A DNA stretch of 64,000 bases from Lachnospiraceae bacterium. GTDB taxonomy: Bacteria > Bacillota > Clostridia > Lachnospirales > Lachnospiraceae. Where the stretch lies: assembly GCA_022510745.1 (NCBI GenBank), contig JAFLSY010000008.1, forward strand, positions 62,001 to 126,000, written 5' to 3'. This document shows, piece by piece, positions 1 through 64,000 of this stretch (positions within the stretch are counted from its first letter, which is position 1; every line of letters starts with the position of its first letter). Made by a program: the position numbers and the translations under genes. Below the pieces are notes generated by a model that was not told the origin of the DNA, ran no database searches, and saw only the letters and a list, made by a program, of their open reading frames with translations.

Positions 1-674
1 TCGGGAATAACCAGACCGATTGCCTTAGCCGCGCCGGTGGAGTTGGGAACGATGTTGCAAGCGCCTGCACGGCTTCTTCTTAAATCGCCCTTTCTCTGAG
101 GACCATCAAGGATCATCTGGTCGCCGGTGTAAGCGTGAACGGTGGTCATGATACCGCTCATGATAGGTCTGCAATCGTTCAGAGCCTTAGCCATGGGAGC
201 CAAGCAGTTGGTGGTACAGGAAGCTGCGGAAATAACGGTATCCTCAGGCTTTAAGGTGTTGTGGTTTACATTGTATACGATGGTAGGAAGGTCATTGCCC
301 GCAGGAGCGGAAATAACAACCTTACGAGCACCTGCAGTAATATGTGCGGATGCCTTTTCCTTGGAAGTATAGAAACCGGTACACTCTAAAACTACGTCTA
401 CCTTTAACTCGCCCCAAGGAAGCTTAGAAGCGTCTGCCTCTTTATAAATTGTGATGGTCTTGCCGTTTACAGTGATGGAATCCTCACCAGCCTCAACCTT
501 GTCCGCATATTTGTATTTACCCTGTGCGGTGTCATACTTCAACAGATGTGCAAGCATCGTGGGGCTTGTCAAATCGTTGATTGCCACTACTTCGTATCCT
601 TCTGCATCAAACATCTGTCTGAATGCAAGACGACCAATACGGCCGAAACCATTAATTGCTACTCTTACTGCCAT
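1..674 (-). CDS. gap: Glyceraldehyde-3-phosphate dehydrogenase (partial)
   Basis: Glycolytic enzyme that oxidises glyceraldehyde-3-phosphate to 1,3-bisphosphoglycerate with NAD+ in the cytoplasm. The visible 224 residues begin with the Rossmann motif INGFGRIGR and include the active-site signature [12 protein letters not shown], with the nucleophilic cysteine at about residue 153. The gene runs off the left edge, so the C-terminal third is missing. The ATG at 674 is preceded by TTAGGAGGAA, a strong ribosome binding site. It is divergent from the histidinol-phosphatase gene to its right. Identity is certain; only the 3' end is unknown. Confidence 0.97.
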
Positions 675-843
675 TTTAGATTCCTCCTAAAATATTATTA
701 TTGTACCAATCAATATGATTGCCAAAATTTTGTCAACACTGACATTTTACCTAATTCCTGTCCAGAATTCAAGATGTAAATAAAAAAATTTGACATAAAT
801 GGGAATTTTTATATTTTGTTTACAATTTGGATAGCGTTTTTGG

Positions 844-849
844 TATAAT
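844..849 (+). promoter_or_regulatory. Probable -10 box of the histidinol-phosphatase gene
   Basis: TATAAT lies 40 bases before the start codon. The best upstream element, TTTACA/TTACAA around 821-827, sits at an over-long spacing of 18-19 bases, so the promoter is plausible but not strong. Confidence 0.45.
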
Positions 850-889
850 TGATATGCACAGATAATTAAACAATAGAAAGGAAAACGTC

Positions 890-1708
890 ATGCCCATTAC
901 AGCAGACTACCATCTTCATTCCTCCTATTCGGGGGATAGTAACGAGCCTATGGACAATATGATCCGGGCCGCCATCGACAAAGGACTGAGCCATATCTGT
1001 TTTACCGAGCACATGGATATGGACTATCCCGTTACGGAGGAAACCCCAAAGGATTATTTTACCTTGAATACAGACTCCTATCTCTACGACTTAGCCCTCT
1101 GCAAGGGAAAATATGCGGACAAGATAAAGATTCTCTTTGGTGTGGAACTGGGACTGCAGCCCCATCTGCAGAAGGATCTGGCTCTCTATGCGCATTCCCA
1201 TGAATTTGACTTTATTATCGGCTCCGTCCATATCGTAAACGGCAAAGATCCCTACTATCCTGAGTATTTTGCGGGCCGTAGCGAAGAAGAAGCCTACAGG
1301 GAATATTTTCAGTCGGTCATTGACAATATAAAGAAATTTCAGAATTTTGATGTCTGCGGGCATTTGGATTATGTGGTCCGCTATGGGCTGCAGAAGGATG
1401 TAGCGTATTCCTATGAAAAATATAAAGACCTGTTCGATAAGATGTTAGAGCTGATACTGGAAAAGGAAAAGGGAATTGAGCTTAACACGGGCAGTCTGCG
1501 AAAGGGACTGAAAGAAGCCAGCCCCCATACCGGCGTATTAAAGCGTTACAGAGAGCTTGGCGGAGAAATCATCACCATTGGTTCCGATGCCCACAGCGCA
1601 AAAGATGTGGCGGCCGATTTTGACAGGGCGGCTGAGATTTTGAAGGACTGCGGGTTTAAATATTACTGCGTTTATGAGAAACGGGTAGCGGAATATAGAA
1701 AGTTATAG
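890..1708 (+). CDS. hisK: Histidinol-phosphatase, PHP family
   Basis: A 272-residue metal-dependent phosphoesterase of the PHP fold. The N-terminal metal motif DYHLHSSYSGD and further conserved histidines (FTEHMD, GSVHIV, CGHLDY, SDAHS) fit the HisK/HisJ histidinol-phosphatases, which convert histidinol phosphate to histidinol in histidine synthesis. Length is normal for that family. GAAAGGAAAACGTC precedes the ATG. No other his gene lies nearby, so the substrate is inferred from family alone; another phosphoester substrate is possible. It ends just before a long palindrome that separates it from the convergent mnmA operon. Confidence 0.82.
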   Translation: MPITADYHLHSSYSGDSNEPMDNMIRAAIDKGLSHICFTEHMDMDYPVTEETPKDYFTLNTDSYLYDLALCKGKYADKIKILFGVELGLQPHLQKDLALYAHSHEFDFIIGSVHIVNGKDPYYPEYFAGRSEEEAYREYFQSVIDNIKKFQNFDVCGHLDYVVRYGLQKDVAYSYEKYKDLFDKMLELILEKEKGIELNTGSLRKGLKEASPHTGVLKRYRELGGEIITIGSDAHSAKDVAADFDRAAEILKDCGFKYYCVYEKRVAEYRKL

Positions 1709-1716
1709 AAGAAACC

Positions 1717-1876
1717 GGGGTTCACCCGCAAACACGTTGATTTTTACAGTTTTTGCTGCGCCGCTTATTTACAGCTGGAAATCAAAACTCGCCATAAATG
1801 GCTCAAACAGTTGATTTCCGGCTGCGCTATGCTCGCAAAACTGCAAAATCTGCCTATCGTTTGCTTAGTGAACCCC
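1717..1876. repeat. 160-base imperfect palindrome between convergent genes
   Basis: Outer arms GGGGTTCAC (1717) and GTGAACCCC (1868-1876) are followed inward by GCAAAC/GTTTGC, by arms around CAGTTTT/AAAACTG, and by CAGCTGGAAATCAA/TTGATTTCCGGCTG, closing on the central GCCATAAATGGC. The whole block folds as one long hairpin on either strand. It may serve as a two-way terminator for hisK and mnmA, or be a small non-autonomous palindromic element. It contains no gene. Confidence 0.6.
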
Positions 1877-1916
1877 TGCTTTTATATAGTAAGTTCTTAA
1901 TTTTCTAATCACATAT

Positions 1917-2993
1917 TTATACAATCGTCCCGCCGCCTAACACCCAGCCGTCCTCGTAGAAGACAGCGGCCTGGCCCGGGGTGGCTGCACGCACCGGCTC
2001 GTCAAAGGTCATTTTTACTCTGCCATCTTCTGTCTTTTGAAGCAGGCAGGGTGCGCCCTGGTGGGCATAGCGTATTTTGGCTGTAGCACGTATGGGTTTT
2101 TCCAAATCCGCAATGGCCATATAATTCACATGATCACAATATACTACTGTGGTATGGATGTCCTCATTTTCTCCGATCATCACTTCATTGGTTTCGGGGC
2201 GGATGCCCGCTACAAAGACGGGATGTCCCATCGCAAGTCCCAGTCCTTTGCGCTGGCCGATGGTATAGTGGGTAATCCCCTTGTGCCGTCCCAAGATGTG
2301 CCCCTGCACATCTACAAAATTTCCTTCCGCGGGGATTCTCTCAGGCGCCGCCTGCTCCAAAAAAGCGGCATAGTCCCCATCCGGTACAAAACAAATATCC
2401 TGGCTGTCAGGCTTCCCTGCCACGGGAAGTCCCGCATCGGCTGCTATCCTGCGCACTTCTTCTTTTGTATATGCGCCGATGGGCATCAGGGTATGGGCTA
2501 ACTGCTCCTGCGTCAGGTTATAGAGTGCATATGTCTGGTCCTTGTGAGCTGTCACAGAGCTTTTTACTGCCAGCCTGCCGCCCGGATGTTCCTCCACTTT
2601 TGCATAATGGCCGGTGGCTATATAGTCAGCGCCTATCTCCAGACTTCTTTGTAACAGGGCCTCCCACTTGACATAGCGGTTGCAGGCAATACAGGGATTG
2701 GGAGTTCTGCCATGGAGGTATTCTTCTACAAAATAGTCCATGACATGACTTTTAAATTCTTTCTTAAAATTCATGACATAGTAGGGAATCTGCAATACGG
2801 ACGCCACCCGTCTGGCATCTTCTACGGCACTTAAGCCACAGCAGCCGCCGTTTTCAGACCTTACAAACTCTTCTTCGTCCTGCCATATCTGCATGGTTAC
2901 GCCGATCACCTCATAACCCTGCTCTTTCAGAAGATATGCCGCAACGGAGGAATCCACGCCTCCAGACATTCCTACTACTACTTTTTTTCCCAT
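1917..2993 (-). CDS. mnmA: tRNA-specific 2-thiouridylase MnmA
   Basis: Makes the 2-thio group of wobble uridine 34 in tRNA Lys, Glu and Gln, using ATP and persulfide sulfur relayed from a cysteine desulfurase. The 358-residue protein has the PP-loop GGVDSSV at about residues 11-17, a catalytic cysteine in CIACN (Cys104) and the partner cysteine in SQDICFV (Cys201). It is the last gene of iscS-iscU-mnmA, 24 bases after iscU, so the sulfur donor is encoded in the same transcript. Length and motifs are typical. Confidence 0.96.
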   Translation of the reverse strand: MGKKVVVGMSGGVDSSVAAYLLKEQGYEVIGVTMQIWQDEEEFVRSENGGCCGLSAVEDARRVASVLQIPYYVMNFKKEFKSHVMDYFVEEYLHGRTPNPCIACNRYVKWEALLQRSLEIGADYIATGHYAKVEEHPGGRLAVKSSVTAHKDQTYALYNLTQEQLAHTLMPIGAYTKEEVRRIAADAGLPVAGKPDSQDICFVPDGDYAAFLEQAAPERIPAEGNFVDVQGHILGRHKGITHYTIGQRKGLGLAMGHPVFVAGIRPETNEVMIGENEDIHTTVVYCDHVNYMAIADLEKPIRATAKIRYAHQGAPCLLQKTEDGRVKMTFDEPVRAATPGQAAVFYEDGWVLGGGTIV

Positions 2994-3017
2994 AGTTCCC
3001 TCTGCTTTTGTCTCCGT

Positions 3018-3461
3018 TTAATATTCCTCTTCTTCAGCTTCCTCTCCCTCGTGGATATCCGACTTGGGTTTGCTTAAGCCCTCGATGGTAATATTGTGCT
3101 TCTGCGCATAGTCCCACAGTGCGGCATGAATGGCCTCCTCCGCAAGCAGGGAGCAGTGTACCTTTACAGGCGGCAGGCCGTCAAGCGCCTCCATGACCGC
3201 CTTGTTGGTAACCTTCATGGCCTCTTGAATAGTCTTACCTTTCACTAACTCCGTAGCCATGCTGCTGGTCGCTACCGCAGCGCCGCAGCCAAAGGTTTTA
3301 AACTTGCAGTCCCGTATAATACCGTCATCGTCAATATCCAGATAAATCCGCATGATATCGCCGCATTTTGCATTGCCTACGGTCCCTACGCCGCTGGCGT
3401 CCTCTATCTCTCCCACATTGCGGGGATTATTAAAATGGTCCATTACTTTTTCACTATACAT
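3018..3461 (-). CDS. iscU: Iron-sulfur cluster scaffold, NifU/IscU type
   Basis: A 147-residue scaffold on which Fe-S clusters are built from iron and sulfur delivered by the adjacent desulfurase. The three cluster-ligand cysteines are visible at Cys33 (NAKCGD), Cys59 (FGCGAA) and Cys103 (VHCSLL), as in stand-alone NifU N-terminal domains of clostridia. The last 20 residues are acidic (EGEEAEEEEY), an extension beyond the core domain. It starts one base after the stop of iscS, which implies translational coupling. Confidence 0.94.
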   Translation of the reverse strand: MYSEKVMDHFNNPRNVGEIEDASGVGTVGNAKCGDIMRIYLDIDDDGIIRDCKFKTFGCGAAVATSSMATELVKGKTIQEAMKVTNKAVMEALDGLPPVKVHCSLLAEEAIHAALWDYAQKHNITIEGLSKPKSDIHEGEEAEEEEY

Positions 3462-3462
3462 A

Positions 3463-4641
3463 TCAATTCTCCTTCTGAGCCTTTACAAAATCTTCGTACA
3501 GGGGGGACATATTTCTGATGTAGGCTACAATTTCCTTTAAATTGTCCACCACATAATCAATATCCTCTTTGGAGGTTTCCTCGGACAGTGTCAGCCTCAG
3601 GGAACCGTGTGCGATTTCATGGGGCAGCCCGATTGCCAGCAGTACATGGGAGGGATCTAAGGAACCCGAAGTGCAGGCACTGCCGCTGGAAGCGCAGATT
3701 CCTTTCTGGTCCAGATGAATCAGCATGGACTCTCCTTCAATAAACCGAAAACTGAAGTTGGCGTTGCCCGGCAAACGTCTGGTTCTGTCACCGTTTAAAC
3801 GGGTATAAGGAATTTCCTGTAATACCCTGCCTATCAGATAATCTCTAATCTCCGTTTCTTTTTTTATTTTCTCTTCCATGATTTTAAAGGAATACTTTGC
3901 CGCGGCACCCATGCCCGCAATACCCGGTACATTTTCGGTGCCCGCTCTTCTGGAACGTTCCTGTGCACCGCCATGGACAAACGAACGGATTTTGATACCT
4001 TTGCGGATGTATAAGAAGCCGATGCCCTTAGGTCCATTAAATTTGTGTCCGCTGCCCGAGAGCATATCGATATTCATTTCCTCCACATCAATGGGGATCT
4101 GCGCATAAGCCTGTACGGCGTCCGTATGGAACAGAATCCCATGCTCCCTTGCCAGTGCGCCGATTTCCTTAATGGGCTGGATGGTGCCGATTTCATTGTT
4201 GGCAAACATAACGGAAATCAGAATCGTATCCTCCCTGATGGCTGACTTCAATTCTTCCATATTGAGAATACCGTTTTCGTCCACACCCACATAAGTAACT
4301 TCGTACCCCTGCTTTTCCAGATATTGGCAGGCATGTAAAACCGCATGGTGCTCAATCTTGCTGGTAATGATATGCTTTCCCTTGGAAGCATATGCTTCCG
4401 CAGCAGCCTTCAGGGCCCAGTTATCGGACTCGCTGCCACCGGCGGTAAAATAGATTTCTTCGCTCTTTGTATGCAGACTCTCCGCAATAAAATCCCTAGT
4501 ATCACGGATCACATTCTTACTTTTATCGGAGAAAGAATAAATGGAACTGGGATTCCCGTAATATTCGGTCAAGTATGGCAGCATAGCTTCTACTGCTTCC
4601 GGAACCGGTTTGGTGGTAGCAGCATTATCTAAATATATCAT
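3463..4641 (-). CDS. iscS: Cysteine desulfurase, NifS/IscS type
   Basis: PLP enzyme that takes sulfur from cysteine as an enzyme persulfide and releases alanine. The 392-residue protein shows the PLP lysine in SGSGHKFNGP (Lys200) and the active cysteine loop SSGSACTSGS (Cys323). It is the first gene of an operon with iscU and mnmA, so it probably feeds both cluster assembly and tRNA thiolation. The start ATG follows AGGAGGTTTTGGC. No IscR/Rrf2 regulator gene is adjacent, although an inverted repeat lies in the leader. Confidence 0.95.
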   Translation of the reverse strand: MIYLDNAATTKPVPEAVEAMLPYLTEYYGNPSSIYSFSDKSKNVIRDTRDFIAESLHTKSEEIYFTAGGSESDNWALKAAAEAYASKGKHIITSKIEHHAVLHACQYLEKQGYEVTYVGVDENGILNMEELKSAIREDTILISVMFANNEIGTIQPIKEIGALAREHGILFHTDAVQAYAQIPIDVEEMNIDMLSGSGHKFNGPKGIGFLYIRKGIKIRSFVHGGAQERSRRAGTENVPGIAGMGAAAKYSFKIMEEKIKKETEIRDYLIGRVLQEIPYTRLNGDRTRRLPGNANFSFRFIEGESMLIHLDQKGICASSGSACTSGSLDPSHVLLAIGLPHEIAHGSLRLTLSEETSKEDIDYVVDNLKEIVAYIRNMSPLYEDFVKAQKEN

Positions 4642-4665
4642 GCCAAAACCTCCTGATCTTTATTT

Positions 4666-4682
4666 CCTAGTATTTCACTAGG
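4666..4682. promoter_or_regulatory. Inverted repeat in the iscS leader, possible operator
   Basis: CCTAGT-N5-ACTAGG sits just downstream of the predicted transcription start of iscS. The position suits a repressor site or a small leader hairpin. No regulator can be named from the sequence. Confidence 0.4.
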
Positions 4683-4696
4683 GTTAATATATGTAC

Positions 4697-4725
4697 ACTA
4701 TAACTCCGCTTCCCGGTTCTGTCAA
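4697..4725 (-). promoter_or_regulatory. Promoter of iscS-iscU-mnmA
   Basis: On the minus strand TTGACA (4720-4725) and TATAGT (4697-4702) are separated by 17 bases, a near-consensus sigma-A promoter. It lies about 56 bases upstream of the iscS start codon. Confidence 0.75.
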
Positions 4726-4786
4726 CCTTTCTTATTGAATATACTTATCAAAAATGCTGCCGGATATTCCCGGTATACATAGCTTC

Positions 4787-6136
4787 ATGAAAAGAAAAAA
4801 TCCATTTATCACAGGTACCATTATCCTGACCCTGACAGGACTTATCAGCCGTATTATCGGCTTTTTTTACCGTATTTATCTCTCCCGCCTCTTTGGTGAA
4901 GAGGGCATGGGTGTCTATCAGCTTTTAAATCCCGTTCTGGCTCTTTCTTTTTCGGTAACTGCAGCCGGCCTCCAAACTGCCATTTCCAAATTTGTGGCCG
5001 GAGATATCTCCAATAAGAACCCTAAATCCCCTTTCCGGGTTCTGGTGACGGGACTTGTTCTTTCCTTAATAATGTCCTTTCTCTGCATGGGCTTTACCAT
5101 CCGCTTTTCGGAATGGATCGCGGTGCATTTTCTGCTAGAGGCCCGTACCGCTTCCATGCTGCGTATCATTGCCCTGTCCATTCCCTTAAGCGCCGTTCAT
5201 TCCTGTATCAACGGCTATTATTACGGTATTAAAAAGACAGGACTTCCGGCAGCCACCCAGCTTTTAGAGCAATTCTGCCGGGTAGCCTGCGTCTACGGAG
5301 CGGACCGTCTGGCCGTTCAGCGAAATGCCGCTCCTACCATTAATGTGGCGGTCATTGGTCTGGTGATCGGAGAATTCTTTGCTATGCTGGTATCCATTGG
5401 CGCAGCCTATTTCCGCTTTTACCGGGCTTGCGCCCCGGCTGTTCACAGAGAACAGTCATCCTGCGTACATCGTCCCACGGCTTATCCAAAAATAGCCTTA
5501 AGTCTGCTCTCTCTGGCTATTCCGCTTTCCGTTACCCGCATTGTCATAAACCTGCTGCAGAGCGTAGAGGCCGTCTACATTCCTTCCCGCCTGCAGGCCT
5601 ACGGTTATGATTCCGCTGCCGCCCTCAGTATATACGGCGTGCTCACTGGCATGGCCATGCCACTGATCTTCTTTCCCAATGCCTTGACCGGTTCCATGTC
5701 CGTCCTGCTGCTGCCCATGGTTTCCGAGGCGGATGCTAAAGGCAATAAGAACGCTATCCGCCGCACTCTGGGTAAAACCCTCTATTCCTGCCTGATCATT
5801 GGTTGCTTCTGTACCCTGGGCTTCTTATGCTTCGGCCGCCCTATCGGCAGGCTGCTGTTTAAGAGTTCCCTGGCCGGAAATTTCATCTGCGTATTGAGCC
5901 TTATCTGTCCGTTCATGTATCTGGGCACGACCCTGTCCAGTATTTTAAACGGTTTAGACAAAGCAGTCAGCGTTTTCTTCATCAATGTAGCTTCTCTGCT
6001 CATCCGTCTGTTCTTTGTGTTTTTCCTGCTGCCCCTTTTTGGCATCTACAGCTACATAGCCGGTCTTCTTTTCAGTCAGATATTTACCACCGGCTGCTAT
6101 CTGCTGCTCCTTAAAGGCTTTTTGCGGAAAGATTAG
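4787..6136 (+). CDS. SpoVB/MurJ-like polysaccharide flippase
   Basis: A multi-pass membrane protein of about 449 residues in the MOP flippase superfamily. The opening (ITGTIILTLTGLISRIIGFF, then a short loop with RLFGEEGMGVYQ) is the hallmark of the SpoVB/stage V sporulation group, which moves lipid-linked cell wall or cortex precursors across the membrane. About 12-14 hydrophobic segments span the chain. The start is uncertain: the ATG at 4787 matches family starts, an ATG at 4754 is possible, and neither has a clear ribosome binding site. A second family member lies at 38813-40591. Whether this one is SpoVB itself cannot be told here. Confidence 0.85.
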   Translation: MKRKNPFITGTIILTLTGLISRIIGFFYRIYLSRLFGEEGMGVYQLLNPVLALSFSVTAAGLQTAISKFVAGDISNKNPKSPFRVLVTGLVLSLIMSFLCMGFTIRFSEWIAVHFLLEARTASMLRIIALSIPLSAVHSCINGYYYGIKKTGLPAATQLLEQFCRVACVYGADRLAVQRNAAPTINVAVIGLVIGEFFAMLVSIGAAYFRFYRACAPAVHREQSSCVHRPTAYPKIALSLLSLAIPLSVTRIVINLLQSVEAVYIPSRLQAYGYDSAAALSIYGVLTGMAMPLIFFPNALTGSMSVLLLPMVSEADAKGNKNAIRRTLGKTLYSCLIIGCFCTLGFLCFGRPIGRLLFKSSLAGNFICVLSLICPFMYLGTTLSSILNGLDKAVSVFFINVASLLIRLFFVFFLLPLFGIYSYIAGLLFSQIFTTGCYLLLLKGFLRKD

Positions 6137-6173
6137 GTTTTCGCATTTTGCAGAAGGATTAGGTTTTCGCAAA
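6122..6173. repeat. 26-base tandem duplication over the flippase stop codon
   Basis: Two copies of a 26-base unit (6122-6147 and 6148-6173), sharing GATTAGGTTTTCGCA, lie head to tail. The first carries the flippase stop codon. Each unit also has complementary ends (TGCGGAAA and TTTTCGCA) and could form a small hairpin. Confidence 0.7.
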
Positions 6174-6245
6174 GGCTTGCTTCCTTTCTCATTTTATTAT
6201 ATAATGCAATCGAGTTTTGTCAGAATAACTACAGAGAGGTGCAGC

Positions 6246-7274
6246 ATGAGTTACGAATTTATAAAGAAGCTTCCCACACCGGATGAGATCAGGAATCAGT
6301 TTCCCCTTCCGGAAAAGCTGGTTAAATTAAAAGAAGAAAGAGATGCTGAGATTCGAGATGTATTTACAGGAAAAAGTAATAAATTTCTGGTGATTATAGG
6401 TCCCTGTTCCGCGGACAATGAAGAATCCGTATGCGAATATGTAAACCGTCTGGCCAAGATCAATGAAAAGGTAAAGGACAAGCTGGTTCTGGTTCCCCGC
6501 ATATATACCAATAAACCCCGCACTACCGGCGAAGGCTACAAGGGTATCGTATCCCAGCCGGATCCTGAGAAAAAACCGGATTTCCTGGCCGGACTCATTG
6601 CTATGAGAAAAATGCAGATCCGGGCTATGGATGAAAGCGGTCTGACCGCAGCGGACGAGATGCTCTACCCCGAAAACTGGCGCTATGTTTCCGATATTTT
6701 ATCCTATGTGGCAATCGGCGCTCGTTCCGTGGAGGATCAGCAGCACCGTCTGGCCTGCAGTGGTTTTGACGTGCCTGCAGGCATGAAAAACCCTACCAGC
6801 GGCGACTTTTCCGTTATGTTAAATTCTGTCTATGCGGCCCAGCATCCCCACTCCTTTATTTATAGAGGCTGGGAAGTGAACACCACCGGCAATGAGCTGG
6901 CCCATACCGTACTGCGCGGCGCCACCAACAAATACGGCAGGAATCTTCCCAACTATCACTACGAGGATTTGAACACCCTGCTCAATCTGTACAATGAGCG
7001 GGATTTAAAGAATCCCGCCTGCATCATTGACGCCAATCATTCCAACTCCAACAAGGAGTTCAAGCAACAGATTCGGATTGTCAAGGAAGTGATGCACAGC
7101 AGGAAATTAAACCCTGATATTCATGCTCTGGTGAAGGGTGTTATGATCGAGAGTTATCTGGAAGAAGGCTGCCAGAAAATCGGCGAAGGCATTTACGGCA
7201 AATCCATTACCGACCCCTGCTTAGGCTGGGCAGACAGCGAAAAATTGATCTATGATATTGCGGATTATGAATAG
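6246..7274 (+). CDS. aroG: 3-deoxy-7-phosphoheptulonate (DAHP) synthase, class I
   Basis: First enzyme of the shikimate pathway, joining phosphoenolpyruvate and erythrose-4-phosphate. The 342-residue protein carries the class I (AroFGH) signatures IIGPCSADN near residue 48, YTNKPRTTGEGYKG, and IIDANHSNSNK with the conserved [12 protein letters not shown]. The start at 6246 (MSYEFIKK) follows AGAGAGGTGCAGC; an earlier in-frame ATG lacks a site and would add an unrelated tail. It stands alone and ends at a run of three hairpins. The feedback amino acid cannot be read by eye. Confidence 0.94.
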   Translation: MSYEFIKKLPTPDEIRNQFPLPEKLVKLKEERDAEIRDVFTGKSNKFLVIIGPCSADNEESVCEYVNRLAKINEKVKDKLVLVPRIYTNKPRTTGEGYKGIVSQPDPEKKPDFLAGLIAMRKMQIRAMDESGLTAADEMLYPENWRYVSDILSYVAIGARSVEDQQHRLACSGFDVPAGMKNPTSGDFSVMLNSVYAAQHPHSFIYRGWEVNTTGNELAHTVLRGATNKYGRNLPNYHYEDLNTLLNLYNERDLKNPACIIDANHSNSNKEFKQQIRIVKEVMHSRKLNPDIHALVKGVMIESYLEEGCQKIGEGIYGKSITDPCLGWADSEKLIYDIADYE

Positions 7275-7355
7275 AGAATCCTCTGGATTCTCTAGCATCC
7301 TTTGGATGCTCCAGTATTCAAAGGCCCATCCTTTCGGATGGGCCTGTTTATTTTT
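7274..7355 (+). terminator. Three tandem hairpins ending in an intrinsic terminator
   Basis: Three adjacent stem-loops follow aroG: 7274-7292, 7294-7310 and 7323-7344. Each has ATCC and GGAT flanking a short pyrimidine-rich loop. The last has a GC-rich stem (GGCCCATCC/GGATGGGCC) followed by a T-rich tract, a good rho-independent terminator. Confidence 0.8.
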
Positions 7356-7390
7356 GTGGGTAAGAATCTCACCCTCTTGTGTAAGCAATC

Positions 7391-8275
7391 TTATCCCCTT
7401 GGATGAGATTTTGTATATACTTCACGAATGCGGTTATGGGTTTTGTTTGCATATATCTGCGTGGTGGAAATATCGGAATGTCCCAACATCTCCTGCACGC
7501 TGCGTAAATCCGCTCCGTTCTCCACCAGATGCGCCGCAAAGGAATGTCTCAGGGTATGGGGTGTGATCTCGGAAGTGATTCCCGCTTTGGCAGCATAGGA
7601 TTTGATCAGTTTCCAGAAGCCCTGACGGCTCATGGGCTGTCCCGAGCAGTTTACAAACAGAGTTTCTTCCTCATCGCTTAAGATCATGATATCCCTGGCA
7701 TGCTCCAGATAGGCAAGCAGAGCGTTTCTGGCCGTATTACCAAAGGGTATCACTCTTTCCCGGCCGCTGTCGCTGCAGACCACAAAACCCATTTTCAGAT
7801 TCACGTCGGAAAGTTTTAAGGAAATCAGTTCCGACACGCGTATACCCGTAGCATACAGTAGTTCCAGCATAGCTTTATCCCGCAGTTCCTTGGGCGCATT
7901 ACCTGAGGGCTGGGAAAGCAGTCTGTCTATCTCAGTCACAGTCATGACCTCCGGCAGCTTTTTTTCTACTTTAGGGGCTTTTAAGGCTTCGGAAATATCC
8001 TCTTCCACCATATGCTCCCTAAAAAGAAAATGGTAAAAGGCCTTTACGGAGGCAATATTTCTGGAAATAGTGGCAGGGGCAAAGCGGCTTTTCTCCAGAT
8101 AGAGTACATAGGAGTTTAAATTGGTCTGAGAAATATCCCGTACATCCTTCACGCCCAGCTCTTCCATAAAAGCTTTGAGCTTGTACAAATCCCGTCTGTA
8201 GGACATTCTGGTATTTTCTGACTTTTTCTTTACATTATGTAAATAAGCTACAAAAGCCTCTATCTCTCTTTCCAT
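7391..8275 (-). CDS. xerD: Tyrosine recombinase XerD
   Basis: Site-specific recombinase that resolves chromosome dimers at dif together with XerC. The 294-residue protein has the N-terminal SAM-like core-binding domain (about 1-90) and the catalytic domain with Arg146 (ATGIRVSEL), His240 and Arg243 (HTLRH), His266 (GHSD) and Tyr275 (QIYANK). The beta-hairpin that normally reads GKGxKER here reads SDSGRER, so the usual lysine is not in place. It lies beside spoIIM on the same strand, as in many clostridia. Confidence 0.9.
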   Translation of the reverse strand: MEREIEAFVAYLHNVKKKSENTRMSYRRDLYKLKAFMEELGVKDVRDISQTNLNSYVLYLEKSRFAPATISRNIASVKAFYHFLFREHMVEEDISEALKAPKVEKKLPEVMTVTEIDRLLSQPSGNAPKELRDKAMLELLYATGIRVSELISLKLSDVNLKMGFVVCSDSGRERVIPFGNTARNALLAYLEHARDIMILSDEEETLFVNCSGQPMSRQGFWKLIKSYAAKAGITSEITPHTLRHSFAAHLVENGADLRSVQEMLGHSDISTTQIYANKTHNRIREVYTKSHPRG

Positions 8276-8369
8276 GAACTTTCCGTTCCCCTTCTCCCAA
8301 ACAATAACTTCAATTTTGTCGGTTGAATACTATTATAATCATAAAAGAACGGAAAAGCAATTCCAAAAT

Positions 8370-8996
8370 TTAAAAAATTCGTAACAAATTTAAAACAAGT
8401 TTCGGGTTAACATAACTTTCTAATATGCATCCAATTATGACAACTCCCAAAAGCAGCACAAATGTTACTGCTTTATTTCGAAGTAATGCATACTTTCCGT
8501 TGTTCTCCCCATGCAGCAGCACACTTGTCTGCACTTTGTCCGGGAAATAGATGGTCATACAGAATTCATAGCTCCAGCGCAGCAGCAAAAGTGCCACGGG
8601 AAAATAGATAAAGACCTGTGGAAATATCCCCACGGCTATCAACAGAATTCCTTTTAAGCCGTACCGCAGCAGTGCTGCCATTACCAGCATGCCAAAAGAA
8701 ATGCCCAGCCAGGCAGCACAGGTCCAAACGGCTGCCAGACCCAGCCAGGTGGTAGAGAGGACGGCCAGAATCAAGGCTGTGCCCAGCCTTTTTTGCAGCA
8801 CATACAGAAAAAAAGCATTGCTGTCCACCGGAGCATACTTTACCGCATAGAGCATGTTTTCATTTAGCAGCCCCGTGTTTTCCAACAACACTTTTTTCCC
8901 TGTATTCATCAGCACAAGCCCAAACAGGAATCCCAATGCCACGATTCCCAAAATCAAACGGCTCTGCCTTGTTTTTGGTTGTCCAAATCTGCCCAT
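8370..8996 (-). CDS. spoIIM: Stage II sporulation protein M
   Basis: A membrane protein of about 208 residues matching SpoIIM, which works with SpoIID and SpoIIP in peptidoglycan remodelling during forespore engulfment. It has about five hydrophobic segments: one near residues 15-33, a pair around 70-110, one around 125-140, and one near the C-terminus. The ATG at 8996 has the ribosome binding site GGAGGG seven bases upstream; an in-frame TTG at 9014 overlaps that site and is unlikely. Its presence argues for a spore-forming host. Confidence 0.88.
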   Translation of the reverse strand: MGRFGQPKTRQSRLILGIVALGFLFGLVLMNTGKKVLLENTGLLNENMLYAVKYAPVDSNAFFLYVLQKRLGTALILAVLSTTWLGLAAVWTCAAWLGISFGMLVMAALLRYGLKGILLIAVGIFPQVFIYFPVALLLLRWSYEFCMTIYFPDKVQTSVLLHGENNGKYALLRNKAVTFVLLLGVVIIGCILESYVNPKLVLNLLRIF

Positions 8997-9075
8997 CTGC
9001 ACCCTCCATATCAATTTCTAAAGCATTTACGCTCTATTGTATGATACTCTTGCATGCATTTATGACAGGCCTTCT

Positions 9076-9618
9076 TTATTTCTGCAAATACTTATGCGCA
9101 TAGGCCATAATCGCGCAGATCGTCTTGGCATCCTGGATGGTACAGTCATATATCTTATCCATCAGTTCCTCTACCGTATAGGCTTCTACATTGATGAATT
9201 CGTCCTCATCCAAATGCTGATGTCCTTTTTCCAGATTCCTTGCCACATAAATATCTATTTTCTCATTGCAGAAAGCCACTGTGGTACGAATACTGATAAG
9301 CAATTCCAAATCCCTACAGCGGTATCCCGTTTCTTCCTCTAACTCTCTGGCTGCGGCTGTTTTGGTAGGTTCATCCACACCATTTAAGCCGCCGGCCGGT
9401 ACTTCTAAGGTATAGCGGTCCAGCGCATTTCTGTACTGACGAACCATTAACAGTTTGCCGTCTTCCCTGACCGGCACCACTGCCGCAGCTCCTTTATGTC
9501 CTATAAAATCCCATTTTACTATATTGCCATTGGGTACCTGCACCGTATCCTGATAATAATCGATAATAGCGCCCTTTTGTACCAGATCCCTGCTCAACCG
9601 CTTGAATTCTTCCGCCAT
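9076..9618 (-). CDS. nudF: Nudix hydrolase, ADP-ribose pyrophosphatase type
   Basis: Cleaves ADP-ribose or related nucleoside diphosphates into AMP and ribose-5-phosphate. The roughly 180-residue protein has a complete Nudix box, starting GGLNGVDEPT and ending ARELEEETGY at about residues 80-102, and the upstream MVRQYRNAL typical of ADP-ribose pyrophosphatases. The ATG at 9618 is better spaced from AAAGG than the in-frame GTG at 9630. It sits between spoIIM and an aminotransferase, with no functional link visible. Confidence 0.86.
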   Translation of the reverse strand: MAEEFKRLSRDLVQKGAIIDYYQDTVQVPNGNIVKWDFIGHKGAAAVVPVREDGKLLMVRQYRNALDRYTLEVPAGGLNGVDEPTKTAAARELEEETGYRCRDLELLISIRTTVAFCNEKIDIYVARNLEKGHQHLDEDEFINVEAYTVEELMDKIYDCTIQDAKTICAIMAYAHKYLQK

Positions 9619-9718
9619 ATTAATATCCACGCCTTTCTACAACCTGCAAACTTTGGGCCATAGGCCCAATATTTGCAAGGGCTTGTGAGCAAGCCCTCTG
9701 AAAAATTTATTTTTCACA

Positions 9719-11002
9719 CTATACCTCCAACAGCTTCTCCACACTGACTAACTTCACACACAGTACAAACAGCTCTGCCGCCTGAGCCATCTCCTCCGGT
9801 GTAGGGAAAGAAGGCGCAATACGGATATTGGTATCACGAGGATCCTTTCCATAAGGATAGGTCGCACCCGCACCGGTCAAAACAACGCCGGCTTCCTTAC
9901 ATTTTGCCACGATCCGCTTCGCACAGCCTTCCATTGCCTCAAAAGAAATAAAGTAGCCGCCCAAAGGTTTGGTCCACTCTGCAATTCCAAGTCCGTCCAG
10001 TTCTTTATCCAGAATGGAAAGTACCGCTTCAAACTTGGGCCGCATAATATCCGCATGCTTCTTCATCTGTGCTTTCAGTCCATCCATATTCTTAAAATAC
10101 TTCACATGACGCAGCTGATTCACCTTATCAAAACCAATGGTCTGCAGTGTCAGGGATTTCCTAATAAACTCCAGATTCTTCTCGGAGGCAGCCACAGCGG
10201 AAATACCCGCACCGGCAAAGCTTACCTTGGAAGTAGAAGCAAATTCATAGACCATATCCGGATTGCCTGTCTTTTCACATTCGCTCAATATCTCAAGCAA
10301 TTCATCATGCTTATCCTCATACAGATCATGAATCACATAGGCATTGTCCCAGAAAATTCTGAAATCCTCTGCCGCAGGCTTTAAGGCTGCAAAACGCTTT
10401 ACGGTCTCTGCAGAGTATGTAATGCCCTGAGGATTGGAGTATTTGGGCACACACCAGATGCCCTTGATACTCGCATCTTCACTGACGTATTTCTCTACCA
10501 AATCCATAGCGGGCCCTGTGGGCGTCATGGGAATCGTGATCATTTCTATACCAAAATGCTCCGTAACGGCAAAATGCCTGTCGTAACCGGGGGCCGGACA
10601 AAGAAATTTAACCTTTTCCAGCTTACACCAAGGGGTACTGCCGCATACGCCGTGGGTCATGGAACGTGCTACGGTATCAAACATAACCGTCAGACTGGCA
10701 TTGCCGCAGACAATTACCTTATCGGCAGATACACCCATCATTTCTCCCATCAGGGCTTTTGCCTCGGGAATACCGTCCATAAGGCCATAGTTCCTGCAAT
10801 CCATACCTGCCTCTGTTTTTAGGATACTCTTGCTATCCAGCACATCCATAATGGGCATGGTCATATCCAACTGGCTGACTGATGGCTTTCCTCTGGACAT
10901 ATCCAGCTTCAGCCCTCTAGCCTTGGCATCCTCATAAGCATGTTCCAACTCCGCTTTCAGCGTTGTAAGCTCTTCTTTGTTCATTTCTTTATACGATTTC
11001 AT
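9719..11002 (-). CDS. PLP aminotransferase, type Ic aspartate aminotransferase family
   Basis: A 427-residue fold-type I aminotransferase with FWDNAYVIHDL and the lysine region FASTSKVSFAGAG, where the PLP lysine is expected. The sequence, including SRGKPS near the start and GGYFISF near the end, fits the Aminotran_MocR-like family that contains type Ic aspartate aminotransferases. Substrate is inferred only from family. The ATG at 11002 (MKSYKEMN) is preceded by AAGGATGG; an upstream ATG at 11038 would add 12 residues with no clear site. Confidence 0.85.
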   Translation of the reverse strand: MKSYKEMNKEELTTLKAELEHAYEDAKARGLKLDMSRGKPSVSQLDMTMPIMDVLDSKSILKTEAGMDCRNYGLMDGIPEAKALMGEMMGVSADKVIVCGNASLTVMFDTVARSMTHGVCGSTPWCKLEKVKFLCPAPGYDRHFAVTEHFGIEMITIPMTPTGPAMDLVEKYVSEDASIKGIWCVPKYSNPQGITYSAETVKRFAALKPAAEDFRIFWDNAYVIHDLYEDKHDELLEILSECEKTGNPDMVYEFASTSKVSFAGAGISAVAASEKNLEFIRKSLTLQTIGFDKVNQLRHVKYFKNMDGLKAQMKKHADIMRPKFEAVLSILDKELDGLGIAEWTKPLGGYFISFEAMEGCAKRIVAKCKEAGVVLTGAGATYPYGKDPRDTNIRIAPSFPTPEEMAQAAELFVLCVKLVSVEKLLEV

Positions 11003-11150
11003 CTTCGTCACCATCCTTGATTGAATCATTGTATACAATCATACATTTTATCATCCTGTATATTCTACTATAACATACTGACTAAAACAAGGGGCTTTTT
11101 ACATTTTTTGTAGGAAGAAAAAATTTTATATCTCGCTGCTTCACTTATAC

Positions 11151-11192
11151 AAAAAGGCTGTTTACAACCGGTTCAACGGTTTGTAAACAGCC
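11151..11192 (-). terminator. Intrinsic terminator of rny
   Basis: A 15-base-pair stem around GGCTGTTTACAA with a six-base loop, followed on the minus strand by TTTTTG. It lies just after the rny stop codon. Confidence 0.88.
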
Positions 11193-11220
11193 CTCTCTTA
11201 CCTTATGAAATTCTGTTCAT

Positions 11221-12774
11221 TTACTTAGCGTAGTCGATTACGCGGCTTTCACGGATGACATTGACCTTAATCTGTCCGGGATATTCCAATTCAGCTTCAA
11301 TCTGCTTGGAAATATCTCTGGCCATAACCACCATGTCAGCATCAGAAATCTGCTCAGGAACTACCATAACTCGAACTTCCCTACCAGCCTGAATAGCAAA
11401 AGATTTGTCAACACCTTTGAAATTGTTTGTGATTTCTTCTAATTGTCTTAATCTGCTAGTGTAGGTTTCCAATGTTTCCCTTCTAGCTCCCGGTCTTGCA
11501 GCGGATATTGTATCAGCAGCTTGTACAATACATGCAATCAGGGATGTAGCTTCCACGTCACCGTGGTGAGATTCGACTGCATTGATCACAACCGAATTCT
11601 CCTTATACTTTCTACAGAGTTCAGAGCCTAACTGAATATGGGAGCCTTCCATCTCGTGGTCAACTGCCTTACCGATATCATGCAGCAAGCCCGCTCTTTT
11701 TGCCAGACGGACATCCAAGCCCATTTCCGCTGCCAGTAAGCCGGACAGCTGTGCGACCTCGATGGAATGCTTTAATGCATTCTGACCGTAACTGGTTCTA
11801 AACTTCATCTTACCAAGTAATCTTACAAGCTCGGGATGAATGCCGTGTACGCCTACTTCCAAGGTAGCAGCTTCACCCTCTTCCTTAATCATTACCTCTA
11901 CTTCTTTTTGCGCCTTTTCTACCATTTCTTCAATTCTGGCAGGATGGATACGTCCATCTACGATCAATTTTTCAAGGGCAATTCTTGCCACCTCACGGCG
12001 GATGGGGTCGAAACCGGACAGGATAACTGCCTCGGGTGTATCGTCAATAATCAAGTCCACACCTGTCATGGTCTCCAGAGTACGGATATTACGTCCCTCT
12101 CTACCAATGATACGTCCCTTCATCTCATCGCTGGGAAGCTGGACTACGGAAATCGTAGTTTCAGAGACATGATCCGCTGCGCATCTCTGAATCGCACTTA
12201 CTACATATTCCTTCGCCTTCTTGTCTGCTTCTTCTTTGGCCCGACTCTCCATTTCCTTGATCATCACGGCCGTTTCATGTTTCACTTCATCTTCAACAAT
12301 TTTCAACAAATACTCTTTTGCTTGTTCAGAGGTTAATCCGGAAATTCTCTCCAGTTCCTGCACCCGCTGTTCATTCAGCTTGGACACTTCGTCCTTCATC
12401 CTATTCAAGGACTCTTCACGCTGTGCTAAGCTGGCTTCTTTGCGCTCGATAGCGTCCGCCTTTTTGTCGATGTTCTCTTCCTTCTGCTGAACTCTTCTCT
12501 CATAACGCTGTGCCTCAGCCCTGCGTTCCTTGATCTCCTTGTCCAGTTCATTCTTGGTACGAATGGACTCTTCCTTGACCTCAAGCAGCGCCTCGCGTTT
12601 CTTGACTTCAGCAGTCTTTAAAGCCTCATCGATAATCTCTCTTGCCTTGGCATCCGCATCGCCTAACTTAGCCTCAACGTATTTCTTCCGTCGGTTCGTC
12701 GCATAGACAAAGGTAACCGGAATCGAGATAATCAGCGTAACTGCTACCGCTCCCAAAATGTACAACCAGGTCAT
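11221..12774 (-). CDS. rny: Ribonuclease Y
   Basis: Membrane-anchored endoribonuclease that starts mRNA decay in Gram-positive bacteria. The 517-residue protein has one N-terminal transmembrane segment (about 3-22), a long coiled coil (about 30-190), a KH domain with [12 protein letters not shown], and an HD domain with [12 protein letters not shown] and SHHGDVE. The ATG at 12774 is chosen because AAGGAGGT lies 11 bases upstream; a GTG at 12786 overlaps that site. The leader holds two small stem-loops, and the gene has its own terminator. Confidence 0.96.
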
Positions 12775-12808
12775 GTACAGGAGCACCTCCTTATTAAATT
12801 TTCGTGCA

Positions 12809-12843
12809 TGGCCTTACGGCCAAAACATAGCCTACCGGCTATG
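12809..12843 (-). promoter_or_regulatory. Two adjacent stem-loops in the rny leader
   Basis: TGGCC-TTAC-GGCCA (12809-12822) and CATAGCC-TACC-GGCTATG (12826-12843) lie side by side in the 5' untranslated region of rny. On the minus strand their loops read GTAA and GGTA. The first is a GNRA-type tetraloop. Confidence 0.55.
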
Positions 12844-12953
12844 CCAAATCTATTATAGAATGTATGTAAACATCCTAAAGCATTTTACAACTTTTAATTT
12901 TAAAATAAAATGATAGTTATGTCAAGTAGAAGTCGTTACAAGTTTTCTTCCTT

Positions 12954-13157
12954 AAAAAAAAATTTTATTGTCCATATATCTACTAATATAATCGCTTATC
13001 TGCCAATATTCCTCGCGCAGACACGCTCTCGCTCGGAGAAACACGTAACGGAACACTAGGCTCGAGAATACCTCGCCAAGTGCCGACGTGTTTCTACGGT
13101 CTGCTTAAGGAATATGGGCAGGGAACGACTTCAGCATACTAGCAATAAAAACACTCG
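12954..13157. other. Gene-free stretch with a 122-base near-perfect hairpin
   Basis: Between rny and recX there is no credible gene. Bases 13000-13121 fold into one long imperfect hairpin. Paired blocks are CTGCCAATATTCC with GGAATATGGGCAG, GCAGAC with GTCTGC, AGAAACACGT with ACGTGTTTCT, and an apical GGCTCGAG/CTCGCC stem. A run of nine T on the minus strand (12954-12962) follows about 40 bases later. It could be a small structured RNA or a palindromic mobile element. Confidence 0.6.
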
Positions 13158-13766
13158 TTATTTTTGTAGGTACTTTTGCACCTTGTCGGATGAGAAGCCT
13201 CTTCGAAGTAAAAAGGCATACATTTTCCGTAATTCTTTTGGTTCTGCGGTGGAGGCGTCAAAATGCTTTTTGGAAAGAAGCTCCTTGATCTGCTCATCTT
13301 CGTCCTGCGCGTTTCCTGCTGCTTCCCAATTTATCCAGGCTTTCTGAATCGTTTCTTTGGAAATGCCTTTGTTTATGAGGTCATTTTCAATCCGTCTTTT
13401 GCTTTTGCGGCTGCTGTTGCAGTTGACAAAATCCTCTGCATAGCGCAGATCGTCTATATAATGAAAAGAGGCCACATAGGAAAGGGCCTCATCAATGACA
13501 GTTTCGGGATAAAAGCCCTGCCGTAGTTTCTGTCTCAACTGCAATTCCGTATAATCCCGTGATTTTAAAAGGTTCATGAGACGCAGCTTCGCACGTTTGG
13601 GAAGTACCTCCCGCAGCAACTCCTCATATATCTTGGGAGACAGCTCTTCCCCCTCCTTTAGTCCGTATTTACGCAGCTCGCCTTTGTACAATACAAAGGC
13701 GGGCTGCTCATCTACATATACCTTCACTCTGGAGGAAGAAACCTCTTTAAGCTCTGTGATCATCAT
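13158..13766 (-). CDS. recX: RecA regulator RecX
   Basis: A 202-residue RecX family protein, which binds RecA filaments and limits or modulates recombination. The middle is typical: [10 protein letters not shown], a VIDEALSYV block, and repeated three-helix units in [14 protein letters not shown]. The start ATG overlaps the recA stop as ATGA, so the two are translationally coupled and share the SOS promoter of recA. Length is within the Gram-positive range. Confidence 0.9.
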
Positions 13767-14842
13767 GCCTTTCCTTCATCTCCGGCCGTCTTGGATTTCT
13801 TTCCGGTATCTTTTTCTTCGTTCTTGTCTGCTGTTGAATCCTTATCTGCAGACAGACCGAAATGCTCTCTGACCTTGCGTTCCACTTCCGCACATACCTC
13901 GGGGTTGTCCTTCAAATACTGTTTGGCATTCTCCCTGCCCTGCCCGATTTTATTGCCTTCATAGGCAAACCATGCACCGGATTTGTTAATAATACCGGTT
14001 TCTGACGCCAGATCCAGAATATCTCCCACCACGGAGATACCCTCTCCGAACATGATATCAAATTCCGCTTCCTTAAAAGGAGGCGCTATCTTATTCTTTA
14101 CTACTTTGACTCTGGTTCTGTTACCGATCACTTCGCCGCCCTGCTTTAGGGACTCTATACGGCGTACATCCATTCGCACGGAAGAGTAGAATTTCAGTGC
14201 GCGTCCTCCGGTAGTGGTCTCGGGATTGCCAAACATAATACCCACTTTTTCACGAAGCTGGTTGATAAAGATTACGGTGCAGTTGGACTTACTGATCACA
14301 GCGGTGAGTTTCCGCAGTGCCTGGGACATCAGGCGGGCCTGCAGACCAACATGACTGTCGCCCATATCGCCCTCTATTTCCGCCTTGGGCACCAATGCGG
14401 CCACGGAGTCTACTACAATAATGTCAATAGCGCCGGAACGCACCATAGTTTCTGTAATCTCCAAAGCCTGTTCACCGCTGTCCGGCTGAGAAATATAGAG
14501 ATTGTCGATATCCACACCTATATTTCTGGCATAAACGGGGTCTAATGCATGTTCCGCATCGATAAAGCCTGCAATGCCGCCTCGTTTCTGTACTTCTGAA
14601 ATCATATGCAGCGTAACAGTGGTCTTACCACTGGACTCGGGTCCGTATATCTCCACAATCCTGCCCTTGGGAATCCCTCCCAGCCCCAATGCTACATCCA
14701 GACTCAAAGAACCGGTAGGAATCGTTTCTACATTCATTTGCACAGAAGGGTCACCCAGCTTCATAACCGCTCCCTTTCCGTACTGTTTCTCAATCTGCAC
14801 CAACGCAGCGTCCAATGCTTTCAGTTTCTCATCTCTTTCCAT
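13763..14842 (-). CDS. recA: Recombinase RecA
   Basis: ATP-dependent strand-exchange protein and co-protease for LexA. The 359-residue protein has the Walker A motif GPESSGKTT, the conserved [12 protein letters not shown] start, the Walker B region [10 protein letters not shown], loop L1/L2 sequences including [20 protein letters not shown], and a charged lysine/aspartate-rich tail. The ATG at 14842 follows AAAGGAGATAAGAAT; an extra 18 codons upstream are open but cover the LexA site and are unlikely to be translated. Co-transcribed with recX. Confidence 0.98.
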
Positions 14843-14862
14843 ATTCTTATCTCCTTTACAGG

Positions 14863-14874
14863 GAACAAACGTTC
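14863..14874. promoter_or_regulatory. LexA (SOS) box 1 of recA
   Basis: GAACAAACGTTC matches the Gram-positive LexA consensus GAAC-N4-GTTC exactly. It lies between the promoter and the recA start codon, where bound LexA would block elongation or initiation. Confidence 0.85.
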
Positions 14875-14884
14875 TATTTCTCTT

Positions 14885-14913
14885 AGCATAAAACATTTGT
14901 TCTGGTTTGTCAA
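14885..14913 (-). promoter_or_regulatory. recA promoter
   Basis: TTGACA (14908-14913) and TATGCT (14885-14890) on the minus strand are 17 bases apart. A LexA box fills the spacer. Confidence 0.82.
14891..14902. promoter_or_regulatory. LexA (SOS) box 2 of recA
   Basis: On the minus strand GAACAAATGTTT, one base off the consensus, exactly occupies the space between the -35 and -10 boxes. Its centre is 28 bases from box 1. Confidence 0.72.
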
Positions 14914-15128
14914 TTCTTTTTTATGATAACATAGTAAATGTCCAATAAACCACCCTCATAGGCACCCCCTCCTTTTTTCTCCGCCATGCTGCGCTTCCTT
15001 TTCGGATACAGCCGGGAGCATATTTGACTGTCTTCAACACGACTTTGGAAAAAATGGCGAAATGCCGGAATATACCACAGATATGTGTTGATAAAATAAA
15101 TGTATCATATCCGCAGACACAATGCAAG

Positions 15129-15165
15129 AACCGGAAACATCTAAAAAGACTGTTTCCGGTTTTAC
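15129..15165. terminator. Probable terminator after the opp operon
   Basis: AACCGGAAACA and TGTTTCCGGTT form an 11-base-pair stem 20-50 bases beyond the last opp-operon gene. The T-run is better on the plus strand (GGTTTTACT), although the only nearby transcription arrives on the minus strand, so orientation is left open. The rest of 14914-15128 shows nothing recognisable. Confidence 0.55.
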
Positions 15166-15182
15166 TATCTGCATTATCAATT

Positions 15183-15476
15183 TTATAAGACGCCCCACAT
15201 ATAGAGCAACAACAATATCAGTGCTCCCAACACGCCGATATAGACCACCGCAATGAGCAGTGCCGCTTTGATTGCACCCAGGATATACCATTTCCGGTCT
15301 TCTGGCAGGATTTCCTGTCTTTCTGCTCCCATTTCCGGTTCCTTTGTTTCAGGCAGCTTATATCTTGTGCGGGGTGAGGGGGGAAAAAACCCTCCAAATA
15401 AGCGAGGCCTTTGCACGCCGCTCATATCCGCAATTGTTCGGTTGTCGTCTTCCTCAAATTCGTTCTGCTTTCTCAT
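15183..15476 (-). CDS. Small single-pass membrane protein at the end of the opp operon
   Basis: A 97-residue protein of unknown function. The N-terminal 60 residues are charged and proline-rich (FFPPSPRTRYKLPETKEPE), and a strongly hydrophobic segment at about 67-95 ends at the C-terminus, suggesting a tail-anchored topology with the bulk in the cytoplasm. Its ATG overlaps the oppF stop as ATGA, so it is coupled to the peptide transporter. It might be an accessory of that transporter, but no known domain is visible. Confidence 0.7.
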   Translation of the reverse strand: MRKQNEFEEDDNRTIADMSGVQRPRLFGGFFPPSPRTRYKLPETKEPEMGAERQEILPEDRKWYILGAIKAALLIAVVYIGVLGALILLLLYMWGVL

Positions 15477-16465
15477 TTATCATATAAGTGGCAGCTCACA
15501 AAATGCCCCTTCTCCACTTCAATCTGCTTCGGGATTTCTTCTTTACAGCGTCCCATACACTCCGAGCACCGCGTGTGAAATTTACAACCGGAAGGCGGAT
15601 TTGCCGGAGAGGGAATTGATCCTTCCAATACAATCCGGTTCATCTTTGCTTTTGGATCGGGAATCGGTATAGCAGAAAACAAAGCCTTAGTATAGGGATG
15701 CAGCGGATTTTTGAAAATATCCGCAGTCTCACCGTATTCTACCAGGTTTCCCAGATACATAACGCCCACGGTATCGGAAATATGCTCTACCACAGACAAG
15801 TCATGGGAAATGAACAGATAGGTCAGCTTATGCTCCTGCTGCAACTTCTTCAACAGATTGATGATCTGTGCCTGAATAGATACATCCAATGCTGATACCG
15901 GCTCGTCACAGACCACAAACTCAGGATTCAATGCCAAGGCACGCGCAATACAGATTCTCTGCCTCTGTCCGCCTGAAAATTCATGAGGATAACGATCTTT
16001 GTGGAAAGGCTGCAGTCCGCAGTCGTCCATGACCTTATCCAAATAACCTCCGTACTCTGCCTTGGACACCAGCTTGTGTTCCCGTACTGCTTCTCCGATA
16101 ATTTCACCTACCGGCAGACGGGGAGATAAACTGGAAAAAGGATCCTGAAAAATAATCTGCATTTTGGTACGCATAGCCCGCATTTCGGCAGAAGACAGAT
16201 CATACACCTCTTTGCCGTTAAATAACACCTGTCCTGCTGTTTTTTCTCCGGAAAGCCGAAGAATTGTCCGGCCTGTAGTCGTTTTTCCGCAGCCTGACTC
16301 TCCCACAAGCCCCATGGTGCTTCCGCGCTTCAGATTGAAGGTTATGCCATCCACTGCTTTTACATAGCCAACGGTTTTGGATATCATGCCACCCTTGATG
16401 GGAAAATATTTCTTTAAATCATTTACCATAAGAATATATTCAGGATTGTATTCTACCCGTTCCAT
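15473..16465 (-). CDS. oppF: Oligopeptide ABC transporter ATPase OppF
   Basis: One of two nucleotide-binding subunits that power peptide import. The 330-residue protein has Walker A GESGCGKTT, signature SGGQRQR, Walker B VVCDEPVSALD, and the C-terminal oligopeptide/dipeptide extension with CKFHTRCSECMGRC, a cysteine cluster seen in Opp/Dpp ATPases that may hold an Fe-S cluster. Its start overlaps the oppD stop. It forms the importer with OppA, B, C and D. Confidence 0.93.
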   Translation of the reverse strand: MERVEYNPEYILMVNDLKKYFPIKGGMISKTVGYVKAVDGITFNLKRGSTMGLVGESGCGKTTTGRTILRLSGEKTAGQVLFNGKEVYDLSSAEMRAMRTKMQIIFQDPFSSLSPRLPVGEIIGEAVREHKLVSKAEYGGYLDKVMDDCGLQPFHKDRYPHEFSGGQRQRICIARALALNPEFVVCDEPVSALDVSIQAQIINLLKKLQQEHKLTYLFISHDLSVVEHISDTVGVMYLGNLVEYGETADIFKNPLHPYTKALFSAIPIPDPKAKMNRIVLEGSIPSPANPPSGCKFHTRCSECMGRCKEEIPKQIEVEKGHFVSCHLYDK

Positions 16466-17637
16466 CAGGCATTCCCTCCTTCCTTCGTTACGCTATCTTT
16501 ATTCTCGGGATAGTAGCGGTAACAGGAAACCTTGTGTGTTTCACTCAGGCTGATTTCCCGCGGATATTCATTTGCGCAGCATTCCAGACACATTTCACAG
16601 CGGTCTTTGAAATAACAGTAATCCGGCATATTGATAGGGTTTGGAACTTTTCCCGGTATGGAATACAGCTGCTCCGTATGTCTGCCGACAACGGGCTTTG
16701 AAGCCATTAATCCTATGGTATAGGGATGTGCGGGATTTTCAAAAATTTCCTCCGCGGTACCTTTTTCCACAATACGTCCGGCATACATGACTACCACATA
16801 ATCCGCCATTTCGGCAATCACACCCAAATCATGCGTAATAAACATGATGGAGGAATTGATCTTATTTTTAAGTCTGCGCAGCAGATCCAGCACCTGTGCC
16901 TGAATCGTTACATCTAAAGCGGTGGTAGGTTCGTCCGCTATAATGACCTTGGGATTGCAGGCCAGAGCCATCGCGATCATGACGCGCTGACGCATACCGC
17001 CGGAAAGTTCATGGGGATACATCCGATAGACGCCTTCGCTGTTAGCAATACCTACCATTTCCAACAACTGGATGGTGCGCTCCTTTCTCTCCTGCGCGGT
17101 TTTATTCTCTTTATCATGGAGTTCAATGACTTCTTCCAACTGTTCACCGATACGGAACACGGGATTTAACGCCGTCATAGGCTCCTGAAATATCATGGAA
17201 ATAAAATTACCCCTCAGATCCTGCATTGCCTGATAGGACATCTTTGCCACGTCTACAGCCTTGTCCCCCAGATTTAGCCGGATCTCTCCTTCTACAATCT
17301 GTCCGTGAGGACGCTGCAGCAGCTGCATCAGAGAAAGACTGGTAACGGATTTCCCGCAGCCCGACTCTCCCACGACTCCCACGGTCTTTCCGATGGGAAC
17401 CTCAAATGTCACGCCATCCACACTTTTTACAGTACCGGCATCGGTAAAGAAATAAGTGTGCAGGTTATCAAATTCCACCGCATTGCCCGGATTGTGCATG
17501 GTGGTCAAATATTCACTTTCAGGCACCTTTTTGCGCTTACGCCGCTTTTCCAGCTGACCGGTTATCTTCCGGTTTTTACGGGAAATCTGACGGGCTTCTT
17601 TTGCGGAGAGATAGCCCTCCGGTTTCTTTCTTGCCAT
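16465..17637 (-). CDS. oppD: Oligopeptide ABC transporter ATPase OppD
   Basis: Second ATPase of the peptide importer, 390 residues. Walker A GESGCGKSVT, signature LSGGMRQR, Walker B VIIADEPTTALD and the C-terminal cysteine cluster (CYFKDRCEMCLECC) are all present. About 50 basic residues (RKNRKITGQLEKRRKRKK) precede the domain, longer than in most OppD proteins. It lies 14 bases after oppC and overlaps oppF by one base. Confidence 0.93.
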   Translation of the reverse strand: MARKKPEGYLSAKEARQISRKNRKITGQLEKRRKRKKVPESEYLTTMHNPGNAVEFDNLHTYFFTDAGTVKSVDGVTFEVPIGKTVGVVGESGCGKSVTSLSLMQLLQRPHGQIVEGEIRLNLGDKAVDVAKMSYQAMQDLRGNFISMIFQEPMTALNPVFRIGEQLEEVIELHDKENKTAQERKERTIQLLEMVGIANSEGVYRMYPHELSGGMRQRVMIAMALACNPKVIIADEPTTALDVTIQAQVLDLLRRLKNKINSSIMFITHDLGVIAEMADYVVVMYAGRIVEKGTAEEIFENPAHPYTIGLMASKPVVGRHTEQLYSIPGKVPNPINMPDYCYFKDRCEMCLECCANEYPREISLSETHKVSCYRYYPENKDSVTKEGGNA

Positions 17638-17650
17638 ACGCTCTCCCTCC

Positions 17651-19198
17651 TTATCTCTTCATCTTGGGATCGAAGGCGTCTCTCAAGCCGTCTCCCACAA
17701 AGTTAAAGCCGAGCACCGTAATCAGCAGACAGATACCTGCCGGTATCCATACCCACCAAAAGGCAGTCATTACGTAGGAGTTATTAACATCGGAAATAAT
17801 ATTTCCCCAGGAAGCAAACGGGAATTTTACTCCCAGTCCTAAAAATGACAGAGTCGCCTCGGTTATGATGATACTACCCAGTCCCATGGTGCAGGTTACG
17901 ATCAGCTGCGGAATGACATTGGGTATCAAATGTTTAAAAATACGCCTGGACGCCCGGATACCGCAGGCTTCCGTTGCCGTCATAAACTCCTGCTCCCTCA
18001 GGGAGAGTATTTGGCCTCTCACCAGTCTGGCAATTCCTGCCCAGCCTAAAATACCCAAAATAATCATTAGGTAGAAGATTCTTGCCTGCGCATCCACCTT
18101 CATATTATCCATTGCCGCACCTAAAATGATGATGATGGGCATGGAGGGCACACAGTAAAAAATATCCACGACACGCATGATCAGGTTATCCACCCAACCG
18201 CCGAAGTAACCGGCAACGCCGCCTAAAATAACACCCAACAGGGTTTCAATGAAAACAACAATAAAACCGATGATCAGGGATACCCGTCCGCCGTACATTA
18301 AACGGGTCAGCATATCCATTCCGTTATTGTCCGTCCCCAGAAGATGTTCTTTGGACGGGGAAGCATAGCTGTTATAGACATAGGTTTCCGTTTCCTGCTT
18401 CACGGACCAAACCATGGCGCTCGCGTTATAAGAGATGGCGTATGTATGCTCTTCACCGTCTTCTCCCACATAAACGAATTCATCAATATCCGTTTCCAGC
18501 GCTTCCTCCAGCTTCTCTTTGAAATCTCTGGTCACTACAATGCCGTTTTCCCTGGCTGCCACTACAAAGCGGCTGATGTAGGCAATTTCCATTCCATTGT
18601 ATATAACATTGTCGTACTCATCCAGCGTATAGGTTTCGCCTTCTGCTTCGAAGGAATCCCTACCGTTTACACTAGCTTTCAATGCTTCATATTTTAACGT
18701 AAAGGACGGGTCTGCCATACCGTCCGCCGTATTCACAATATCCTTTGCGGCCACCGCCAACAGCGTACCTTCCGCATCGTAAATGGAATAGAGATCCGGC
18801 CCCTCTTCCGAGATGGTATAACTTACATCCTTATATTCAAAAGCATCCTGCCCTTTTCCCTGAGCCAGCAAAAACTGTGCCTGCAGAATCGTGGCAAATG
18901 CCTGTCCGTCTGCAACAAGATAGCGGAATTCTTCATTGTGAGTCACACCCACATACTCTTTCTCCAGATAGGTATAAGTATAGAACTGCTCCGTCTGTCC
19001 ATAAGGTATCAGCAGACCTCCTATAAAGGAGAGTATGAACATGGCCGTCAGCATGATCAGTCCCAAAACCGCCAGACGGTTGCGGAAAAACCGCTTTGCT
19101 ACCAGCGTTCCCGGAGAAAGTACCCTGACCCGGCGGTCGTCATTTAAGGAATATGTTTCTTGTTCTGCCGGATTGCTTGTCTTAATTTCCTCAGACAT
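17651..19198 (-). CDS. oppC: Oligopeptide ABC transporter permease OppC with large external insert
   Basis: A 515-residue permease, far longer than the usual 300 or so. A normal OppC N-terminus with the first transmembrane helix at about 34-56 is followed by some 220 mostly polar, acidic residues. The standard permease domain then resumes at about 285 (KEHLLGTDNNGMD) with the remaining five helices and the EAA-type loop (ATEACGIRASRRIF). The insert would lie outside the membrane, between helix 1 and helix 2, near the site where OppA docks. Confidence 0.9.
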   Translation of the reverse strand: MSEEIKTSNPAEQETYSLNDDRRVRVLSPGTLVAKRFFRNRLAVLGLIMLTAMFILSFIGGLLIPYGQTEQFYTYTYLEKEYVGVTHNEEFRYLVADGQAFATILQAQFLLAQGKGQDAFEYKDVSYTISEEGPDLYSIYDAEGTLLAVAAKDIVNTADGMADPSFTLKYEALKASVNGRDSFEAEGETYTLDEYDNVIYNGMEIAYISRFVVAARENGIVVTRDFKEKLEEALETDIDEFVYVGEDGEEHTYAISYNASAMVWSVKQETETYVYNSYASPSKEHLLGTDNNGMDMLTRLMYGGRVSLIIGFIVVFIETLLGVILGGVAGYFGGWVDNLIMRVVDIFYCVPSMPIIIILGAAMDNMKVDAQARIFYLMIILGILGWAGIARLVRGQILSLREQEFMTATEACGIRASRRIFKHLIPNVIPQLIVTCTMGLGSIIITEATLSFLGLGVKFPFASWGNIISDVNNSYVMTAFWWVWIPAGICLLITVLGFNFVGDGLRDAFDPKMKR

Positions 19199-19213
19199 CT
19201 TCTTTCTCCTTTC

Positions 19214-20203
19214 TTATGCCGTTATTCGCACTCTGGGATCCACCACCGCATATAGGATGTCGGATATCAGATTGCCTGTCAAAGTCAAAATTGCAATAAA
19301 AGTCAGATAAAACATGGTAAATGGAATATCACCCGCCACCATTGCCTGATAAGAGGCATATCCGATTCCGGGAATGGAAAACAGCGTTTCAGTAATCAGC
19401 GCACCGGAAAACAGTCCCGGCAGTGAGCCACCGATAATCGTAACCAGCGGAATCATGGTATTTCGGAAAGCGTGGCGATAAATAACCTTACGCTCACTCA
19501 CACCCTTAGCCCTTGCCGTTCGGATATAGTCCGCGTTTAAAACTTCCAGCATATTGGTTCGGGTATAACGCATCAGGGAACCGATGGAGCCGATGGTCAA
19601 TGTCGCAATGGGAAGCACCAGATGCCTGCACTTGTCCAAAAGCTGACCAATATCGTCTAACTGTGCAAAATTACGCCCCACCATACCATGGGTATCGAAC
19701 CAGCCCAATTTTACGGCAAATATTAACTTTAAAATAGTTGCAAAGAAGAAGGTCGGAAGGCTGATACCCACCAATGCGCTTGCCGACACGATATAATCGG
19801 TTTTGGAATACTGCTTAGTCGCTGCCAGAATACCCAGAGGAATGGATATTAACAGTTCTAAAACCAGCACAATGGCACCCATGATGAAGGAAACGCCTAT
19901 AACGCTTTTAAACTCCTCTACTACGGGTACGGTAAACCTCCAGCTGTCACCGAAATTTCCCGTAAAAAAGTCCTTCAGCCAGTGTACATAGCCCACCGGT
20001 ATCGGCTGATCCAGACCGTAAGAAGCATTCAACTGATCCAGCCACTCCTGATAAGGTTTAGAACCCGGTTTGGTTGCCAGCTGCATCGCCATGGTCTCTA
20101 CATAGCTGGTGGGCAGACAACGAATCAGGGTGTAAATAATCAGCGTGACAAAAAACAGAATCACGATGGAAAACAAAATACGCTTGATAATATACTTCCG
20201 CAA
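19214..20203 (-). CDS. oppB: Oligopeptide ABC transporter permease OppB
   Basis: A 329-residue membrane subunit of the peptide importer with six helices, the N-terminal RKYIIKRIL typical of OppB/DppB, and the conserved cytoplasmic loop RTARAKGVSERKVIYRHAFR that contacts the ATPases. The start is a TTG with GGAGG seven bases upstream; no ATG fits. It begins the oppBCDF block, separated from oppA by a strong hairpin. Confidence 0.92.
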   Translation of the reverse strand: MRKYIIKRILFSIVILFFVTLIIYTLIRCLPTSYVETMAMQLATKPGSKPYQEWLDQLNASYGLDQPIPVGYVHWLKDFFTGNFGDSWRFTVPVVEEFKSVIGVSFIMGAIVLVLELLISIPLGILAATKQYSKTDYIVSASALVGISLPTFFFATILKLIFAVKLGWFDTHGMVGRNFAQLDDIGQLLDKCRHLVLPIATLTIGSIGSLMRYTRTNMLEVLNADYIRTARAKGVSERKVIYRHAFRNTMIPLVTIIGGSLPGLFSGALITETLFSIPGIGYASYQAMVAGDIPFTMFYLTFIAILTLTGNLISDILYAVVDPRVRITA

Positions 20204-20332
20204 AGCAATTCCTCCTCTTTCATATATAGTACAACAGTGCCGTTATCAATAGGTGAAACTGCACATCAAGCAGACGCCTCTTACCCGAGTGCGGCCCCTT
20301 GCCATGCAGCTTCAAAACTTTAAATCAGTAAA

Positions 20333-20370
20333 GTGTGCCCACCGCCCCCCAAAGGGGGACGGCAGTACAC
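20333..20370 (-). terminator. Strong hairpin between oppA and oppB
   Basis: A GC-rich stem-loop (CCGCCCCCC-AAA-GGGGGACGG flanked by GTGT/ACAC) lies 19 bases after the oppA stop. No good T-run follows, so it more likely stabilises the oppA message or gives partial termination. Either would keep oppA expressed above oppBCDF. Confidence 0.65.
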
Positions 20371-20388
20371 ATTTAGATTTTTAATATC

Positions 20389-22710
20389 TTATTTCATCTG
20401 AACTGTCTCAAGCTCTGCACCCCAGCCCCAGTAAGGTGTCATATCACCGGGAAGGCTGCTTGCATTTACACGTTCGGAAGATAACAGAACGCATTCGCTT
20501 CTCTGATAGATTGGAATCTCAACCGCATAGTCCATGATGATCTCCATTGCAGCCTGATAAATTGCCTTACGGTAGGTCTGGTCGATGGACTGACGGCCTG
20601 CCATGATCAACTCATCCAGCTCCTCGTCGGAGATATGATAGTAGTTGGTAGTTCCATCCGTATGATATAACTGGAACATATCCGGATCGGAAGATGCCTG
20701 CCATGCAGCACACCATAAGTCCGCAGTACCCTCTTCGAAAGATGCGTACAGATCGGAGGAATTCGCCAAATCGTTAATGGTTAAAGTAAAGCCAATGCTT
20801 GCCAGTGCGTCACTTGCGTTCTTTAAGAGCAGGAAGCTGGGATGGTCGCCCTGTCCGCCGGCACCAATATTCACTTCATGAGTCATGGAGCCGCCTTCGG
20901 GAGCTGCTGTGATCTTACCGTCTTCTACGGTGTAACCTGCTGCTTCAAAATAACCAAGTGCTGCTTCCAGTGCAGCTGCATATTTTTCGTCTCCGCTCAT
21001 ACCTGCGGTATAGATCGGATTGCCATTTACATCGATGGAATAAGCAATCTTATAGCCATCATCGGTAGTCTGGGGTGCTGCCCAGGAGGTATTGGAAATC
21101 GGATAGTTAATAACAGAAGCAGTTTCTCCGTAGTAAGAATCGATTGCTTCGTCACGGTATGCGGCAATCACGGTAGCGATTGCCTTACGCAGTGCCTTGG
21201 ATTCATCGGAATAAGGATCGCCGCCAACACATACTCTGTTGGGGTTGATGCCGATGTAACCGTAGCCGCGGTAATCAATCAGCTTAGTAGTTAAAACAGG
21301 ACCCTCAAGCTGGTCTGCCTGGTCTGCGCTAAAGCCGTTTTCTTGTGCGATCTGTGCCGCAACGTCGGTAGAATAACTGGGATCGGAAACATCTAACGTT
21401 CCTGCCACAACGGCATTTACCTTATCTGCTTCGGAAGACTCCAGATAGTTCAAGTGCGGAATCAGCGGTGCACCCTTATAGTAATCTTCATAGGCATTCA
21501 TATAAACCACACCGTTGGAATAGCTGTTATATACATAGGGACCTGCGCCCAAAGGTTCGCCGGTCTTAGCCTTTACGATGGAGAGATCACCCTTAGGGAA
21601 ACCGAAAGATTCGTTTTCATAATCATAGAGGCTTTCATCACCGTAGTGATGCAGAGGAGCGATGGGCAGACTCATCTGATAGATCATGGTCGCATCCAGC
21701 TCCGTTGCTACAACACGCAGGGAGTAATCGCCGGTTCTCTGAATACCACTGATGCTGTTTACAGCATCACCTGTTTCAATACCAACCTTATAGCTCTCAT
21801 CCAATAAACTCCAAAGAGATTCGGAAGCTGCCTCTACATCGGAAATGGCTGCATAGTCACCGCCGTATTCTTCTACGAGGACATCCCAGAAATCAGCCAC
21901 GGTAGCGCCTGCGGGAGTCGCAAAGCCCCACAAAGGGGTAAGCTCTTCCACGGGAGTTGTCGCATCGCCGTATCCGGCTGCGATCAGATAATCCAGAATA
22001 GTCTGTGCAAAGGCTGCACCGGCTGCGGGCAGACCTTCCTCAAAGAAAGCGGTCTGGGTAGCTTCGTCCCAGTTAGTGAAATCCGTATTATCTTCACCGG
22101 CCTCAATCAACAGTGCATACAACGGCTTCATGCTGGCACGATATTCTGCCACGCCCTCGATCGGAGTGCTGTATAAGGTGGTGCTGCCATCATAAGTGGG
22201 ATCCAGAACAACATACATACCAAAAATAACGTCGTCGATATCTGCACCGACACCGTCGGAGAATACAATATCATCACGCAGGGTGATATCATAATAAACC
22301 GTGCCGTCCGCATTTTCCGTAACAATAATGTCCGCGGGGCCGCTATATGTATAATCGGTACCGTTGTAACTACGGGTTTCCCCTGCGATACCGTTGTTAA
22401 CGGGATTTGCCACACGGTCCGAAGTCAAGGTATACAAGGTAAAAGTCTCCACGATCGTCGTATCGGACGCAGAAGAGGAGAAGAAAGGCGAGAATCTGCC
22501 TTGAAGACCCTGTTCAACAGAAATTACGATCGTATCGTTTGCAGGTTCTGCCCCCCCTGGCTCGGTTTCGGGCGTTTCTGATGTTTCATTGCTGCTTTCG
22601 GTAGATTCGGTGGGATCGGTATTGTCATTTGTCGGATTCTGATTACCGCATGCCGCCAAAGAAGCCGTCATAACGGAAGCAAGCAACAGTGCCAATAGCT
22701 TCTTTTTCAT
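20389..22710 (-). CDS. oppA: Peptide-binding lipoprotein OppA
   Basis: Extracellular solute-binding protein of the importer (SBP_bac_5 family), 773 residues against a usual 530-600. A signal peptide ends in the lipobox LAAC (lipid-modified Cys21), followed by a Thr/Glu-rich linker (about 22-60). The binding fold shows the family pattern [14 protein letters not shown] and PHLNYLES. Extra length includes an acidic region around 200-300. The start follows TTTAGGAGGAATGAATT. It is the first gene of the operon. Confidence 0.92.
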
Positions 22711-22782
22711 AATTCATTCCTCCTAAACTTTATTTATATAGCTTTGTTCCTGCCGCACAATCCCCATGCCCTGCCAATTAAA

Positions 22783-22820
22783 CAAAAAAGGGTGTGTAGA
22801 ATCCTTTACCCACCCCTTTA
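22783..22820 (-). terminator. Terminator of the yicC-cinA operon
   Basis: On the minus strand AAAGGGGTGGG pairs with CACACCCTTT and is followed by TTTTTTG. It closes the operon whose last gene ends at 22955. The remaining bases between the two genes (22821-22954) are AT-rich, with no gene. Confidence 0.75.
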
Positions 22821-22954
22821 TGCGTAATCAATAAGCTATGCGTTTGTGCGCAAGAATACATCTATGCAAGAATACAGGAAAAAAGAAAAAATGTCAAGAT
22901 GTGTCCGCTTATTTTTTATTTCATCTTTCTTACAAATATGGTGATTATTTCATT

Positions 22955-24733
22955 TTAAAAGGAATTTAAGTACTGCTGATAGTCATCATACATGAAATAA
23001 ATAACATGACCTTCCTCACTCATATTAAGGCCAACCTCCATTCCCATAGGCGTATAGAAAAGAACCAGATCTCCGTCATCTTTCAGCATATTTATAATTT
23101 CTTCGTCCGTATAGTTACCCAGTAGACGGGATTCGTTTTCTAACAGTTCGCGGTCCCTTAAAGTCGCTACAAAGTTCTCATCCACATTTAGTATCGTTGT
23201 ATTGTCCATTATTTCCCCTGTGTGCAGATCAATATTGACACAATAGAAATATAAATCTTGAAAAGGATCGTTCTGTAAACTTAAATAAACGGTTTCTTTG
23301 AATACAATACTCAGAATATCTTCGTCCATATAGGTTACATAGGAATCTACCACACAGTAATAGATATCGTCCGTACTCTTTACTAACGGTTTGAAGCTGT
23401 CTTCAAAGGTTTGATAATAAAATTCATAATCATCACGAAGATTCGTATTAATACGATCCACATGGGGAATATCGTCGGAAGTGATCTGCGGATATTCCAC
23501 CGCGATTAAAATCAGCGCATCCTCCAATACATAATAAGACTCGCGGGCAAAAGAAACCTCATAGGAAAGGTCGTTCCGCAGAGCATTGTAAGGACCGGAA
23601 TAATATGACAGGGAATCATCCTGTCCTTCTTCATTCCAGTTATCCGAGGTTACATCCTCAAATAAATACTTATAAGTGTAACTATTAGCAGGATTGCCAT
23701 CCACGGGATTGCTGTCCACCACGCCATGGCTGTCGTCTTCCGTTTCATCGTCCTTTACTACTTCACTCGTCTCCTCGTCCCGATCCCTGTCCAGTCTGGA
23801 ATCGCCCTTGCTGCCATTCTGAAGGTTATACAGTGCCACCAAGATCAATATGATTACTGCTAACAATACAATACCCAATACCACACATAAAACTGCCACG
23901 GTTCCCTTTTTGGTTTTTTTGTCTGCTGCCTCGGAGGGTATAGCCGGTGCATAGCTGCCATAGGGCTGCTGTACCTGACCGGTCTGCTGCGCATAATAAC
24001 CTTGTGTTTGGCTTGTTTGCTGCTGCGTATAATAGTCCTGTGTCTGGCCTGCAGACTGTTGACCATAATAACCTTGTGTTTGGCCTGCTTGCTGCTGCGT
24101 ATAATAGCCTTGAGGCTGACTGGTGGACTGCTGGCCATAATAGCCCTGTGCCTGACCCGCAGGCTGTTGACCATAATAGCCCTGTGTCTGGCCTGCGGAC
24201 TGCTGTGTGTAATAACCCTGTGCCTGAACTGTTGGCTGCTGTGTATAATAGCCCTGTGATTGAACTGTGGACTGCTGACTATAGTAAGTCTGGGCCGGCC
24301 CCGTGGGCTGCTGTGCGTAATAACTCTGTGTCTGGCCTGCGGACTGCTGGCCATAATAGCCCTGTGATTGAGCTGTGGACTGCTGATCCACGGGTTGTTG
24401 TCCGTAATAACCCTGCATCTGAACCGGCTGTTGTGTGGAATTCATCGTCTGTCCGTATATCTGACCGCTGAACTGTCCTTGAAACTGCTCCTGAGCCGTA
24501 GACTGTGCCTCCGGCTGTGTCTGACTTACGGGCTGTTCCGCTGCTACCTGCTCCTGTGTGGGCTGTTCCGCTGCTGCCTGCTCCTGCACAGGCTGGTCTG
24601 CCGTCGGCTGGATATTTTCTGCCGCCAGCAACTGTATAATTTCCGGATTTTGATAGCCACAGCTCTGGCAGATACCATCCTTGGCCAATGCACCGCACTT
24701 CGAACAAAAATCGAATCTACTGTTCTCTCCCAT
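22955..24733 (-). CDS. Zinc-ribbon membrane protein with YYxQQ prion-like repeats
   Basis: A 592-residue protein of unknown role. A zinc ribbon (Cys10, Cys13, Cys22, Cys25) opens it. A Gln/Ala/Glu-rich stretch (about 45-105) leads into 12 copies of a 12-residue repeat with core [GSTD]YY[GATS]QQ (about 107-250). One transmembrane helix lies at about 279-302. The C-terminal 290 residues are predicted outside and resemble the DUF4163/DUF3298 (RsiV/PdaC-like) fold, with ILSIVFKE and NIDLHTGEIMD. The gene starts inside the end of cinA (17-base overlap), so it is the last gene of that operon. Confidence 0.82.
   Translation of the reverse strand: MGENSRFDFCSKCGALAKDGICQSCGYQNPEIIQLLAAENIQPTADQPVQEQAAAEQPTQEQVAAEQPVSQTQPEAQSTAQEQFQGQFSGQIYGQTMNSTQQPVQMQGYYGQQPVDQQSTAQSQGYYGQQSAGQTQSYYAQQPTGPAQTYYSQQSTVQSQGYYTQQPTVQAQGYYTQQSAGQTQGYYGQQPAGQAQGYYGQQSTSQPQGYYTQQQAGQTQGYYGQQSAGQTQDYYTQQQTSQTQGYYAQQTGQVQQPYGSYAPAIPSEAADKKTKKGTVAVLCVVLGIVLLAVIILILVALYNLQNGSKGDSRLDRDRDEETSEVVKDDETEDDSHGVVDSNPVDGNPANSYTYKYLFEDVTSDNWNEEGQDDSLSYYSGPYNALRNDLSYEVSFARESYYVLEDALILIAVEYPQITSDDIPHVDRINTNLRDDYEFYYQTFEDSFKPLVKSTDDIYYCVVDSYVTYMDEDILSIVFKETVYLSLQNDPFQDLYFYCVNIDLHTGEIMDNTTILNVDENFVATLRDRELLENESRLLGNYTDEEIINMLKDDGDLVLFYTPMGMEVGLNMSEEGHVIYFMYDDYQQYLNSF
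23954..24415 (-). repeat. 36-base coding repeats for YYxQQ units
   Basis: Twelve near-identical 36-base units encode the tyrosine/glutamine repeats. Such an array can change length by slippage or recombination. Confidence 0.85.
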
Positions 24734-25994
24734 CTTTTTTCTCTCCCTCTTTTGCTTGATATTCCAGAATTCTTTTTCTCAACTGTACCAAAGCGGCCGC
24801 AGTCACGCTTTCCCGAATTTTCATACGGTTACCGCCAAAATGGTATTCTTTAACCCATACCCGGCCGCATACATAACACCCGATATATACCAGTCCCACG
24901 GGCTTCTCTACGGTTCCCCCATCCGGTCCGGCAATTCCGGTAACCGCTACCGCCACATCCGCCTCAGCCGCTTTTGCCGCCCCTCTTGCCATCTCTTCCG
25001 CAGTCTGACTGCTCACCGCTCCATAAGCCCGCAGTGTTTCGTCTTTAACACCGACAAGCTTTGTTTTAGCCTCATTGGCATAGGTGACAAATCCTGCTTT
25101 GAAAACCTCTGAGACTCCGGGGACATTGATCATTCTGGCGGCAATCATGCCTCCCGTACAGGATTCTGCGGCAGTCATGGTAAGCTTTTTCCGCATAAGC
25201 AGTTCTGTCAGCGCCTGTTCTAAAGTAACTTCCGCTTCCGTCGTATAGACATGCTCGCCAAACCTTGCTTTTAATTCATCCGCTATCGGCGCTATCAAGG
25301 CAGCAGCCGCTTCTTCACTTTCAGCTTTGGCAGTGATTCTGAAATGTACCTCTCCGGTTTTGGCATAGGGTGCCAGAGTCGGATTGCTCTGGGCATCCAT
25401 CAGATCAGCCACCATGGTTTCCGCCTGACTCTCTCCAATGCCAACAATCTTCACGGTCACGGAGCTGATCACATCCTCCTCCAAAGTCCTTAAAAAGGGC
25501 ATTATACTGTGGGTGAACATAGGTTTTAACTCATTTGGAGGTCCCGGCATAAGAAAAACATAACGGCCGTTATGTGAAATGGCAATACCGGGCGCTGTCC
25601 CGTTCTTATTTTCAATAGCCCTTGCGCCCTGTGGAATCAGCGCCTGTTTCCAGTTGTTTTCTGTGGGTATCATGCCCCTCCTGGTAAAAAAGTCTGCGAT
25701 CAGCCGTCTGGAGGCAGCGTCCTCTACTAAAGGAACGCCCAAAGCCTCGGCCACTGTTTCCTTGGTCAGATCGTCTTTGGTCGGCCCCAGTCCCCCGGAC
25801 AGCAGAACAATGTCGGAACGCTCAAGGGCCGTTTTTAGGGTGGCTAACAGCCTCTCCCGATTGTCTCCCACCACTGTCTGATAGTAGCAGGAAAGTCCCA
25901 GTTCCGCACATTTCTCAGCCAAAAAAGCAGCATTGGTATTCACGATATTTCCCAGCAGAAGCTCCGTCCCCACACAGATGAACTCCACTGTCAT
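24717..25994 (-). CDS. cinA: CinA-like nicotinamide-nucleotide amidase
   Basis: Two-domain protein of 425 residues. The N-terminal MoCF-like domain (about 1-170: ICVGTELLLGNIVNTN, LSGGLGPTKDD) is an ADP-ribose or NMN-related pyrophosphatase in studied members. The C-terminal PncC domain (about 255-415: TAAESCTGGMIAARM, VTGIAGPDGG) deamidates nicotinamide mononucleotide. The ATG at 25994 is spaced correctly from AAGAAGGA; an ATG at 26000 is too close. It follows pgsA by about 15 bases. Confidence 0.93.
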   Translation of the reverse strand: MTVEFICVGTELLLGNIVNTNAAFLAEKCAELGLSCYYQTVVGDNRERLLATLKTALERSDIVLLSGGLGPTKDDLTKETVAEALGVPLVEDAASRRLIADFFTRRGMIPTENNWKQALIPQGARAIENKNGTAPGIAISHNGRYVFLMPGPPNELKPMFTHSIMPFLRTLEEDVISSVTVKIVGIGESQAETMVADLMDAQSNPTLAPYAKTGEVHFRITAKAESEEAAAALIAPIADELKARFGEHVYTTEAEVTLEQALTELLMRKKLTMTAAESCTGGMIAARMINVPGVSEVFKAGFVTYANEAKTKLVGVKDETLRAYGAVSSQTAEEMARGAAKAAEADVAVAVTGIAGPDGGTVEKPVGLVYIGCYVCGRVWVKEYHFGGNRMKIRESVTAAALVQLRKRILEYQAKEGEKKDGREQ

Positions 25995-26009
25995 TTTCAT
26001 TCCTTCTTT

Positions 26010-26606
26010 CTATTTCACATCCGCCATGATACCTCTGTTCTTCCATACATAGTCTATCAGAGATACCACCGTCAGAATCAACGCAATCCATGTTACAATA
26101 CCGGTAATAATATGCAAAACAGAGGCATATCCCGACAGAAAATGGCCATTGTTTACAATCAGCAGACAGATCATCACCATCTGGAAAGTGGTCTTGAACT
26201 TGCCCCAGTAGCTGGCTGCAATGACCACGCCCTTATCGGAAGCTACCAGTCTGAATCCGCTGATAATAAATTCCCTGCTGATGATCACAATGACTATCCA
26301 GGCCGCAAGTCTGCCCATCTCTACCAGACAGATCATGGCAGCACAGACCAAGAGCTTATCCGCCAAAGGATCCATAAACTTACCAAAATTGGTCACCAGA
26401 TTATATTTTCGGGCAATCTTACCGTCAATCAAGTCCGTGAGACTCGCTATGATGAATACCGCCAGTGCGATATAGTCCACATATTCCATAATTCCGCCAA
26501 ATATGGCGGTAAACCAACTCCATTCATGAAATCCGCCTAAAAGCAGAAGCACAAAAGGAAGTATTAAAATTATTCTGAACACGGTGAGCTTATTCGGTAA
26601 ATTCAT
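26010..26606 (-). CDS. pgsA: CDP-diacylglycerol-glycerol-3-phosphate phosphatidyltransferase
   Basis: Makes phosphatidylglycerol phosphate from CDP-diacylglycerol. The 198-residue membrane enzyme has the CDP-alcohol phosphotransferase motif in its usual form: SLTDLIDGKIARKYNLVTNFG, then a GKFMDPLADK block at about 75-100. It begins within the last 17 bases of rimO, with AGGAG seven bases upstream of the ATG, and is followed by cinA. Other CDP-alcohol transferases share the motif, but length, order and sequence fit PgsA. Confidence 0.92.
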   Translation of the reverse strand: MNLPNKLTVFRIILILPFVLLLLGGFHEWSWFTAIFGGIMEYVDYIALAVFIIASLTDLIDGKIARKYNLVTNFGKFMDPLADKLLVCAAMICLVEMGRLAAWIVIVIISREFIISGFRLVASDKGVVIAASYWGKFKTTFQMVMICLLIVNNGHFLSGYASVLHIITGIVTWIALILTVVSLIDYVWKNRGIMADVK

Positions 26607-27927
26607 GATATATTTCTCCTGTTAGATCGTATTCGTTGGAACCTGTGACCTGTACCTTCACAAAATCCCCGCTCATCAACTCCGCTGTCGTATTTAAGAA
26701 AAGATAGCCGTCCACTTCCGGCGCATCTTTGTAGGTACGGGTCACATAAACATCTTCATCGGCTATTTTTCCTTCTACCATGACTGTCAGTACCCGTCCT
26801 ATCATATCTTCCGCTTTCGAAAAGGCAATTTCCTGCTGCAGTTCCATCAGGCCCGCCCGCCTCTCTTCCTTGACCGTCTCCTCTATCTGTCCCTCCATGT
26901 CTGCCGCGGGCGTTCCTTCCTCTTGGGAATAGGTAAAGGCTCCCAGCCTGTCAAACTGCATCTTTTCCACAAAATCCAGCAATTCCTTATGATCTTCCTC
27001 TGTTTCTCCCGGAAATCCGGCAATCAGTGTAGTACGCAGACAGATATCGGGAATTTCCCGGCGCAGCTGCTCGATGATGCTCTGTAACTCCGCCCGATCG
27101 GTACGTCTGCCCATGCGTTTTAATACCTTGTCAGAGGCATGCTGTATGGGAATATCCAGATAATTGCATACCTTCTCTTCCTGCTTTATAACATCTATCA
27201 GCTCTTTTGTGATCTCTTCGGGATAACAGTATAAAAGCCTGATCCAATAGATTCCCGGAACCGCCGCCAGCTTTCTAAGCAGCTTGGGAAGACTCTTTTC
27301 TCCATACAGATCCACCCCGTAAAGAGTGGTTTCCTGTGCCACCAGAATCAGCTCTTTGACACCGCCCTCGGCCAGCTCTTCCGCTTCCTTTATCAGACTC
27401 TCCATGGGAATAGAACGATAGTTACCCCGTACCTTGGGAATAATGCAGTAAGTACAGTGCTTGTCGCAGCCCTCTGCAATTTTCATATAAGCATAGTGCC
27501 CGCCGGTGGTAACGATCCGCTTTTTACCATAGGCAGGTACTTCATTGATATCACGGTAATGATTCCGGCCCTCTCCGGTCAGCACTCCTTCCAGCGCTTC
27601 CGCCACCTGCTCAATGGCCATGGTGCCCAGTATGGCATCTACCTCCGGAATTTCCTTTTGAATTTCTTCTCTGTAACGTTCCGCCAGACAGCCTGCCGCA
27701 ATCAGAGCCTTGATTTGTCCACTTTTTTTAAGCTCCGCCATTTCCAAAAGCGTATTGATGCTTTCTTCCTTGGCGTCATTAATGAAACAGCAGGTATTGA
27801 CTATCACTGCCTCAGCTTCCTCTTCTGCATCCGTAAAGGAAAATCCCTTTTGTGCAAGTATTCCCAGCATCATTTCCGTATCTACCAGATTCTTGTCACA
27901 GCCTAGGGAAATAAACATAATTTTCAT
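26590..27927 (-). CDS. rimO: Ribosomal protein S12 methylthiotransferase RimO
   Basis: Radical-SAM enzyme that methylthiolates an aspartate of ribosomal protein S12. The 445-residue protein has the N-terminal UPF0004 domain with three cluster cysteines (SLGCDKN, NTCCFIND, AGCLAER), the radical-SAM motif CDKHCTYCIIP and a C-terminal TRAM domain. CDKNLVD near the start distinguishes RimO from MiaB. The ATG at 27927 follows AAAGG. It lies between rpoZ and pgsA. Confidence 0.94.
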   Translation of the reverse strand: MKIMFISLGCDKNLVDTEMMLGILAQKGFSFTDAEEEAEAVIVNTCCFINDAKEESINTLLEMAELKKSGQIKALIAAGCLAERYREEIQKEIPEVDAILGTMAIEQVAEALEGVLTGEGRNHYRDINEVPAYGKKRIVTTGGHYAYMKIAEGCDKHCTYCIIPKVRGNYRSIPMESLIKEAEELAEGGVKELILVAQETTLYGVDLYGEKSLPKLLRKLAAVPGIYWIRLLYCYPEEITKELIDVIKQEEKVCNYLDIPIQHASDKVLKRMGRRTDRAELQSIIEQLRREIPDICLRTTLIAGFPGETEEDHKELLDFVEKMQFDRLGAFTYSQEEGTPAADMEGQIEETVKEERRAGLMELQQEIAFSKAEDMIGRVLTVMVEGKIADEDVYVTRTYKDAPEVDGYLFLNTTAELMSGDFVKVQVTGSNEYDLTGEIYHEFTE

Positions 27928-27973
27928 AAAAGGGAACCCTTTCTTTTGAAATCCACAGAAACCGCCCATGATA

Positions 27974-28010
27974 CAAGAAAGAGAAATCCCGCTTCCGGTC
28001 TTTCTCTTTT
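27974..28010 (-). terminator. Possible attenuating hairpin after rpoZ
   Basis: Purine and pyrimidine arms (AAGAGAAA / TTTCTCTT) flank a GC loop between rpoZ and rimO. The tail is only weakly T-rich, so partial read-through into rimO is likely. Confidence 0.4.
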
Positions 28011-28029
28011 CTATTGGATCTGCCTGGCA

Positions 28030-28266
28030 TTATTCTTCGTCGTTGATAATCTTAACCTTGCCTTCGTACAGCTCATCCACCGCAACGGATAAGGGCTTCT
28101 TACCGCTGCCTTCGTCTATCAGAGGTTCATCTCCCCCAATGATCTGCCTTGCTCTCTTGGAGGTTGCCATTACAATGGAATAACGGCTGCTGACTACCGG
28201 CTCCTCCCCTGCTTCCACACCTGCATTGACTACCTGCATTAAATCGGTATAAGACGGATGTAACAT
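28030..28266 (-). CDS. rpoZ: RNA polymerase omega subunit
   Basis: A 78-residue RpoZ, which helps RNA polymerase assemble and respond to ppGpp. The core RYSIVMATSKRARQI is the standard omega signature, followed by PLSVAVDELYEGKV. It starts one base after the end of gmk, as in most Bacillota. Length is normal for clostridia. Confidence 0.94.
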   Translation of the reverse strand: MLHPSYTDLMQVVNAGVEAGEEPVVSSRYSIVMATSKRARQIIGGDEPLIDEGSGKKPLSVAVDELYEGKVKIINDEE

Positions 28267-28267
28267 A

Positions 28268-28897
28268 TTATTCTCCTTTCGACATCTGCTTTAATTCCTG
28301 CCTGATATTCTTTATAAATTCTTCATTTCGTGCCGTGGCCCGTTTAGCGGCCTGCACGATAGCGTGTATTTCTTTTACGCAGCTTTCCAGATCGTCATTG
28401 ACTACAATATATTCGTAATCCTCGATGCCCTCGGATTCCGTAACGGCGGTAGAGAGTCTGCCCGCAATCGCTGCGTCGCTTTCCGTTCCTCTTCCCCGCA
28501 GACGGCGTTCCAACTCTTTTGCATCGGGCGGCGTTACAAACAGGGGCAGCATCTCGGGAAACATCTTCTTGACTTTGCGCATGCCCTGAATTTCAATTTC
28601 CAGAATGACATCCTTCCCGGCCGCTAACTGTTTCTCCACATAGTCCTTGGGCGTTCCGTAATAGTTGCCACAATATTCAGCATACTCTATTAATCCGTTT
28701 TGTGCAATCTTTTCTTCAAAAACTTCTCTGGTTGAAAAAAAATACTCTCTGCCATCCACCTCTCCGGGTCTGGGATTTCTGGTTGTCATGGAAATAGACA
28801 GCGCATAATTGTCATAGGCCTTTAACAGCTCCTTCATGAGAGTCCCCTTGCCTGCACCGGAAAAACCGGACAGTACGATCAATATGCCTTTATCCAT
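28268..28897 (-). CDS. gmk: Guanylate kinase
   Basis: Phosphorylates GMP to GDP with ATP. The 209-residue enzyme has the P-loop SGFSGAGKGTLM at residues 9-20, the GMP-binding TTRNPRPGEVDGREYFF and the lid region. The ATG at 28897 (MDKGIL) is chosen because GGAGGGAGG precedes it. It overlaps the end of remA by eight bases and is followed directly by rpoZ, the usual gene order. Confidence 0.95.
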   Translation of the reverse strand: MDKGILIVLSGFSGAGKGTLMKELLKAYDNYALSISMTTRNPRPGEVDGREYFFSTREVFEEKIAQNGLIEYAEYCGNYYGTPKDYVEKQLAAGKDVILEIEIQGMRKVKKMFPEMLPLFVTPPDAKELERRLRGRGTESDAAIAGRLSTAVTESEGIEDYEYIVVNDDLESCVKEIHAIVQAAKRATARNEEFIKNIRQELKQMSKGE

Positions 28898-29198
28898 TTG
28901 CCATGCCTCCCTCCGTTTCGGCTTTTGTCTCCCCGCCGCCATCCGCTCTTTCATCGCAAACACCAGCCTGCGCCCTGCCCGCTATGGTTTCCGGAAGAAG
29001 CGCCGAGAGTACCAACTGACTGTTTTCCATCACCAGTACTGCCTTGGTCTTACGACCCTGAGTGGCGTCAATCGCCATTCCGCTTTCCTTTGCCTTCTGT
29101 ACCATACGTTTGACAGGTGCGGAATCCGGGCTGACAATCGCAATGATCTTGCCCGTATTTACAATATTGCCAAAGCCGATATGAATCAGTTTATCCAT
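28890..29198 (-). CDS. remA: RemA/DUF370 DNA-binding regulator
   Basis: A 102-residue member of the RemA family, small DNA-binding proteins that activate biofilm-matrix genes in Bacillus subtilis. The family core (KLIHIGFGNIVNTGKIIAIV, then SAPVKRMVQ and KTKAVLVMENS) is intact. The C-terminal 25 residues are a Gly/Glu-rich extension, longer than in Bacillus, that overlaps the gmk start. It sits between yicC and gmk as in other Bacillota. Its targets here are unknown. Confidence 0.9.
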   Translation of the reverse strand: MDKLIHIGFGNIVNTGKIIAIVSPDSAPVKRMVQKAKESGMAIDATQGRKTKAVLVMENSQLVLSALLPETIAGRAQAGVCDERADGGGETKAETEGGMANG

Positions 29199-29212
29199 GA
29201 ACCGTACTTCCC

Positions 29213-30091
29213 CTATTCAATATTCTGAATCTGCTCCCGTACCTTTTCAATTTCGGTTTTTAATTCAATGGCACGGTTGGAAATTTCCAAATCGGTGGTC
29301 TTACTCAAAATGGTATTGGCCTCGCGGTTCATCTCCTGAGCAATAAAATCCAGTTTCCTGCCCACGCTGCCTCCCTCTAAAAGAGCCTCTTTCACAGCTT
29401 CCACATGGCTCTTTAGGCGTACCAGTTCCTCGTCCACGCAGACCTTGTCCGCAAAGACCGTCACTTCCGTCAAGAGCCTGCCTTCATCCACCTGCTTATC
29501 TCCCAAAAGCTCCTCTACCTTGGCAAAGAGTTTCTGCTTATATTCTGTAATGATCTGGGGAGAACGCTCGGTCACAAAATCCACATGGGAAAGTATAACA
29601 TCCAGCTTCTGCAGCAAATCCGCTTTTAAATTTTCGCCCTCTTTGATACGCGTCTCCACAAAGGCCTCGACCGCCTGCTTTATTGCCTTCTGCAGCAGTT
29701 TCCACAGTTCCTCCTCATCCTCGTTGCTCTCCTCCATGGTAAAAACCTCGGGATAGCGGGCCAGAGTGGATACCCGGACATCATCATCCAGGCCGAAATC
29801 TGCTGCCATCTGCCTTAGATAGCCTAAATATTCAGCGGCAATTTCCTTATTGTATTTGACGCAGCCTGCGGTTTCCGAGAAATCCTCATAGGCAATAAAA
29901 ACATCCACCTTGCCCCGCTGCATAAAATTCTTCAGTTCCCCGCGAACAGAGGATTCAAAAAAATTCAGCTTCTTTGGCATCTTGATATTCATATCCAGAT
30001 ACCTGTGGTTTACGGATTTCATTTCCACCGTGAACTTACGGTTCTCCTCGGTAAGTTCGCATCTGCCGAATCCGGTCATGCTCTTGATCAT
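29213..30091 (-). CDS. yicC: YicC family endoribonuclease
   Basis: A 292-residue protein with the N-terminal MIKSMTGFGR, which is almost diagnostic for YicC/YloC, and the C-terminal DUF1732 block (GRKLDFIAQEMNREANT, then SKTTD). Studied members are endoribonucleases involved in RNA turnover. It is the first gene of the yicC-remA-gmk-rpoZ-rimO-pgsA-cinA operon, with a strong promoter just upstream. Confidence 0.93.
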   Translation of the reverse strand: MIKSMTGFGRCELTEENRKFTVEMKSVNHRYLDMNIKMPKKLNFFESSVRGELKNFMQRGKVDVFIAYEDFSETAGCVKYNKEIAAEYLGYLRQMAADFGLDDDVRVSTLARYPEVFTMEESNEDEEELWKLLQKAIKQAVEAFVETRIKEGENLKADLLQKLDVILSHVDFVTERSPQIITEYKQKLFAKVEELLGDKQVDEGRLLTEVTVFADKVCVDEELVRLKSHVEAVKEALLEGGSVGRKLDFIAQEMNREANTILSKTTDLEISNRAIELKTEIEKVREQIQNIE

Positions 30092-30118
30092 TTGTACACC
30101 TCCCGCAATACTGCATTT

Positions 30119-30147
30119 ATTATAGTAAAAACTCCGGGCTTCGTCAA
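30119..30147 (-). promoter_or_regulatory. Promoter of the yicC operon
   Basis: TTGACG (30142-30147) and TATAAT (30119-30124) on the minus strand, 17 bases apart, about 28 bases upstream of the yicC start codon. Confidence 0.8.
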
Positions 30148-30203
30148 GAATACAGTGAGGACAGATTCTTATTACGTATCAGTAGTCATTTTTCCTCTAA
30201 CTA

Positions 30204-31115
30204 TCACATTACCTCTCTCAATACACTCTTAAATATCGTAAAGTTACGCTCATCTCTCGGGCTGCAGTATATCGCATATTCAATCGTTTTAAAAGCATAC
30301 AAATATTCCTTTATGATATTTCTTGATGCGGTCGCAACGACTTTCGGATCATTCTCAAATGCTCCGCAGCCAAAAGCACCTAAAATAATCGTATCATTGC
30401 CCTCTGATACGGCCACGTCTAAAATCCTTCTAAGACGTTTCTCATGAAGCGCAAGCAAATCCTTATCCCTCATCACTGCCGCTTTATTTCCATCACCTGT
30501 ATTGTATGCATTTCCCGGGCGGACACGCAAATTAGGCGCCGCACAGGTTATTACATTTACCTTATACCAATCCGTTTCATCCATCAACTTCGGAATATTT
30601 TCATCCGTCTTAAAGACCATAATCTCAGGTGTATAGATAATATCATCATTGTGAATCGGATCATGTGCGTTTCTATGCGGCGTGTAAAACCCGGCCCACA
30701 TTTGGGGCGTATTTAAGCAGAAATATAATCCTGAACATCTGCAAAGACATTCCTCCTGCGCACTGGAGCCCTTTACCACTCCACCACCCGGATTGGATGC
30801 AGATGCAAAATTATGTACGGCAACCTTATTGCCCTTGTATTGCGAAGCAGCTTCAAATGTACGCCGTTTTGAAACCACTACTGCTGCCGGATCTGCATAT
30901 AAATCCAGCTTTGGGCGTTCTATATTTTCTGACTCCAAAATCAGTTTCTGTCCGGCAATTGATTGCCTGATCGAATCTGCTAAATGTTTATCAGCTTTAC
31001 AAAGCCTTTCCGTGTCTTTGAATACTGCGGCATTTTCTTCTCTTCCTATTTTGATACCTCCTGATCGCTCCCAGAACATTCTGTCTGGAATTCTATCTAA
31101 CGTGTTTGATGTCAA
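30204..31115 (-). CDS. Bacterial-type poly(ADP-ribose) glycohydrolase (TIGR02452 macrodomain)
   Basis: A 303-residue macrodomain protein of the TIGR02452/microbial PARG group, which removes ADP-ribose from macromolecules. The catalytic signature is visible at about 109-120: NPGGGVVKGSSAQEE, the GGG-X6-8-QEE loop of PARG enzymes, and a later GAFGCGAFENDP ligand loop. The start is a TTG with AGGAG seven bases upstream; that site overlaps the stop codon of the phosphatase gene before it, so the two are coupled. The substrate in this organism is unknown; no ADP-ribosyltransferase was seen in the window. Confidence 0.85.
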   Translation of the reverse strand: MTSNTLDRIPDRMFWERSGGIKIGREENAAVFKDTERLCKADKHLADSIRQSIAGQKLILESENIERPKLDLYADPAAVVVSKRRTFEAASQYKGNKVAVHNFASASNPGGGVVKGSSAQEECLCRCSGLYFCLNTPQMWAGFYTPHRNAHDPIHNDDIIYTPEIMVFKTDENIPKLMDETDWYKVNVITCAAPNLRVRPGNAYNTGDGNKAAVMRDKDLLALHEKRLRRILDVAVSEGNDTIILGAFGCGAFENDPKVVATASRNIIKEYLYAFKTIEYAIYCSPRDERNFTIFKSVLREVM

Positions 31116-31125
31116 ATAGTTGCTC

Positions 31126-31836
31126 CTATGTTAATGAGTAAAATTCCTCACCCGTATCAAGACATATGGCCGCCAGCCTGCCTCCCGGAAGGTAGCAGCC
31201 ACAGTCAATCGCAATATGATTGTTTGCCCGATAAATATATCCCGGTCTTGGATTTCCTTCTATTCCCTGCGTTGGTGTATGACCTGTCACCACATAGACA
31301 TCATCGAAATACTGTGTTTCATAATCTGCCCTATCCCATACAAGCTCTTCTATCGAGTAATCTTCTATCTCTTTCTCCATAGAATAGTTGCCAAGGCCCC
31401 CATGTACCAGCAGATAGTTCTTTCCGCCTGCGGTCAGCTCCTCATATAGCAGAAAATCCTTGATAAAATCTATCACATCCTGTCTGGTCTCCGTATCCAG
31501 CTTGTGAAATTCATCCGTGGTGGTAACGCTTCCGTTCATCTGCCATCTGAACAGCTTATCCACCATCTCCGAATCTATCCCGGCAATCGCTTCCTCCGTA
31601 ATTTCCTTACATAGGAATTCCAGACACTCTAACGCCATCAGCTCATGGTTTCCGACAATACAAACTGCGTTCGGCATTTCCATGAGCTTTAGCAATACCT
31701 TAATGGGATTTGGCCCTCTGTCCAGAATGTCGCCAAGAATATACAGTGTATCCGTGTCCTGCAGCTTTATTATATCAAGTAGTTTCACGAACAGATCATA
31801 TTCGCCATGGATATCCGAAATCACGTATGTTGCTAT
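31126..31836 (-). CDS. PPP-type serine/threonine phosphatase or metallophosphoesterase
   Basis: A calcineurin-like phosphoesterase of about 236 residues with all PPP motifs: SDIHGEYD, GDILDRGPN, GNHEL, LVHGGL and GHTP. It may dephosphorylate proteins or small phosphoesters. The start is unusual: GGAGGT lies exactly seven bases before an ATA codon at 31836-31834, where relatives begin with Met-Ala-Thr-Tyr. In-frame TTG (31872) and GTG (31869) exist further up without a ribosome binding site. It is followed by the PARG gene with a 10-base gap. Confidence 0.8.
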   Translation of the reverse strand: MATYVISDIHGEYDLFVKLLDIIKLQDTDTLYILGDILDRGPNPIKVLLKLMEMPNAVCIVGNHELMALECLEFLCKEITEEAIAGIDSEMVDKLFRWQMNGSVTTTDEFHKLDTETRQDVIDFIKDFLLYEELTAGGKNYLLVHGGLGNYSMEKEIEDYSIEELVWDRADYETQYFDDVYVVTGHTPTQGIEGNPRPGYIYRANNHIAIDCGCYLPGGRLAAICLDTGEEFYSLT

Positions 31837-31897
31837 AGAGACCACCTCCAATTTCTTTCTTGAGATCACCAAGAATTTGATTCAAACATTTATCATA

Positions 31898-32038
31898 TTA
31901 CATCAGCTTCAGAATCTCCGCCTGTGTCAGCGGATGGTTTTCGTCCGTACTCTCCTTCAAAACCTCCAACAATCGCAAGGTACGAATTACGGAATTTGTC
32001 TGTTGAGAATGTGCCTTCCTATTCTGTTTCTTTTCCAT
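31898..32038 (-). pseudogene. Truncated WYL-type transcriptional regulator (N-terminal stub)
   Basis: A 46-codon reading frame starting MEKKQNRKAH and containing SVIRTLRLLEVLKEST and PLTQAEILKLM. This looks like the first helix-turn-helix of WYL-domain regulators (about 300 residues when complete), but it stops after 46 residues and no WYL domain follows in any frame before the phosphatase gene. It is most likely a deletion remnant; a functional micro-protein is less likely. It lies just upstream of the phosphatase-PARG pair on the same strand. Confidence 0.5.
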
Positions 32039-32189
32039 GACGCCTCTGTTCCTCCATGTCTGATGTGTCGTAGTTCATTTTTCGCATATAGTAAAGTATC
32101 ATTTCAAGGTTTTATAACTATTATTTCATATGGAATCGGTAACTTAGAGCATTTTCTCCCCTGTGCCTCACGCTTTATTTTAAAATATT

Positions 32190-32220
32190 TTAAAAAGGCA
32201 ATCCCACTTCAGGACTGCCC
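32190..32220 (-). terminator. Terminator of the nuclease gene
   Basis: On the minus strand GGCAGTCC-N7-GGATTGCC is followed by TTTTTAAAA, shortly after the stop codon at 32264. Bases 32039-32189 hold no recognisable gene. Confidence 0.75.
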
Positions 32221-32263
32221 TTTCATTATAGGATCAGTGATTATGTTGCAGAGGGTTTAGATG

Positions 32264-33259
32264 CTAGTGTGTAGTATCAGAAGAAAGCTGGCTGACTAAC
32301 TCCTGCAGACGCCGAATTTCAGCATCTTTACTGGCAAGCTGCAATTTTTGTTCTGCAATCTGAGCCTCCTGTTCTGCAATTTGAGCCTTCTGATCTGCAA
32401 TCTTGGATTTGTGTTCTGCTATCTTAGTATGCAATTCGTCCTCAATCACACTGGGCAGCTTGATCAATGGTTCCGTCATCCTGCTTACCTCCTCTCGCAG
32501 TCGCGAGTGCTTTGCCAGCACTCTGTCCACAGCAAAGTGAAATAACCTCACATAATTGCGATATTCCCGTTCCGTTAGATATCCATTCAAGGATTCTTCT
32601 TTCAATATCAATATAACTTTCTCCACAAACTCTGTCAATTCTTTTTCCGTCAGGGGATGCTTACAGTCTGATCGTATCCGTGGGCGCAGACGTAAGATGA
32701 TATATGGAATAAAAAGGGTAAGATGTTTTTCTTTGATTTCCTTTAGAGAATAGGTCTGGATTTTGACAGTCGGAATCTTGTAGATATGCTCACTGTTGTC
32801 CTGAAAGACTACACGGCATTTCAAATGGTCGGGAATGGCATCATTTTTCTCAGGGTAGATTACTACAGAGTGTGGGAAATACAGGGTGATCTCGCCGGTG
32901 TTCTTGTCCATGGTCTTCGAGTGGGTGATGGCAAACCGCACATCGTAAGCAAACATCCGAATGACCATTTCGTTGTCGTTCTTCATCTGACATTCCAAGT
33001 GGTAATAATCGGTGCCGGCTACCAGAAGGGCGATATCCATGAGAGTAGAGCTTGGCGGTTTCTTACTGTCTTCCTCAAAAGAGGATGTCTCCAAACCTAG
33101 TACCACGATGGATGTGTCTTTGGGATACTCCCGCCCGTAGACTTCCTTAAAGAGAGGAAACAGTTGCGTGGGCATGGCGCTGACAATGGCTTTGAGGATC
33201 TCATCCCAAAGCTTGTTGCCATCTAAGGCTGCGGGATCAGGCATAATTTTTTCGTGCAT
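32264..33259 (-). CDS. PD-(D/E)XK nuclease family protein with C-terminal coiled coil
   Basis: A 331-residue protein like the Rpn/transposase-associated PD-(D/E)XK nucleases common in Lachnospiraceae. A nuclease core is suggested by MDIALLVAGTDYYHLECQMK (Asp, then Glu-x-Gln-x-Lys) at about 75-95, followed by a helical region. The last 60 residues are a coiled coil of near-exact heptads (KAQIAEQ, EAQIAEQ and so on) encoded by 21-base repeats. The ATG at 33259 follows AGAAGGTATTTT; an upstream GTG would add 11 residues. Whether it is an active nuclease or a domesticated transposon protein is open. Confidence 0.68.
   Translation of the reverse strand: MHEKIMPDPAALDGNKLWDEILKAIVSAMPTQLFPLFKEVYGREYPKDTSIVVLGLETSSFEEDSKKPPSSTLMDIALLVAGTDYYHLECQMKNDNEMVIRMFAYDVRFAITHSKTMDKNTGEITLYFPHSVVIYPEKNDAIPDHLKCRVVFQDNSEHIYKIPTVKIQTYSLKEIKEKHLTLFIPYIILRLRPRIRSDCKHPLTEKELTEFVEKVILILKEESLNGYLTEREYRNYVRLFHFAVDRVLAKHSRLREEVSRMTEPLIKLPSVIEDELHTKIAEHKSKIADQKAQIAEQEAQIAEQKLQLASKDAEIRRLQELVSQLSSDTTH
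32350..32433 (-). repeat. 21-base tandem repeats encoding heptads
   Basis: Four adjacent 21-base units (and a decayed fifth at 32335-32349), each with a TCTGCAAT-like core, encode one coiled-coil heptad apiece. Copy number could vary between strains without breaking the reading frame. Confidence 0.75.
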
Positions 33260-33603
33260 AAAATACCTTCTTTCTGTTGTGCAATTGTTCACGTGTAACT
33301 GTCAAAGTTGTGAAATGAGGCGAAACGCCGGAATAGTTGGACAGCCGGATTGGCATGTCACAATTGTATTTACGAGTACCAGTATATCAGCTAGATGATG
33401 TATTGTAAACAAAAAATCGGAGGCATTCGCACCCCCAATCCAAAATAGAATGCCCTATATTGTTTTTATTTCATTTGCACAACGTTTTCCGTGCAATAGA
33501 AAAAATCAACCTGTCTATACTTCGATAAAGTGATATCTGATGATGGCCCTGTGGTAGAGATTCATTGCCACCCCTCAATTTAATTAGTTTACCGCCCAAA
33601 AAC
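33260..33603. promoter_or_regulatory. Gene-free stretch with the nuclease-gene promoter
   Basis: On the minus strand TTTACA (33404-33409) and TATACT (33381-33386) are 17 bases apart and can drive the nuclease gene about 120 bases downstream. The remainder up to the ABC operon end is AT-rich, with no gene or clear hairpin. Confidence 0.55.
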
Positions 33604-34359
33604 TTACAAATTCAGCATTATATCTGAAATATGTCGAATGCTCTCTTTATCTTTCTGGCTTTCAACCGTTTTTTCTATCCGTCCGTCCTTAATAAATATG
33701 ACCTTTTGACAATAGCTTGCCACTAATGCATCGTGTGTTACAATCACCAACGCTTTTTTCTTTATCTTATTGACATCTGCCATGTAATTCATAATAGATA
33801 CGGCTGCGGCAGAGTCAAGGTTTCCGGTTGGCTCATCCGCAAGTATAATCTGCGGATCGTTGACAAGTGCCCTGGCAATGGCGGTTCTTTGTTTTTCTCC
33901 TCCGGATATTTCATACGGATATTTTTTTAATATGCCGGAAATATTTAGAAATTCCGCATTTTCCAATACTTTCTTTCTGATCACAGAATATGCGGCTTTA
34001 TCTATTATCAATGGGAGCATGATGTTTTCTTCTACCGATAAATTCGGAAACAGATTATAGTCTTGAAATACAAAACCAATGCTTTTTCTCCGTAGTCTGG
34101 ATATTGCAGTATCGTCATATTCCCTTATATTCTTACCGCCATATTCCACGAAACCCTTGGTAGCTCTGTCAATCGTTCCTAATATCTTTAACAAGGTTGT
34201 TTTTCCGCAGCCGGACTTTCCCATGATACTTATGCTTTCTCCCTCACTCACGCTCAAATCAATATCTTTTAGTACATGGTTTGCTTTTTCGTGATGTATC
34301 TTGTCAATCAACGAATGATTGTATGTTTTGGAAACATTGTTTGCCCTTAAAATGACCAT
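33604..34359 (-). CDS. ABC transporter ATPase, MacB/LolD-like
   Basis: A 251-residue ATPase with Walker A GKSGCGKTTL, Q-loop VFQDYNLF, signature ISGGEKQR and Walker B IILADEPTGNLDS. It matches the family partnering FtsX-type permeases. It is the last gene of a four-gene operon (membrane protein, winged-helix regulator, permease, ATPase) and overlaps the permease by 13 bases. The likely role is export or sensing of an antimicrobial or signal peptide, by analogy only. Confidence 0.9.
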   Translation of the reverse strand: MVILRANNVSKTYNHSLIDKIHHEKANHVLKDIDLSVSEGESISIMGKSGCGKTTLLKILGTIDRATKGFVEYGGKNIREYDDTAISRLRRKSIGFVFQDYNLFPNLSVEENIMLPLIIDKAAYSVIRKKVLENAEFLNISGILKKYPYEISGGEKQRTAIARALVNDPQIILADEPTGNLDSAAAVSIMNYMADVNKIKKKALVIVTHDALVASYCQKVIFIKDGRIEKTVESQKDKESIRHISDIMLNL

Positions 34360-35654
34360 TTCGCTTCCCGCCCCTCCGTTCTTACAGTGATGTATCTTTT
34401 TACTGTTTCATAGTATATTACCTGTATCAGAATTAACACCATTTGGAATAGGGCAAAGCTCAAAATGTGCTGTCTATCAAACAATCCCACCCTCCTACAT
34501 TCCGCAATAATATAAAACCAGACCAGAAAATTAGAAAGCCCCCCGGAAATAGTCATAAGTATCCTAAATTCCGCAACAGCAGTTTTCTTTCTGTCTGTGC
34601 AGTCCATTCCCAAAAAACTTAAGATTTCTGCCCTTCTGCAATTCTCGCTTAGATCATTTAACTGTTTTATACTCAATATTCCCATATTGCAGATCAGTGT
34701 AAATGCTGCCATAAAATAGCTGGATATTCTGATTACCGTCATACTGTTACTCGCACCCGTATCTATGTAGGTTGTAATGATCATTCCACCGGAAAAGAAC
34801 ACAACCACTATGCCTAGAACATAGGTCAGGAATATAATGGTTTTGTTCGTCTTGTATCTGTAAACCAGATGATTGATCGTCAATAAATGTTTTAAGTAAA
34901 CACGATTGAAAAAAACATGAATAATGCCAATTACAACACTTAAACCATATGTCAAGATCAGATATATTCCAATTATATTTCCTAATAGGCTAAGCAAAAT
35001 AGATTCAAATGTAGGATTACTCAATAATTTAATGGAAACATATAACAGAAGCAGACCAATACTTGAAAGTACACACAACCACCTGTATTTGTATTCTTTT
35101 TTCACTCCTGCTGTCATAATCCTTGACATATCTTTTTTGAAAAAACGACACGCTCCGGTAATGCACCCGAACGAAAATATTAACACAGAAACATATATCG
35201 TAATCTTTATACTTTTTAAAATCTCATAAATCGGTAAAATTACTTCAATTCCATGAAACGCAAATATTTTACTGATAATCCCTATGACAATCATACCCAG
35301 CAACAAACCAGCTATTGTAGCTGTCATAAAAATAACTGCATATTCTATCACCAAAAATAAAATCATCTTTTTTCTGGAAGTCCCCAGCACGATAAACATT
35401 GCATAATCATTCATGCGTGATTTTACATAAAAATTCAGCGCATAAATAATAAACATCAATCCGGTAATTCCTATAACAACGTAGTAAAAGGCAAATACCC
35501 CTTTTACTGTTTCAGAGTCCCCTCCCAGATCAACAATTCCATTTATAGAAATCAGAGAAGAAATTATAAACACAATCGCTGAAAAGAGAGCCATGCTGGT
35601 TCCATATATCCCATAGTTCTTTTTATCCATATTTTTTATTATCATTAACAGCAT
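34347..35654 (-). CDS. FtsX-like ABC transporter permease
   Basis: A 435-residue membrane protein with about ten hydrophobic segments, arranged as in FtsX/BceB-type permeases, including ARFFKKDMSRIM-like basic cytoplasmic loops (ACRFFKKDMSRIM near 170). It pairs with the downstream ATPase and starts one base into the stop of the regulator gene (TAATG). It lacks the large extracellular domain of BceB, so a bacitracin-type sensor role is not indicated. Substrate unknown. Confidence 0.82.
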   Translation of the reverse strand: MLLMIIKNMDKKNYGIYGTSMALFSAIVFIISSLISINGIVDLGGDSETVKGVFAFYYVVIGITGLMFIIYALNFYVKSRMNDYAMFIVLGTSRKKMILFLVIEYAVIFMTATIAGLLLGMIVIGIISKIFAFHGIEVILPIYEILKSIKITIYVSVLIFSFGCITGACRFFKKDMSRIMTAGVKKEYKYRWLCVLSSIGLLLLYVSIKLLSNPTFESILLSLLGNIIGIYLILTYGLSVVIGIIHVFFNRVYLKHLLTINHLVYRYKTNKTIIFLTYVLGIVVVFFSGGMIITTYIDTGASNSMTVIRISSYFMAAFTLICNMGILSIKQLNDLSENCRRAEILSFLGMDCTDRKKTAVAEFRILMTISGGLSNFLVWFYIIAECRRVGLFDRQHILSFALFQMVLILIQVIYYETVKRYITVRTEGREAKWSF

Positions 35655-35953
35655 TACATATCAGCTCCCGCCCCACCTATAATCTTCTCCAGCAATTCAA
35701 CATATTCCCGAAACATCTTTCTACCTAAATCTGTAAGCCGGTAAGTAGTCTGTGGCTTTCTGTTTACAAATTTTTTATCCGATGCTACCACTGCACATTC
35801 TTCCAATTTAATTAACTGCGCTCCCAAATTACCGTCCGTAGCACCGGTTATCTCTTTCAGCTCACGAAAAGTTTTTTCATCTGTAACCAAAGCGGCTAAT
35901 ACTGCTACCCGTAATTTATTCCCGAACACATCAGGTATATTGTTGATCTCCAC
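35654..35953 (-). CDS. Winged-helix transcriptional regulator (HTH_34 type)
   Basis: A 99-residue single-domain DNA-binding protein: LRVAVLAALVTDEKTFRELK, then the recognition helix region GATDGNLGAQLIKLEE and a wing with KKFVNRKPQTTYRLT. This fits the winged-helix group related to MarR/PadR regulators. It is embedded in the ABC operon, overlapping both neighbours, and the operon promoter is covered by palindromes of suitable size. Autorepression is a strong inference. The inducer is unknown. Confidence 0.85.
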   Translation of the reverse strand: MEINNIPDVFGNKLRVAVLAALVTDEKTFRELKEITGATDGNLGAQLIKLEECAVVASDKKFVNRKPQTTYRLTDLGRKMFREYVELLEKIIGGAGADM

Positions 35954-36623
35954 TGCTCTTTATCCTCCTGCACCGTATATAGACTCCACTGGCAATCATT
36001 CCAACAGATAATATAGCTGATATAAAAATATCATGTACATACATCTGTACACCATGCCCATGTATGCGGCCAACCGTGAGCACACTATTCATAAACAGCA
36101 GGAAACAATATATAACAACACAAGCAATAATTGAAGCGCAAATTTTTTTATCGTGTACCAAAATACTCATAAATAAATATCCCACTGCTATCAGTAAAAA
36201 GAATATTACTTTTTCCATTGCCATAACTGCATTTGGTGGCAAATTATCATGAGCATTTGAATATAACTCGGAAAGGATTTTTATAAAAATTCTCCCGCCG
36301 ATCAATAATGTCCCCCATATTTTCAATATGCTTTTGCTTAAATCATTTCCTACTTTAGACAGCTTACGGTAATATATCACAAATACAATGACTAAAAGAA
36401 AAAAGGAAATAACATCAACAGACCGAAGAAGCTGCCAAAATACCAACGGTATCTCATTTACTAAGTTCAATAGACAGTATCCTATCTCTTTCATCACAAC
36501 TCCCAACAGATTTACAACTCCTACCCACAAAAAGAAATTGCCCGTCTTTGATATATCCTGCTGTGTTTTATTAAGAATTTCCTTGATAAACTGAATATCC
36601 TCACTTGCTTTCTGCTTATCCAT
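35931..36623 (-). CDS. Multi-pass membrane protein, first gene of the ABC operon
   Basis: A 230-residue protein with a charged N-terminal helix (about 1-25, QFIKEILNKTQQDI) and about six transmembrane segments. It matches no family I can name with confidence; many ABC-regulator operons in Lachnospiraceae begin with such a protein. Good signals precede it (AGGAGG before the ATG, and a consensus promoter). A role as partner or immunity component of the transporter is inferred from position only. Confidence 0.72.
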   Translation of the reverse strand: MDKQKASEDIQFIKEILNKTQQDISKTGNFFLWVGVVNLLGVVMKEIGYCLLNLVNEIPLVFWQLLRSVDVISFFLLVIVFVIYYRKLSKVGNDLSKSILKIWGTLLIGGRIFIKILSELYSNAHDNLPPNAVMAMEKVIFFLLIAVGYLFMSILVHDKKICASIIACVVIYCFLLFMNSVLTVGRIHGHGVQMYVHDIFISAILSVGMIASGVYIRCRRIKSSGDQQYT

Positions 36624-36643
36624 GCTTATACCTCCTGTTTTTA

Positions 36644-36680
36644 TACTCTATATTATAGAGTACTCTATTTTCTTTGTCAA
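36644..36680 (-). promoter_or_regulatory. Promoter and overlapping palindromic operators of the ABC operon
   Basis: TTGACA (36675-36680) and TATAAT (36652-36657) are 17 bases apart on the minus strand. A perfect 9-1-9 palindrome (36644-36662, arms TACTCTATA/TATAGAGTA) covers the -10 box, and a second perfect 14-base palindrome (36655-36668, ATAGAGTACTCTAT) shares its right half and fills the spacer. Three ATAGAGTA half-sites result. Confidence 0.85.
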
Positions 36681-36702
36681 TGTTTATGACTATAATAATT
36701 TT

Positions 36703-36750
36703 CCAATAAAAAGAACCCATCTATTCTTTGATAATGAATAGACAGGTCCC
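36703..36750 (-). terminator. Terminator of rqcH
   Basis: On the minus strand GGGACCTGTCTATTC pairs with GAATAGATGGGTTC across a short loop and is followed by TTTTT. It lies about 80 bases beyond the rqcH stop codon. Confidence 0.75.
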
Positions 36751-36828
36751 AGTCCTGGCTTAACATATTGAACCAAGCATAACTTCATTACATAATAGCT
36801 TCTTTTTGTTTCTACTCCTCAACCACCA

Positions 36829-38565
36829 CTAAACCTGTCTGATTTCAGAAATATCCGCGTCGATCGCCATGGAGTAATTTGTGTAATACACCACAAACCC
36901 GGGCTTGGCTCCCGCAGGCTTTTTCACATGCTTCTTTTGTATATAGTCCACTTCTACCTTTCCCTGTTCCCTACCTGCGGAATAGTAAGCCGCCAGTCTG
37001 GCCGCTTCTTCAAAGGTAGCGTCCGGCATTTCTTCGCCGGTCTTTACTTTGACGATCACATGGGAACCCGGATGTCCTTTTGCATGAAACCACCAGTCAT
37101 TTCCCGTGGCAAACTTAAAGGTAAGTTCATCGTTCTGTAAATTATTCTTCCCTACATAAATATCATAACCGTCGGTGCTAACATAATGGAACGGTTTACT
37201 GGTGATCTTTTCTTTTTTCCCGCCGCCCTTGCGCCTGATATATCCGCTTTCTATCAATTCTTCCTTAATCTGCAGCAAATCCTCTTCGCCCACCGCAATA
37301 TCCAATGCCGCGGCAACAGAGCGCAGATGCCGAATCTCCTCTTCCACTTCTCCTATCAAGCCTGATAAGGCCTCATGGGTTCTCTTTAATTTTGCATATT
37401 TGTCAAAATATTTTTTTGCATTCTCACCGGGGGAAAGTTCCGGCTCCAGAGGAATGGTCACCATTTCATCCGTATAGTAATTTAGAGCGTCAAAAGATTT
37501 TGCCCCCTCCTCTATGCCATAGCCATAGGTATGGAGCAATTCTCCGTAGATACGATATTTTTCCCGTTTCTCGGTATCCTTTAACTGCTGTAGCTGCAGG
37601 TCGTATTTTTTCACGTTTCTTTCCAATGCCGTCTGCACAATCTTCCGAAGATCCACGGATTTCTGTCTGATACGGCTTAAGGCATTTTTCTCCGCATAGT
37701 AGTTTTCTAACAGAGCGGAAATGGAAGTATAGGGCTTTAGGGTATCCCCTTGGTACATGGTAAGCGGAAATGCCGCAAATTCCACCGGTTTCTTACCCTC
37801 ATATGCAATATGGGGCGCAAAATCCCCCTCCCGCAGAGACTGCATCAAATCGGAAAAGACCCGATAAAGCTTGTCCATATCCTCCCCTGACAATGCCGAT
37901 GCTGACCTCTCTCCGTCAATACCCGCACGGTAACAAAGTTCCTGCGCGATCAAGGGAGAAATCCCCGTATAGGAGGTATACACCGCTTTATAGGCAGGCA
38001 TGGGTGCAGCGGCTGCCGTACGGATAAAATCCTCTTTATCAGTCTCCAAAGGATTCTGTTTATGCGTAGTGTCCGCCACAAAATAAGGCTTCCCGGGCAG
38101 CACCTCCCTGACGGAGCTGACCAGACCGGAGACATGTTTGATGCTGTCGATGATCATGTCCTTATCGTCACAGAAAATAATATTGCTGTGTTTTCCCATG
38201 ATTTCCACGATCAGCTTCTTTTGGCACAAATCCCCCATTTCATTTAAGTGTTCCACATGAATATGGACAATACGCTCCAAGCCGGGCTGTGTAATGGCGG
38301 TGATCCTGCCGTTCTGAAGGTGCTTCCTAAGGAGCATGCAAAATCCCGGTGCTGTCATGGGACTGGGCTTATTTGCCGCAGACAAATAAATGAGCGGCAG
38401 AGAAGCATCCGCAGAAATAAAAAGACGATGCTGCCCTTCTCCGCTCTTTACGGTAAGAAGCAGCTCGTCCGGTTCCGGCTGGGCAATTTTATTGATACGT
38501 CCGCCCACCAGAGTATCCTGCAGTTCTTTTACTACACCGGCTATTGTAATTCCGTCGAAGGCCAT
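36829..38565 (-). CDS. rqcH: Ribosome quality control protein RqcH (NFACT)
   Basis: Recruits tRNA-Ala to stalled 50S subunits and adds C-terminal alanine tails that mark the nascent chain for decay. The 578-residue protein has the NFACT-N domain (about 1-180: FDGITIAGVVKEL, GGRINKIAQPEPDELLL), a coiled-coil middle (about 270-430) and the NFACT-R domain with DIYVGKNNLQND and WWFHAKGHPGSHVI. The ATG at 38565 follows AAAGGAG. The older label is fibronectin-binding protein FbpA. Its leader contains a conserved-looking hairpin. Confidence 0.94.
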   Translation of the reverse strand: MAFDGITIAGVVKELQDTLVGGRINKIAQPEPDELLLTVKSGEGQHRLFISADASLPLIYLSAANKPSPMTAPGFCMLLRKHLQNGRITAITQPGLERIVHIHVEHLNEMGDLCQKKLIVEIMGKHSNIIFCDDKDMIIDSIKHVSGLVSSVREVLPGKPYFVADTTHKQNPLETDKEDFIRTAAAAPMPAYKAVYTSYTGISPLIAQELCYRAGIDGERSASALSGEDMDKLYRVFSDLMQSLREGDFAPHIAYEGKKPVEFAAFPLTMYQGDTLKPYTSISALLENYYAEKNALSRIRQKSVDLRKIVQTALERNVKKYDLQLQQLKDTEKREKYRIYGELLHTYGYGIEEGAKSFDALNYYTDEMVTIPLEPELSPGENAKKYFDKYAKLKRTHEALSGLIGEVEEEIRHLRSVAAALDIAVGEEDLLQIKEELIESGYIRRKGGGKKEKITSKPFHYVSTDGYDIYVGKNNLQNDELTFKFATGNDWWFHAKGHPGSHVIVKVKTGEEMPDATFEEAARLAAYYSAGREQGKVEVDYIQKKHVKKPAGAKPGFVVYYTNYSMAIDADISEIRQV

Positions 38566-38595
38566 ATGAGGCTCCTTTCCTGCTATCGTTCTAAC

Positions 38596-38660
38596 ATGGT
38601 CACCATAACCAAACGGGCTCAGATGCGGTAACATTCGCCCTTATTGGTTATGGTGACCGT
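38596..38660 (-). other. Hairpin A in the rqcH leader
   Basis: Perfect 15-base arms (38598-38612 and 38644-38658) enclose a 31-base loop that can extend the stem through GGGC/GCCC. Its loop is the reverse-complement homologue of the loop of hairpin B. Confidence 0.7.
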
Positions 38661-38742
38661 GTGTAGTTTACTTACTGTTCATGGCAATCGCTGCTTCTGC
38701 ATGTCCGTTATCGCCAACCGGCCGCTGACTGTTTCCGCTATG

Positions 38743-38802
38743 GTTTTCAACACCAATCCGGGCGAATGCCACTGCATCCGAGTCCGGATTGGTGTTGAAA
38801 AC
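38743..38802. other. Hairpin B after the flippase gene
   Basis: Perfect 19-base arms (38743-38761 and 38784-38802, GTTTTCAACACCAATCCGG and its complement) enclose a 22-base loop. The loop matches that of hairpin A when one copy is reversed (shared core GGGCGAATG..AC.GCATC.GAG.CC), while the arms differ but still pair perfectly. Strand of function unknown. Confidence 0.7.
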
Positions 38803-38812
38803 TACGCATATC

Positions 38813-40591
38813 TTACAGCAAATGGCACCTTTTGGCTATCCGAACAAACAGCCTTCCCTTGGGAAATGCGGCAAGCTCTTCCTCCGTAATTCCTTTTAAA
38901 ACAAGCTCCAGTATAAAGTAAACCAGCCCGCCCACCAAAATAGCCGGAAACAGGGCAAGGGCGTTGTGCAGCATGGAGGGATAGGGATCGTCTCCTAAAA
39001 TCAGTGCAATCCCTTTATAGGTAAGAAAAGCCGCAACACCCATAAAACCGGAAGCTATGATGGGAATACAAAAAGTCTGAAGCATTTCCTGCTCATAGCC
39101 CATGTATTTACGGATGGAAAACTGATTTAAAATACACATGGTGCCGGAATAGATAAGCATAGCCAGTACCAGAGCATATAAATCCAAATCGGTAAATGTT
39201 AAAAGCGTCCCCACTACCACGGTCTGTATCATTAAAGCGATCGCTGCATTGTGTACCGGCACTTTAACTTTACCAATGCCCTGCAGCACCGAATTGGTCA
39301 AAGTGGATAAACAGTAAAATATGATGGAAGCAGCCAATGCAGTAAGCAATTTGGCCGCCGTATCGATGGATACCCGCTGTCTGAATAACAGCCAGGTAAT
39401 GGGTCGGGAAAGTACGCCGATACCTACTGCTGCCGGAATGGCAATGAGCATGGTAGTCTTGACCGCCTGTGCGGTTTTTTCTCTTGCTCCCTCCATATCT
39501 CCCTTCCCCACTCTGGAAGCAATGGTCGGCAGAATGGCTGCAGACATTGCCGAGGATAAGGCGATGGGAATATTGGAGATAACTACCGCTTTTCCTGAGA
39601 AAATACCGTAGCGGGTAGATGTTTCCGCATCGCTCATACCCCGCTGCAGGTAGCAGAGCCATTTATAGATACTCTGATTTACAACGGTACTCAGATTGTA
39701 AACGGCAGTACTTAAAATAAAGGGAACAATGACACTGCTGATCGTTTTTAAGATATCTCCATAACTTTCTTCCTGATGGGAATCCCTGGCTATCCTCCTG
39801 TAAATCGTCTCCCGATTCAGCCGGTAAACGCCCCACATAAAAAGCAGTGCGATCACAACACCGGAACCGGTTCCCAAAGCACTGCCGATAGCGCCATAGG
39901 CCGCATGTCTGGTATTCCAGGTCTGCTGCTCTTCGTTTAGGATATAAGTGATATTGCCGGACTCGTCCACCGTACTCTCCGCCAGCTCCATGACCACCGT
40001 ATCGCCCAGACTGACGGAATAGTCCTCGTTCAAGGTATACCTATCCGTGGTGGAGAGCAAAAGCAGGATCAGCAGATAGGCTGCCCCTATACTTACTACT
40101 GCATTTAGTAACTGTTCTAAAATCTGGGAAACAGAGGTCTGCACCATACTGCGATGGGCCTGAAAATAGCCGCGCAGCACGCCCAACAGTCCATAGAGAA
40201 AGACCGTGGGGGCAAAGACTCTGATGACCTGCACCGCAGGTCCTTTATCAAAAAAGCCCGCACCGAAAAAAAGCGCCAGACTGGCTATACCGCCCACTAC
40301 CAAAACATAATAGAGCGCACAGATAAAGACCCTATGGGCATTAATATAGTCTTTGACGGAAAGCTTCTGGGCAATGACTTTAGAAATGGCGGAAGGAATG
40401 CTATAGGAAGAAATCAACAGAATCAAGGTATAGATATTGAAGGCGGACTGATAATAGCCGTTACCTTCATCGCCGATAACAGCAGTTAAAGGACTCCTGT
40501 AAAGGAGTCCTATAATTCTGCAGATGATACCGGCCGCAGCCAGTATCCCCGCCTGTATGATAAATCCATCTTTTTTATTGCTTCTACCCAT
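38813..40591 (-). CDS. SpoVB/YtgP-like polysaccharide or lipid II flippase
   Basis: A 592-residue MOP-superfamily flippase beginning GFIIQAGILAAAGIICRIIG and then GDEGNGYYQSAFNIY, as in YtgP/SpoVB proteins that translocate lipid-linked precursors. About 14 hydrophobic segments are present. Between two of them (about residues 182-235) is an acidic, polar insert of some 50 residues, predicted outside the cell, which accounts for the excess length. It follows glgA by 18 bases on the same strand. Confidence 0.87.
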   Translation of the reverse strand: MGRSNKKDGFIIQAGILAAAGIICRIIGLLYRSPLTAVIGDEGNGYYQSAFNIYTLILLISSYSIPSAISKVIAQKLSVKDYINAHRVFICALYYVLVVGGIASLALFFGAGFFDKGPAVQVIRVFAPTVFLYGLLGVLRGYFQAHRSMVQTSVSQILEQLLNAVVSIGAAYLLILLLLSTTDRYTLNEDYSVSLGDTVVMELAESTVDESGNITYILNEEQQTWNTRHAAYGAIGSALGTGSGVVIALLFMWGVYRLNRETIYRRIARDSHQEESYGDILKTISSVIVPFILSTAVYNLSTVVNQSIYKWLCYLQRGMSDAETSTRYGIFSGKAVVISNIPIALSSAMSAAILPTIASRVGKGDMEGAREKTAQAVKTTMLIAIPAAVGIGVLSRPITWLLFRQRVSIDTAAKLLTALAASIIFYCLSTLTNSVLQGIGKVKVPVHNAAIALMIQTVVVGTLLTFTDLDLYALVLAMLIYSGTMCILNQFSIRKYMGYEQEMLQTFCIPIIASGFMGVAAFLTYKGIALILGDDPYPSMLHNALALFPAILVGGLVYFILELVLKGITEEELAAFPKGRLFVRIAKRCHLL

Positions 40592-40609
40592 TTCAAAACC
40601 TGTGCGGAA

Positions 40610-42055
40610 CTAACCTATCAGCCAATCATACATTTCCTGATATTTTCCTGCGGACACATGCCATGAAAAATCGGCTGCCATACCGCGGTCCACAATTTTG
40701 TTCCATTCTCTCTTCTTATCGTAATATATCTGCTCTGCATAGCGGATGGTCCTAAGCATCTCGTGCGCGTTATAATTGGCAAAAGAAAATCCCGTTCCGG
40801 TATTCTCATACTCATTATAGGGCTCCACTGTATCCTTAAGGCCGCCGGTTTCCCGCACAATGGGCACGGTACCGTAGCGCAGCGCCATCAGCTGACTTAA
40901 ACCGCAGGGTTCAAATAAGGATGGCATCAAGAAAGCATCACAGGCAGCATATATCTTGTGGGAAAGATTATCCGAATAGAAAATATTGGCGGAAACCTTA
41001 TCTCCGTATTTCCAGTCAAAATGACGGAACATATTCTCATAACGCTCCTCGCCGGTTCCCAGCACGACAATCTGCACATCATCCTGACAGAGTTCATCCA
41101 TCATATAGGCAATCAGGTCGAAGCCCTTCTGGTCCGTCAGACGAGAAACAATGCCTATCATCATCTTCTTGTCGTCCTGCGTCAGATTCAGTTCCTTCTG
41201 CAGGGCACGCTTATTCTTCACCTTTTCCTTACGGAAACTTACAGCGTCATAGGGGAAGGGAATATGTATATCCGTAGCCGGATTAAATTCCTCATAATCA
41301 ATGCCGTTCACGATACCGCGCAGATCATGAGCTCTGGCCACCATCAGGCCATTTAATCCCTCTCCGTAGAAAGCGGTCTTAATCTCTTCCGCATAAGTGT
41401 CGCTCACGGTGGTAATGGCATCCGCAAATACCAGACCGCCTTTTAAGAGGTTGGCATCCTTATAGCATTCCAGCTTATCCGGTGTAAAATAGTAATCCGG
41501 CAGACCGGTAATATCTTTTACGGTCTTCACATCCCATCTGCCCTGGAATTTCAGGTTGTGGATGGTCATGATGGATTTCATATTCCAGAAGAAGGGATTT
41601 CCTCTGAAACGTTCTTTTAAGTATACAGGAACAAGACCTGTCTGCCAGTCATGGCAATGTACAATATCGGGTTGGAAATCCAACAAAGGCAGTGCGGACA
41701 GGGCCGCTTTGGAAAAGAAAGTATACTTCTCTATCTCAAACAGCACATTGTCTCCATAGGGCTTGAAACCACTAAAATACTGCTCATTGTCAATAAAGTA
41801 ATACTTGATGCCTTCCACTTCAGCTTCCAGAATTCCCACATACTCTTCTTTCCAGTTGAAGTCCATATAAAAATGGGTAACATAGCTAAGTTTCTCCTGC
41901 AACTGCGGTTTCATACAGGTATACCGCGGCAGCATAACTCTTACGTCATAATACTCCTTATCCAGACATTTGGGCAGGGAACCGACAACATCCGCCAAAC
42001 CGCCGGTCTTGATAAAAGGCACACCCTCGGATGCGACAAATAGAACCTTCTTCAT
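40610..42055 (-). CDS. glgA: Glycogen synthase (ADP-glucose type)
   Basis: GT5 enzyme that extends alpha-1,4-glucan from ADP-glucose. The 481-residue protein opens with KKVLFVASEGVPFIKTGGLADV, which holds the KTGGL substrate loop, and has the C-terminal SLFEPCGLSQLMALRYGTVP nucleotide-sugar site. The ATG at 42055 follows GGGAGGAG. No other glg gene is adjacent. Glycogen storage is common in spore-forming clostridia. Confidence 0.95.
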   Translation of the reverse strand: MKKVLFVASEGVPFIKTGGLADVVGSLPKCLDKEYYDVRVMLPRYTCMKPQLQEKLSYVTHFYMDFNWKEEYVGILEAEVEGIKYYFIDNEQYFSGFKPYGDNVLFEIEKYTFFSKAALSALPLLDFQPDIVHCHDWQTGLVPVYLKERFRGNPFFWNMKSIMTIHNLKFQGRWDVKTVKDITGLPDYYFTPDKLECYKDANLLKGGLVFADAITTVSDTYAEEIKTAFYGEGLNGLMVARAHDLRGIVNGIDYEEFNPATDIHIPFPYDAVSFRKEKVKNKRALQKELNLTQDDKKMMIGIVSRLTDQKGFDLIAYMMDELCQDDVQIVVLGTGEERYENMFRHFDWKYGDKVSANIFYSDNLSHKIYAACDAFLMPSLFEPCGLSQLMALRYGTVPIVRETGGLKDTVEPYNEYENTGTGFSFANYNAHEMLRTIRYAEQIYYDKKREWNKIVDRGMAADFSWHVSAGKYQEMYDWLIG

Positions 42056-42122
42056 GGAAAACTCCTCCCGCATAAATTCGTATTTCTTATATTATACATC
42101 ATGAGAAGGTTATTTAAAAGTC

Positions 42123-42644
42123 TTAATTTCTGTATTTCAATCGGATTCTATCCGCTATGAGCGCTATAAACTCCGAATTGGTGGGTTTTCCTTTGCCCGT
42201 ATTGATGGTATAGCCAAACAGTGCATCCAATGTTTCCATTCGCCCTCTGCTCCATGCCACCTCTATAGCATGTCTGATCGCTCTTTCCACACGACTGGGC
42301 GTGGTCTGAAACTTCTTGGCGATGGTGGGGTAGAGAATCTTGGTGATGGAGCTTAACATAGTATTGTCCTCCACGGCCATCATAATGGACTCCCGCAGAT
42401 ACTGATATCCTTTAATATGCGCAGGAACGCCGATTTCATGTATCATATCCGTCACATCCTGCTCTAAATCTCTCTCCTGTACTTTTTTCACGACCTCTTC
42501 GACATCGTTTTTCTTCAGATTTTCTTTTTTCTCGGAGGGTACTGTGATCATTATCTGAAATTCTTTGTCGGAACTCATCAATTGTCCGATTATTTTGTAC
42601 AGCCTCTCGTTATCTTTCGTAGTCATAATATTCAGCTGCTCCAT
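42123..42644 (-). CDS. Stand-alone Spo0A C-terminal effector-domain protein
   Basis: A 173-residue protein whose residues about 60-173 match the DNA-binding domain of Spo0A almost block for block: [38 protein letters not shown] and [19 protein letters not shown]. The recognition helix ([15 protein letters not shown]) is that of true Spo0A. The phosphoacceptor receiver is absent; instead there is a 60-residue charged N-terminal region. GGAGG precedes the ATG. The promoter region carries inverted 0A boxes, so it probably belongs to the Spo0A regulon. Its DNA binding would not be gated by phosphorylation. Confidence 0.9.
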
Positions 42645-42668
42645 GCAAAAACCTCCATAAATTACAAA

Positions 42669-42712
42669 ACTCTATCGTACTCATTATAATGCGATAGAGT
42701 TTGCAACTTCAA
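42669..42712 (-). promoter_or_regulatory. Promoter of the Spo0A-like gene with a palindrome over the -10 box
   Basis: TTGAAG (42707-42712) and TATAAT (42683-42688) are 18 bases apart on the minus strand. A 9-base inverted repeat (ACTCTATCG 42669-42677, CGATAGAGT 42692-42700) brackets the -10 box and predicted start site. Confidence 0.7.
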
Positions 42713-42731
42713 CTGATATACGTCGCAAATA

Positions 42732-42798
42732 TTCTACAAATTCAGTCAAATAAAAAAATTCTCATTTATTTGTCGAATATTTTCCCGCAATTTCGACA
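42732..42798. promoter_or_regulatory. Inverted 0A boxes upstream of the Spo0A-like gene
   Basis: TGTCGAA occurs on the plus strand at 42771-42777 (extended TTTGTCGAATAT) and on the minus strand at 42792-42798 (TTGTCGAAATT), facing each other. A third, one-mismatch site (TGTAGAA, minus strand, 42732-42738) lies about 20 bases upstream of the -35 box. These match the Spo0A consensus TGTCGAA. Confidence 0.75.
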
Positions 42799-42915
42799 AG
42801 GAGACAGAATCGTCATTTTAATCATCTTCTTCAGATTCGATATGTCAATAATTTCTTTCATTCATTATTATTTTCTGAATTTTTAGACACTTTTTTATGC
42901 CATTGCTAAATTAAT

Positions 42916-43782
42916 TTATGAAACATTTCCTGTTGGCAGAAGTCCGAATGAAATAGCCAACAAGATGCAGAAAACAAGGAGTCCTATGGCTCCGAAAATC
43001 AGGAAAACCCTGCTTCCGTCCTCTTCCTCCTCCCTGCATTTCACTGCTTTGGTCTGTGGATTGCAAAGCATTTCTACTTTACGGCCTATGGTTCTGTACT
43101 TTTTACCGCTGCCGCCTACTTTGCTTTTATGTCTGGCAGTTTCGCCCCTCCATGTATACTCATAAATCGGAAAACAGCTGTCCGCCCCGTCATCATCTTT
43201 CTTCCTCGTATAATCCACCAGTACGCCTTCCACCTTCTCATATTTTTCTCTCGCTTTGCGAAGTTCCAGCTTCTGTCTGATTCCCAATACTCCGATACCC
43301 ATAAAAAGCAGAGATATAAAGTAACTGGTGCCTGTTAAAACCCAATCCGGATAGTTCCCTTCCGCATCCGCAACCGTATCGAAAAATACGATCATTGCCA
43401 GTATCAGGAGACATACCACGATCACGATAAGGGGACCTTTTACATTTCCGCCTTTTACGATATTATCCGCATCCACCATGTATCTGTCCTGCTTATCCAG
43501 ATAACGCATCCGAATAACATCCCCCTCGGCATAGGGTGCTTCACTCTTAAATTCTTTGACAATGGTTTCTCCGCTTAAGCCGTAAAAATCTATGGTTACC
43601 GTATAATAGACATTCTCTTCCCGGGTTTCTTTATCCCTTATCCTATGCTCCTCACAGGACAATACTCTGGCATCCACCAATCTTCCGTTTTTTACATAAA
43701 TCCGGGGCATCAGCATACTGTAAAGACACAGCCCTATAAACCCTAACAGCACCACACTGAAAATAATTGCTCCAATACTCAT
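42916..43782 (-). CDS. DUF3592 membrane protein
   Basis: A 288-residue protein with transmembrane helices near 4-25, 117-137, 148-166 and 262-285, and two copies of a DUF3592-like beta domain (about 30-110 and 175-250; VYYTVTIDFYG and YEYTWRGE). Function is unknown. It starts two bases after folBK, so it is the last gene of the folate operon, but nothing in it suggests a pterin role. Such proteins are common in Lachnospiraceae. Confidence 0.75.
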   Translation of the reverse strand: MSIGAIIFSVVLLGFIGLCLYSMLMPRIYVKNGRLVDARVLSCEEHRIRDKETREENVYYTVTIDFYGLSGETIVKEFKSEAPYAEGDVIRMRYLDKQDRYMVDADNIVKGGNVKGPLIVIVVCLLILAMIVFFDTVADAEGNYPDWVLTGTSYFISLLFMGIGVLGIRQKLELRKAREKYEKVEGVLVDYTRKKDDDGADSCFPIYEYTWRGETARHKSKVGGSGKKYRTIGRKVEMLCNPQTKAVKCREEEEDGSRVFLIFGAIGLLVFCILLAISFGLLPTGNVS

Positions 43783-43784
43783 AC

Positions 43785-44609
43785 CTATCTCCCTTTCTCT
43801 TCCAATGCAGTCAAAAGCTCCTCCATGGTCTTATGAAGCAAAGGATGCCTGTACCACGGGGCAAGCTCTGCCATGGGTCTTAACACAAAATCCCGATTCT
43901 GTAAATCCGCATGGGGCAGAATCAAATCTTTATCCTCATATACCAGTTTATCATAAAAGAGAATGTCCAAATCCAGCGTTCTCGGTCCCCAATGAATCTT
44001 TCTCTCCCGTCCGGCAGCTTGCTCCAGCTCATGCAGTTTATCCAGAAGTTCATGGGGTGTATAGAGGGTATCCATTTTCAATACGCCATTTAAGAAATCC
44101 TCCTGTTCCACACCGCCATAGGGTTTCGTTTCCAAAATATCACTGACCTTTTCCACCCGATTATGCACATCCTCCTTCAGCGCCCTGATCGCCCCATCAA
44201 TATATCCCCTTCTGTCCCCCAGATTGGAGCCGAAGGCGATATAGACCTGATGCCAGCCCCTGTGTATTTTCACCGAAACCGATTCAAACTGCATGGGTAT
44301 GGGCGCATGAGGTTTACGCAGCTCAAAATCCAGCTCCCTTACCAAGGGATAATGAAGCAGTATGGCCTGTGCCGCAGCCTCCGCTGCCGCTTCAATCAGA
44401 TCATAGGTACGTTCCGTCAGCTGCTTTTCAATAAACAGGCTCACATCCCCATAGTGGGTGGAAACATTTAAATCGTCCCTGATACCGGCCAACCGCAGAT
44501 CCGTGTACAGAATGGCATTTACATAAAAACGCTGCCCCTGCTCCTTTTCCTGCGCAAACACGCCATGGTGGGCAAAAACTTCCAGATTGTCTATTCGGAT
44601 CTCGTCCAT
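43785..44609 (-). CDS. folBK: Bifunctional dihydroneopterin aldolase / HPPK
   Basis: Fusion enzyme for two successive folate steps. The FolB half (about 1-115: IRIDNLEVFAHHGVFAQEK) cleaves dihydroneopterin to 6-hydroxymethyl-dihydropterin. The FolK half (about 120-274: VYIAFGSNLGDRRGYI, RKIHWGPRTLDLDILFYD) adds pyrophosphate from ATP. The start at 44609 fits AGAGGTG better than the in-frame GTG six bases up. It follows folP and feeds its substrate. Confidence 0.93.
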   Translation of the reverse strand: MDEIRIDNLEVFAHHGVFAQEKEQGQRFYVNAILYTDLRLAGIRDDLNVSTHYGDVSLFIEKQLTERTYDLIEAAAEAAAQAILLHYPLVRELDFELRKPHAPIPMQFESVSVKIHRGWHQVYIAFGSNLGDRRGYIDGAIRALKEDVHNRVEKVSDILETKPYGGVEQEDFLNGVLKMDTLYTPHELLDKLHELEQAAGRERKIHWGPRTLDLDILFYDKLVYEDKDLILPHADLQNRDFVLRPMAELAPWYRHPLLHKTMEELLTALEEKGR

Positions 44610-44643
44610 ATGCACCTCTCATTCTGTTATGTAAACTGCTTCA

Positions 44644-45459
44644 TTAACGATAAAGAATGGCTTCCGCCATTTTGACAGCTCTTACATTTTCTTTGATATC
44701 ATGCACCCGTACGAAAGCGCAGCCCTTTAACACCGCAAACACCGTTGTGACTAGTGTGCCCTCCAGCCTTTCCGATACAGGCAAATCCAGAGTCAGACCG
44801 ATAACGGATTTTCTGCTGCTTCCCAAGAGCAGGGGGCATCCCAGACCGTGAAAGGTTTCCAGACTGCGAAGTACCTGCAGATTCTGTTCGTAGGTCTTGC
44901 CAAAGCCCACGCCGGGATCTAAAATGATCATTTCCCGGGCAATCCCTGCCTGCGCCGCCAACTGCAGGGTTTCTTCCAAATCCTCCGTCATTTCCCGCAT
45001 CAAATCCTGATATCCTGCCTCTTTCCGATTGTGCATCAGACAGCAGGGCAGTCCGCTCTCTCCAATCACCCGGGCCATCTCACCGTCATATTTCAATCCC
45101 CAGATATCATTGATCAAATCGATGCCTGCCTCTATACCTGCTTTTGCTACGCTGCTTTTGTAGGTATCCAAGGAAACCGGAATATCAAATCTGGATTTTA
45201 CCGCCTCTATCACCGGCATTACCCGCATGATTTCTTCCTCGTCGGGAATCAGCGTATGACCGGGGCGGGTGGATTCTCCTCCGATATCCAGAATGTCCAT
45301 ACCTTCCGCCTGCATTTTCTCCACATGGTACAACGCGCTATCCAGCTCTTTCCATTTTCCGCCGTCAGAAAAAGAATCCGGTGTTACATTCAATATTCCA
45401 ATAACATATGTTTTTTTATTTGTGTCAAACTCTCTGCCGCCTATTTTCACCTTAACCAC
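44644..45459 (-). CDS. folP: Dihydropteroate synthase
   Basis: Joins 6-hydroxymethyl-dihydropterin pyrophosphate with p-aminobenzoate; the target of sulfonamides. The 271-residue enzyme has GILNVTPDSFSDGG, DIGGESTRPGH and the C-terminal RVHDIKENVRA signatures. The start is probably GTG. It lies between the HD protein and folBK in the folate operon. Confidence 0.94.
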   Translation of the reverse strand: MVKVKIGGREFDTNKKTYVIGILNVTPDSFSDGGKWKELDSALYHVEKMQAEGMDILDIGGESTRPGHTLIPDEEEIMRVMPVIEAVKSRFDIPVSLDTYKSSVAKAGIEAGIDLINDIWGLKYDGEMARVIGESGLPCCLMHNRKEAGYQDLMREMTEDLEETLQLAAQAGIAREMIILDPGVGFGKTYEQNLQVLRSLETFHGLGCPLLLGSSRKSVIGLTLDLPVSERLEGTLVTTVFAVLKGCAFVRVHDIKENVRAVKMAEAILYR

Positions 45460-45468
45460 AAACCTTTC

Positions 45469-46002
45469 TCAATAGCGGATCGTGAAATTCTTCTTGTCTT
45501 GTTTCCAATCACAGGCTTTTTCCGCTTTACAGGCAAAGCAGGCTCTGCTTGCCTTATCCGCCCGGTAAAGTATACCGCTTAAATCATGATTTTCGGCAAT
45601 TTTAACGGTTCTGTGCAGGCGGATCGCATTTATGATAACATCTGTTTCTTTTTCATCATAGCCGCAATCCGACAAAATGGACGGTGCAATCTCCGCGCTT
45701 GCCTGCTCATGAGGCGTTCCGTTTTCATACTGAATATGCCTGCCGATGTCATGGAGCAGCGCAGTGGCATAGACTACATCCTTTTGAATCGCCAACCCTT
45801 CCTCTAAATTTAATATCATGGCGATTCGCGCCACATCCAGCAAATGTGCCATATTGTGACGGCAGAAGCTTCTGTCAGCCTCTGCCGCCTCATTTTTCCG
45901 CATATTTTCTACAAATAAATCATGATTTAATATTTTGTCAATTCTCTCCATCTTTTCTGTTTGAACCTTCCGGGACATTTTTGCCCATCCTGTGATGGGC
46001 AT
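45469..46002 (-). CDS. HD-domain phosphohydrolase of the folate operon
   Basis: A 177-residue HD-superfamily protein: FCRHNMAHLLDVARIA, TALLHDIGRHIQYE and HEQASAE supply the metal-binding His and Asp residues. The C-terminus has a cysteine cluster (ACFACKAEKACDWKQDKKN). Its start overlaps the folE stop (TGATG) and folP follows after nine bases, so it is part of the folate unit. Folate synthesis needs a phosphatase acting on dihydroneopterin triphosphate between FolE and FolB, and no other candidate is in this operon. That role is inference. Confidence 0.82.
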   Translation of the reverse strand: MPITGWAKMSRKVQTEKMERIDKILNHDLFVENMRKNEAAEADRSFCRHNMAHLLDVARIAMILNLEEGLAIQKDVVYATALLHDIGRHIQYENGTPHEQASAEIAPSILSDCGYDEKETDVIINAIRLHRTVKIAENHDLSGILYRADKASRACFACKAEKACDWKQDKKNFTIRY

Positions 46003-46553
46003 CAGCGCAGCAGTTCAAAAAACTGCTCCTGCAGCTTTTGATTCTCTGCAAAATCCCCTCTTTTTGCAAGGGTTACCGTCCTGCTGCCGGGTTTCTTAAT
46101 GCCGCGCATGGTCATGCACATATGCTCCGCTTCCGCCATCACCATAACCCCCTTCGGAGCCAGATGCTCCATAATGGCATCCGCAATCTGTTCCGTCATC
46201 TGCTCCTGCAGCTGCAGTCTTCTGGCATATACTTCCACCGTACGCGCCAGTTTGCTTAAGCCCACTACCCTGCCGTCCGGAATATAAGCAATATGTACCT
46301 GCCCGTAAAAGGGCATCATATGATGTTCACAGGTGGAGTAAAAGACAATATTTTTTTCCAACACCATTTCGCTGCTGCCTACGGTAAAGGTCTTCTGCAA
46401 ATGTACGCCGGCATCTTCCCGCATGCCGCCAAAGATTTCCTCATACATTCTGGCAACACGCTCCGGTGTTTCCACCAGACCTTCTCTTGCGCCATCCTCT
46501 CCGATACCCTCTAAAATCAGCCGGACTCCGGCTTCTATTTTTTCTTTGTCCAC
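46002..46553 (-). CDS. folE: GTP cyclohydrolase I
   Basis: Converts GTP to 7,8-dihydroneopterin triphosphate, the first folate step. The 183-residue type IA enzyme has the zinc and active-site motifs [12 protein letters not shown] and [19 protein letters not shown], plus MCMTMRGI with the second zinc cysteine. The start is a GTG, 20 bases after the end of folC. It is coupled to the HD protein by a one-base overlap. Confidence 0.95.
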
Positions 46554-46572
46554 TTTACCATCACCCGCTGTC

Positions 46573-47889
46573 TCAGCGTTCCTTTCCGGGTTTCTTCTGA
46601 CGTTTCTGTAAAATTGCCTGCAGTCGTCCCAAATAAGACAGAGAGCCGAATGCCAGAATCACATCCTCCCTGCCGGCAAGCAGATAAGCCATCTCCACTG
46701 CCTCTTCCAAACTTCCCGCAGCCGTCACTCTGGGATGATATTCCTTTACAGCTTCCGCCATTGACAGCGCCGGCAGCGCCCGAGGATTCTCCGGCGGCGT
46801 CACCGTAATGATCTGGTCCGCATAGGCATAGGTTTCCGCAATGACTTTTTCGTACTCCTTATCTCTTAACATCCCCATTATATAAATAATTCTCTTATTT
46901 GTAAAATAGAAACGCATGGAATCCGCAAGTTTTTTGGCAGCGTCTTCGTTGTGAGCCCCATCTATAATGAAGAGAGGTTTTTTTGCTGCTATCTCAAAAC
47001 GCCCCGGCCACTTCGTGGTAAGGAGCCCTTCACGCAGTCTTCGTTCCTCCACAGGATAGCCGCATTCTTCCAGTTTTCCAATGACCTCCACCGCCAAAAC
47101 GGCATTTTCTACCTGATGCTTGCCGGACAGAGAAATTTCCAGATTCTCATACCGCCTGCCCTTGCTGTCCACATAGGAGAATTTTTGTTTCTCCAAACCG
47201 TAGCGTACCTTCAGCGCCTCTCCTGCCAAAGTCAATGCACAGCCCTTCTCTCGCGCTTCCTTCTCAATGACCGAAAGCACCTCCGTCTCCTGGGCCGTGC
47301 TTATCACCTGACAATTCTCTTTTATAATACCCGCCTTATGCCATGCAATTTCCGTCAGATTCCGCCCTAAATACTGCATATGGTCCATGCTGATAGAGGT
47401 CAGTACCGCTGCCTTCACATTCTGTATCAGGTTGGTAGCATCCTCCCTGCCGCCCATGCCGGTCTCCAGTACTACAATATCACAGCCTTTCTCCCGAAAA
47501 TGAAGAAAAGCCGCCGCTGTTTCCACTTCAAATACGGTGGGATGAGGCAGCCCGCTTGCCGTCATTCTTTTGCAGGCTTCTTCTACCTGCTCCATACAGT
47601 CACACAGCTCCCGCTTGAAAATCGGTCTGCCGTTTACCTGTATTTTCTCCCGGTAATCTGCAATAACAGGGGATAGATAGCACCCCACCCTATACCCGGC
47701 ACATTTTAAAACAGTGGAAATATAGGCTAACACGGAGCCTTTGCCGTTGGTCCCCGCGATATGAACAAATGCAATATCTTTCTGCGGATTGCCCAACTCT
47801 TCACAGAGTCTTGTTATGCCCACAAGCCCCGGTACAATGCCGATTCCCTGCAGGGACTCAATATATTCTAAGGTTTCCTGATAATTCAT
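46573..47889 (-). CDS. folC: Folylpolyglutamate / dihydrofolate synthase
   Basis: Adds glutamate to dihydropteroate and folates. The 438-residue Mur-ligase family enzyme has the P-loop [23 protein letters not shown] and the C-terminal domain with [15 protein letters not shown]. The ATG at 47889 ([10 protein letters not shown]) is preceded by AAAGGG; the upstream 22 codons are not conserved. It heads the operon folC-folE-HD-folP-folBK and diverges from a small membrane gene 36 bases away. Confidence 0.94.
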
Positions 47890-47925
47890 GGTATATTTTT
47901 CCCTTTCCCGGACATACTTCTTCTT

Positions 47926-48330
47926 ATGAAAAAATACATTCACAATTTTATTCATTGCGGCATTCTGGGCTGGTGCATGGAAATCCTTTTCACGGCTCTG
48001 GATTCCTTTAGAAAACGAAAATTTACTTTAAAAGGGAACACCTCTGTCTGGATGTTTCCCATCTACGGCTGTGCCAGCTTTTTAGCTCCCGTTTATCACC
48101 TGCTAAAGAACAAATCCCCCTTTGTCAGAGGATTGGCCTATGCTCTTTTCATTTTTACAGGAGAATATATCAGTGGCATGCTGCTTTCTAAAAAAAGCCT
48201 CTGTCCCTGGGATTACAGCCGCTCCCGGTGGCAGATCAAAAAAATTGTCCGGCTGGACTATCTGCCCTGCTGGTTCTTTGCCGGTCTGCTTTTTGAAAGA
48301 CTTTTCAGAGAAAACGAAGGACGGAGGTAA
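47926..48330 (+). CDS. Small membrane protein, putative ABC-transporter type IV (PF06541-like)
   Basis: A 134-residue protein with about four hydrophobic segments. The pattern CGILGWCMEILF, then NTSVWMFPIYGCASF and GEYISGMLL, matches the family labelled putative ABC-transporter type IV in Pfam, whose real function is unknown. No clear ribosome binding site precedes the ATG. It diverges from folC and converges on the PH-domain gene; no operon partner is visible. Confidence 0.72.
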   Translation: MKKYIHNFIHCGILGWCMEILFTALDSFRKRKFTLKGNTSVWMFPIYGCASFLAPVYHLLKNKSPFVRGLAYALFIFTGEYISGMLLSKKSLCPWDYSRSRWQIKKIVRLDYLPCWFFAGLLFERLFRENEGRR

Positions 48331-48362
48331 ATATACCACCGTCCTGTTTTTCCTATAAGAAA

Positions 48363-48761
48363 CTACATATCATCGTCCGCATCCACCATGGCGTCCGCTC
48401 CGATATTCAGCGTATTCAGAGTCCGTCTCTTCATACGCGCCGCCTCCGATGCTTCCAAAATATAGTTCTTGATATCCTTGGAATGCTTGATATGGGTAAG
48501 CATCAGCTTAGGATGGGTGGTATCACCTGTGAAACAGGTAATGCTGCCAAGTCCGAAAATACGCTCCATCAGACTGGCCGTATGCTGCACATCCTGTACT
48601 TTGTACATATAGCAGTCATTTTCTATCTTTCTTAGAAATCCTTGATCCATCGTTATCATATCATCTTTGATAATATACTTGGTAAAAGTAAAAGGCAGAC
48701 CTAAAAACAACCATCTCTTTGTCTCTGCAAATACAACGCCCTCGCTTAATTTTTTCGCCAT
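48363..48761 (-). CDS. PH-domain-like protein
   Basis: A 132-residue soluble protein resembling bacterial PH domains (bPH2/DUF304): KRWLFLGLPFTFTKYIIKDD, then FLRKIENDCYMYKVQDVQHT and ERIFGLGSITCFTGDTTHP. The ATG at 48761 follows AAAGGAG. It has its own consensus promoter. The role is unknown; relatives often lie near membrane proteins. Confidence 0.76.
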   Translation of the reverse strand: MAKKLSEGVVFAETKRWLFLGLPFTFTKYIIKDDMITMDQGFLRKIENDCYMYKVQDVQHTASLMERIFGLGSITCFTGDTTHPKLMLTHIKHSKDIKNYILEASEAARMKRRTLNTLNIGADAMVDADDDM

Positions 48762-48820
48762 ACGCTCGCTCCTTTTCTGCCGTATTATATACAAACATGC
48801 TTCCAGTTATTTTCCTATTT

Positions 48821-48849
48821 ATTATACTAGAATCCCCTGTAATATGCAA
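48821..48849 (-). promoter_or_regulatory. Promoter of the PH-domain gene
   Basis: TTGCAT (48844-48849) and TATAAT (48821-48826), 17 bases apart on the minus strand. Confidence 0.7.
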
Positions 48850-48902
48850 GGAATATTGATGCAGGAATGGAATTATGGATTCATCTTACCGCAATTTCCG
48901 CA

Positions 48903-48931
48903 TTGAAACTTTTCCCGTATTGTGGTATCAT
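48903..48931 (+). promoter_or_regulatory. Promoter of the nitroreductase gene
   Basis: TTGAAA (48903-48908) and TATCAT (48926-48931), 17 bases apart, 37 bases before the start codon. Confidence 0.7.
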
Positions 48932-48967
48932 AACCAAAGAAATAAGATTGCTTAAAGGAGGGTCTCC

Positions 48968-49507
48968 ATGACAGCCAATGATTGTATCCGAGGACGCAGA
49001 AGTATCAGACAGTTTACTGACAAACCGGTCCCCCATGATGTACTTGCCTCCGTTGTTGAAACGGCATCCTATGCCCCCAGCTGGAAGCACACCCAGATTG
49101 TACGTTATATTGCACTGGAAGGAGAACTCAAGGATAAAATTGCTGAGGAATGCACCTCCGCTTATGCAAAGAACGGTGAAATCATCAAGAACGCCCCCAT
49201 GCTGATTGCTGTTACCTTTATTAAGAACCGCAGCGGTTTTGAAAGGGACGGTTCTTTCAGCACTCCTAAAGAGGGCGGCTGGCAGATGTTTGACACCGGC
49301 ATTGCTGCAGAGGCCTTTTGTCTGGCAGCTTACGAGCAGGGACTTGGAACCGTTATTATGGGTATTTTTGATGATGCCAAGGCAGCTTCTCTTTTGGAAC
49401 TTCCCGAAGACAGAGAATTGGCAGCTCTGATCCCCATCGGTTATCCCGCAGAGTCACCTGTTGCTCCCAAAAGAAAACCTGTAGAGGAATTATTATCATA
49501 TAAATGA
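48968..49507 (+). CDS. Nitroreductase family flavoprotein
   Basis: A 179-residue FMN oxidoreductase of the nitroreductase fold. RGRRSIRQFTDKPVP at the start binds the FMN phosphate, followed by ASYAPSWKHTQ and the C-terminal AALIPIGYPAESP. These enzymes reduce nitro compounds, quinones or enones with NAD(P)H; the true substrate cannot be told. AAAGGAGG precedes the ATG. It is monocistronic, with its own promoter and terminator. Confidence 0.9.
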   Translation: MTANDCIRGRRSIRQFTDKPVPHDVLASVVETASYAPSWKHTQIVRYIALEGELKDKIAEECTSAYAKNGEIIKNAPMLIAVTFIKNRSGFERDGSFSTPKEGGWQMFDTGIAAEAFCLAAYEQGLGTVIMGIFDDAKAASLLELPEDRELAALIPIGYPAESPVAPKRKPVEELLSYK

Positions 49508-49514
49508 AACCAAG

Positions 49515-49545
49515 ATCGAAGAGATTGACATCTCTTCGATTTTTT
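49515..49545 (+). terminator. Terminator of the nitroreductase gene
   Basis: ATCGAAGAGAT-TGAC-ATCTCTTCGAT followed by six T, eight bases after the stop codon. Confidence 0.9.
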
Positions 49546-49618
49546 AAGGTGAAAAGTTGGAATGTTCCATTCAAATATTGAATTGATGTCCGCCAAAGGC
49601 GGGCAGGGAGGTGTAAGT

Positions 49619-50536
49619 ATGAAACATTTAATGAGTCCCCTGGATTTTACCACTGAGGAACTGGAAGAGCTTTTTAAACTGGCAAAGGATATTGAACAAA
49701 ATCCTGCCAAGTATGCCCATGCCTGCTCCGGTAAAGTAATGGCAACCTGCTTTTACGAACCCAGTACCCGTACACGCTTAAGCTTTGAATCCGCCATGCT
49801 GCATCTGGGCGGACAAGTTCTGGGCTTCTCCGATGCCGCCAGTTCTTCCGCTGCAAAAGGTGAGAGTGTATCCGATACCATCCGTATCATTTCCTGCTAT
49901 GCAGATATCTGTGCCATGCGCCATCCTAAGGAGGGTGCTCCCATGGTTGCAGCAGAGAAATCAGGCATTCCCGTTATCAATGCAGGCGACGGCGGCCACC
50001 AGCATCCCACACAGACTCTGACGGACCTGCTCACTATACATAGTTTAAAGGGCAGGCTGGATAATCTGACCATCGGTCTGTGCGGCGATCTGAAATTCGG
50101 CCGTACCGTCCACTCCCTGATCCATGCACTGGTACGCTATCCCAATATCCGCTTTATCTTTATCTCCCCTGAGGAATTGAAGGTACCGGATTATATTACC
50201 GATATGCTAAAGGAAAAGAATATCCCCTACGAGGAAGTCATCCGTCTGGAAAATGTTATGCCTTCCTTGGATTTACTGTATATGACCAGAGTACAGAAGG
50301 AACGTTTCTTCAACGAAGAGGACTATGTCCGCCTGAAGGATTTTTATATACTCGATACCGCCAAGATGGAACTGGCCAGACAGGATATGCTCGTACTTCA
50401 TCCCCTTCCCAGAGTCAACGAAATTTCCGTAGAAGTGGACGAAGACCCCAGAGCCGTCTATTTTAAACAAGCCCAGTACGGCGTTTATGTACGCATGGCC
50501 TTGATTCTGACGCTGCTTGGCATCACAGTGGATTAA
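49619..50536 (+). CDS. pyrB: Aspartate carbamoyltransferase catalytic subunit
   Basis: Forms carbamoyl-aspartate in pyrimidine synthesis. The 305-residue enzyme shows the carbamoyl-phosphate loop [10 protein letters not shown] near residue 53, [12 protein letters not shown] and the C-terminal [11 protein letters not shown]. The ATG at 49619 follows GGGAGGTG; an upstream ATG adds a non-conserved tail. It is paired with pyrI, implying an allosteric PyrB-PyrI complex like that of E. coli, unlike the Bacillus enzyme. No leader attenuator was recognised. Confidence 0.96.
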
Positions 50537-50549
50537 AGGAGGAAGAGCG

Positions 50550-50984
50550 ATGTTAAATGTAGGAAAAATAGAAGAAGGTTTTGTACTGGACCATATTAAA
50601 GCCGGAAAGAGCATGGATATTTACGAACATCTGCAGCTAGGCAAACTGGACTGCACCGTGGCCATCATTAAGAATGCCCGCAGTGAAAAAATGGGAAAAA
50701 AAGACATCTTGAAAGTAGAATGTGATATTAACCAGCTGAATTTGGATGTACTGGCCTTCATCGACCACAATATTACCGTCAACGTGATCAAGGACGGAGA
50801 AATTGTGGATAAGAAAGAACTGGTGCTTCCTAAAATGATCAAAAATGTGATTCGCTGCAAAAATCCCCGCTGCATTACCTCCATTGAGCAGGAACTGCCG
50901 CATATTTTTGTGCTCTCCGATGAAAAGAAAGAAATTTACCGCTGCAAATACTGTGAAGAGAAAGCGGCTCCCATGTTCAAATAA
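50550..50984 (+). CDS. pyrI: Aspartate carbamoyltransferase regulatory subunit
   Basis: A 144-residue regulatory chain that binds nucleotides and a structural zinc. The N-terminal effector domain (IEEGFVLDHIKAGKSMDIY) is followed by the zinc domain with four cysteines (RCKNPRCITS and YRCKYCEEK). AAAGGAGG precedes the ATG, 13 bases after pyrB. It gives the enzyme CTP/ATP control. Confidence 0.95.
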   Translation: MLNVGKIEEGFVLDHIKAGKSMDIYEHLQLGKLDCTVAIIKNARSEKMGKKDILKVECDINQLNLDVLAFIDHNITVNVIKDGEIVDKKELVLPKMIKNVIRCKNPRCITSIEQELPHIFVLSDEKKEIYRCKYCEEKAAPMFK

Positions 50985-50986
50985 GT

Positions 50987-51757
50987 TTATCTGTAAAGCT
51001 CTGCTTCTAAGCAGAGCTTTCCTTTTTTTGTTTCATATTTCACACCCAGGAACACAAATTTGCCATATCCTCTGACATTTACGGTTTCCCCGGGCTTTAG
51101 TATACGGCTATTGTTTTCCACAAGGCGGCCGTCCACATAGACTCTGGCGCTCTGAAACAGCGCCAGACTTTCATTTCTGGATATTTGATAGAGCTTGGAC
51201 AAACAGCCATCCAGGCGCAGGGAACTTGTCAGCACTTCTTTGATCTCGGGCTCGTCTGCTTTCGTGCCCTCCATCCCCTCCACTACTCGACATGCCACAT
51301 GGGTATGTTTGATCTGTGTAAGATTTTCACAAATAAATTCCTCCATAGAAGAAAGGCAGTACAGATATCCTTCCCGCTCCCCCACCCGGATATCCCCGAT
51401 ACATCCTCGCTCGATTCCCAAATTCATCAACGCTCCCAGAAAATCCCTGTGAGAAAAATCGTCGGAAAACTTGGAAAGCAGGGGCTTCACATGAAGACAG
51501 GATATGGGATAGTCTTCCGTATAACCGAATTCCTCTGGCGAACCGAAGCGTATGATCTTCCGTTCTGCTCTTTCATCCCCTCCAAATAAAGCAGGATGGG
51601 AAAACAAAAGCTCTTTTTCCATCCTGTAATACGCATCCAGCTCCGCCAGCCCCAGAAAAGCGCTAAAGGTGTAAATATTCTGCCTATAGGACTTTTCCGC
51701 CAGCTCTTTTAGCCGTTTCTGCAATTGTATGATATCTTTTTCCGAATTTAATGCCAT
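50987..51757 (-). CDS. ylmH: YlmH-like S4-domain RNA-binding protein
   Basis: A 256-residue protein with an N-terminal RRM-like region and a C-terminal S4 domain (about 180-245: RLDGCLSKLYQISRNESLAL, FQSARVYVDGRLVENNSRIL). YlmH binds ribosomes and has been linked to rescue of stalled 50S subunits alongside RqcH in Bacillus; rqcH is present at 36829-38565. Its ATG at 51757 lies two bases after the ZIP transporter stop, so it is the last gene of that operon. Confidence 0.88.
   Translation of the reverse strand: MALNSEKDIIQLQKRLKELAEKSYRQNIYTFSAFLGLAELDAYYRMEKELLFSHPALFGGDERAERKIIRFGSPEEFGYTEDYPISCLHVKPLLSKFSDDFSHRDFLGALMNLGIERGCIGDIRVGEREGYLYCLSSMEEFICENLTQIKHTHVACRVVEGMEGTKADEPEIKEVLTSSLRLDGCLSKLYQISRNESLALFQSARVYVDGRLVENNSRILKPGETVNVRGYGKFVFLGVKYETKKGKLCLEAELYR
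50995..51029 (+). terminator. pyrBI terminator lying inside ylmH
   Basis: AAAGCTCTGC-TTCTAA-GCAGAGCTTT followed by CCTTTTTTT, 10 bases after the pyrI stop. The same bases encode the last residues of the convergent ylmH gene. Confidence 0.88.
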
Positions 51758-51759
51758 AG

Positions 51760-52548
51760 CTACCCCAATGCCACATCCAATATCATCATCAGTAAAAAAC
51801 CGACCAGTACACCGATGGTACCCGCATGGGAATGTTCCCCCAAATGCGCCTCCGGTATCAATTCTTCCACCACCACATAAATCATGGCGCCGGCCGCAAA
51901 GGATAAAAGCCAGGGCATATAGGGCACCAACAAAGCAGCTAAGAGTACCGTCAGAATACCGAAGATCGGCTCCACAATACCGGACAAACAGCCGCATAAG
52001 AAAGCCTTTCCGGCTGTAGTTCCTTCCTTTTTTAACGGCAGGGAAATAGCCGCTCCTTCCGGAAAATTCTGAATACCGATACCGATCGCCAGTGCAAAAG
52101 CAGCTGCATAAGCGGCACCGCCGCCCTCTAAGGCCGCATTGGCAAAAGCCAACCCCATGGCCATTCCTTCCGGAATGTTGTGGAGCGTTACGGCAAATAC
52201 CATCAAAGTTGTTCTATGCAGAGAAGTCCTGGGGCCCTCCGCCTCTCTCTCCCCTATATGCAGATGGGGAATCAACTTATCCATCAGCAGCAAAAAGCAG
52301 GCTCCCAAAGCAAATCCGCCGGCTGCGGGTACCCAGCCGATACTGCCGGTTTCCTCCGCCTGCTCAATGGCCGGCATCAAAAGTGACCACACACTTGCGG
52401 CAATCATCACACCTGCCGCAAATCCCAGAAAAGATTTGTGCACAGATTCCTTCATTTCCTTTCTGAAAAAAAAGACCACAGCTGCACCAAGTGTAGTCAT
52501 GAGCCAGGCAAAACCGGTTCCCTCCAGAGCCAGCACTATAGTACTCAT
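51760..52548 (-). CDS. ZIP family metal transporter
   Basis: A 262-residue membrane transporter, probably importing zinc. Eight hydrophobic segments and the two metal-site helices are visible: LHNIPEGMAMGLA (about 120-132) and IQNFPEGAAISLP (about 160-172). The variable loop holds HLHIGERE. Its placement after two COG0523 GTPases, one with a huge His tract, supports zinc. Some ZIP proteins of this bacterial clade carry other divalent metals. Confidence 0.92.
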   Translation of the reverse strand: MSTIVLALEGTGFAWLMTTLGAAVVFFFRKEMKESVHKSFLGFAAGVMIAASVWSLLMPAIEQAEETGSIGWVPAAGGFALGACFLLLMDKLIPHLHIGEREAEGPRTSLHRTTLMVFAVTLHNIPEGMAMGLAFANAALEGGGAAYAAAFALAIGIGIQNFPEGAAISLPLKKEGTTAGKAFLCGCLSGIVEPIFGILTVLLAALLVPYMPWLLSFAAGAMIYVVVEELIPEAHLGEHSHAGTIGVLVGFLLMMILDVALG

Positions 52549-52556
52549 AAAACCTC

Positions 52557-53486
52557 CTAATTAAAGCTGATTACTTCATTTTTGGGGGCCTTCGCCTTTT
52601 CCACACTGACAGCGTGCAGAACAGGTCCCTCTCCCCTGTAATCCTCCCAATATTCCTTCTCCACCTTTGCCCGTACTCTTACCCATTCCTTCTGGGCCAG
52701 ATCCTCCGCTCCGGCATATTCACAGGCATAACCCAAGAAGGCCATATCGTCGGCACAGCAGGTCATGGCCATCCGTCCCGGAACAAAATATCCTTTGGGA
52801 AAGCTTTCCGGTCGCAGAACCATGGCAACAAATTCCACAGTCTTTCCTGCGTAACGCTCCAGATGCTCCATACTGTCCAGATACCAGATTCCGTAACCAT
52901 AATCATCCAGTTTGAGCACCTCCGCTTTCAGATCATAGGGCAGATCGTCCTCCATGATCGAATTGATCTCGCCGTTAGCATCTTCAAAAATAATCTCGGC
53001 TTTGGGATTGACCGCTTTGACATTCCGCTTGTAGCTGCTTAAATCCTGAATGCCGTCACAGCGGTTAAAAATGATCATTTCCGAGTTCCGTATCATCTCG
53101 GCCAACAGAGAACGCATATTGGTGTAATACATGGGAAAGGTGGAGCCATCGATGGTCGTAATCTGCTGCTCAACTTTCCAGTGCCAAGGCAGCTTCATGT
53201 TCTTAAAATTCCACATTCCGTTATATTCTATGATAATCCGCTCCGGCCTGTGCTTCTTTTCCAATTCGATAAGACGGCTGGGCGTAAAATCGGACTCCTC
53301 CTCTATTACCTCTACTACGGAACGACTCCTTCTTAACAGCTCCGGATCATATTCTATTTCTCCTTCTTCACAGAGAAGAATCAGTGTCTTTCCCTTCATC
53401 TGAAAATAAGGCTGTGCCAGCGTATAAGTAATAAACTCTGTCTTACCACTCTCCAGAAATCCGTTGATGATATAAACCGCTTTCAT
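52557..53486 (-). CDS. COG0523-like GTPase fused to a YcgQ-type C-terminal domain
   Basis: A 309-residue protein. The N-terminal part is a G3E GTPase (P-loop NGFLESGKTEF at 8-18, NRCDG base-recognition motif near 140) but lacks the CxCC metal motif. The C-terminal part (about 215-300: GKTVEFVAMVLRPE, GRMAMTCCADDMAFLGYACE) resembles the C-terminal domain of TIGR03943/YcgQ proteins, which pair with a predicted zinc-regulated permease. It sits between the His-rich GTPase and the ZIP gene. Role in metal delivery is inferred. Confidence 0.8.
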   Translation of the reverse strand: MKAVYIINGFLESGKTEFITYTLAQPYFQMKGKTLILLCEEGEIEYDPELLRRSRSVVEVIEEESDFTPSRLIELEKKHRPERIIIEYNGMWNFKNMKLPWHWKVEQQITTIDGSTFPMYYTNMRSLLAEMIRNSEMIIFNRCDGIQDLSSYKRNVKAVNPKAEIIFEDANGEINSIMEDDLPYDLKAEVLKLDDYGYGIWYLDSMEHLERYAGKTVEFVAMVLRPESFPKGYFVPGRMAMTCCADDMAFLGYACEYAGAEDLAQKEWVRVRAKVEKEYWEDYRGEGPVLHAVSVEKAKAPKNEVISFN

Positions 53487-53491
53487 TCCTC

Positions 53492-54682
53492 TTAATTCCT
53501 TCCAAATAATGCTTCCAGCTTATCCTCTTTTAACTCAGCACCGATAACGCACAGCTTACCGGTTACCTGAGGCTTTCCTCTTCGGATATCGCTCTCACCC
53601 GGCACGTAATCAAAATAAATCCACTCGCCTTCTGCTGCAGCTACCATGCCTTTCGCACGCAGGATCATGCCGTAATCACCGCTGTCCAATGCATCCAGCA
53701 ATCCTGAAATTTCCTCCTCATTATATACGGCCGGAGTTTCCCTGCCCCAGCTGGAGAACACCTCATCCGCATGGTGATGGTGGTGCTCATGGTCATGATC
53801 GTGATGGTGATGATGCTCATGGTCATGAGCATGGTCATGTCCGTCATGGTGATGCTCATGATCGTGGTCGTGTTCATCTCCGTGATGGTGATGGTGATGC
53901 TCATGGTCATACTCATCTCCGTGGTGGTGATGCTCATGATCGTGGCAGCCGCAGGTGCAGCCTTCCCCATGCTCATGCTCATGATCATGGTGGTGGTGCT
54001 CGTGAGCATCGTGGTGATGGTGTTCATGGTCATGCTCATGTTCATGAGCCTGCTCCATCAGCTCCTTGATCATATCCTCCAGTTTGTCCGCACCCTCAAT
54101 AGTCTTTAAAATATCCGTACCCTGCAGTTCCTCCCAAGGAGTAGTAATGATAGTAGCTTCTTTATTATACTCCCTTAGCATGGAGATACAGGTTTCTAAC
54201 TTCTCCTGACTCATCCCTGCAGTACGGCTTAAAATAATGGTTCCCGCATAGGCAATCTGATTGCAGAAGAACTCCCCGAAATTCTTAATATACATTTTGC
54301 ACTTTCCGGCGTCTACAACTGCAACCGCAGAATTTACTTCCACTTCAATATCTGCAGCCACATTCTCTACCGCACGGATCACGTCGGAAAGCTTGCCCAC
54401 TCCCGAAGGCTCAATCAGCACACGCTCCGGCGTATAAGTAGTCAAGACTTCTTTTAACGAGGTACCGAAATCCCCCACCAGAGAACAGCAGATACAGCCG
54501 GAATTCATCTCCTTAATTTCAATGCCGGCTTCCTTTAAAAACCCGCCGTCAATACCGATTTCACCAAATTCGTTTTCAATCAGCACTACTTTTGTATCCG
54601 CCAGTGCTTCCTTTAACAACTTTTTGATCAAAGTCGTTTTTCCTGCTCCTAAAAAGCCGGAAAAAATATCTATCTTTGTCAT
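53492..54682 (-). CDS. COG0523 (CobW/ZNG1-like) metallochaperone with giant His-rich tract
   Basis: A 396-residue G3E GTPase: P-loop GFLGAGKTT at 9-17, the metal-binding CxCC motif in SGCICCS (about 61-67), and the CobW C-terminal domain (about 325-396). Between them residues about 213-304 are almost entirely His, Asp and Glu, with an internal CTCGC motif. COG0523 proteins use GTP to load zinc or another metal into client enzymes. The ATG at 54682 follows AAAGGTGG. It is the first gene of a metal operon with the fused GTPase and a ZIP transporter. Confidence 0.9.
   Translation of the reverse strand: MTKIDIFSGFLGAGKTTLIKKLLKEALADTKVVLIENEFGEIGIDGGFLKEAGIEIKEMNSGCICCSLVGDFGTSLKEVLTTYTPERVLIEPSGVGKLSDVIRAVENVAADIEVEVNSAVAVVDAGKCKMYIKNFGEFFCNQIAYAGTIILSRTAGMSQEKLETCISMLREYNKEATIITTPWEELQGTDILKTIEGADKLEDMIKELMEQAHEHEHDHEHHHHDAHEHHHHDHEHEHGEGCTCGCHDHEHHHHGDEYDHEHHHHHHGDEHDHDHEHHHDGHDHAHDHEHHHHHDHDHEHHHHHADEVFSSWGRETPAVYNEEEISGLLDALDSGDYGMILRAKGMVAAAEGEWIYFDYVPGESDIRRGKPQVTGKLCVIGAELKEDKLEALFGRN
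53771..54046 (-). repeat. Low-complexity DNA encoding the His/Asp/Glu tract
   Basis: About 276 bases made almost entirely of CAT, CAC, GAT, GAC, GAA and GAG codons. The slippage-prone composition suggests the tract length varies between strains. Confidence 0.85.
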
Positions 54683-54748
54683 TCTATTTCCACCTTTCCA
54701 TAATATATCCTTTTGCACTTAGTATATTGTGAAACACTTTCCCCCGAA

Positions 54749-54754
54749 TGTCAA
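54749..54754 (-). promoter_or_regulatory. Probable -35 box of the metal operon
   Basis: TTGACA on the minus strand lies 66 bases upstream of the start codon. The -10 box at 17 bases (CACAAT) is poor. No clear Zur or AdcR palindrome was found in the region. Confidence 0.4.
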
Positions 54755-54795
54755 GAAAGCGCATGGGAATTTTATAATCGTTTTATAAAATGTTT

Positions 54796-55314
54796 TTAGA
54801 TAGGTATGCACAGATAGGACCTCTTTTCATAAGGAAAATCTTCCTTCTTTATCAATGAGATATTATAAAAACACAGCCAATCTCCCTCTTTTGCCTCTAC
54901 GGTTTCCTTATGCGTATAATCAATAATCACTACCAATATATTGTCATTATAAGCAATTTCCTGAATATCGTAGGACGGTACTGGCTTGGCATGTCCCATA
55001 GTTCCATCAGTCTGTACATAGAGCATGTACTCCTCAAAGTCCACAGCGTCTTCATCTAAATCAATTCCAAGCGTTTCTTCCAGTGATAATAAATCCTCCT
55101 CTGTATTGATGATGACTTTCTCATCATAACCACCGGCCTGAGACATAAAATTCTCTTCTTCTAAATAAGTGTACCCTTTTGCAAAGGTTTCAAATTCCAC
55201 TCTGGGATCCTCATCCGAAACACCTGAAAATGTAACATCAGAACACGGATAGGCACAGCCGGTCAGCAAAACAATGCCCAAGGCTGCTGTCAATATCAGC
55301 ATTCTATTCTTCAC
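54796..55314 (-). CDS. Uncharacterised lipoprotein
   Basis: A 172-residue secreted lipoprotein of no recognised family. The signal peptide ends in LLTGC (lipid-modified Cys20). The mature part is acidic with alternating strands (VEFETFAKGYTYLEEENF, ILVVIIDYTHKETVEA). The start is a GTG at 55314 with GGGAGG seven bases upstream; ATG codons further up lack a site and would hide the signal peptide. It lies beyond the MCP terminator, so it is probably transcribed separately. Confidence 0.72.
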   Translation of the reverse strand: MKNRMLILTAALGIVLLTGCAYPCSDVTFSGVSDEDPRVEFETFAKGYTYLEEENFMSQAGGYDEKVIINTEEDLLSLEETLGIDLDEDAVDFEEYMLYVQTDGTMGHAKPVPSYDIQEIAYNDNILVVIIDYTHKETVEAKEGDWLCFYNISLIKKEDFPYEKRSYLCIPI

Positions 55315-55365
55315 AGTTATTCCTCCCAAACAAAATGTTTTACTCTTGCAATACACATAAAACGC

Positions 55366-55401
55366 AAAAAGCAGCGCCCTCATCCCGGTAGAGAAGGCGC
55401 T
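55366..55401 (-). terminator. Terminator of the chemoreceptor gene
   Basis: On the minus strand AGCGCC and GGCGCT close a stem with a long loop, followed by GCTTTTTG, 15 bases after the stop codon. Confidence 0.7.
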
Positions 55402-55415
55402 ATTTTTAACCACAG

Positions 55416-57140
55416 CTATTCCAGTTTAAACTTATTGACTTCGTTATTCAGCTGCTCCGCAACCGTCATATTGGAATTGGCTTCTTCTCCAATGGTCCCC
55501 ATACCCGTGGTTATCTCTGCAGTATTTTGCGCTACATTGACAATGCCCCCGGCACTTTCCGCCATAGCTGTATTTACTGCAGTGATCGCATCCTTGATAT
55601 AGTCAATATTGTGTCTTAACTGCTCGCTTTCATTGGCAAAATTCTGCATCATCGCATTCATGTCGCCTACGTCGTTTCTATAATTCCCGCTGGTCTCCAT
55701 CAGCCGTTCATAGCCGCGCATAGCTGTTTCATCCAGAAAGCTCAGCATAGCCTCTGCTTTTTCCGCCAATTCGTTAACCGCCGTGATAACTTCATCACTC
55801 ACATCCTGAATCCTTGATGCAGCAGAAGTCGTATCCGACGCCAACTTGGCAATCTCGCTTGCCACTACCGCAAAGCCCTTTCCTGCTTCTCCGGCCCTCG
55901 CAGCCTCAATACTGGCATTTAAGGACAGTAAATTCGTCTGGTCCGCAATATTGATGATATTGGTAGTCAAGGCGCTGATCTCGGTAACAGCCCTGGACTT
56001 TTCTATCTTCTCATTTACCGAAGATGCCATTTCCTGTGCCTGACTCTTGGCCCTTGTCTGCTCCTCCTCTGCTTTGACATAGATTTGAGCTGCTTTTGAC
56101 ATCGTCTCATCTGAGGATTTCTTTCCAGCGTTTGCATCAGAAGAAATATGTTCTATCGCATGATAAACATCGCCTATTGCTTCGCTGATCTGACTTAAAG
56201 AAGCACTGGTCTCCTCTATGGCCGCACTCATCTCTTCCATAGTTGCGGAGACATCCGTAATGCTATCTTCCGCACCGGTAATGCTCTGCACCACATTTTT
56301 GGAAGAAGCAGTCAACTGTCTGGAATTACCCGCAATGTTTAACATAATCTGTCTAATATACTCTAGCAGGGCATTCACATTACCCGCAATCAGCTCCATT
56401 TCATCTCCGGTGTTGACATCCAACTTCTGCGTCAGATCACCCTCGCTATGTACCATATCGTACACTTTCCGATCCACCCTGCGAAGGCTGCGCATGATCC
56501 CTCCTACCAATAATCCTAATATTATCAGCGCTGCTGCCAAACAGACAGCGGAAATACCCACCACTTGTACTAATATGGCATTTAACCTTCCCACCACAGG
56601 GGAGGCGTCATAATCACACCCCAAAACACCTACTATATTTCCGGTGCTGTCTACAATAGGCTTATATACGGAAATCAGATCCCCATCCGAAGTGGAGTCT
56701 ATATAATCCTGTACATAGGCCTTTCCCGCAAATACATCTGACATTTCTCCATAGGAAACCTCAAAAACATCCCCCACCTTATGCTGTGCGGAAGTGTCAT
56801 CGGAATCCACGCCGTAATACACTTGCTTGCCGTCCGTATACAGTGTATACAAAAAGGCGATACCGCAGTCCTTCTGAATATCCCGCATGGTGGCCATAAG
56901 CACCTGATAATCCTCCGTACCCTCGCAACCGGGCTCCAAAGTACTTACCAAATCTCCGTCAATCACCTTTATGGCAACGTTCGCCGACATCTCAGCCTCT
57001 TCCACACCCATCTCAACCATTCCCTCATGGGTATGTCTGTAAGAGGTAATGCCCAGAATCAGACAAAGCAAAATGATCAACGCACTGACCGGAAGCATGA
57101 TTTTCGTTCTGACACTCATTTTCCTCACTTTTTGTTTCAT
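55416..57140 (-). CDS. Methyl-accepting chemotaxis protein
   Basis: A 574-residue transmembrane chemoreceptor. Helix 1 spans about 16-33, an extracellular single Cache-like sensor about 34-190 ([20 protein letters not shown]), helix 2 about 193-216, then HAMP and the cytoplasmic coiled coil. The signalling tip [21 protein letters not shown] is intact, so it should bind CheA/CheW. No C-terminal CheR tether is present. GGGGGATCTGAT precedes the ATG. Ligand unknown. It implies a chemotaxis system elsewhere in the genome. Confidence 0.92.
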
Positions 57141-57294
57141 ATCAGATCCCCCTTTTTTACCTTTGACAAACAGTGTATCTATCTAATACTTTACCGAAAT
57201 ATAAAACGAAAAGCAATCCTTTTAACTAAAAGCTGACCGGGTATACCTGTTGTCCTCATATAAGCTTTTTCATATGAAGTTTTGCATAATTTTA

Positions 57295-57993
57295 TCATTC
57301 TCTGATAAGCGTATATACATTACCGGCTCCAACATCAGTTCCATTAAAATATGTCGTTCCGTTTATATCATAATGAACAGCATATGTAATACCTCCCCCA
57401 CCATCTCGTACTCCAATTACCTGTACCTCTCCTGTACTGGGAATTGTATATTCAACAGGCTTATTTTTAATCATAAACGGATCACCTAATGGAACTCCAT
57501 CTACAAGAACCTGTACATAATCGCCATCCTCTGCAGCATAATCCCAAATATATAGTTTGGTAGAATCCGAGCGGGAGGAATGTGTGATTGTATAATCCTG
57601 CGCCGGCATTTCTTCATCCGACCATAATAATAGAGTTCCTATACCCAATTCAGTTGATAGCTGCAATTCAAGTGCTTCTGTTGCTGCGCTTGATTGATTC
57701 ACATTGGCCACCGGATTTAATAGAATCATACTAAATAGGGCGGCAGCACAAATTCCTAGAAAAGCAAAACCGGACTTTCTCATCAGCCTATCTATTTTAG
57801 GTTTTTCTTGCATCCTGTTCCTATTATAATTGTATATGGCTTGCTGCTGTGCATATAAATCCGCTGCATAATTTTGAGCTGATTCAGGATAATATAAGGG
57901 TTGATTATTCTGTTGCTGCACATTCACTCCGGATTGCGGTATTTGTTGCATATTCATATTATTAAACCTTTCGCCTTGGTTACTGCCGTTCAT
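57295..57993 (-). CDS. Gln/Asn-rich single-pass protein with external beta domain (AAA cassette)
   Basis: A 232-residue protein of unknown function. The N-terminal 60 residues are rich in Asn, Gln and Tyr and probably disordered in the cytoplasm. A transmembrane helix lies at about 74-95. The external part (about 100-232) looks like a compact beta sandwich: LYIWDYAAEDGDYVQVLVDG and EVQVIGVRDGGGGITYAVHY. The ATG at 57993 follows AAAGGGAAG and overlaps the upstream gene by 14 bases, so all three genes of the cassette are translationally linked. Confidence 0.78.
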   Translation of the reverse strand: MNGSNQGERFNNMNMQQIPQSGVNVQQQNNQPLYYPESAQNYAADLYAQQQAIYNYNRNRMQEKPKIDRLMRKSGFAFLGICAAALFSMILLNPVANVNQSSAATEALELQLSTELGIGTLLLWSDEEMPAQDYTITHSSRSDSTKLYIWDYAAEDGDYVQVLVDGVPLGDPFMIKNKPVEYTIPSTGEVQVIGVRDGGGGITYAVHYDINGTTYFNGTDVGAGNVYTLIRE

Positions 57994-58438
57994 AATCTTC
58001 CCTTTCAAATTTCATTGGTTTTTTATAAAAATACCATCCCATCGCCAATCGACATACAATTATCTGAATGATCATAAGCACTATAAATACCGTATGTCTT
58101 GTATCATTTTGTACTTGATATCCAAAATTCAGCAGTTTTTCTGCAATGGCAAGAATAATTAAATCCGTTAACAAAATTGTTGTATATGGATACAGCCACG
58201 GCATTACCTTAAAACATTTACGAAAAGCAGGAACAAGCAATGTTATCCCAAAAACCAAAGAACATAAGACTATTGCAGGCATCCCAACTGCGCTTGTTTC
58301 AAATCCCGATTTAATGATTGTACTTATAGCAGACGGAATCATCAGAATGAATATTGGTAAAAGTAAAAGCCACCAAATGAGTACCGCAAAAAACCATATG
58401 ATTGCTGCTATATTAGAAATCCACTTTAACATAATCAA
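57980..58438 (-). CDS. Small four-helix membrane protein of the AAA cassette
   Basis: A 152-residue protein with about four transmembrane segments (near 7-35, 50-70, 82-100, 115-137) and a short basic/acidic tail (KKPMKFEREDYERQ). No family recognised. It overlaps the end of the large AAA gene by four bases and the start of the next gene by 14, so it is expressed with both. It may anchor or be remodelled by the ATPase; that is inference from coupling alone. Confidence 0.75.
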   Translation of the reverse strand: MIMLKWISNIAAIIWFFAVLIWWLLLLPIFILMIPSAISTIIKSGFETSAVGMPAIVLCSLVFGITLLVPAFRKCFKVMPWLYPYTTILLTDLIILAIAEKLLNFGYQVQNDTRHTVFIVLMIIQIIVCRLAMGWYFYKKPMKFEREDYERQ

Positions 58439-61400
58439 ATCACCTCTCGTATATCGTCTTCGGTAATGGTCATCAAATCGTTTTTACTAAGTTGCTTACC
58501 GGTGCTTAATCGTAACGCCTGTGCATGCAATGATTTTTCAAACACATTTCTCACAAATCTGCCATTTCCAAATTGCGGCTGCATTTTTTCTTTCTCTAAT
58601 ATCTGTCCTAATAATTCCCTTGCTTCCGCATTTAATATGTATCCCTGATCGGAATACATTTGAGTTGCAATAACAAGTAATTCTTCCGTCGTGTAGTCTT
58701 CAAAAGTGATTATATTCGGAAATCTTGATTCCAGGCCAACATTTTGATTTAAAAATTTTTGCATATCATCATTATATCCTGCTAAGATCACAACCAGTCT
58801 GTCCCTGTTATCATCCATCATTTTAACAAGCGTATCTATTGATTCTTTACCAAAATCATGATTGCCTCCTTGTGCAAGAGAATATGCTTCATCAATAAAT
58901 AATACTCCATCTAATGCACTTTCTATTACTTCCTTGGTTTTAATTGCTGTTTGTCCAACATATCCTGCCACCAGTCCCGCACGGTCTGTTTCTATTAATT
59001 TATTGGTACGAATGACACCCATATTGGCAAATACATTTGCCATAATTCTTGCCATCATGGTTTTTCCGGTTCCCGGATTACCCATAAAGATCATGTGCAG
59101 GGTTTGCGTATCATTAATCTTTAATCCTTGTTTCTTACGCTCTTCTCTTACCTTTAACCATGCGTTTAAGCTGCGAATGTATTTTTTAACAGCTTCCAGT
59201 CCGATTACTTTTTCTAAATCTTTTTCCAGATCATAAGTATTTGCCTGCTGTATATCAGAAACAATATCTTCAGGGATAATTAATATCATATCCTCATTTG
59301 AGACATCACTGACCGCAATCCTATTAGACTGTCTGCGTATAATTTCTTCCAAAAAGTTTCTGACCATACGTCCGTTTCCGGATGAACTATCAGAATGCCT
59401 TTTTAATATACCTATCTCTTCCTTAAATATGAGCGTGGCTTCATCAGATAACATAAAACCCTTTTTGGTAATCATTTCTTTTCCAATTTCAAAGAGTTCC
59501 TCTACAGTATAATCCGGAAATTCTATCTGCAGTGGAAAGCGGGATTCCAAACCTGAATTTGCTTTCATAAAATTACGCATTTCTTTTGTATATCCTGCCA
59601 GAATGACAACAATTTCTCCCCGATAATCCTCGATCAGTTTAACCAATGTATCTACACATTCCTGTCCAAAGCCGCTGCCATCGTTAGTAATTGCATAGGC
59701 TTCATCAATAAAAAGTACACCTCCCAATGCAGACTTAAACACTTCCTCGGTCCTTTTTGCAGTGTGACCAACATACTCCCCTACTAAATCTCCTTTACCT
59801 GTCTCTACTAAATGACCGGTTTTTAAGAGGCCCATGGAATGAAACATACCTGCCACGATACGAGCCATTGTTGTTTTTCCTGTTCCGGGATTCCCACTGA
59901 ATATCATATTCAAGGACTGTGTTGTATCAACCTGTAAATCTGCTTTTTTACGTTTCTCCCTTGCAAGAAGAACATTATATTGCGTCCTGACAAATTCTTT
60001 TACTTCATTTAGTCCTATAATATGGGACATTTCTTTCTCTAAATCAAATTCCTCTTTATCATCAAATCCAAAATCCTCGGCTGTTAAAAGTTCCAAATTT
60101 TGATTATTTTCCTGTGCAATACGCTGTGACTGCTTCAAAATGGCCGCTTCTATAAGGTTTCTAACCAATCGTCCGTTTCCGCCATCATTTCTTCCTTTAA
60201 TCTGGCTTTTCTCAAACTTCTCCAATAAAGAATCCCGGCATTCTTCAGCAATAACATACCCTTTACCCTTTGCTGTAATCTTTGCGATCTGATACATCTC
60301 ATCCGGTGTATAATCCTCAAAGAAAATCTTATTGGGAAATCTTGACTTTAACCCAGGATTCATTTTGATGAAATTATCCATTTCATCCGCATATCCTGCA
60401 AGAATAACGACCAGATTGTTTCTATTATCCTCCATACCCTTTACTAAGGCATCAATCGCTTCCAATCCGAATGCATCCTGCTTATCCCGACAGATAGAGT
60501 AAGCCTCATCAATAAATAACACTCCACCGATCGCTGATTTAATAGCTTGGGATACCAATACCGCCGTTTGCCCCACATACTGTCCTATCAAATCAGAACG
60601 ACTAACCTCCCTCAAGTGTCCCGAAGAAAGAACCCCAATCGCTTTTAAATATCTCGACACAAGCCGTGCAATCGTCGTTTTTCCGGTTCCGGGATTACCG
60701 GTAAAAATCATATGCATAGAAATATCCGCTATTTTCAGGCCCTGACTTTCCCGAAGTTGCTGAACTTTTAAATTATTTTCAAGACTCAATACATATTCTT
60801 TGACGGAACTAAGCCCTATTACCTCGGACAACTCCTTCTTAACTTGCTCGACTCCTATTGTATCATATCTCTTTATAAGAGTATCTAATCTGAATTTTTG
60901 TTCTCTGATTTCGATTACGTACCCATTTTCATAATCAAGGTATACTTCTTCCTCTCTGGTTGGTCTTTGCAACCGATACTCTGCGAGCGGTTTATAGATG
61001 TTTTCTTCCAGATATACCTGCAATGCCTTAATCCCGGCAGCCGCATTATATTGTCCATACACGTGATTAAAAAATGTTGTCTTTGGTATTAGCCTCATTT
61101 GAAGTTGCTGTCTTACTCTCAATACTAAATCACTGACAAGCTTTCCAACTATTTCTCTCAATTCATTCTGTCCAAAAGCATTAAGGTGGATAATATCCCC
61201 CATTTTACGCATAAACTCTTGTCCCAATACATCCGCTATCTGCGCTTCACCGGCACATGATGTAAATACAAAATACTTACCATTGGCTTTTAGCTCTGAA
61301 ACCACAGAAGTACTTAACATCCCTGTGGCCTCAACCAACATACCATTTTGCGGCATATATCTTTTTGATAACTGATACACACCATCTGAAATTAATCTAG

Positions 61401-62046
61401 AAATTATATTTATATCATCAAATCGTATTTGTTCAATATTTTCAAAAACAACTAATTCTGTCTGACCATTTAACGCTTTATATAAGTCACTTAAGAACAA
61501 TGTATTATCCGGATTTTCTTTATAGCCGGACAAATCGATTCTAAAAATGGAAGGATAACGCAAAATATTTCTTTGGTTTAAAATCCAACACATTACAGCA
61601 GCTGCATTCACTTTTCCTCTGCTTTCCGTTCCGATCATTAAAATACTGTTTTTAGGTCTGAATCCATCATACCCCATAACAAATGGACGTTTGAACGCCT
61701 GACAGATACTTACTATATCTTCCTGCATACCGATCCAACGACTGCGAAATTCGGTTTCTAAACCTTCAAATTTATTGTATACCTTATCTGCACTTATGTA
61801 TGGGGTCGGTGTATACTCCCTCTGCACGTTATTGCTTCCCCTATTTGCCATCGGAAGAGCAGAAGACATAGCAGGGTTTACCTTCTGCTGCATCATCTGA
61901 TTTCCATTCACAATCCTATGATCCATAGGCATTGTCTGATTAGGAATATTCTTTTCTCTTACGAAAAAACCGTTATTGATTATCTCATCTATTATTTGGA
62001 TTTCAGGAAAAAGAAACCTTAGCACTTTCTTAATTTTTTCCTTCAT
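58435..62046 (-). CDS. Giant protein with one degenerate and three CbbX/SpoVK-type AAA+ modules
   Basis: A 1203-residue ATPase. After a Met/Gln/Asn-rich linker (about 40-80) comes a decayed Clp-like AAA module (about 130-310): its P-loop is GTESRGKV and its Walker B reads VVFENIE. Three complete CbbX/SpoVK-type modules follow, with GNPGTGKT near 451, 719 and 990, LFIDEAY near 511, 779 and 1050, and SRFP arginine fingers near 569, 836 and 1108. Relatives include SpoVK, CbbX and the EccA ATPases of type VII secretion, but no ESX gene is present. The ATG at 62046 fits AAAGGAG. Confidence 0.88.
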   Translation of the reverse strand: MKEKIKKVLRFLFPEIQIIDEIINNGFFVREKNIPNQTMPMDHRIVNGNQMMQQKVNPAMSSALPMANRGSNNVQREYTPTPYISADKVYNKFEGLETEFRSRWIGMQEDIVSICQAFKRPFVMGYDGFRPKNSILMIGTESRGKVNAAAVMCWILNQRNILRYPSIFRIDLSGYKENPDNTLFLSDLYKALNGQTELVVFENIEQIRFDDINIISRLISDGVYQLSKRYMPQNGMLVEATGMLSTSVVSELKANGKYFVFTSCAGEAQIADVLGQEFMRKMGDIIHLNAFGQNELREIVGKLVSDLVLRVRQQLQMRLIPKTTFFNHVYGQYNAAAGIKALQVYLEENIYKPLAEYRLQRPTREEEVYLDYENGYVIEIREQKFRLDTLIKRYDTIGVEQVKKELSEVIGLSSVKEYVLSLENNLKVQQLRESQGLKIADISMHMIFTGNPGTGKTTIARLVSRYLKAIGVLSSGHLREVSRSDLIGQYVGQTAVLVSQAIKSAIGGVLFIDEAYSICRDKQDAFGLEAIDALVKGMEDNRNNLVVILAGYADEMDNFIKMNPGLKSRFPNKIFFEDYTPDEMYQIAKITAKGKGYVIAEECRDSLLEKFEKSQIKGRNDGGNGRLVRNLIEAAILKQSQRIAQENNQNLELLTAEDFGFDDKEEFDLEKEMSHIIGLNEVKEFVRTQYNVLLAREKRKKADLQVDTTQSLNMIFSGNPGTGKTTMARIVAGMFHSMGLLKTGHLVETGKGDLVGEYVGHTAKRTEEVFKSALGGVLFIDEAYAITNDGSGFGQECVDTLVKLIEDYRGEIVVILAGYTKEMRNFMKANSGLESRFPLQIEFPDYTVEELFEIGKEMITKKGFMLSDEATLIFKEEIGILKRHSDSSSGNGRMVRNFLEEIIRRQSNRIAVSDVSNEDMILIIPEDIVSDIQQANTYDLEKDLEKVIGLEAVKKYIRSLNAWLKVREERKKQGLKINDTQTLHMIFMGNPGTGKTMMARIMANVFANMGVIRTNKLIETDRAGLVAGYVGQTAIKTKEVIESALDGVLFIDEAYSLAQGGNHDFGKESIDTLVKMMDDNRDRLVVILAGYNDDMQKFLNQNVGLESRFPNIITFEDYTTEELLVIATQMYSDQGYILNAEARELLGQILEKEKMQPQFGNGRFVRNVFEKSLHAQALRLSTGKQLSKNDLMTITEDDIREVI

Positions 62047-62151
62047 CACCGTTCTCCTTTTGACTATAATATGTTACATTGTATTTCTTAGATGGCGCAA
62101 ACCTTTGTTCGGTTTTGCAAAATTATTTTATCAAAATTTTTTATTATAATC

Positions 62152-62191
62152 AACCCGGTAAATCCAACCTTACAGTCAGTTTTACCGGGTT
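62152..62191 (-). terminator. Hairpin after rnpB, probable terminator
   Basis: AACCCGGTAAA and TTTACCGGGTT form an 11-base-pair stem between rnpB and the AAA gene. The tail on the minus strand (GATTATAATAAAAAATTTT) is AT-rich but not a clean T-run. Confidence 0.55.
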
Positions 62192-62199
62192 CATAATAT

Positions 62200-62592
62200 A
62201 AGCAGGACGATAAGCCGGGTTCTGTCGTGAATAATCATCTGTCTAGGACTGCCGTTGCCGACAGCCTCCAGCGACCTACCTGAAGACAGGCCGGGCAAGC
62301 CTATCGTCTTCATATGGTCTTGCTTCGGATGGGGTTTACATGGCTCCGGCCGTTACCGGCCGGACGGTAGTCTCTTACACTGCCTTTCCACCCTTACCAA
62401 AGTGCCCATCCATAAAAGATGGACACTTAAAAGAATCCGCTGCGCAGATTCTTCCCCCAAGCCCTAAAGGCTGGGTGGCGGTTTATTTCTGTTGCACTGG
62501 CCTTGGAGTCGCCTCCACCGGACGTTATCCGGCATCCTGCCCTGTGAAGCCCGGACTTTCCTCACCCACTTGCGTGGCCGCGATTATTTATC
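62200..62592 (-). ncRNA. rnpB: RNase P RNA, bacterial class A
   Basis: Catalytic RNA that trims the 5' ends of tRNA precursors. On the minus strand the 5' part carries the universal P4/J3-4 block GAGGAAAGTCCGGGCTTC and CAGGGCAGGATGCCGG, and the 3' end carries the matching ACAGAACCCGGCTTAT. Total length of about 390 bases and paired GC-rich arms in between fit class A. Both ends are approximate to within a few bases. It lies between the LprI-like lipoprotein gene and the AAA cassette. Confidence 0.93.
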
Positions 62593-62627
62593 CTACTTAT
62601 AAACAATATGAAATTTGCTCTGCTATT

Positions 62628-63758
62628 TTAATATTCCGGAAGATAATCTAATAATTCATTAACCCTTTCTTCCGTCAGTTCGGCCGCCTTTAAGTTCACA
62701 ACCATGGAATACATACTTCCTCCTTCATATTCAGCACCGGCTTCCTGCATGGCCGCTTCTTTTTCAGCAATCCAGTTCCGTTCCTCTTCGGTCAGTTTCC
62801 GCATGCTCTCCTCATCCAGATTTTCTTTCAAAATCCCCCAGATGGTGTTAAGGGCTTCATCCCAAGTGGTATATAACTCATAAGATATTTGGTTCATCTC
62901 CGCCTGGGTCTGTGCATCTTGAAGTTCTTCTTTTAGTTCAATGCTCTTTAAATCTGCATTAAACCATGCGCCTACCGCTCTACCTCTGACATCTGCGGCA
63001 GCATAGTCATAACTGGAAAAACCCTCCCCTTCCTTTACATTATAAAGCCCATAGAAGGGAAGCTCCGTTTCCGTTGTATTTTCCAAATAATAATAGCCAA
63101 CCCAGCCCCGATATTCTTCCGGCAGATCGGCAAGCTTTGCACCGGGAAGATACATATACAAATCTTCCGCATCGTCCAGTCCATATGCAGTACCATAGTC
63201 AAAATAGTATCCGTCTTTAATCTCTTCTCCAAATCCGAGCGGATATTCAATAGCAGCTATTTGAAAGACATAGGTTGTTTCATCTATCTTTTCCGGCTCT
63301 GTAAAAGTTCCGTAAAAATCACTGCAAAAGATGGTACCATTGGGGTATCCCTCACCCGTTACGCCTAAATCACTGTCCTGAAAATGTCCGTCAAAGCTTC
63401 CGTCCTCATGAATATGGAGTACAGTGTACCAGCCACCGGCACCGCTGGAAAAATAAAACTCCAGACCGGCAACATCCGCAAAAGAAAATCCACCAAAAGA
63501 AAGGGCTCCCGCTTCTTCTTGTATCTGTCCGGTTCCTTCTCCATCCTGTGTCCCTTCCGGTTGTGTATCATCTGTCAGAGTATTCTCCGGCTGTGCCGTA
63601 TTCTGTTCATTCGGAATGCTTTCCGCGATGCTATCTAAGAATCTGTTCCCGGTCTGCTCCGTACTTTCAGATGCATTCCCACTGTCCGCACCGCATCCGC
63701 TAAGCATCCCTGCCATCAGACAAAAGCATACTATTAAGCCTACTATTTTCTTTTGCAT
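62628..63758 (-). CDS. Lipoprotein with C-terminal LprI-like domain
   Basis: A 376-residue secreted lipoprotein with lipobox MLSGC (Cys22) and a Glu/Gln/Thr-rich linker to about residue 85. The middle (about 90-270) is a beta-rich region of no known family (GGFSFADVAGLEFYFSSGAG). The end (about 285-376) resembles the LprI lysozyme-inhibitor family: AEMNQISYELYTTWDEALN, EERNWIAEKEAAM and LTEERVNELLDYL. The ATG at 63758 follows GGAGAG. It may protect against lysozyme or bind the cell wall, which is inference. Confidence 0.75.
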   Translation of the reverse strand: MQKKIVGLIVCFCLMAGMLSGCGADSGNASESTEQTGNRFLDSIAESIPNEQNTAQPENTLTDDTQPEGTQDGEGTGQIQEEAGALSFGGFSFADVAGLEFYFSSGAGGWYTVLHIHEDGSFDGHFQDSDLGVTGEGYPNGTIFCSDFYGTFTEPEKIDETTYVFQIAAIEYPLGFGEEIKDGYYFDYGTAYGLDDAEDLYMYLPGAKLADLPEEYRGWVGYYYLENTTETELPFYGLYNVKEGEGFSSYDYAAADVRGRAVGAWFNADLKSIELKEELQDAQTQAEMNQISYELYTTWDEALNTIWGILKENLDEESMRKLTEEERNWIAEKEAAMQEAGAEYEGGSMYSMVVNLKAAELTEERVNELLDYLPEY

Positions 63759-63777
63759 TTTTTCTCTCCGTATACAC

Positions 63778-64000
63778 CTAAGATAGCCCCATGGTCTTCT
63801 CGGCAAAAACGGAATATTCCATCACTGTTTTGCCCGTCAATTCCCTGCTGCGCTTATCCGGTCCCTGGCCTCCGATAAACACTCTGTATTCTCCCTCATG
63901 CACCATCAGGCTGCCTTCCTCGTCATATAGAGCAAAAGCCTCCATGGGAAGATGTATACTTACCTGCTTTTTCTCCCCGGGTTTTAAAGCGCACTTACAG
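63778..64000 (-). CDS. Glycoside hydrolase family 3, C-terminal end (partial)
   Basis: The last 73 codons of a gene cut by the right edge. The visible part (LKPGEKKQVSIHLPM, then FALYDEEGSLMVHEGEY and VFIGGQGPDKRS) is the C-terminal fibronectin III-like domain of family 3 beta-glucosidases and related enzymes, with the usual Pro-Gly-Glu and Gly-Gly-x-x-Pro-Asp positions. The catalytic domains lie outside the window, so the sugar cleaved cannot be stated. Confidence 0.85.
   Translation of the reverse strand, partial: CKCALKPGEKKQVSIHLPMEAFALYDEEGSLMVHEGEYRVFIGGQGPDKRSRELTGKTVMEYSVFAEKTMGLS

Follow-up and report, generated by a model that had tools for sequence, protein, structure and literature searches.

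Within the window (the whole 64,000-nucleotide stretch of Lachnospiraceae DNA analysed here), three open reading frames run along the minus strand from 62046 to 57295 in the order AAA, TM4, EXT (Table 1). A first-pass annotation had described these genes as a three-gene cassette, and we recovered all three frames, at those coordinates and on that strand. Its account of the gene junctions, overlaps of 4 and 14 bases, held in part. Starting EXT at ATG 57993, its likely start, gives exactly the 14-base overlap with TM4. The 4-base overlap with the AAA stop arises only if TM4 begins at TTG 58438; ATG 58432 is the more likely TM4 start, since it has 'AGAGGTG' upstream and leaves a 2-base gap after AAA.

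Table 1. Genes of the cassette and features of their products, with coordinates in the window
Feature	Coordinates	Strand	Comment
AAA gene	58435..62046	-	ATG at 62046, stop at 58435; product of 1203 aa, with a decayed Clp-D2-like module ahead of three intact CbbX/SpoVK-type AAA+ modules
Cassette-specific N-terminal motif FLFPExQI...GFI, residues 1-32	61951..62046	-	29/29 cassette AAAs with intact 5' end, 0/12 non-cassette relatives
Predicted inactive ClpC-D2-like AAA module, residues ~85-395	60862..61794	-	Walker B D/E replaced by E/N; profile versus ClpC D2, E = 3e-20; alignments
First intact CbbX module, residues 399-663	60058..60852	-	Motifs, module trees
Middle intact CbbX module, residues 665-932	59251..60054	-	Two-module relatives have lost it; Mogibacterium has two copies
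Last intact CbbX module, residues 936-1202	58441..59241	-	Clade held only cassette AAAs in the sample
TM4 gene	57980..58432	-	Membrane protein with four helices, ~150 residues; matches no Pfam family; TTG at 58438 is an alternative start
EXT gene	57295..57993	-	Gln/Asn-rich tail in the cytosol, then a single TM helix and an external beta domain; matches no Pfam family; TTG at 58008 is an alternative start
EXT transmembrane helix, residues 78-97	57718..57777	-	Preceded by positive cluster
EXT external beta-sandwich domain	57298..57618	-	Near-invariant WDYAAEDGDYV and DGGGGIT motifs

The AAA protein had been read as one decayed Clp-like module followed by three complete CbbX/SpoVK-type modules, and its motifs and profile matches bear this out. 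Each CbbX module of the window protein (First, Middle and Last) retains intact Walker A (GNPGTGKT), Walker B (LFIDEA), sensor 1 (ILAGY), arginine-finger (GLxSRF) and sensor 2 (GNGRxVRN) motifs, and matches to AAA plus AAA_lid_6 fall in three stretches of the protein. In alignments of the N-terminal module, the Walker B 'LDE' reads 'FEN', on which basis we consider the module dead – it should not hydrolyse ATP. An earlier hhalign comparison of a four-sequence alignment of this module with a Clp-like AAA was weak; what decided the assignment was a 30-sequence family profile, which matched ClpC D2 in the PDB (3pxi residues 487-756, E = 3e-20) over its whole length. Across cassettes the active modules keep their Walker, sensor and arginine-finger motifs with at most scattered departures, and the Walker B of the N-terminal module is decayed throughout. 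Nearly all modules carry an aromatic pore loop (mostly YVG), implying that the motor would thread polypeptides.

The ~30-residue start of the AAA protein is built around 'FLFPExQI' followed by 'GFI'. This motif recurs in every cassette AAA with an intact 5' end, even in one that lacks the dead module and in the Paenibacillus copies that diverge most, and was absent from the 12 non-cassette relatives; a strict pattern misses variants such as FLLPEYQI and FLFPEWQV, which were scored by eye. Being specific to the cassette and separated from the rest of the AAA by a low-complexity linker, the motif is the leading candidate dock to TM4 or EXT.

AlphaFold models agree with the first-pass reading of the two smaller proteins as membrane partners. 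TM4 is modelled with four membrane-spanning helical segments (pLDDT 90), and EXT with one transmembrane helix and an eight-strand C-terminal domain (pLDDT ~95 there). The positive cluster before the EXT helix sets the topology as N-in/C-out. In Pfam, neither protein matched any family coherently, giving weak and incoherent matches only; we found no solved structure related to EXT by sequence, and a structural fold search with TM4 returned no match, transporter-like or otherwise.

A genome-wide scan seeded with the EXT alignment alone identified 37 other species, in Bacillota, Campylobacteraceae, Synergistes and Holophagales. The carriers include Granulicatella, Campylobacteraceae, Selenomonas, Anaerovibrio and Synergistes, none of which is known to sporulate. 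TM4 lies directly before EXT in 37/37 loci (in the two most divergent, L078 and L079, the gene was identified from its position, its length and an alignment at 18% identity), and the AAA gene lies directly upstream of TM4 in 35/37. In one of the two loci without AAA a contig end cuts the gene off (L062); in the other AAA is missing and the 5' end of TM4 is also damaged (L044). A few MAGs have a broken or truncated AAA (L058, L070, L072). Flanking genes on both sides vary between loci. With the same gene order in 37 other species, the arrangement is far beyond chance, and our literature search found no publication describing an AAA-TM4-EXT cassette – in keeping with the first-pass view of a genuine, apparently undescribed unit. 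A DUF4236-type gene was rejected as a general fourth member, being found just upstream of AAA in five loci only (L047, L049, L053, L055 and L057; gaps of 0-31 bases).

To avoid the bias of searching by EXT, we also ran AAA- and partner-based searches of even samples. Among 397 Lachnospiraceae, the two genomes with AAA matches of E below 1e-150 were also the two with a strong TM4 match. The 398 evenly sampled Bacillota gave a similar picture, the two genomes with a cassette-type AAA again being those with strong EXT matches. The cassette is thus rare, at ~0.5% of sampled genomes in the Lachnospiraceae and Bacillota samples, yet tightly linked. The first-pass proposal hinged on homologues of the AAA protein sitting beside these membrane genes, and they do: AAA precedes TM4 in all judgeable loci but L044, and cassette AAA and EXT share genomes. 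The remaining AAA relatives in the Bacillota sample consist of a dead module with First, Middle and a decayed module, a beta-helix-like region with two CbbX modules, or a repeat domain with two CbbX modules, and we found no TM4- or EXT-type partners for them. Two such proteins with two CbbX modules stand without TM4 or EXT: that of G744 (L096:5864-8806) has an apparent beta-helix N-terminus, and that of G788 (L097:6126-8960) has Sel1-like repeats.

Pairwise distances of the First module, Last module, TM4 and EXT correlate with one another (r 0.78-0.91; 0/1000 permutations as high), and by these sequence measures AAA, TM4 and EXT are strictly co-inherited. In a concatenated tree, Granulicatella groups with uncultured Eubacterium (support 0.999), Synergistes, Selenomonas, Mogibacterium and Lachnospiraceae are intermixed, and Paenibacillus species fall in three separate places. 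The cassette has moved as a unit between distant bacterial groups. No cassette copy was found in viral or phage collections, and none was seen on a plasmid, where a single distant EXT-type match (Methylorubrum) was the only hit.

Patchy, horizontally moved distribution of a compact three-gene unit would suit anti-phage or anti-plasmid defence, in which EXT or AAA would sense attack and TM4 would be a membrane-damaging effector; moreover, the L063 copy adjoins a type I restriction system and EXT-type variants lie near conjugation genes. We nevertheless think this role unlikely. No recurrent defence families occurred among the 101 neighbouring proteins scanned, viral and phage copies were not found, and the exposed domain shows an extreme conservation that is not typical of arms-race parts. 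PADLOC gave no match for TM4 or EXT and only generic ATPase models for AAA – IetA and the TRIP13-like AAA of defence systems share generic AAA+ similarity with it, but its score with the NCBIfam IteA model is 86 against a cut-off of 510, and no partner genes of IetA or TRIP13-like systems were recognised.

The number of active modules per chain is two, three or four, with three the commonest. Two-module chains, such as that of Anaerovibrio, retain First and Last, and the four-module chain of Mogibacterium has two Middle copies; only Middle is lost or copied, and the order First-Middle-Last is fixed. In trees of single modules we observed position-specific clades for First (support 0.97) and Middle (1.0) once relatives were included. 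All 31 last modules, and nothing else, formed the Last clade, with support of 0.999 in one tree and 0.60 with more outgroups. An IQ-TREE tree (no support values) recovers the same three groups. Non-cassette AAA proteins with a dead module have First, some also have Middle, and none has Last. As judged from these trees and architectures, the modules are position-specific paralogues and their order is ancient.

This module series bears on how the protein might assemble. A fixed, ancient order and the prevalence of three active modules per chain would suit the proposal, made in the first-pass annotation, that three active modules of a chain form a fixed-order ring, for example as a pseudo-hexameric dimer. 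Chains with two and four active modules argue the other way: four modules cannot build one hexameric ring, and Middle is dispensable; its loss or copying would disrupt a fixed-order ring. We hold a single ring to be quite improbable. Stacked rings, or tiers, would fit fixed-order paralogues equally well or better, and could lose or gain a tier. The same annotation had suggested that the dead N-terminal module recruits the substrate. Such recruitment cannot be universal, because the Synergistes AAA (L064:6785-9373) has cleanly lost the dead Clp-like module and kept the N-terminal motif and three active modules.

The active modules belong with the SpoVK/CbbX/EccA clade, sharing with it the combination of AAA and AAA_lid_6, the GY sensor-1 signature, arginine fingers and an aromatic pore loop; ILAGY, GLxSRF and GNGRxVRN are present in all three window modules. 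Compared with solved relatives, the AAA protein matches CbbX (3zuh, E = 2e-59) and EccA1 (9lur, E = 1e-54), the latter a close relative that aligns best with the First module. Unlike SpoVK, CbbX and EccA, the cassette AAA has two to four tandem modules with a dead Clp-D2-like module in front, and the cassette contributes co-inherited membrane and external partners. The relatives named in the relevant section of PMC10659427 carry N-terminal domains other than this Clp-D2-like module.

Automated naming is confounded by this tandem structure. The mutually exclusive NCBIfam equivalog cut-offs for SpoVK, EccA and CbbX are all passed at once, because whole-protein scores sum three tandem modules. 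With the SpoVK model (TIGR02881, cut-off 422.95 bits) a score of 889 bits is reached only by adding up three stretches of ~296 each; we rejected a SpoVK identity, as a single AAA falls short of the cut-off and the hosts include non-sporulating groups. CbbX is a Rubisco activase linked to Rubisco genes, and that identity was set aside with no Rubisco gene recognised in the inspected neighbourhoods. EccA functions in type VII secretion and has an N-terminal TPR domain and ESX neighbours; here the N-terminal part is a Clp-D2-like module, and no ESX genes were recognised in the neighbourhoods.

A looser kinship, that of a SpoVK-like sporulation chaperone acting on peptidoglycan synthesis, would accord with the NCBIfam name and with the action of SpoVK on MurG (PMC10659427), but it is very improbable. 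The SpoVK score is passed only through three summed modules, and the cassette occurs in the five non-sporulating groups named above, which also makes the sporulation phenotype envisaged by the first-pass annotation unlikely. SpoVK itself is restricted to sporulating Firmicutes, according to the same paper.

A dedicated secretion or membrane-insertion aid, with AAA feeding a client into or out of a TM4/EXT complex (compare EccA in type VII secretion), is another reading to which we give only a small chance. The closeness of EccA1, a membrane unit formed by TM4 and EXT, and pore loops that imply polypeptide threading all speak for it. Against it, the genes beside the cassette vary by locus and include no recognised ESX-type gene or recurrent client, and TM4 has no transporter-like fold match.

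Two further comparisons concern the other parts of the chain. The N-terminal module is homologous to ClpC/ClpB D2 along its whole length but is without the Walker-B acidic pair, and no peptidase partner was seen; an ATPase-competent Clp/Hsp100 unfoldase D2 was rejected on the replacement of LDE by FEN. Tandem AAA+ modules in one chain, likely as stacked tiers, are also a feature of type II AAA+ proteins (p97/Cdc48, ClpB, NSF), from which the cassette AAA differs in its AAA+ clade, in having up to four active modules and in its bacterial membrane partners.

We compared conservation across the three proteins. The motor modules average 63-67% pairwise identity and the external domain 60%, so that the external domain is about as conserved as the motors. 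TM4 at 36% and the dead module at 34% are not, and the EXT tail has only 14%. Such conservation of a surface domain, in bacteria with one membrane and with two alike, suggests that its ligand is universal. Its best structural neighbours are CBM60 and CBM36, calcium-dependent carbohydrate-binding beta-sandwich modules, with 85-88 residues aligned at 13-14% identity, a Foldseek E of ~0.04 and a Z of 6.7, which is in the range that the tool deems common chance arrangements and below its advised trust level. The likeness of the modelled domain to these modules is a lead only.

EXT-type domains also occur with other AAA+ motors. On a plasmid of Methylorubrum sp. B1-46 (L080:6821-8403), the gene for a short EXT-type protein (hhalign probability 98%) overlaps by one base the gene for a TM-anchored Clp-type AAA. 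In G666 (L087:5349-7925, minus strand), an EXT-type protein was matched at E = 4e-7 by a profile from which it had been left out. After it come a TM protein, whose NPCBM carbohydrate-binding domain is borderline, and a polytopic-membrane/CbbX fusion with several TM helices and one intact CbbX module. Homology between the membrane part of this fusion and TM4 was not detected, and no second copy of the cluster was found in 22 genomes of its class. Grouping of the fusion's CbbX module with Last (0.91 in one tree, 0.5 and lost with more outgroups) was not used. These independent pairings in unrelated bacteria support a functional link between external domain, membrane and AAA+ motor. The Methylorubrum pair adjoins a MobQ relaxase and a T4SS coupling-protein gene, and the G666 cluster sits on a conjugation-like contig.

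Several nearby or related loci were recorded alongside. In genus relatives, a dead-module AAA with one First lies beside VWA, MoxR-like and rhomboid-like genes (L027:7974-11074, L028:8479-12924), possibly a sister system. An LprI-like lipoprotein gene adjoins AAA in two settings, upstream in the window (62628-63806) and downstream of the single-module AAA in G011 (L028:10698-12305). Elsewhere in the window, positions 51760-54718 encode a transporter of the ZIP type together with a pair of CobW/COG0523-type GTPases, one of which contains a very long His-rich stretch, in what looks like a metal (zinc) handling cluster.

Studied members of the SpoVK-EccA-CbbX clade are dedicated chaperones (PMC10659427). 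Membership of this family, together with the anatomy of the three proteins, leads us to favour the cassette as one envelope-coupled, dedicated AAA+ protein-remodelling machine with stacked tiers and a putative client, docked through TM4 and EXT – an interpretation that we put at about even. The genes, their motifs, conservation and linkage are seen in the sequence; tier assembly, docking, sensing and client handling we infer as follows. Six chains would stack their modules in tiers, a single one of them dead and Clp-like and between two and four of them active CbbX tiers. TM4 and EXT would hold the cytosolic AAA at the membrane, probably through the N-terminal motif and possibly through the Last module. 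The external beta domain of EXT may bind an envelope ligand, perhaps a glycan or Ca2+, and TM4 might relay or gate, which is a guess. The motor would then thread or remodel, at the membrane or within it, a client of its own, much as CbbX, EccA and SpoVK each serve a single client.

A more far-reaching form of this model, which we advance only tentatively and consider less probable, is that an extracytoplasmic beta-sandwich sensor controls a multi-tier AAA+ unfoldase across the membrane. The cassette would then be a previously unknown, horizontally spreading signalling or remodelling machine, whose tiers, two to four of them active CbbX and one dead Clp, may be added or dropped as modular units over evolution.

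Automated annotation probably hides the cassette AAA as 'stage V sporulation protein K', and the summing of scores over tandem modules is an annotation pitfall for equivalog cut-offs. The clade of CbbX, EccA and SpoVK serves dedicated clients and few of its systems are known; the cassette is a conserved, self-contained three-gene member, present in at least 38 species of several phyla, with named culturable strains such as Mesobacillus and Bacillus sinesaloumensis among them, and its TM4 and EXT are two protein families new to Pfam. Chains with two, three or four active modules occur in nature, which makes one ring versus stacked rings directly testable for tandem AAA+ modules. The cassette is also a candidate means of controlling a cytosolic unfoldase from outside the cell.
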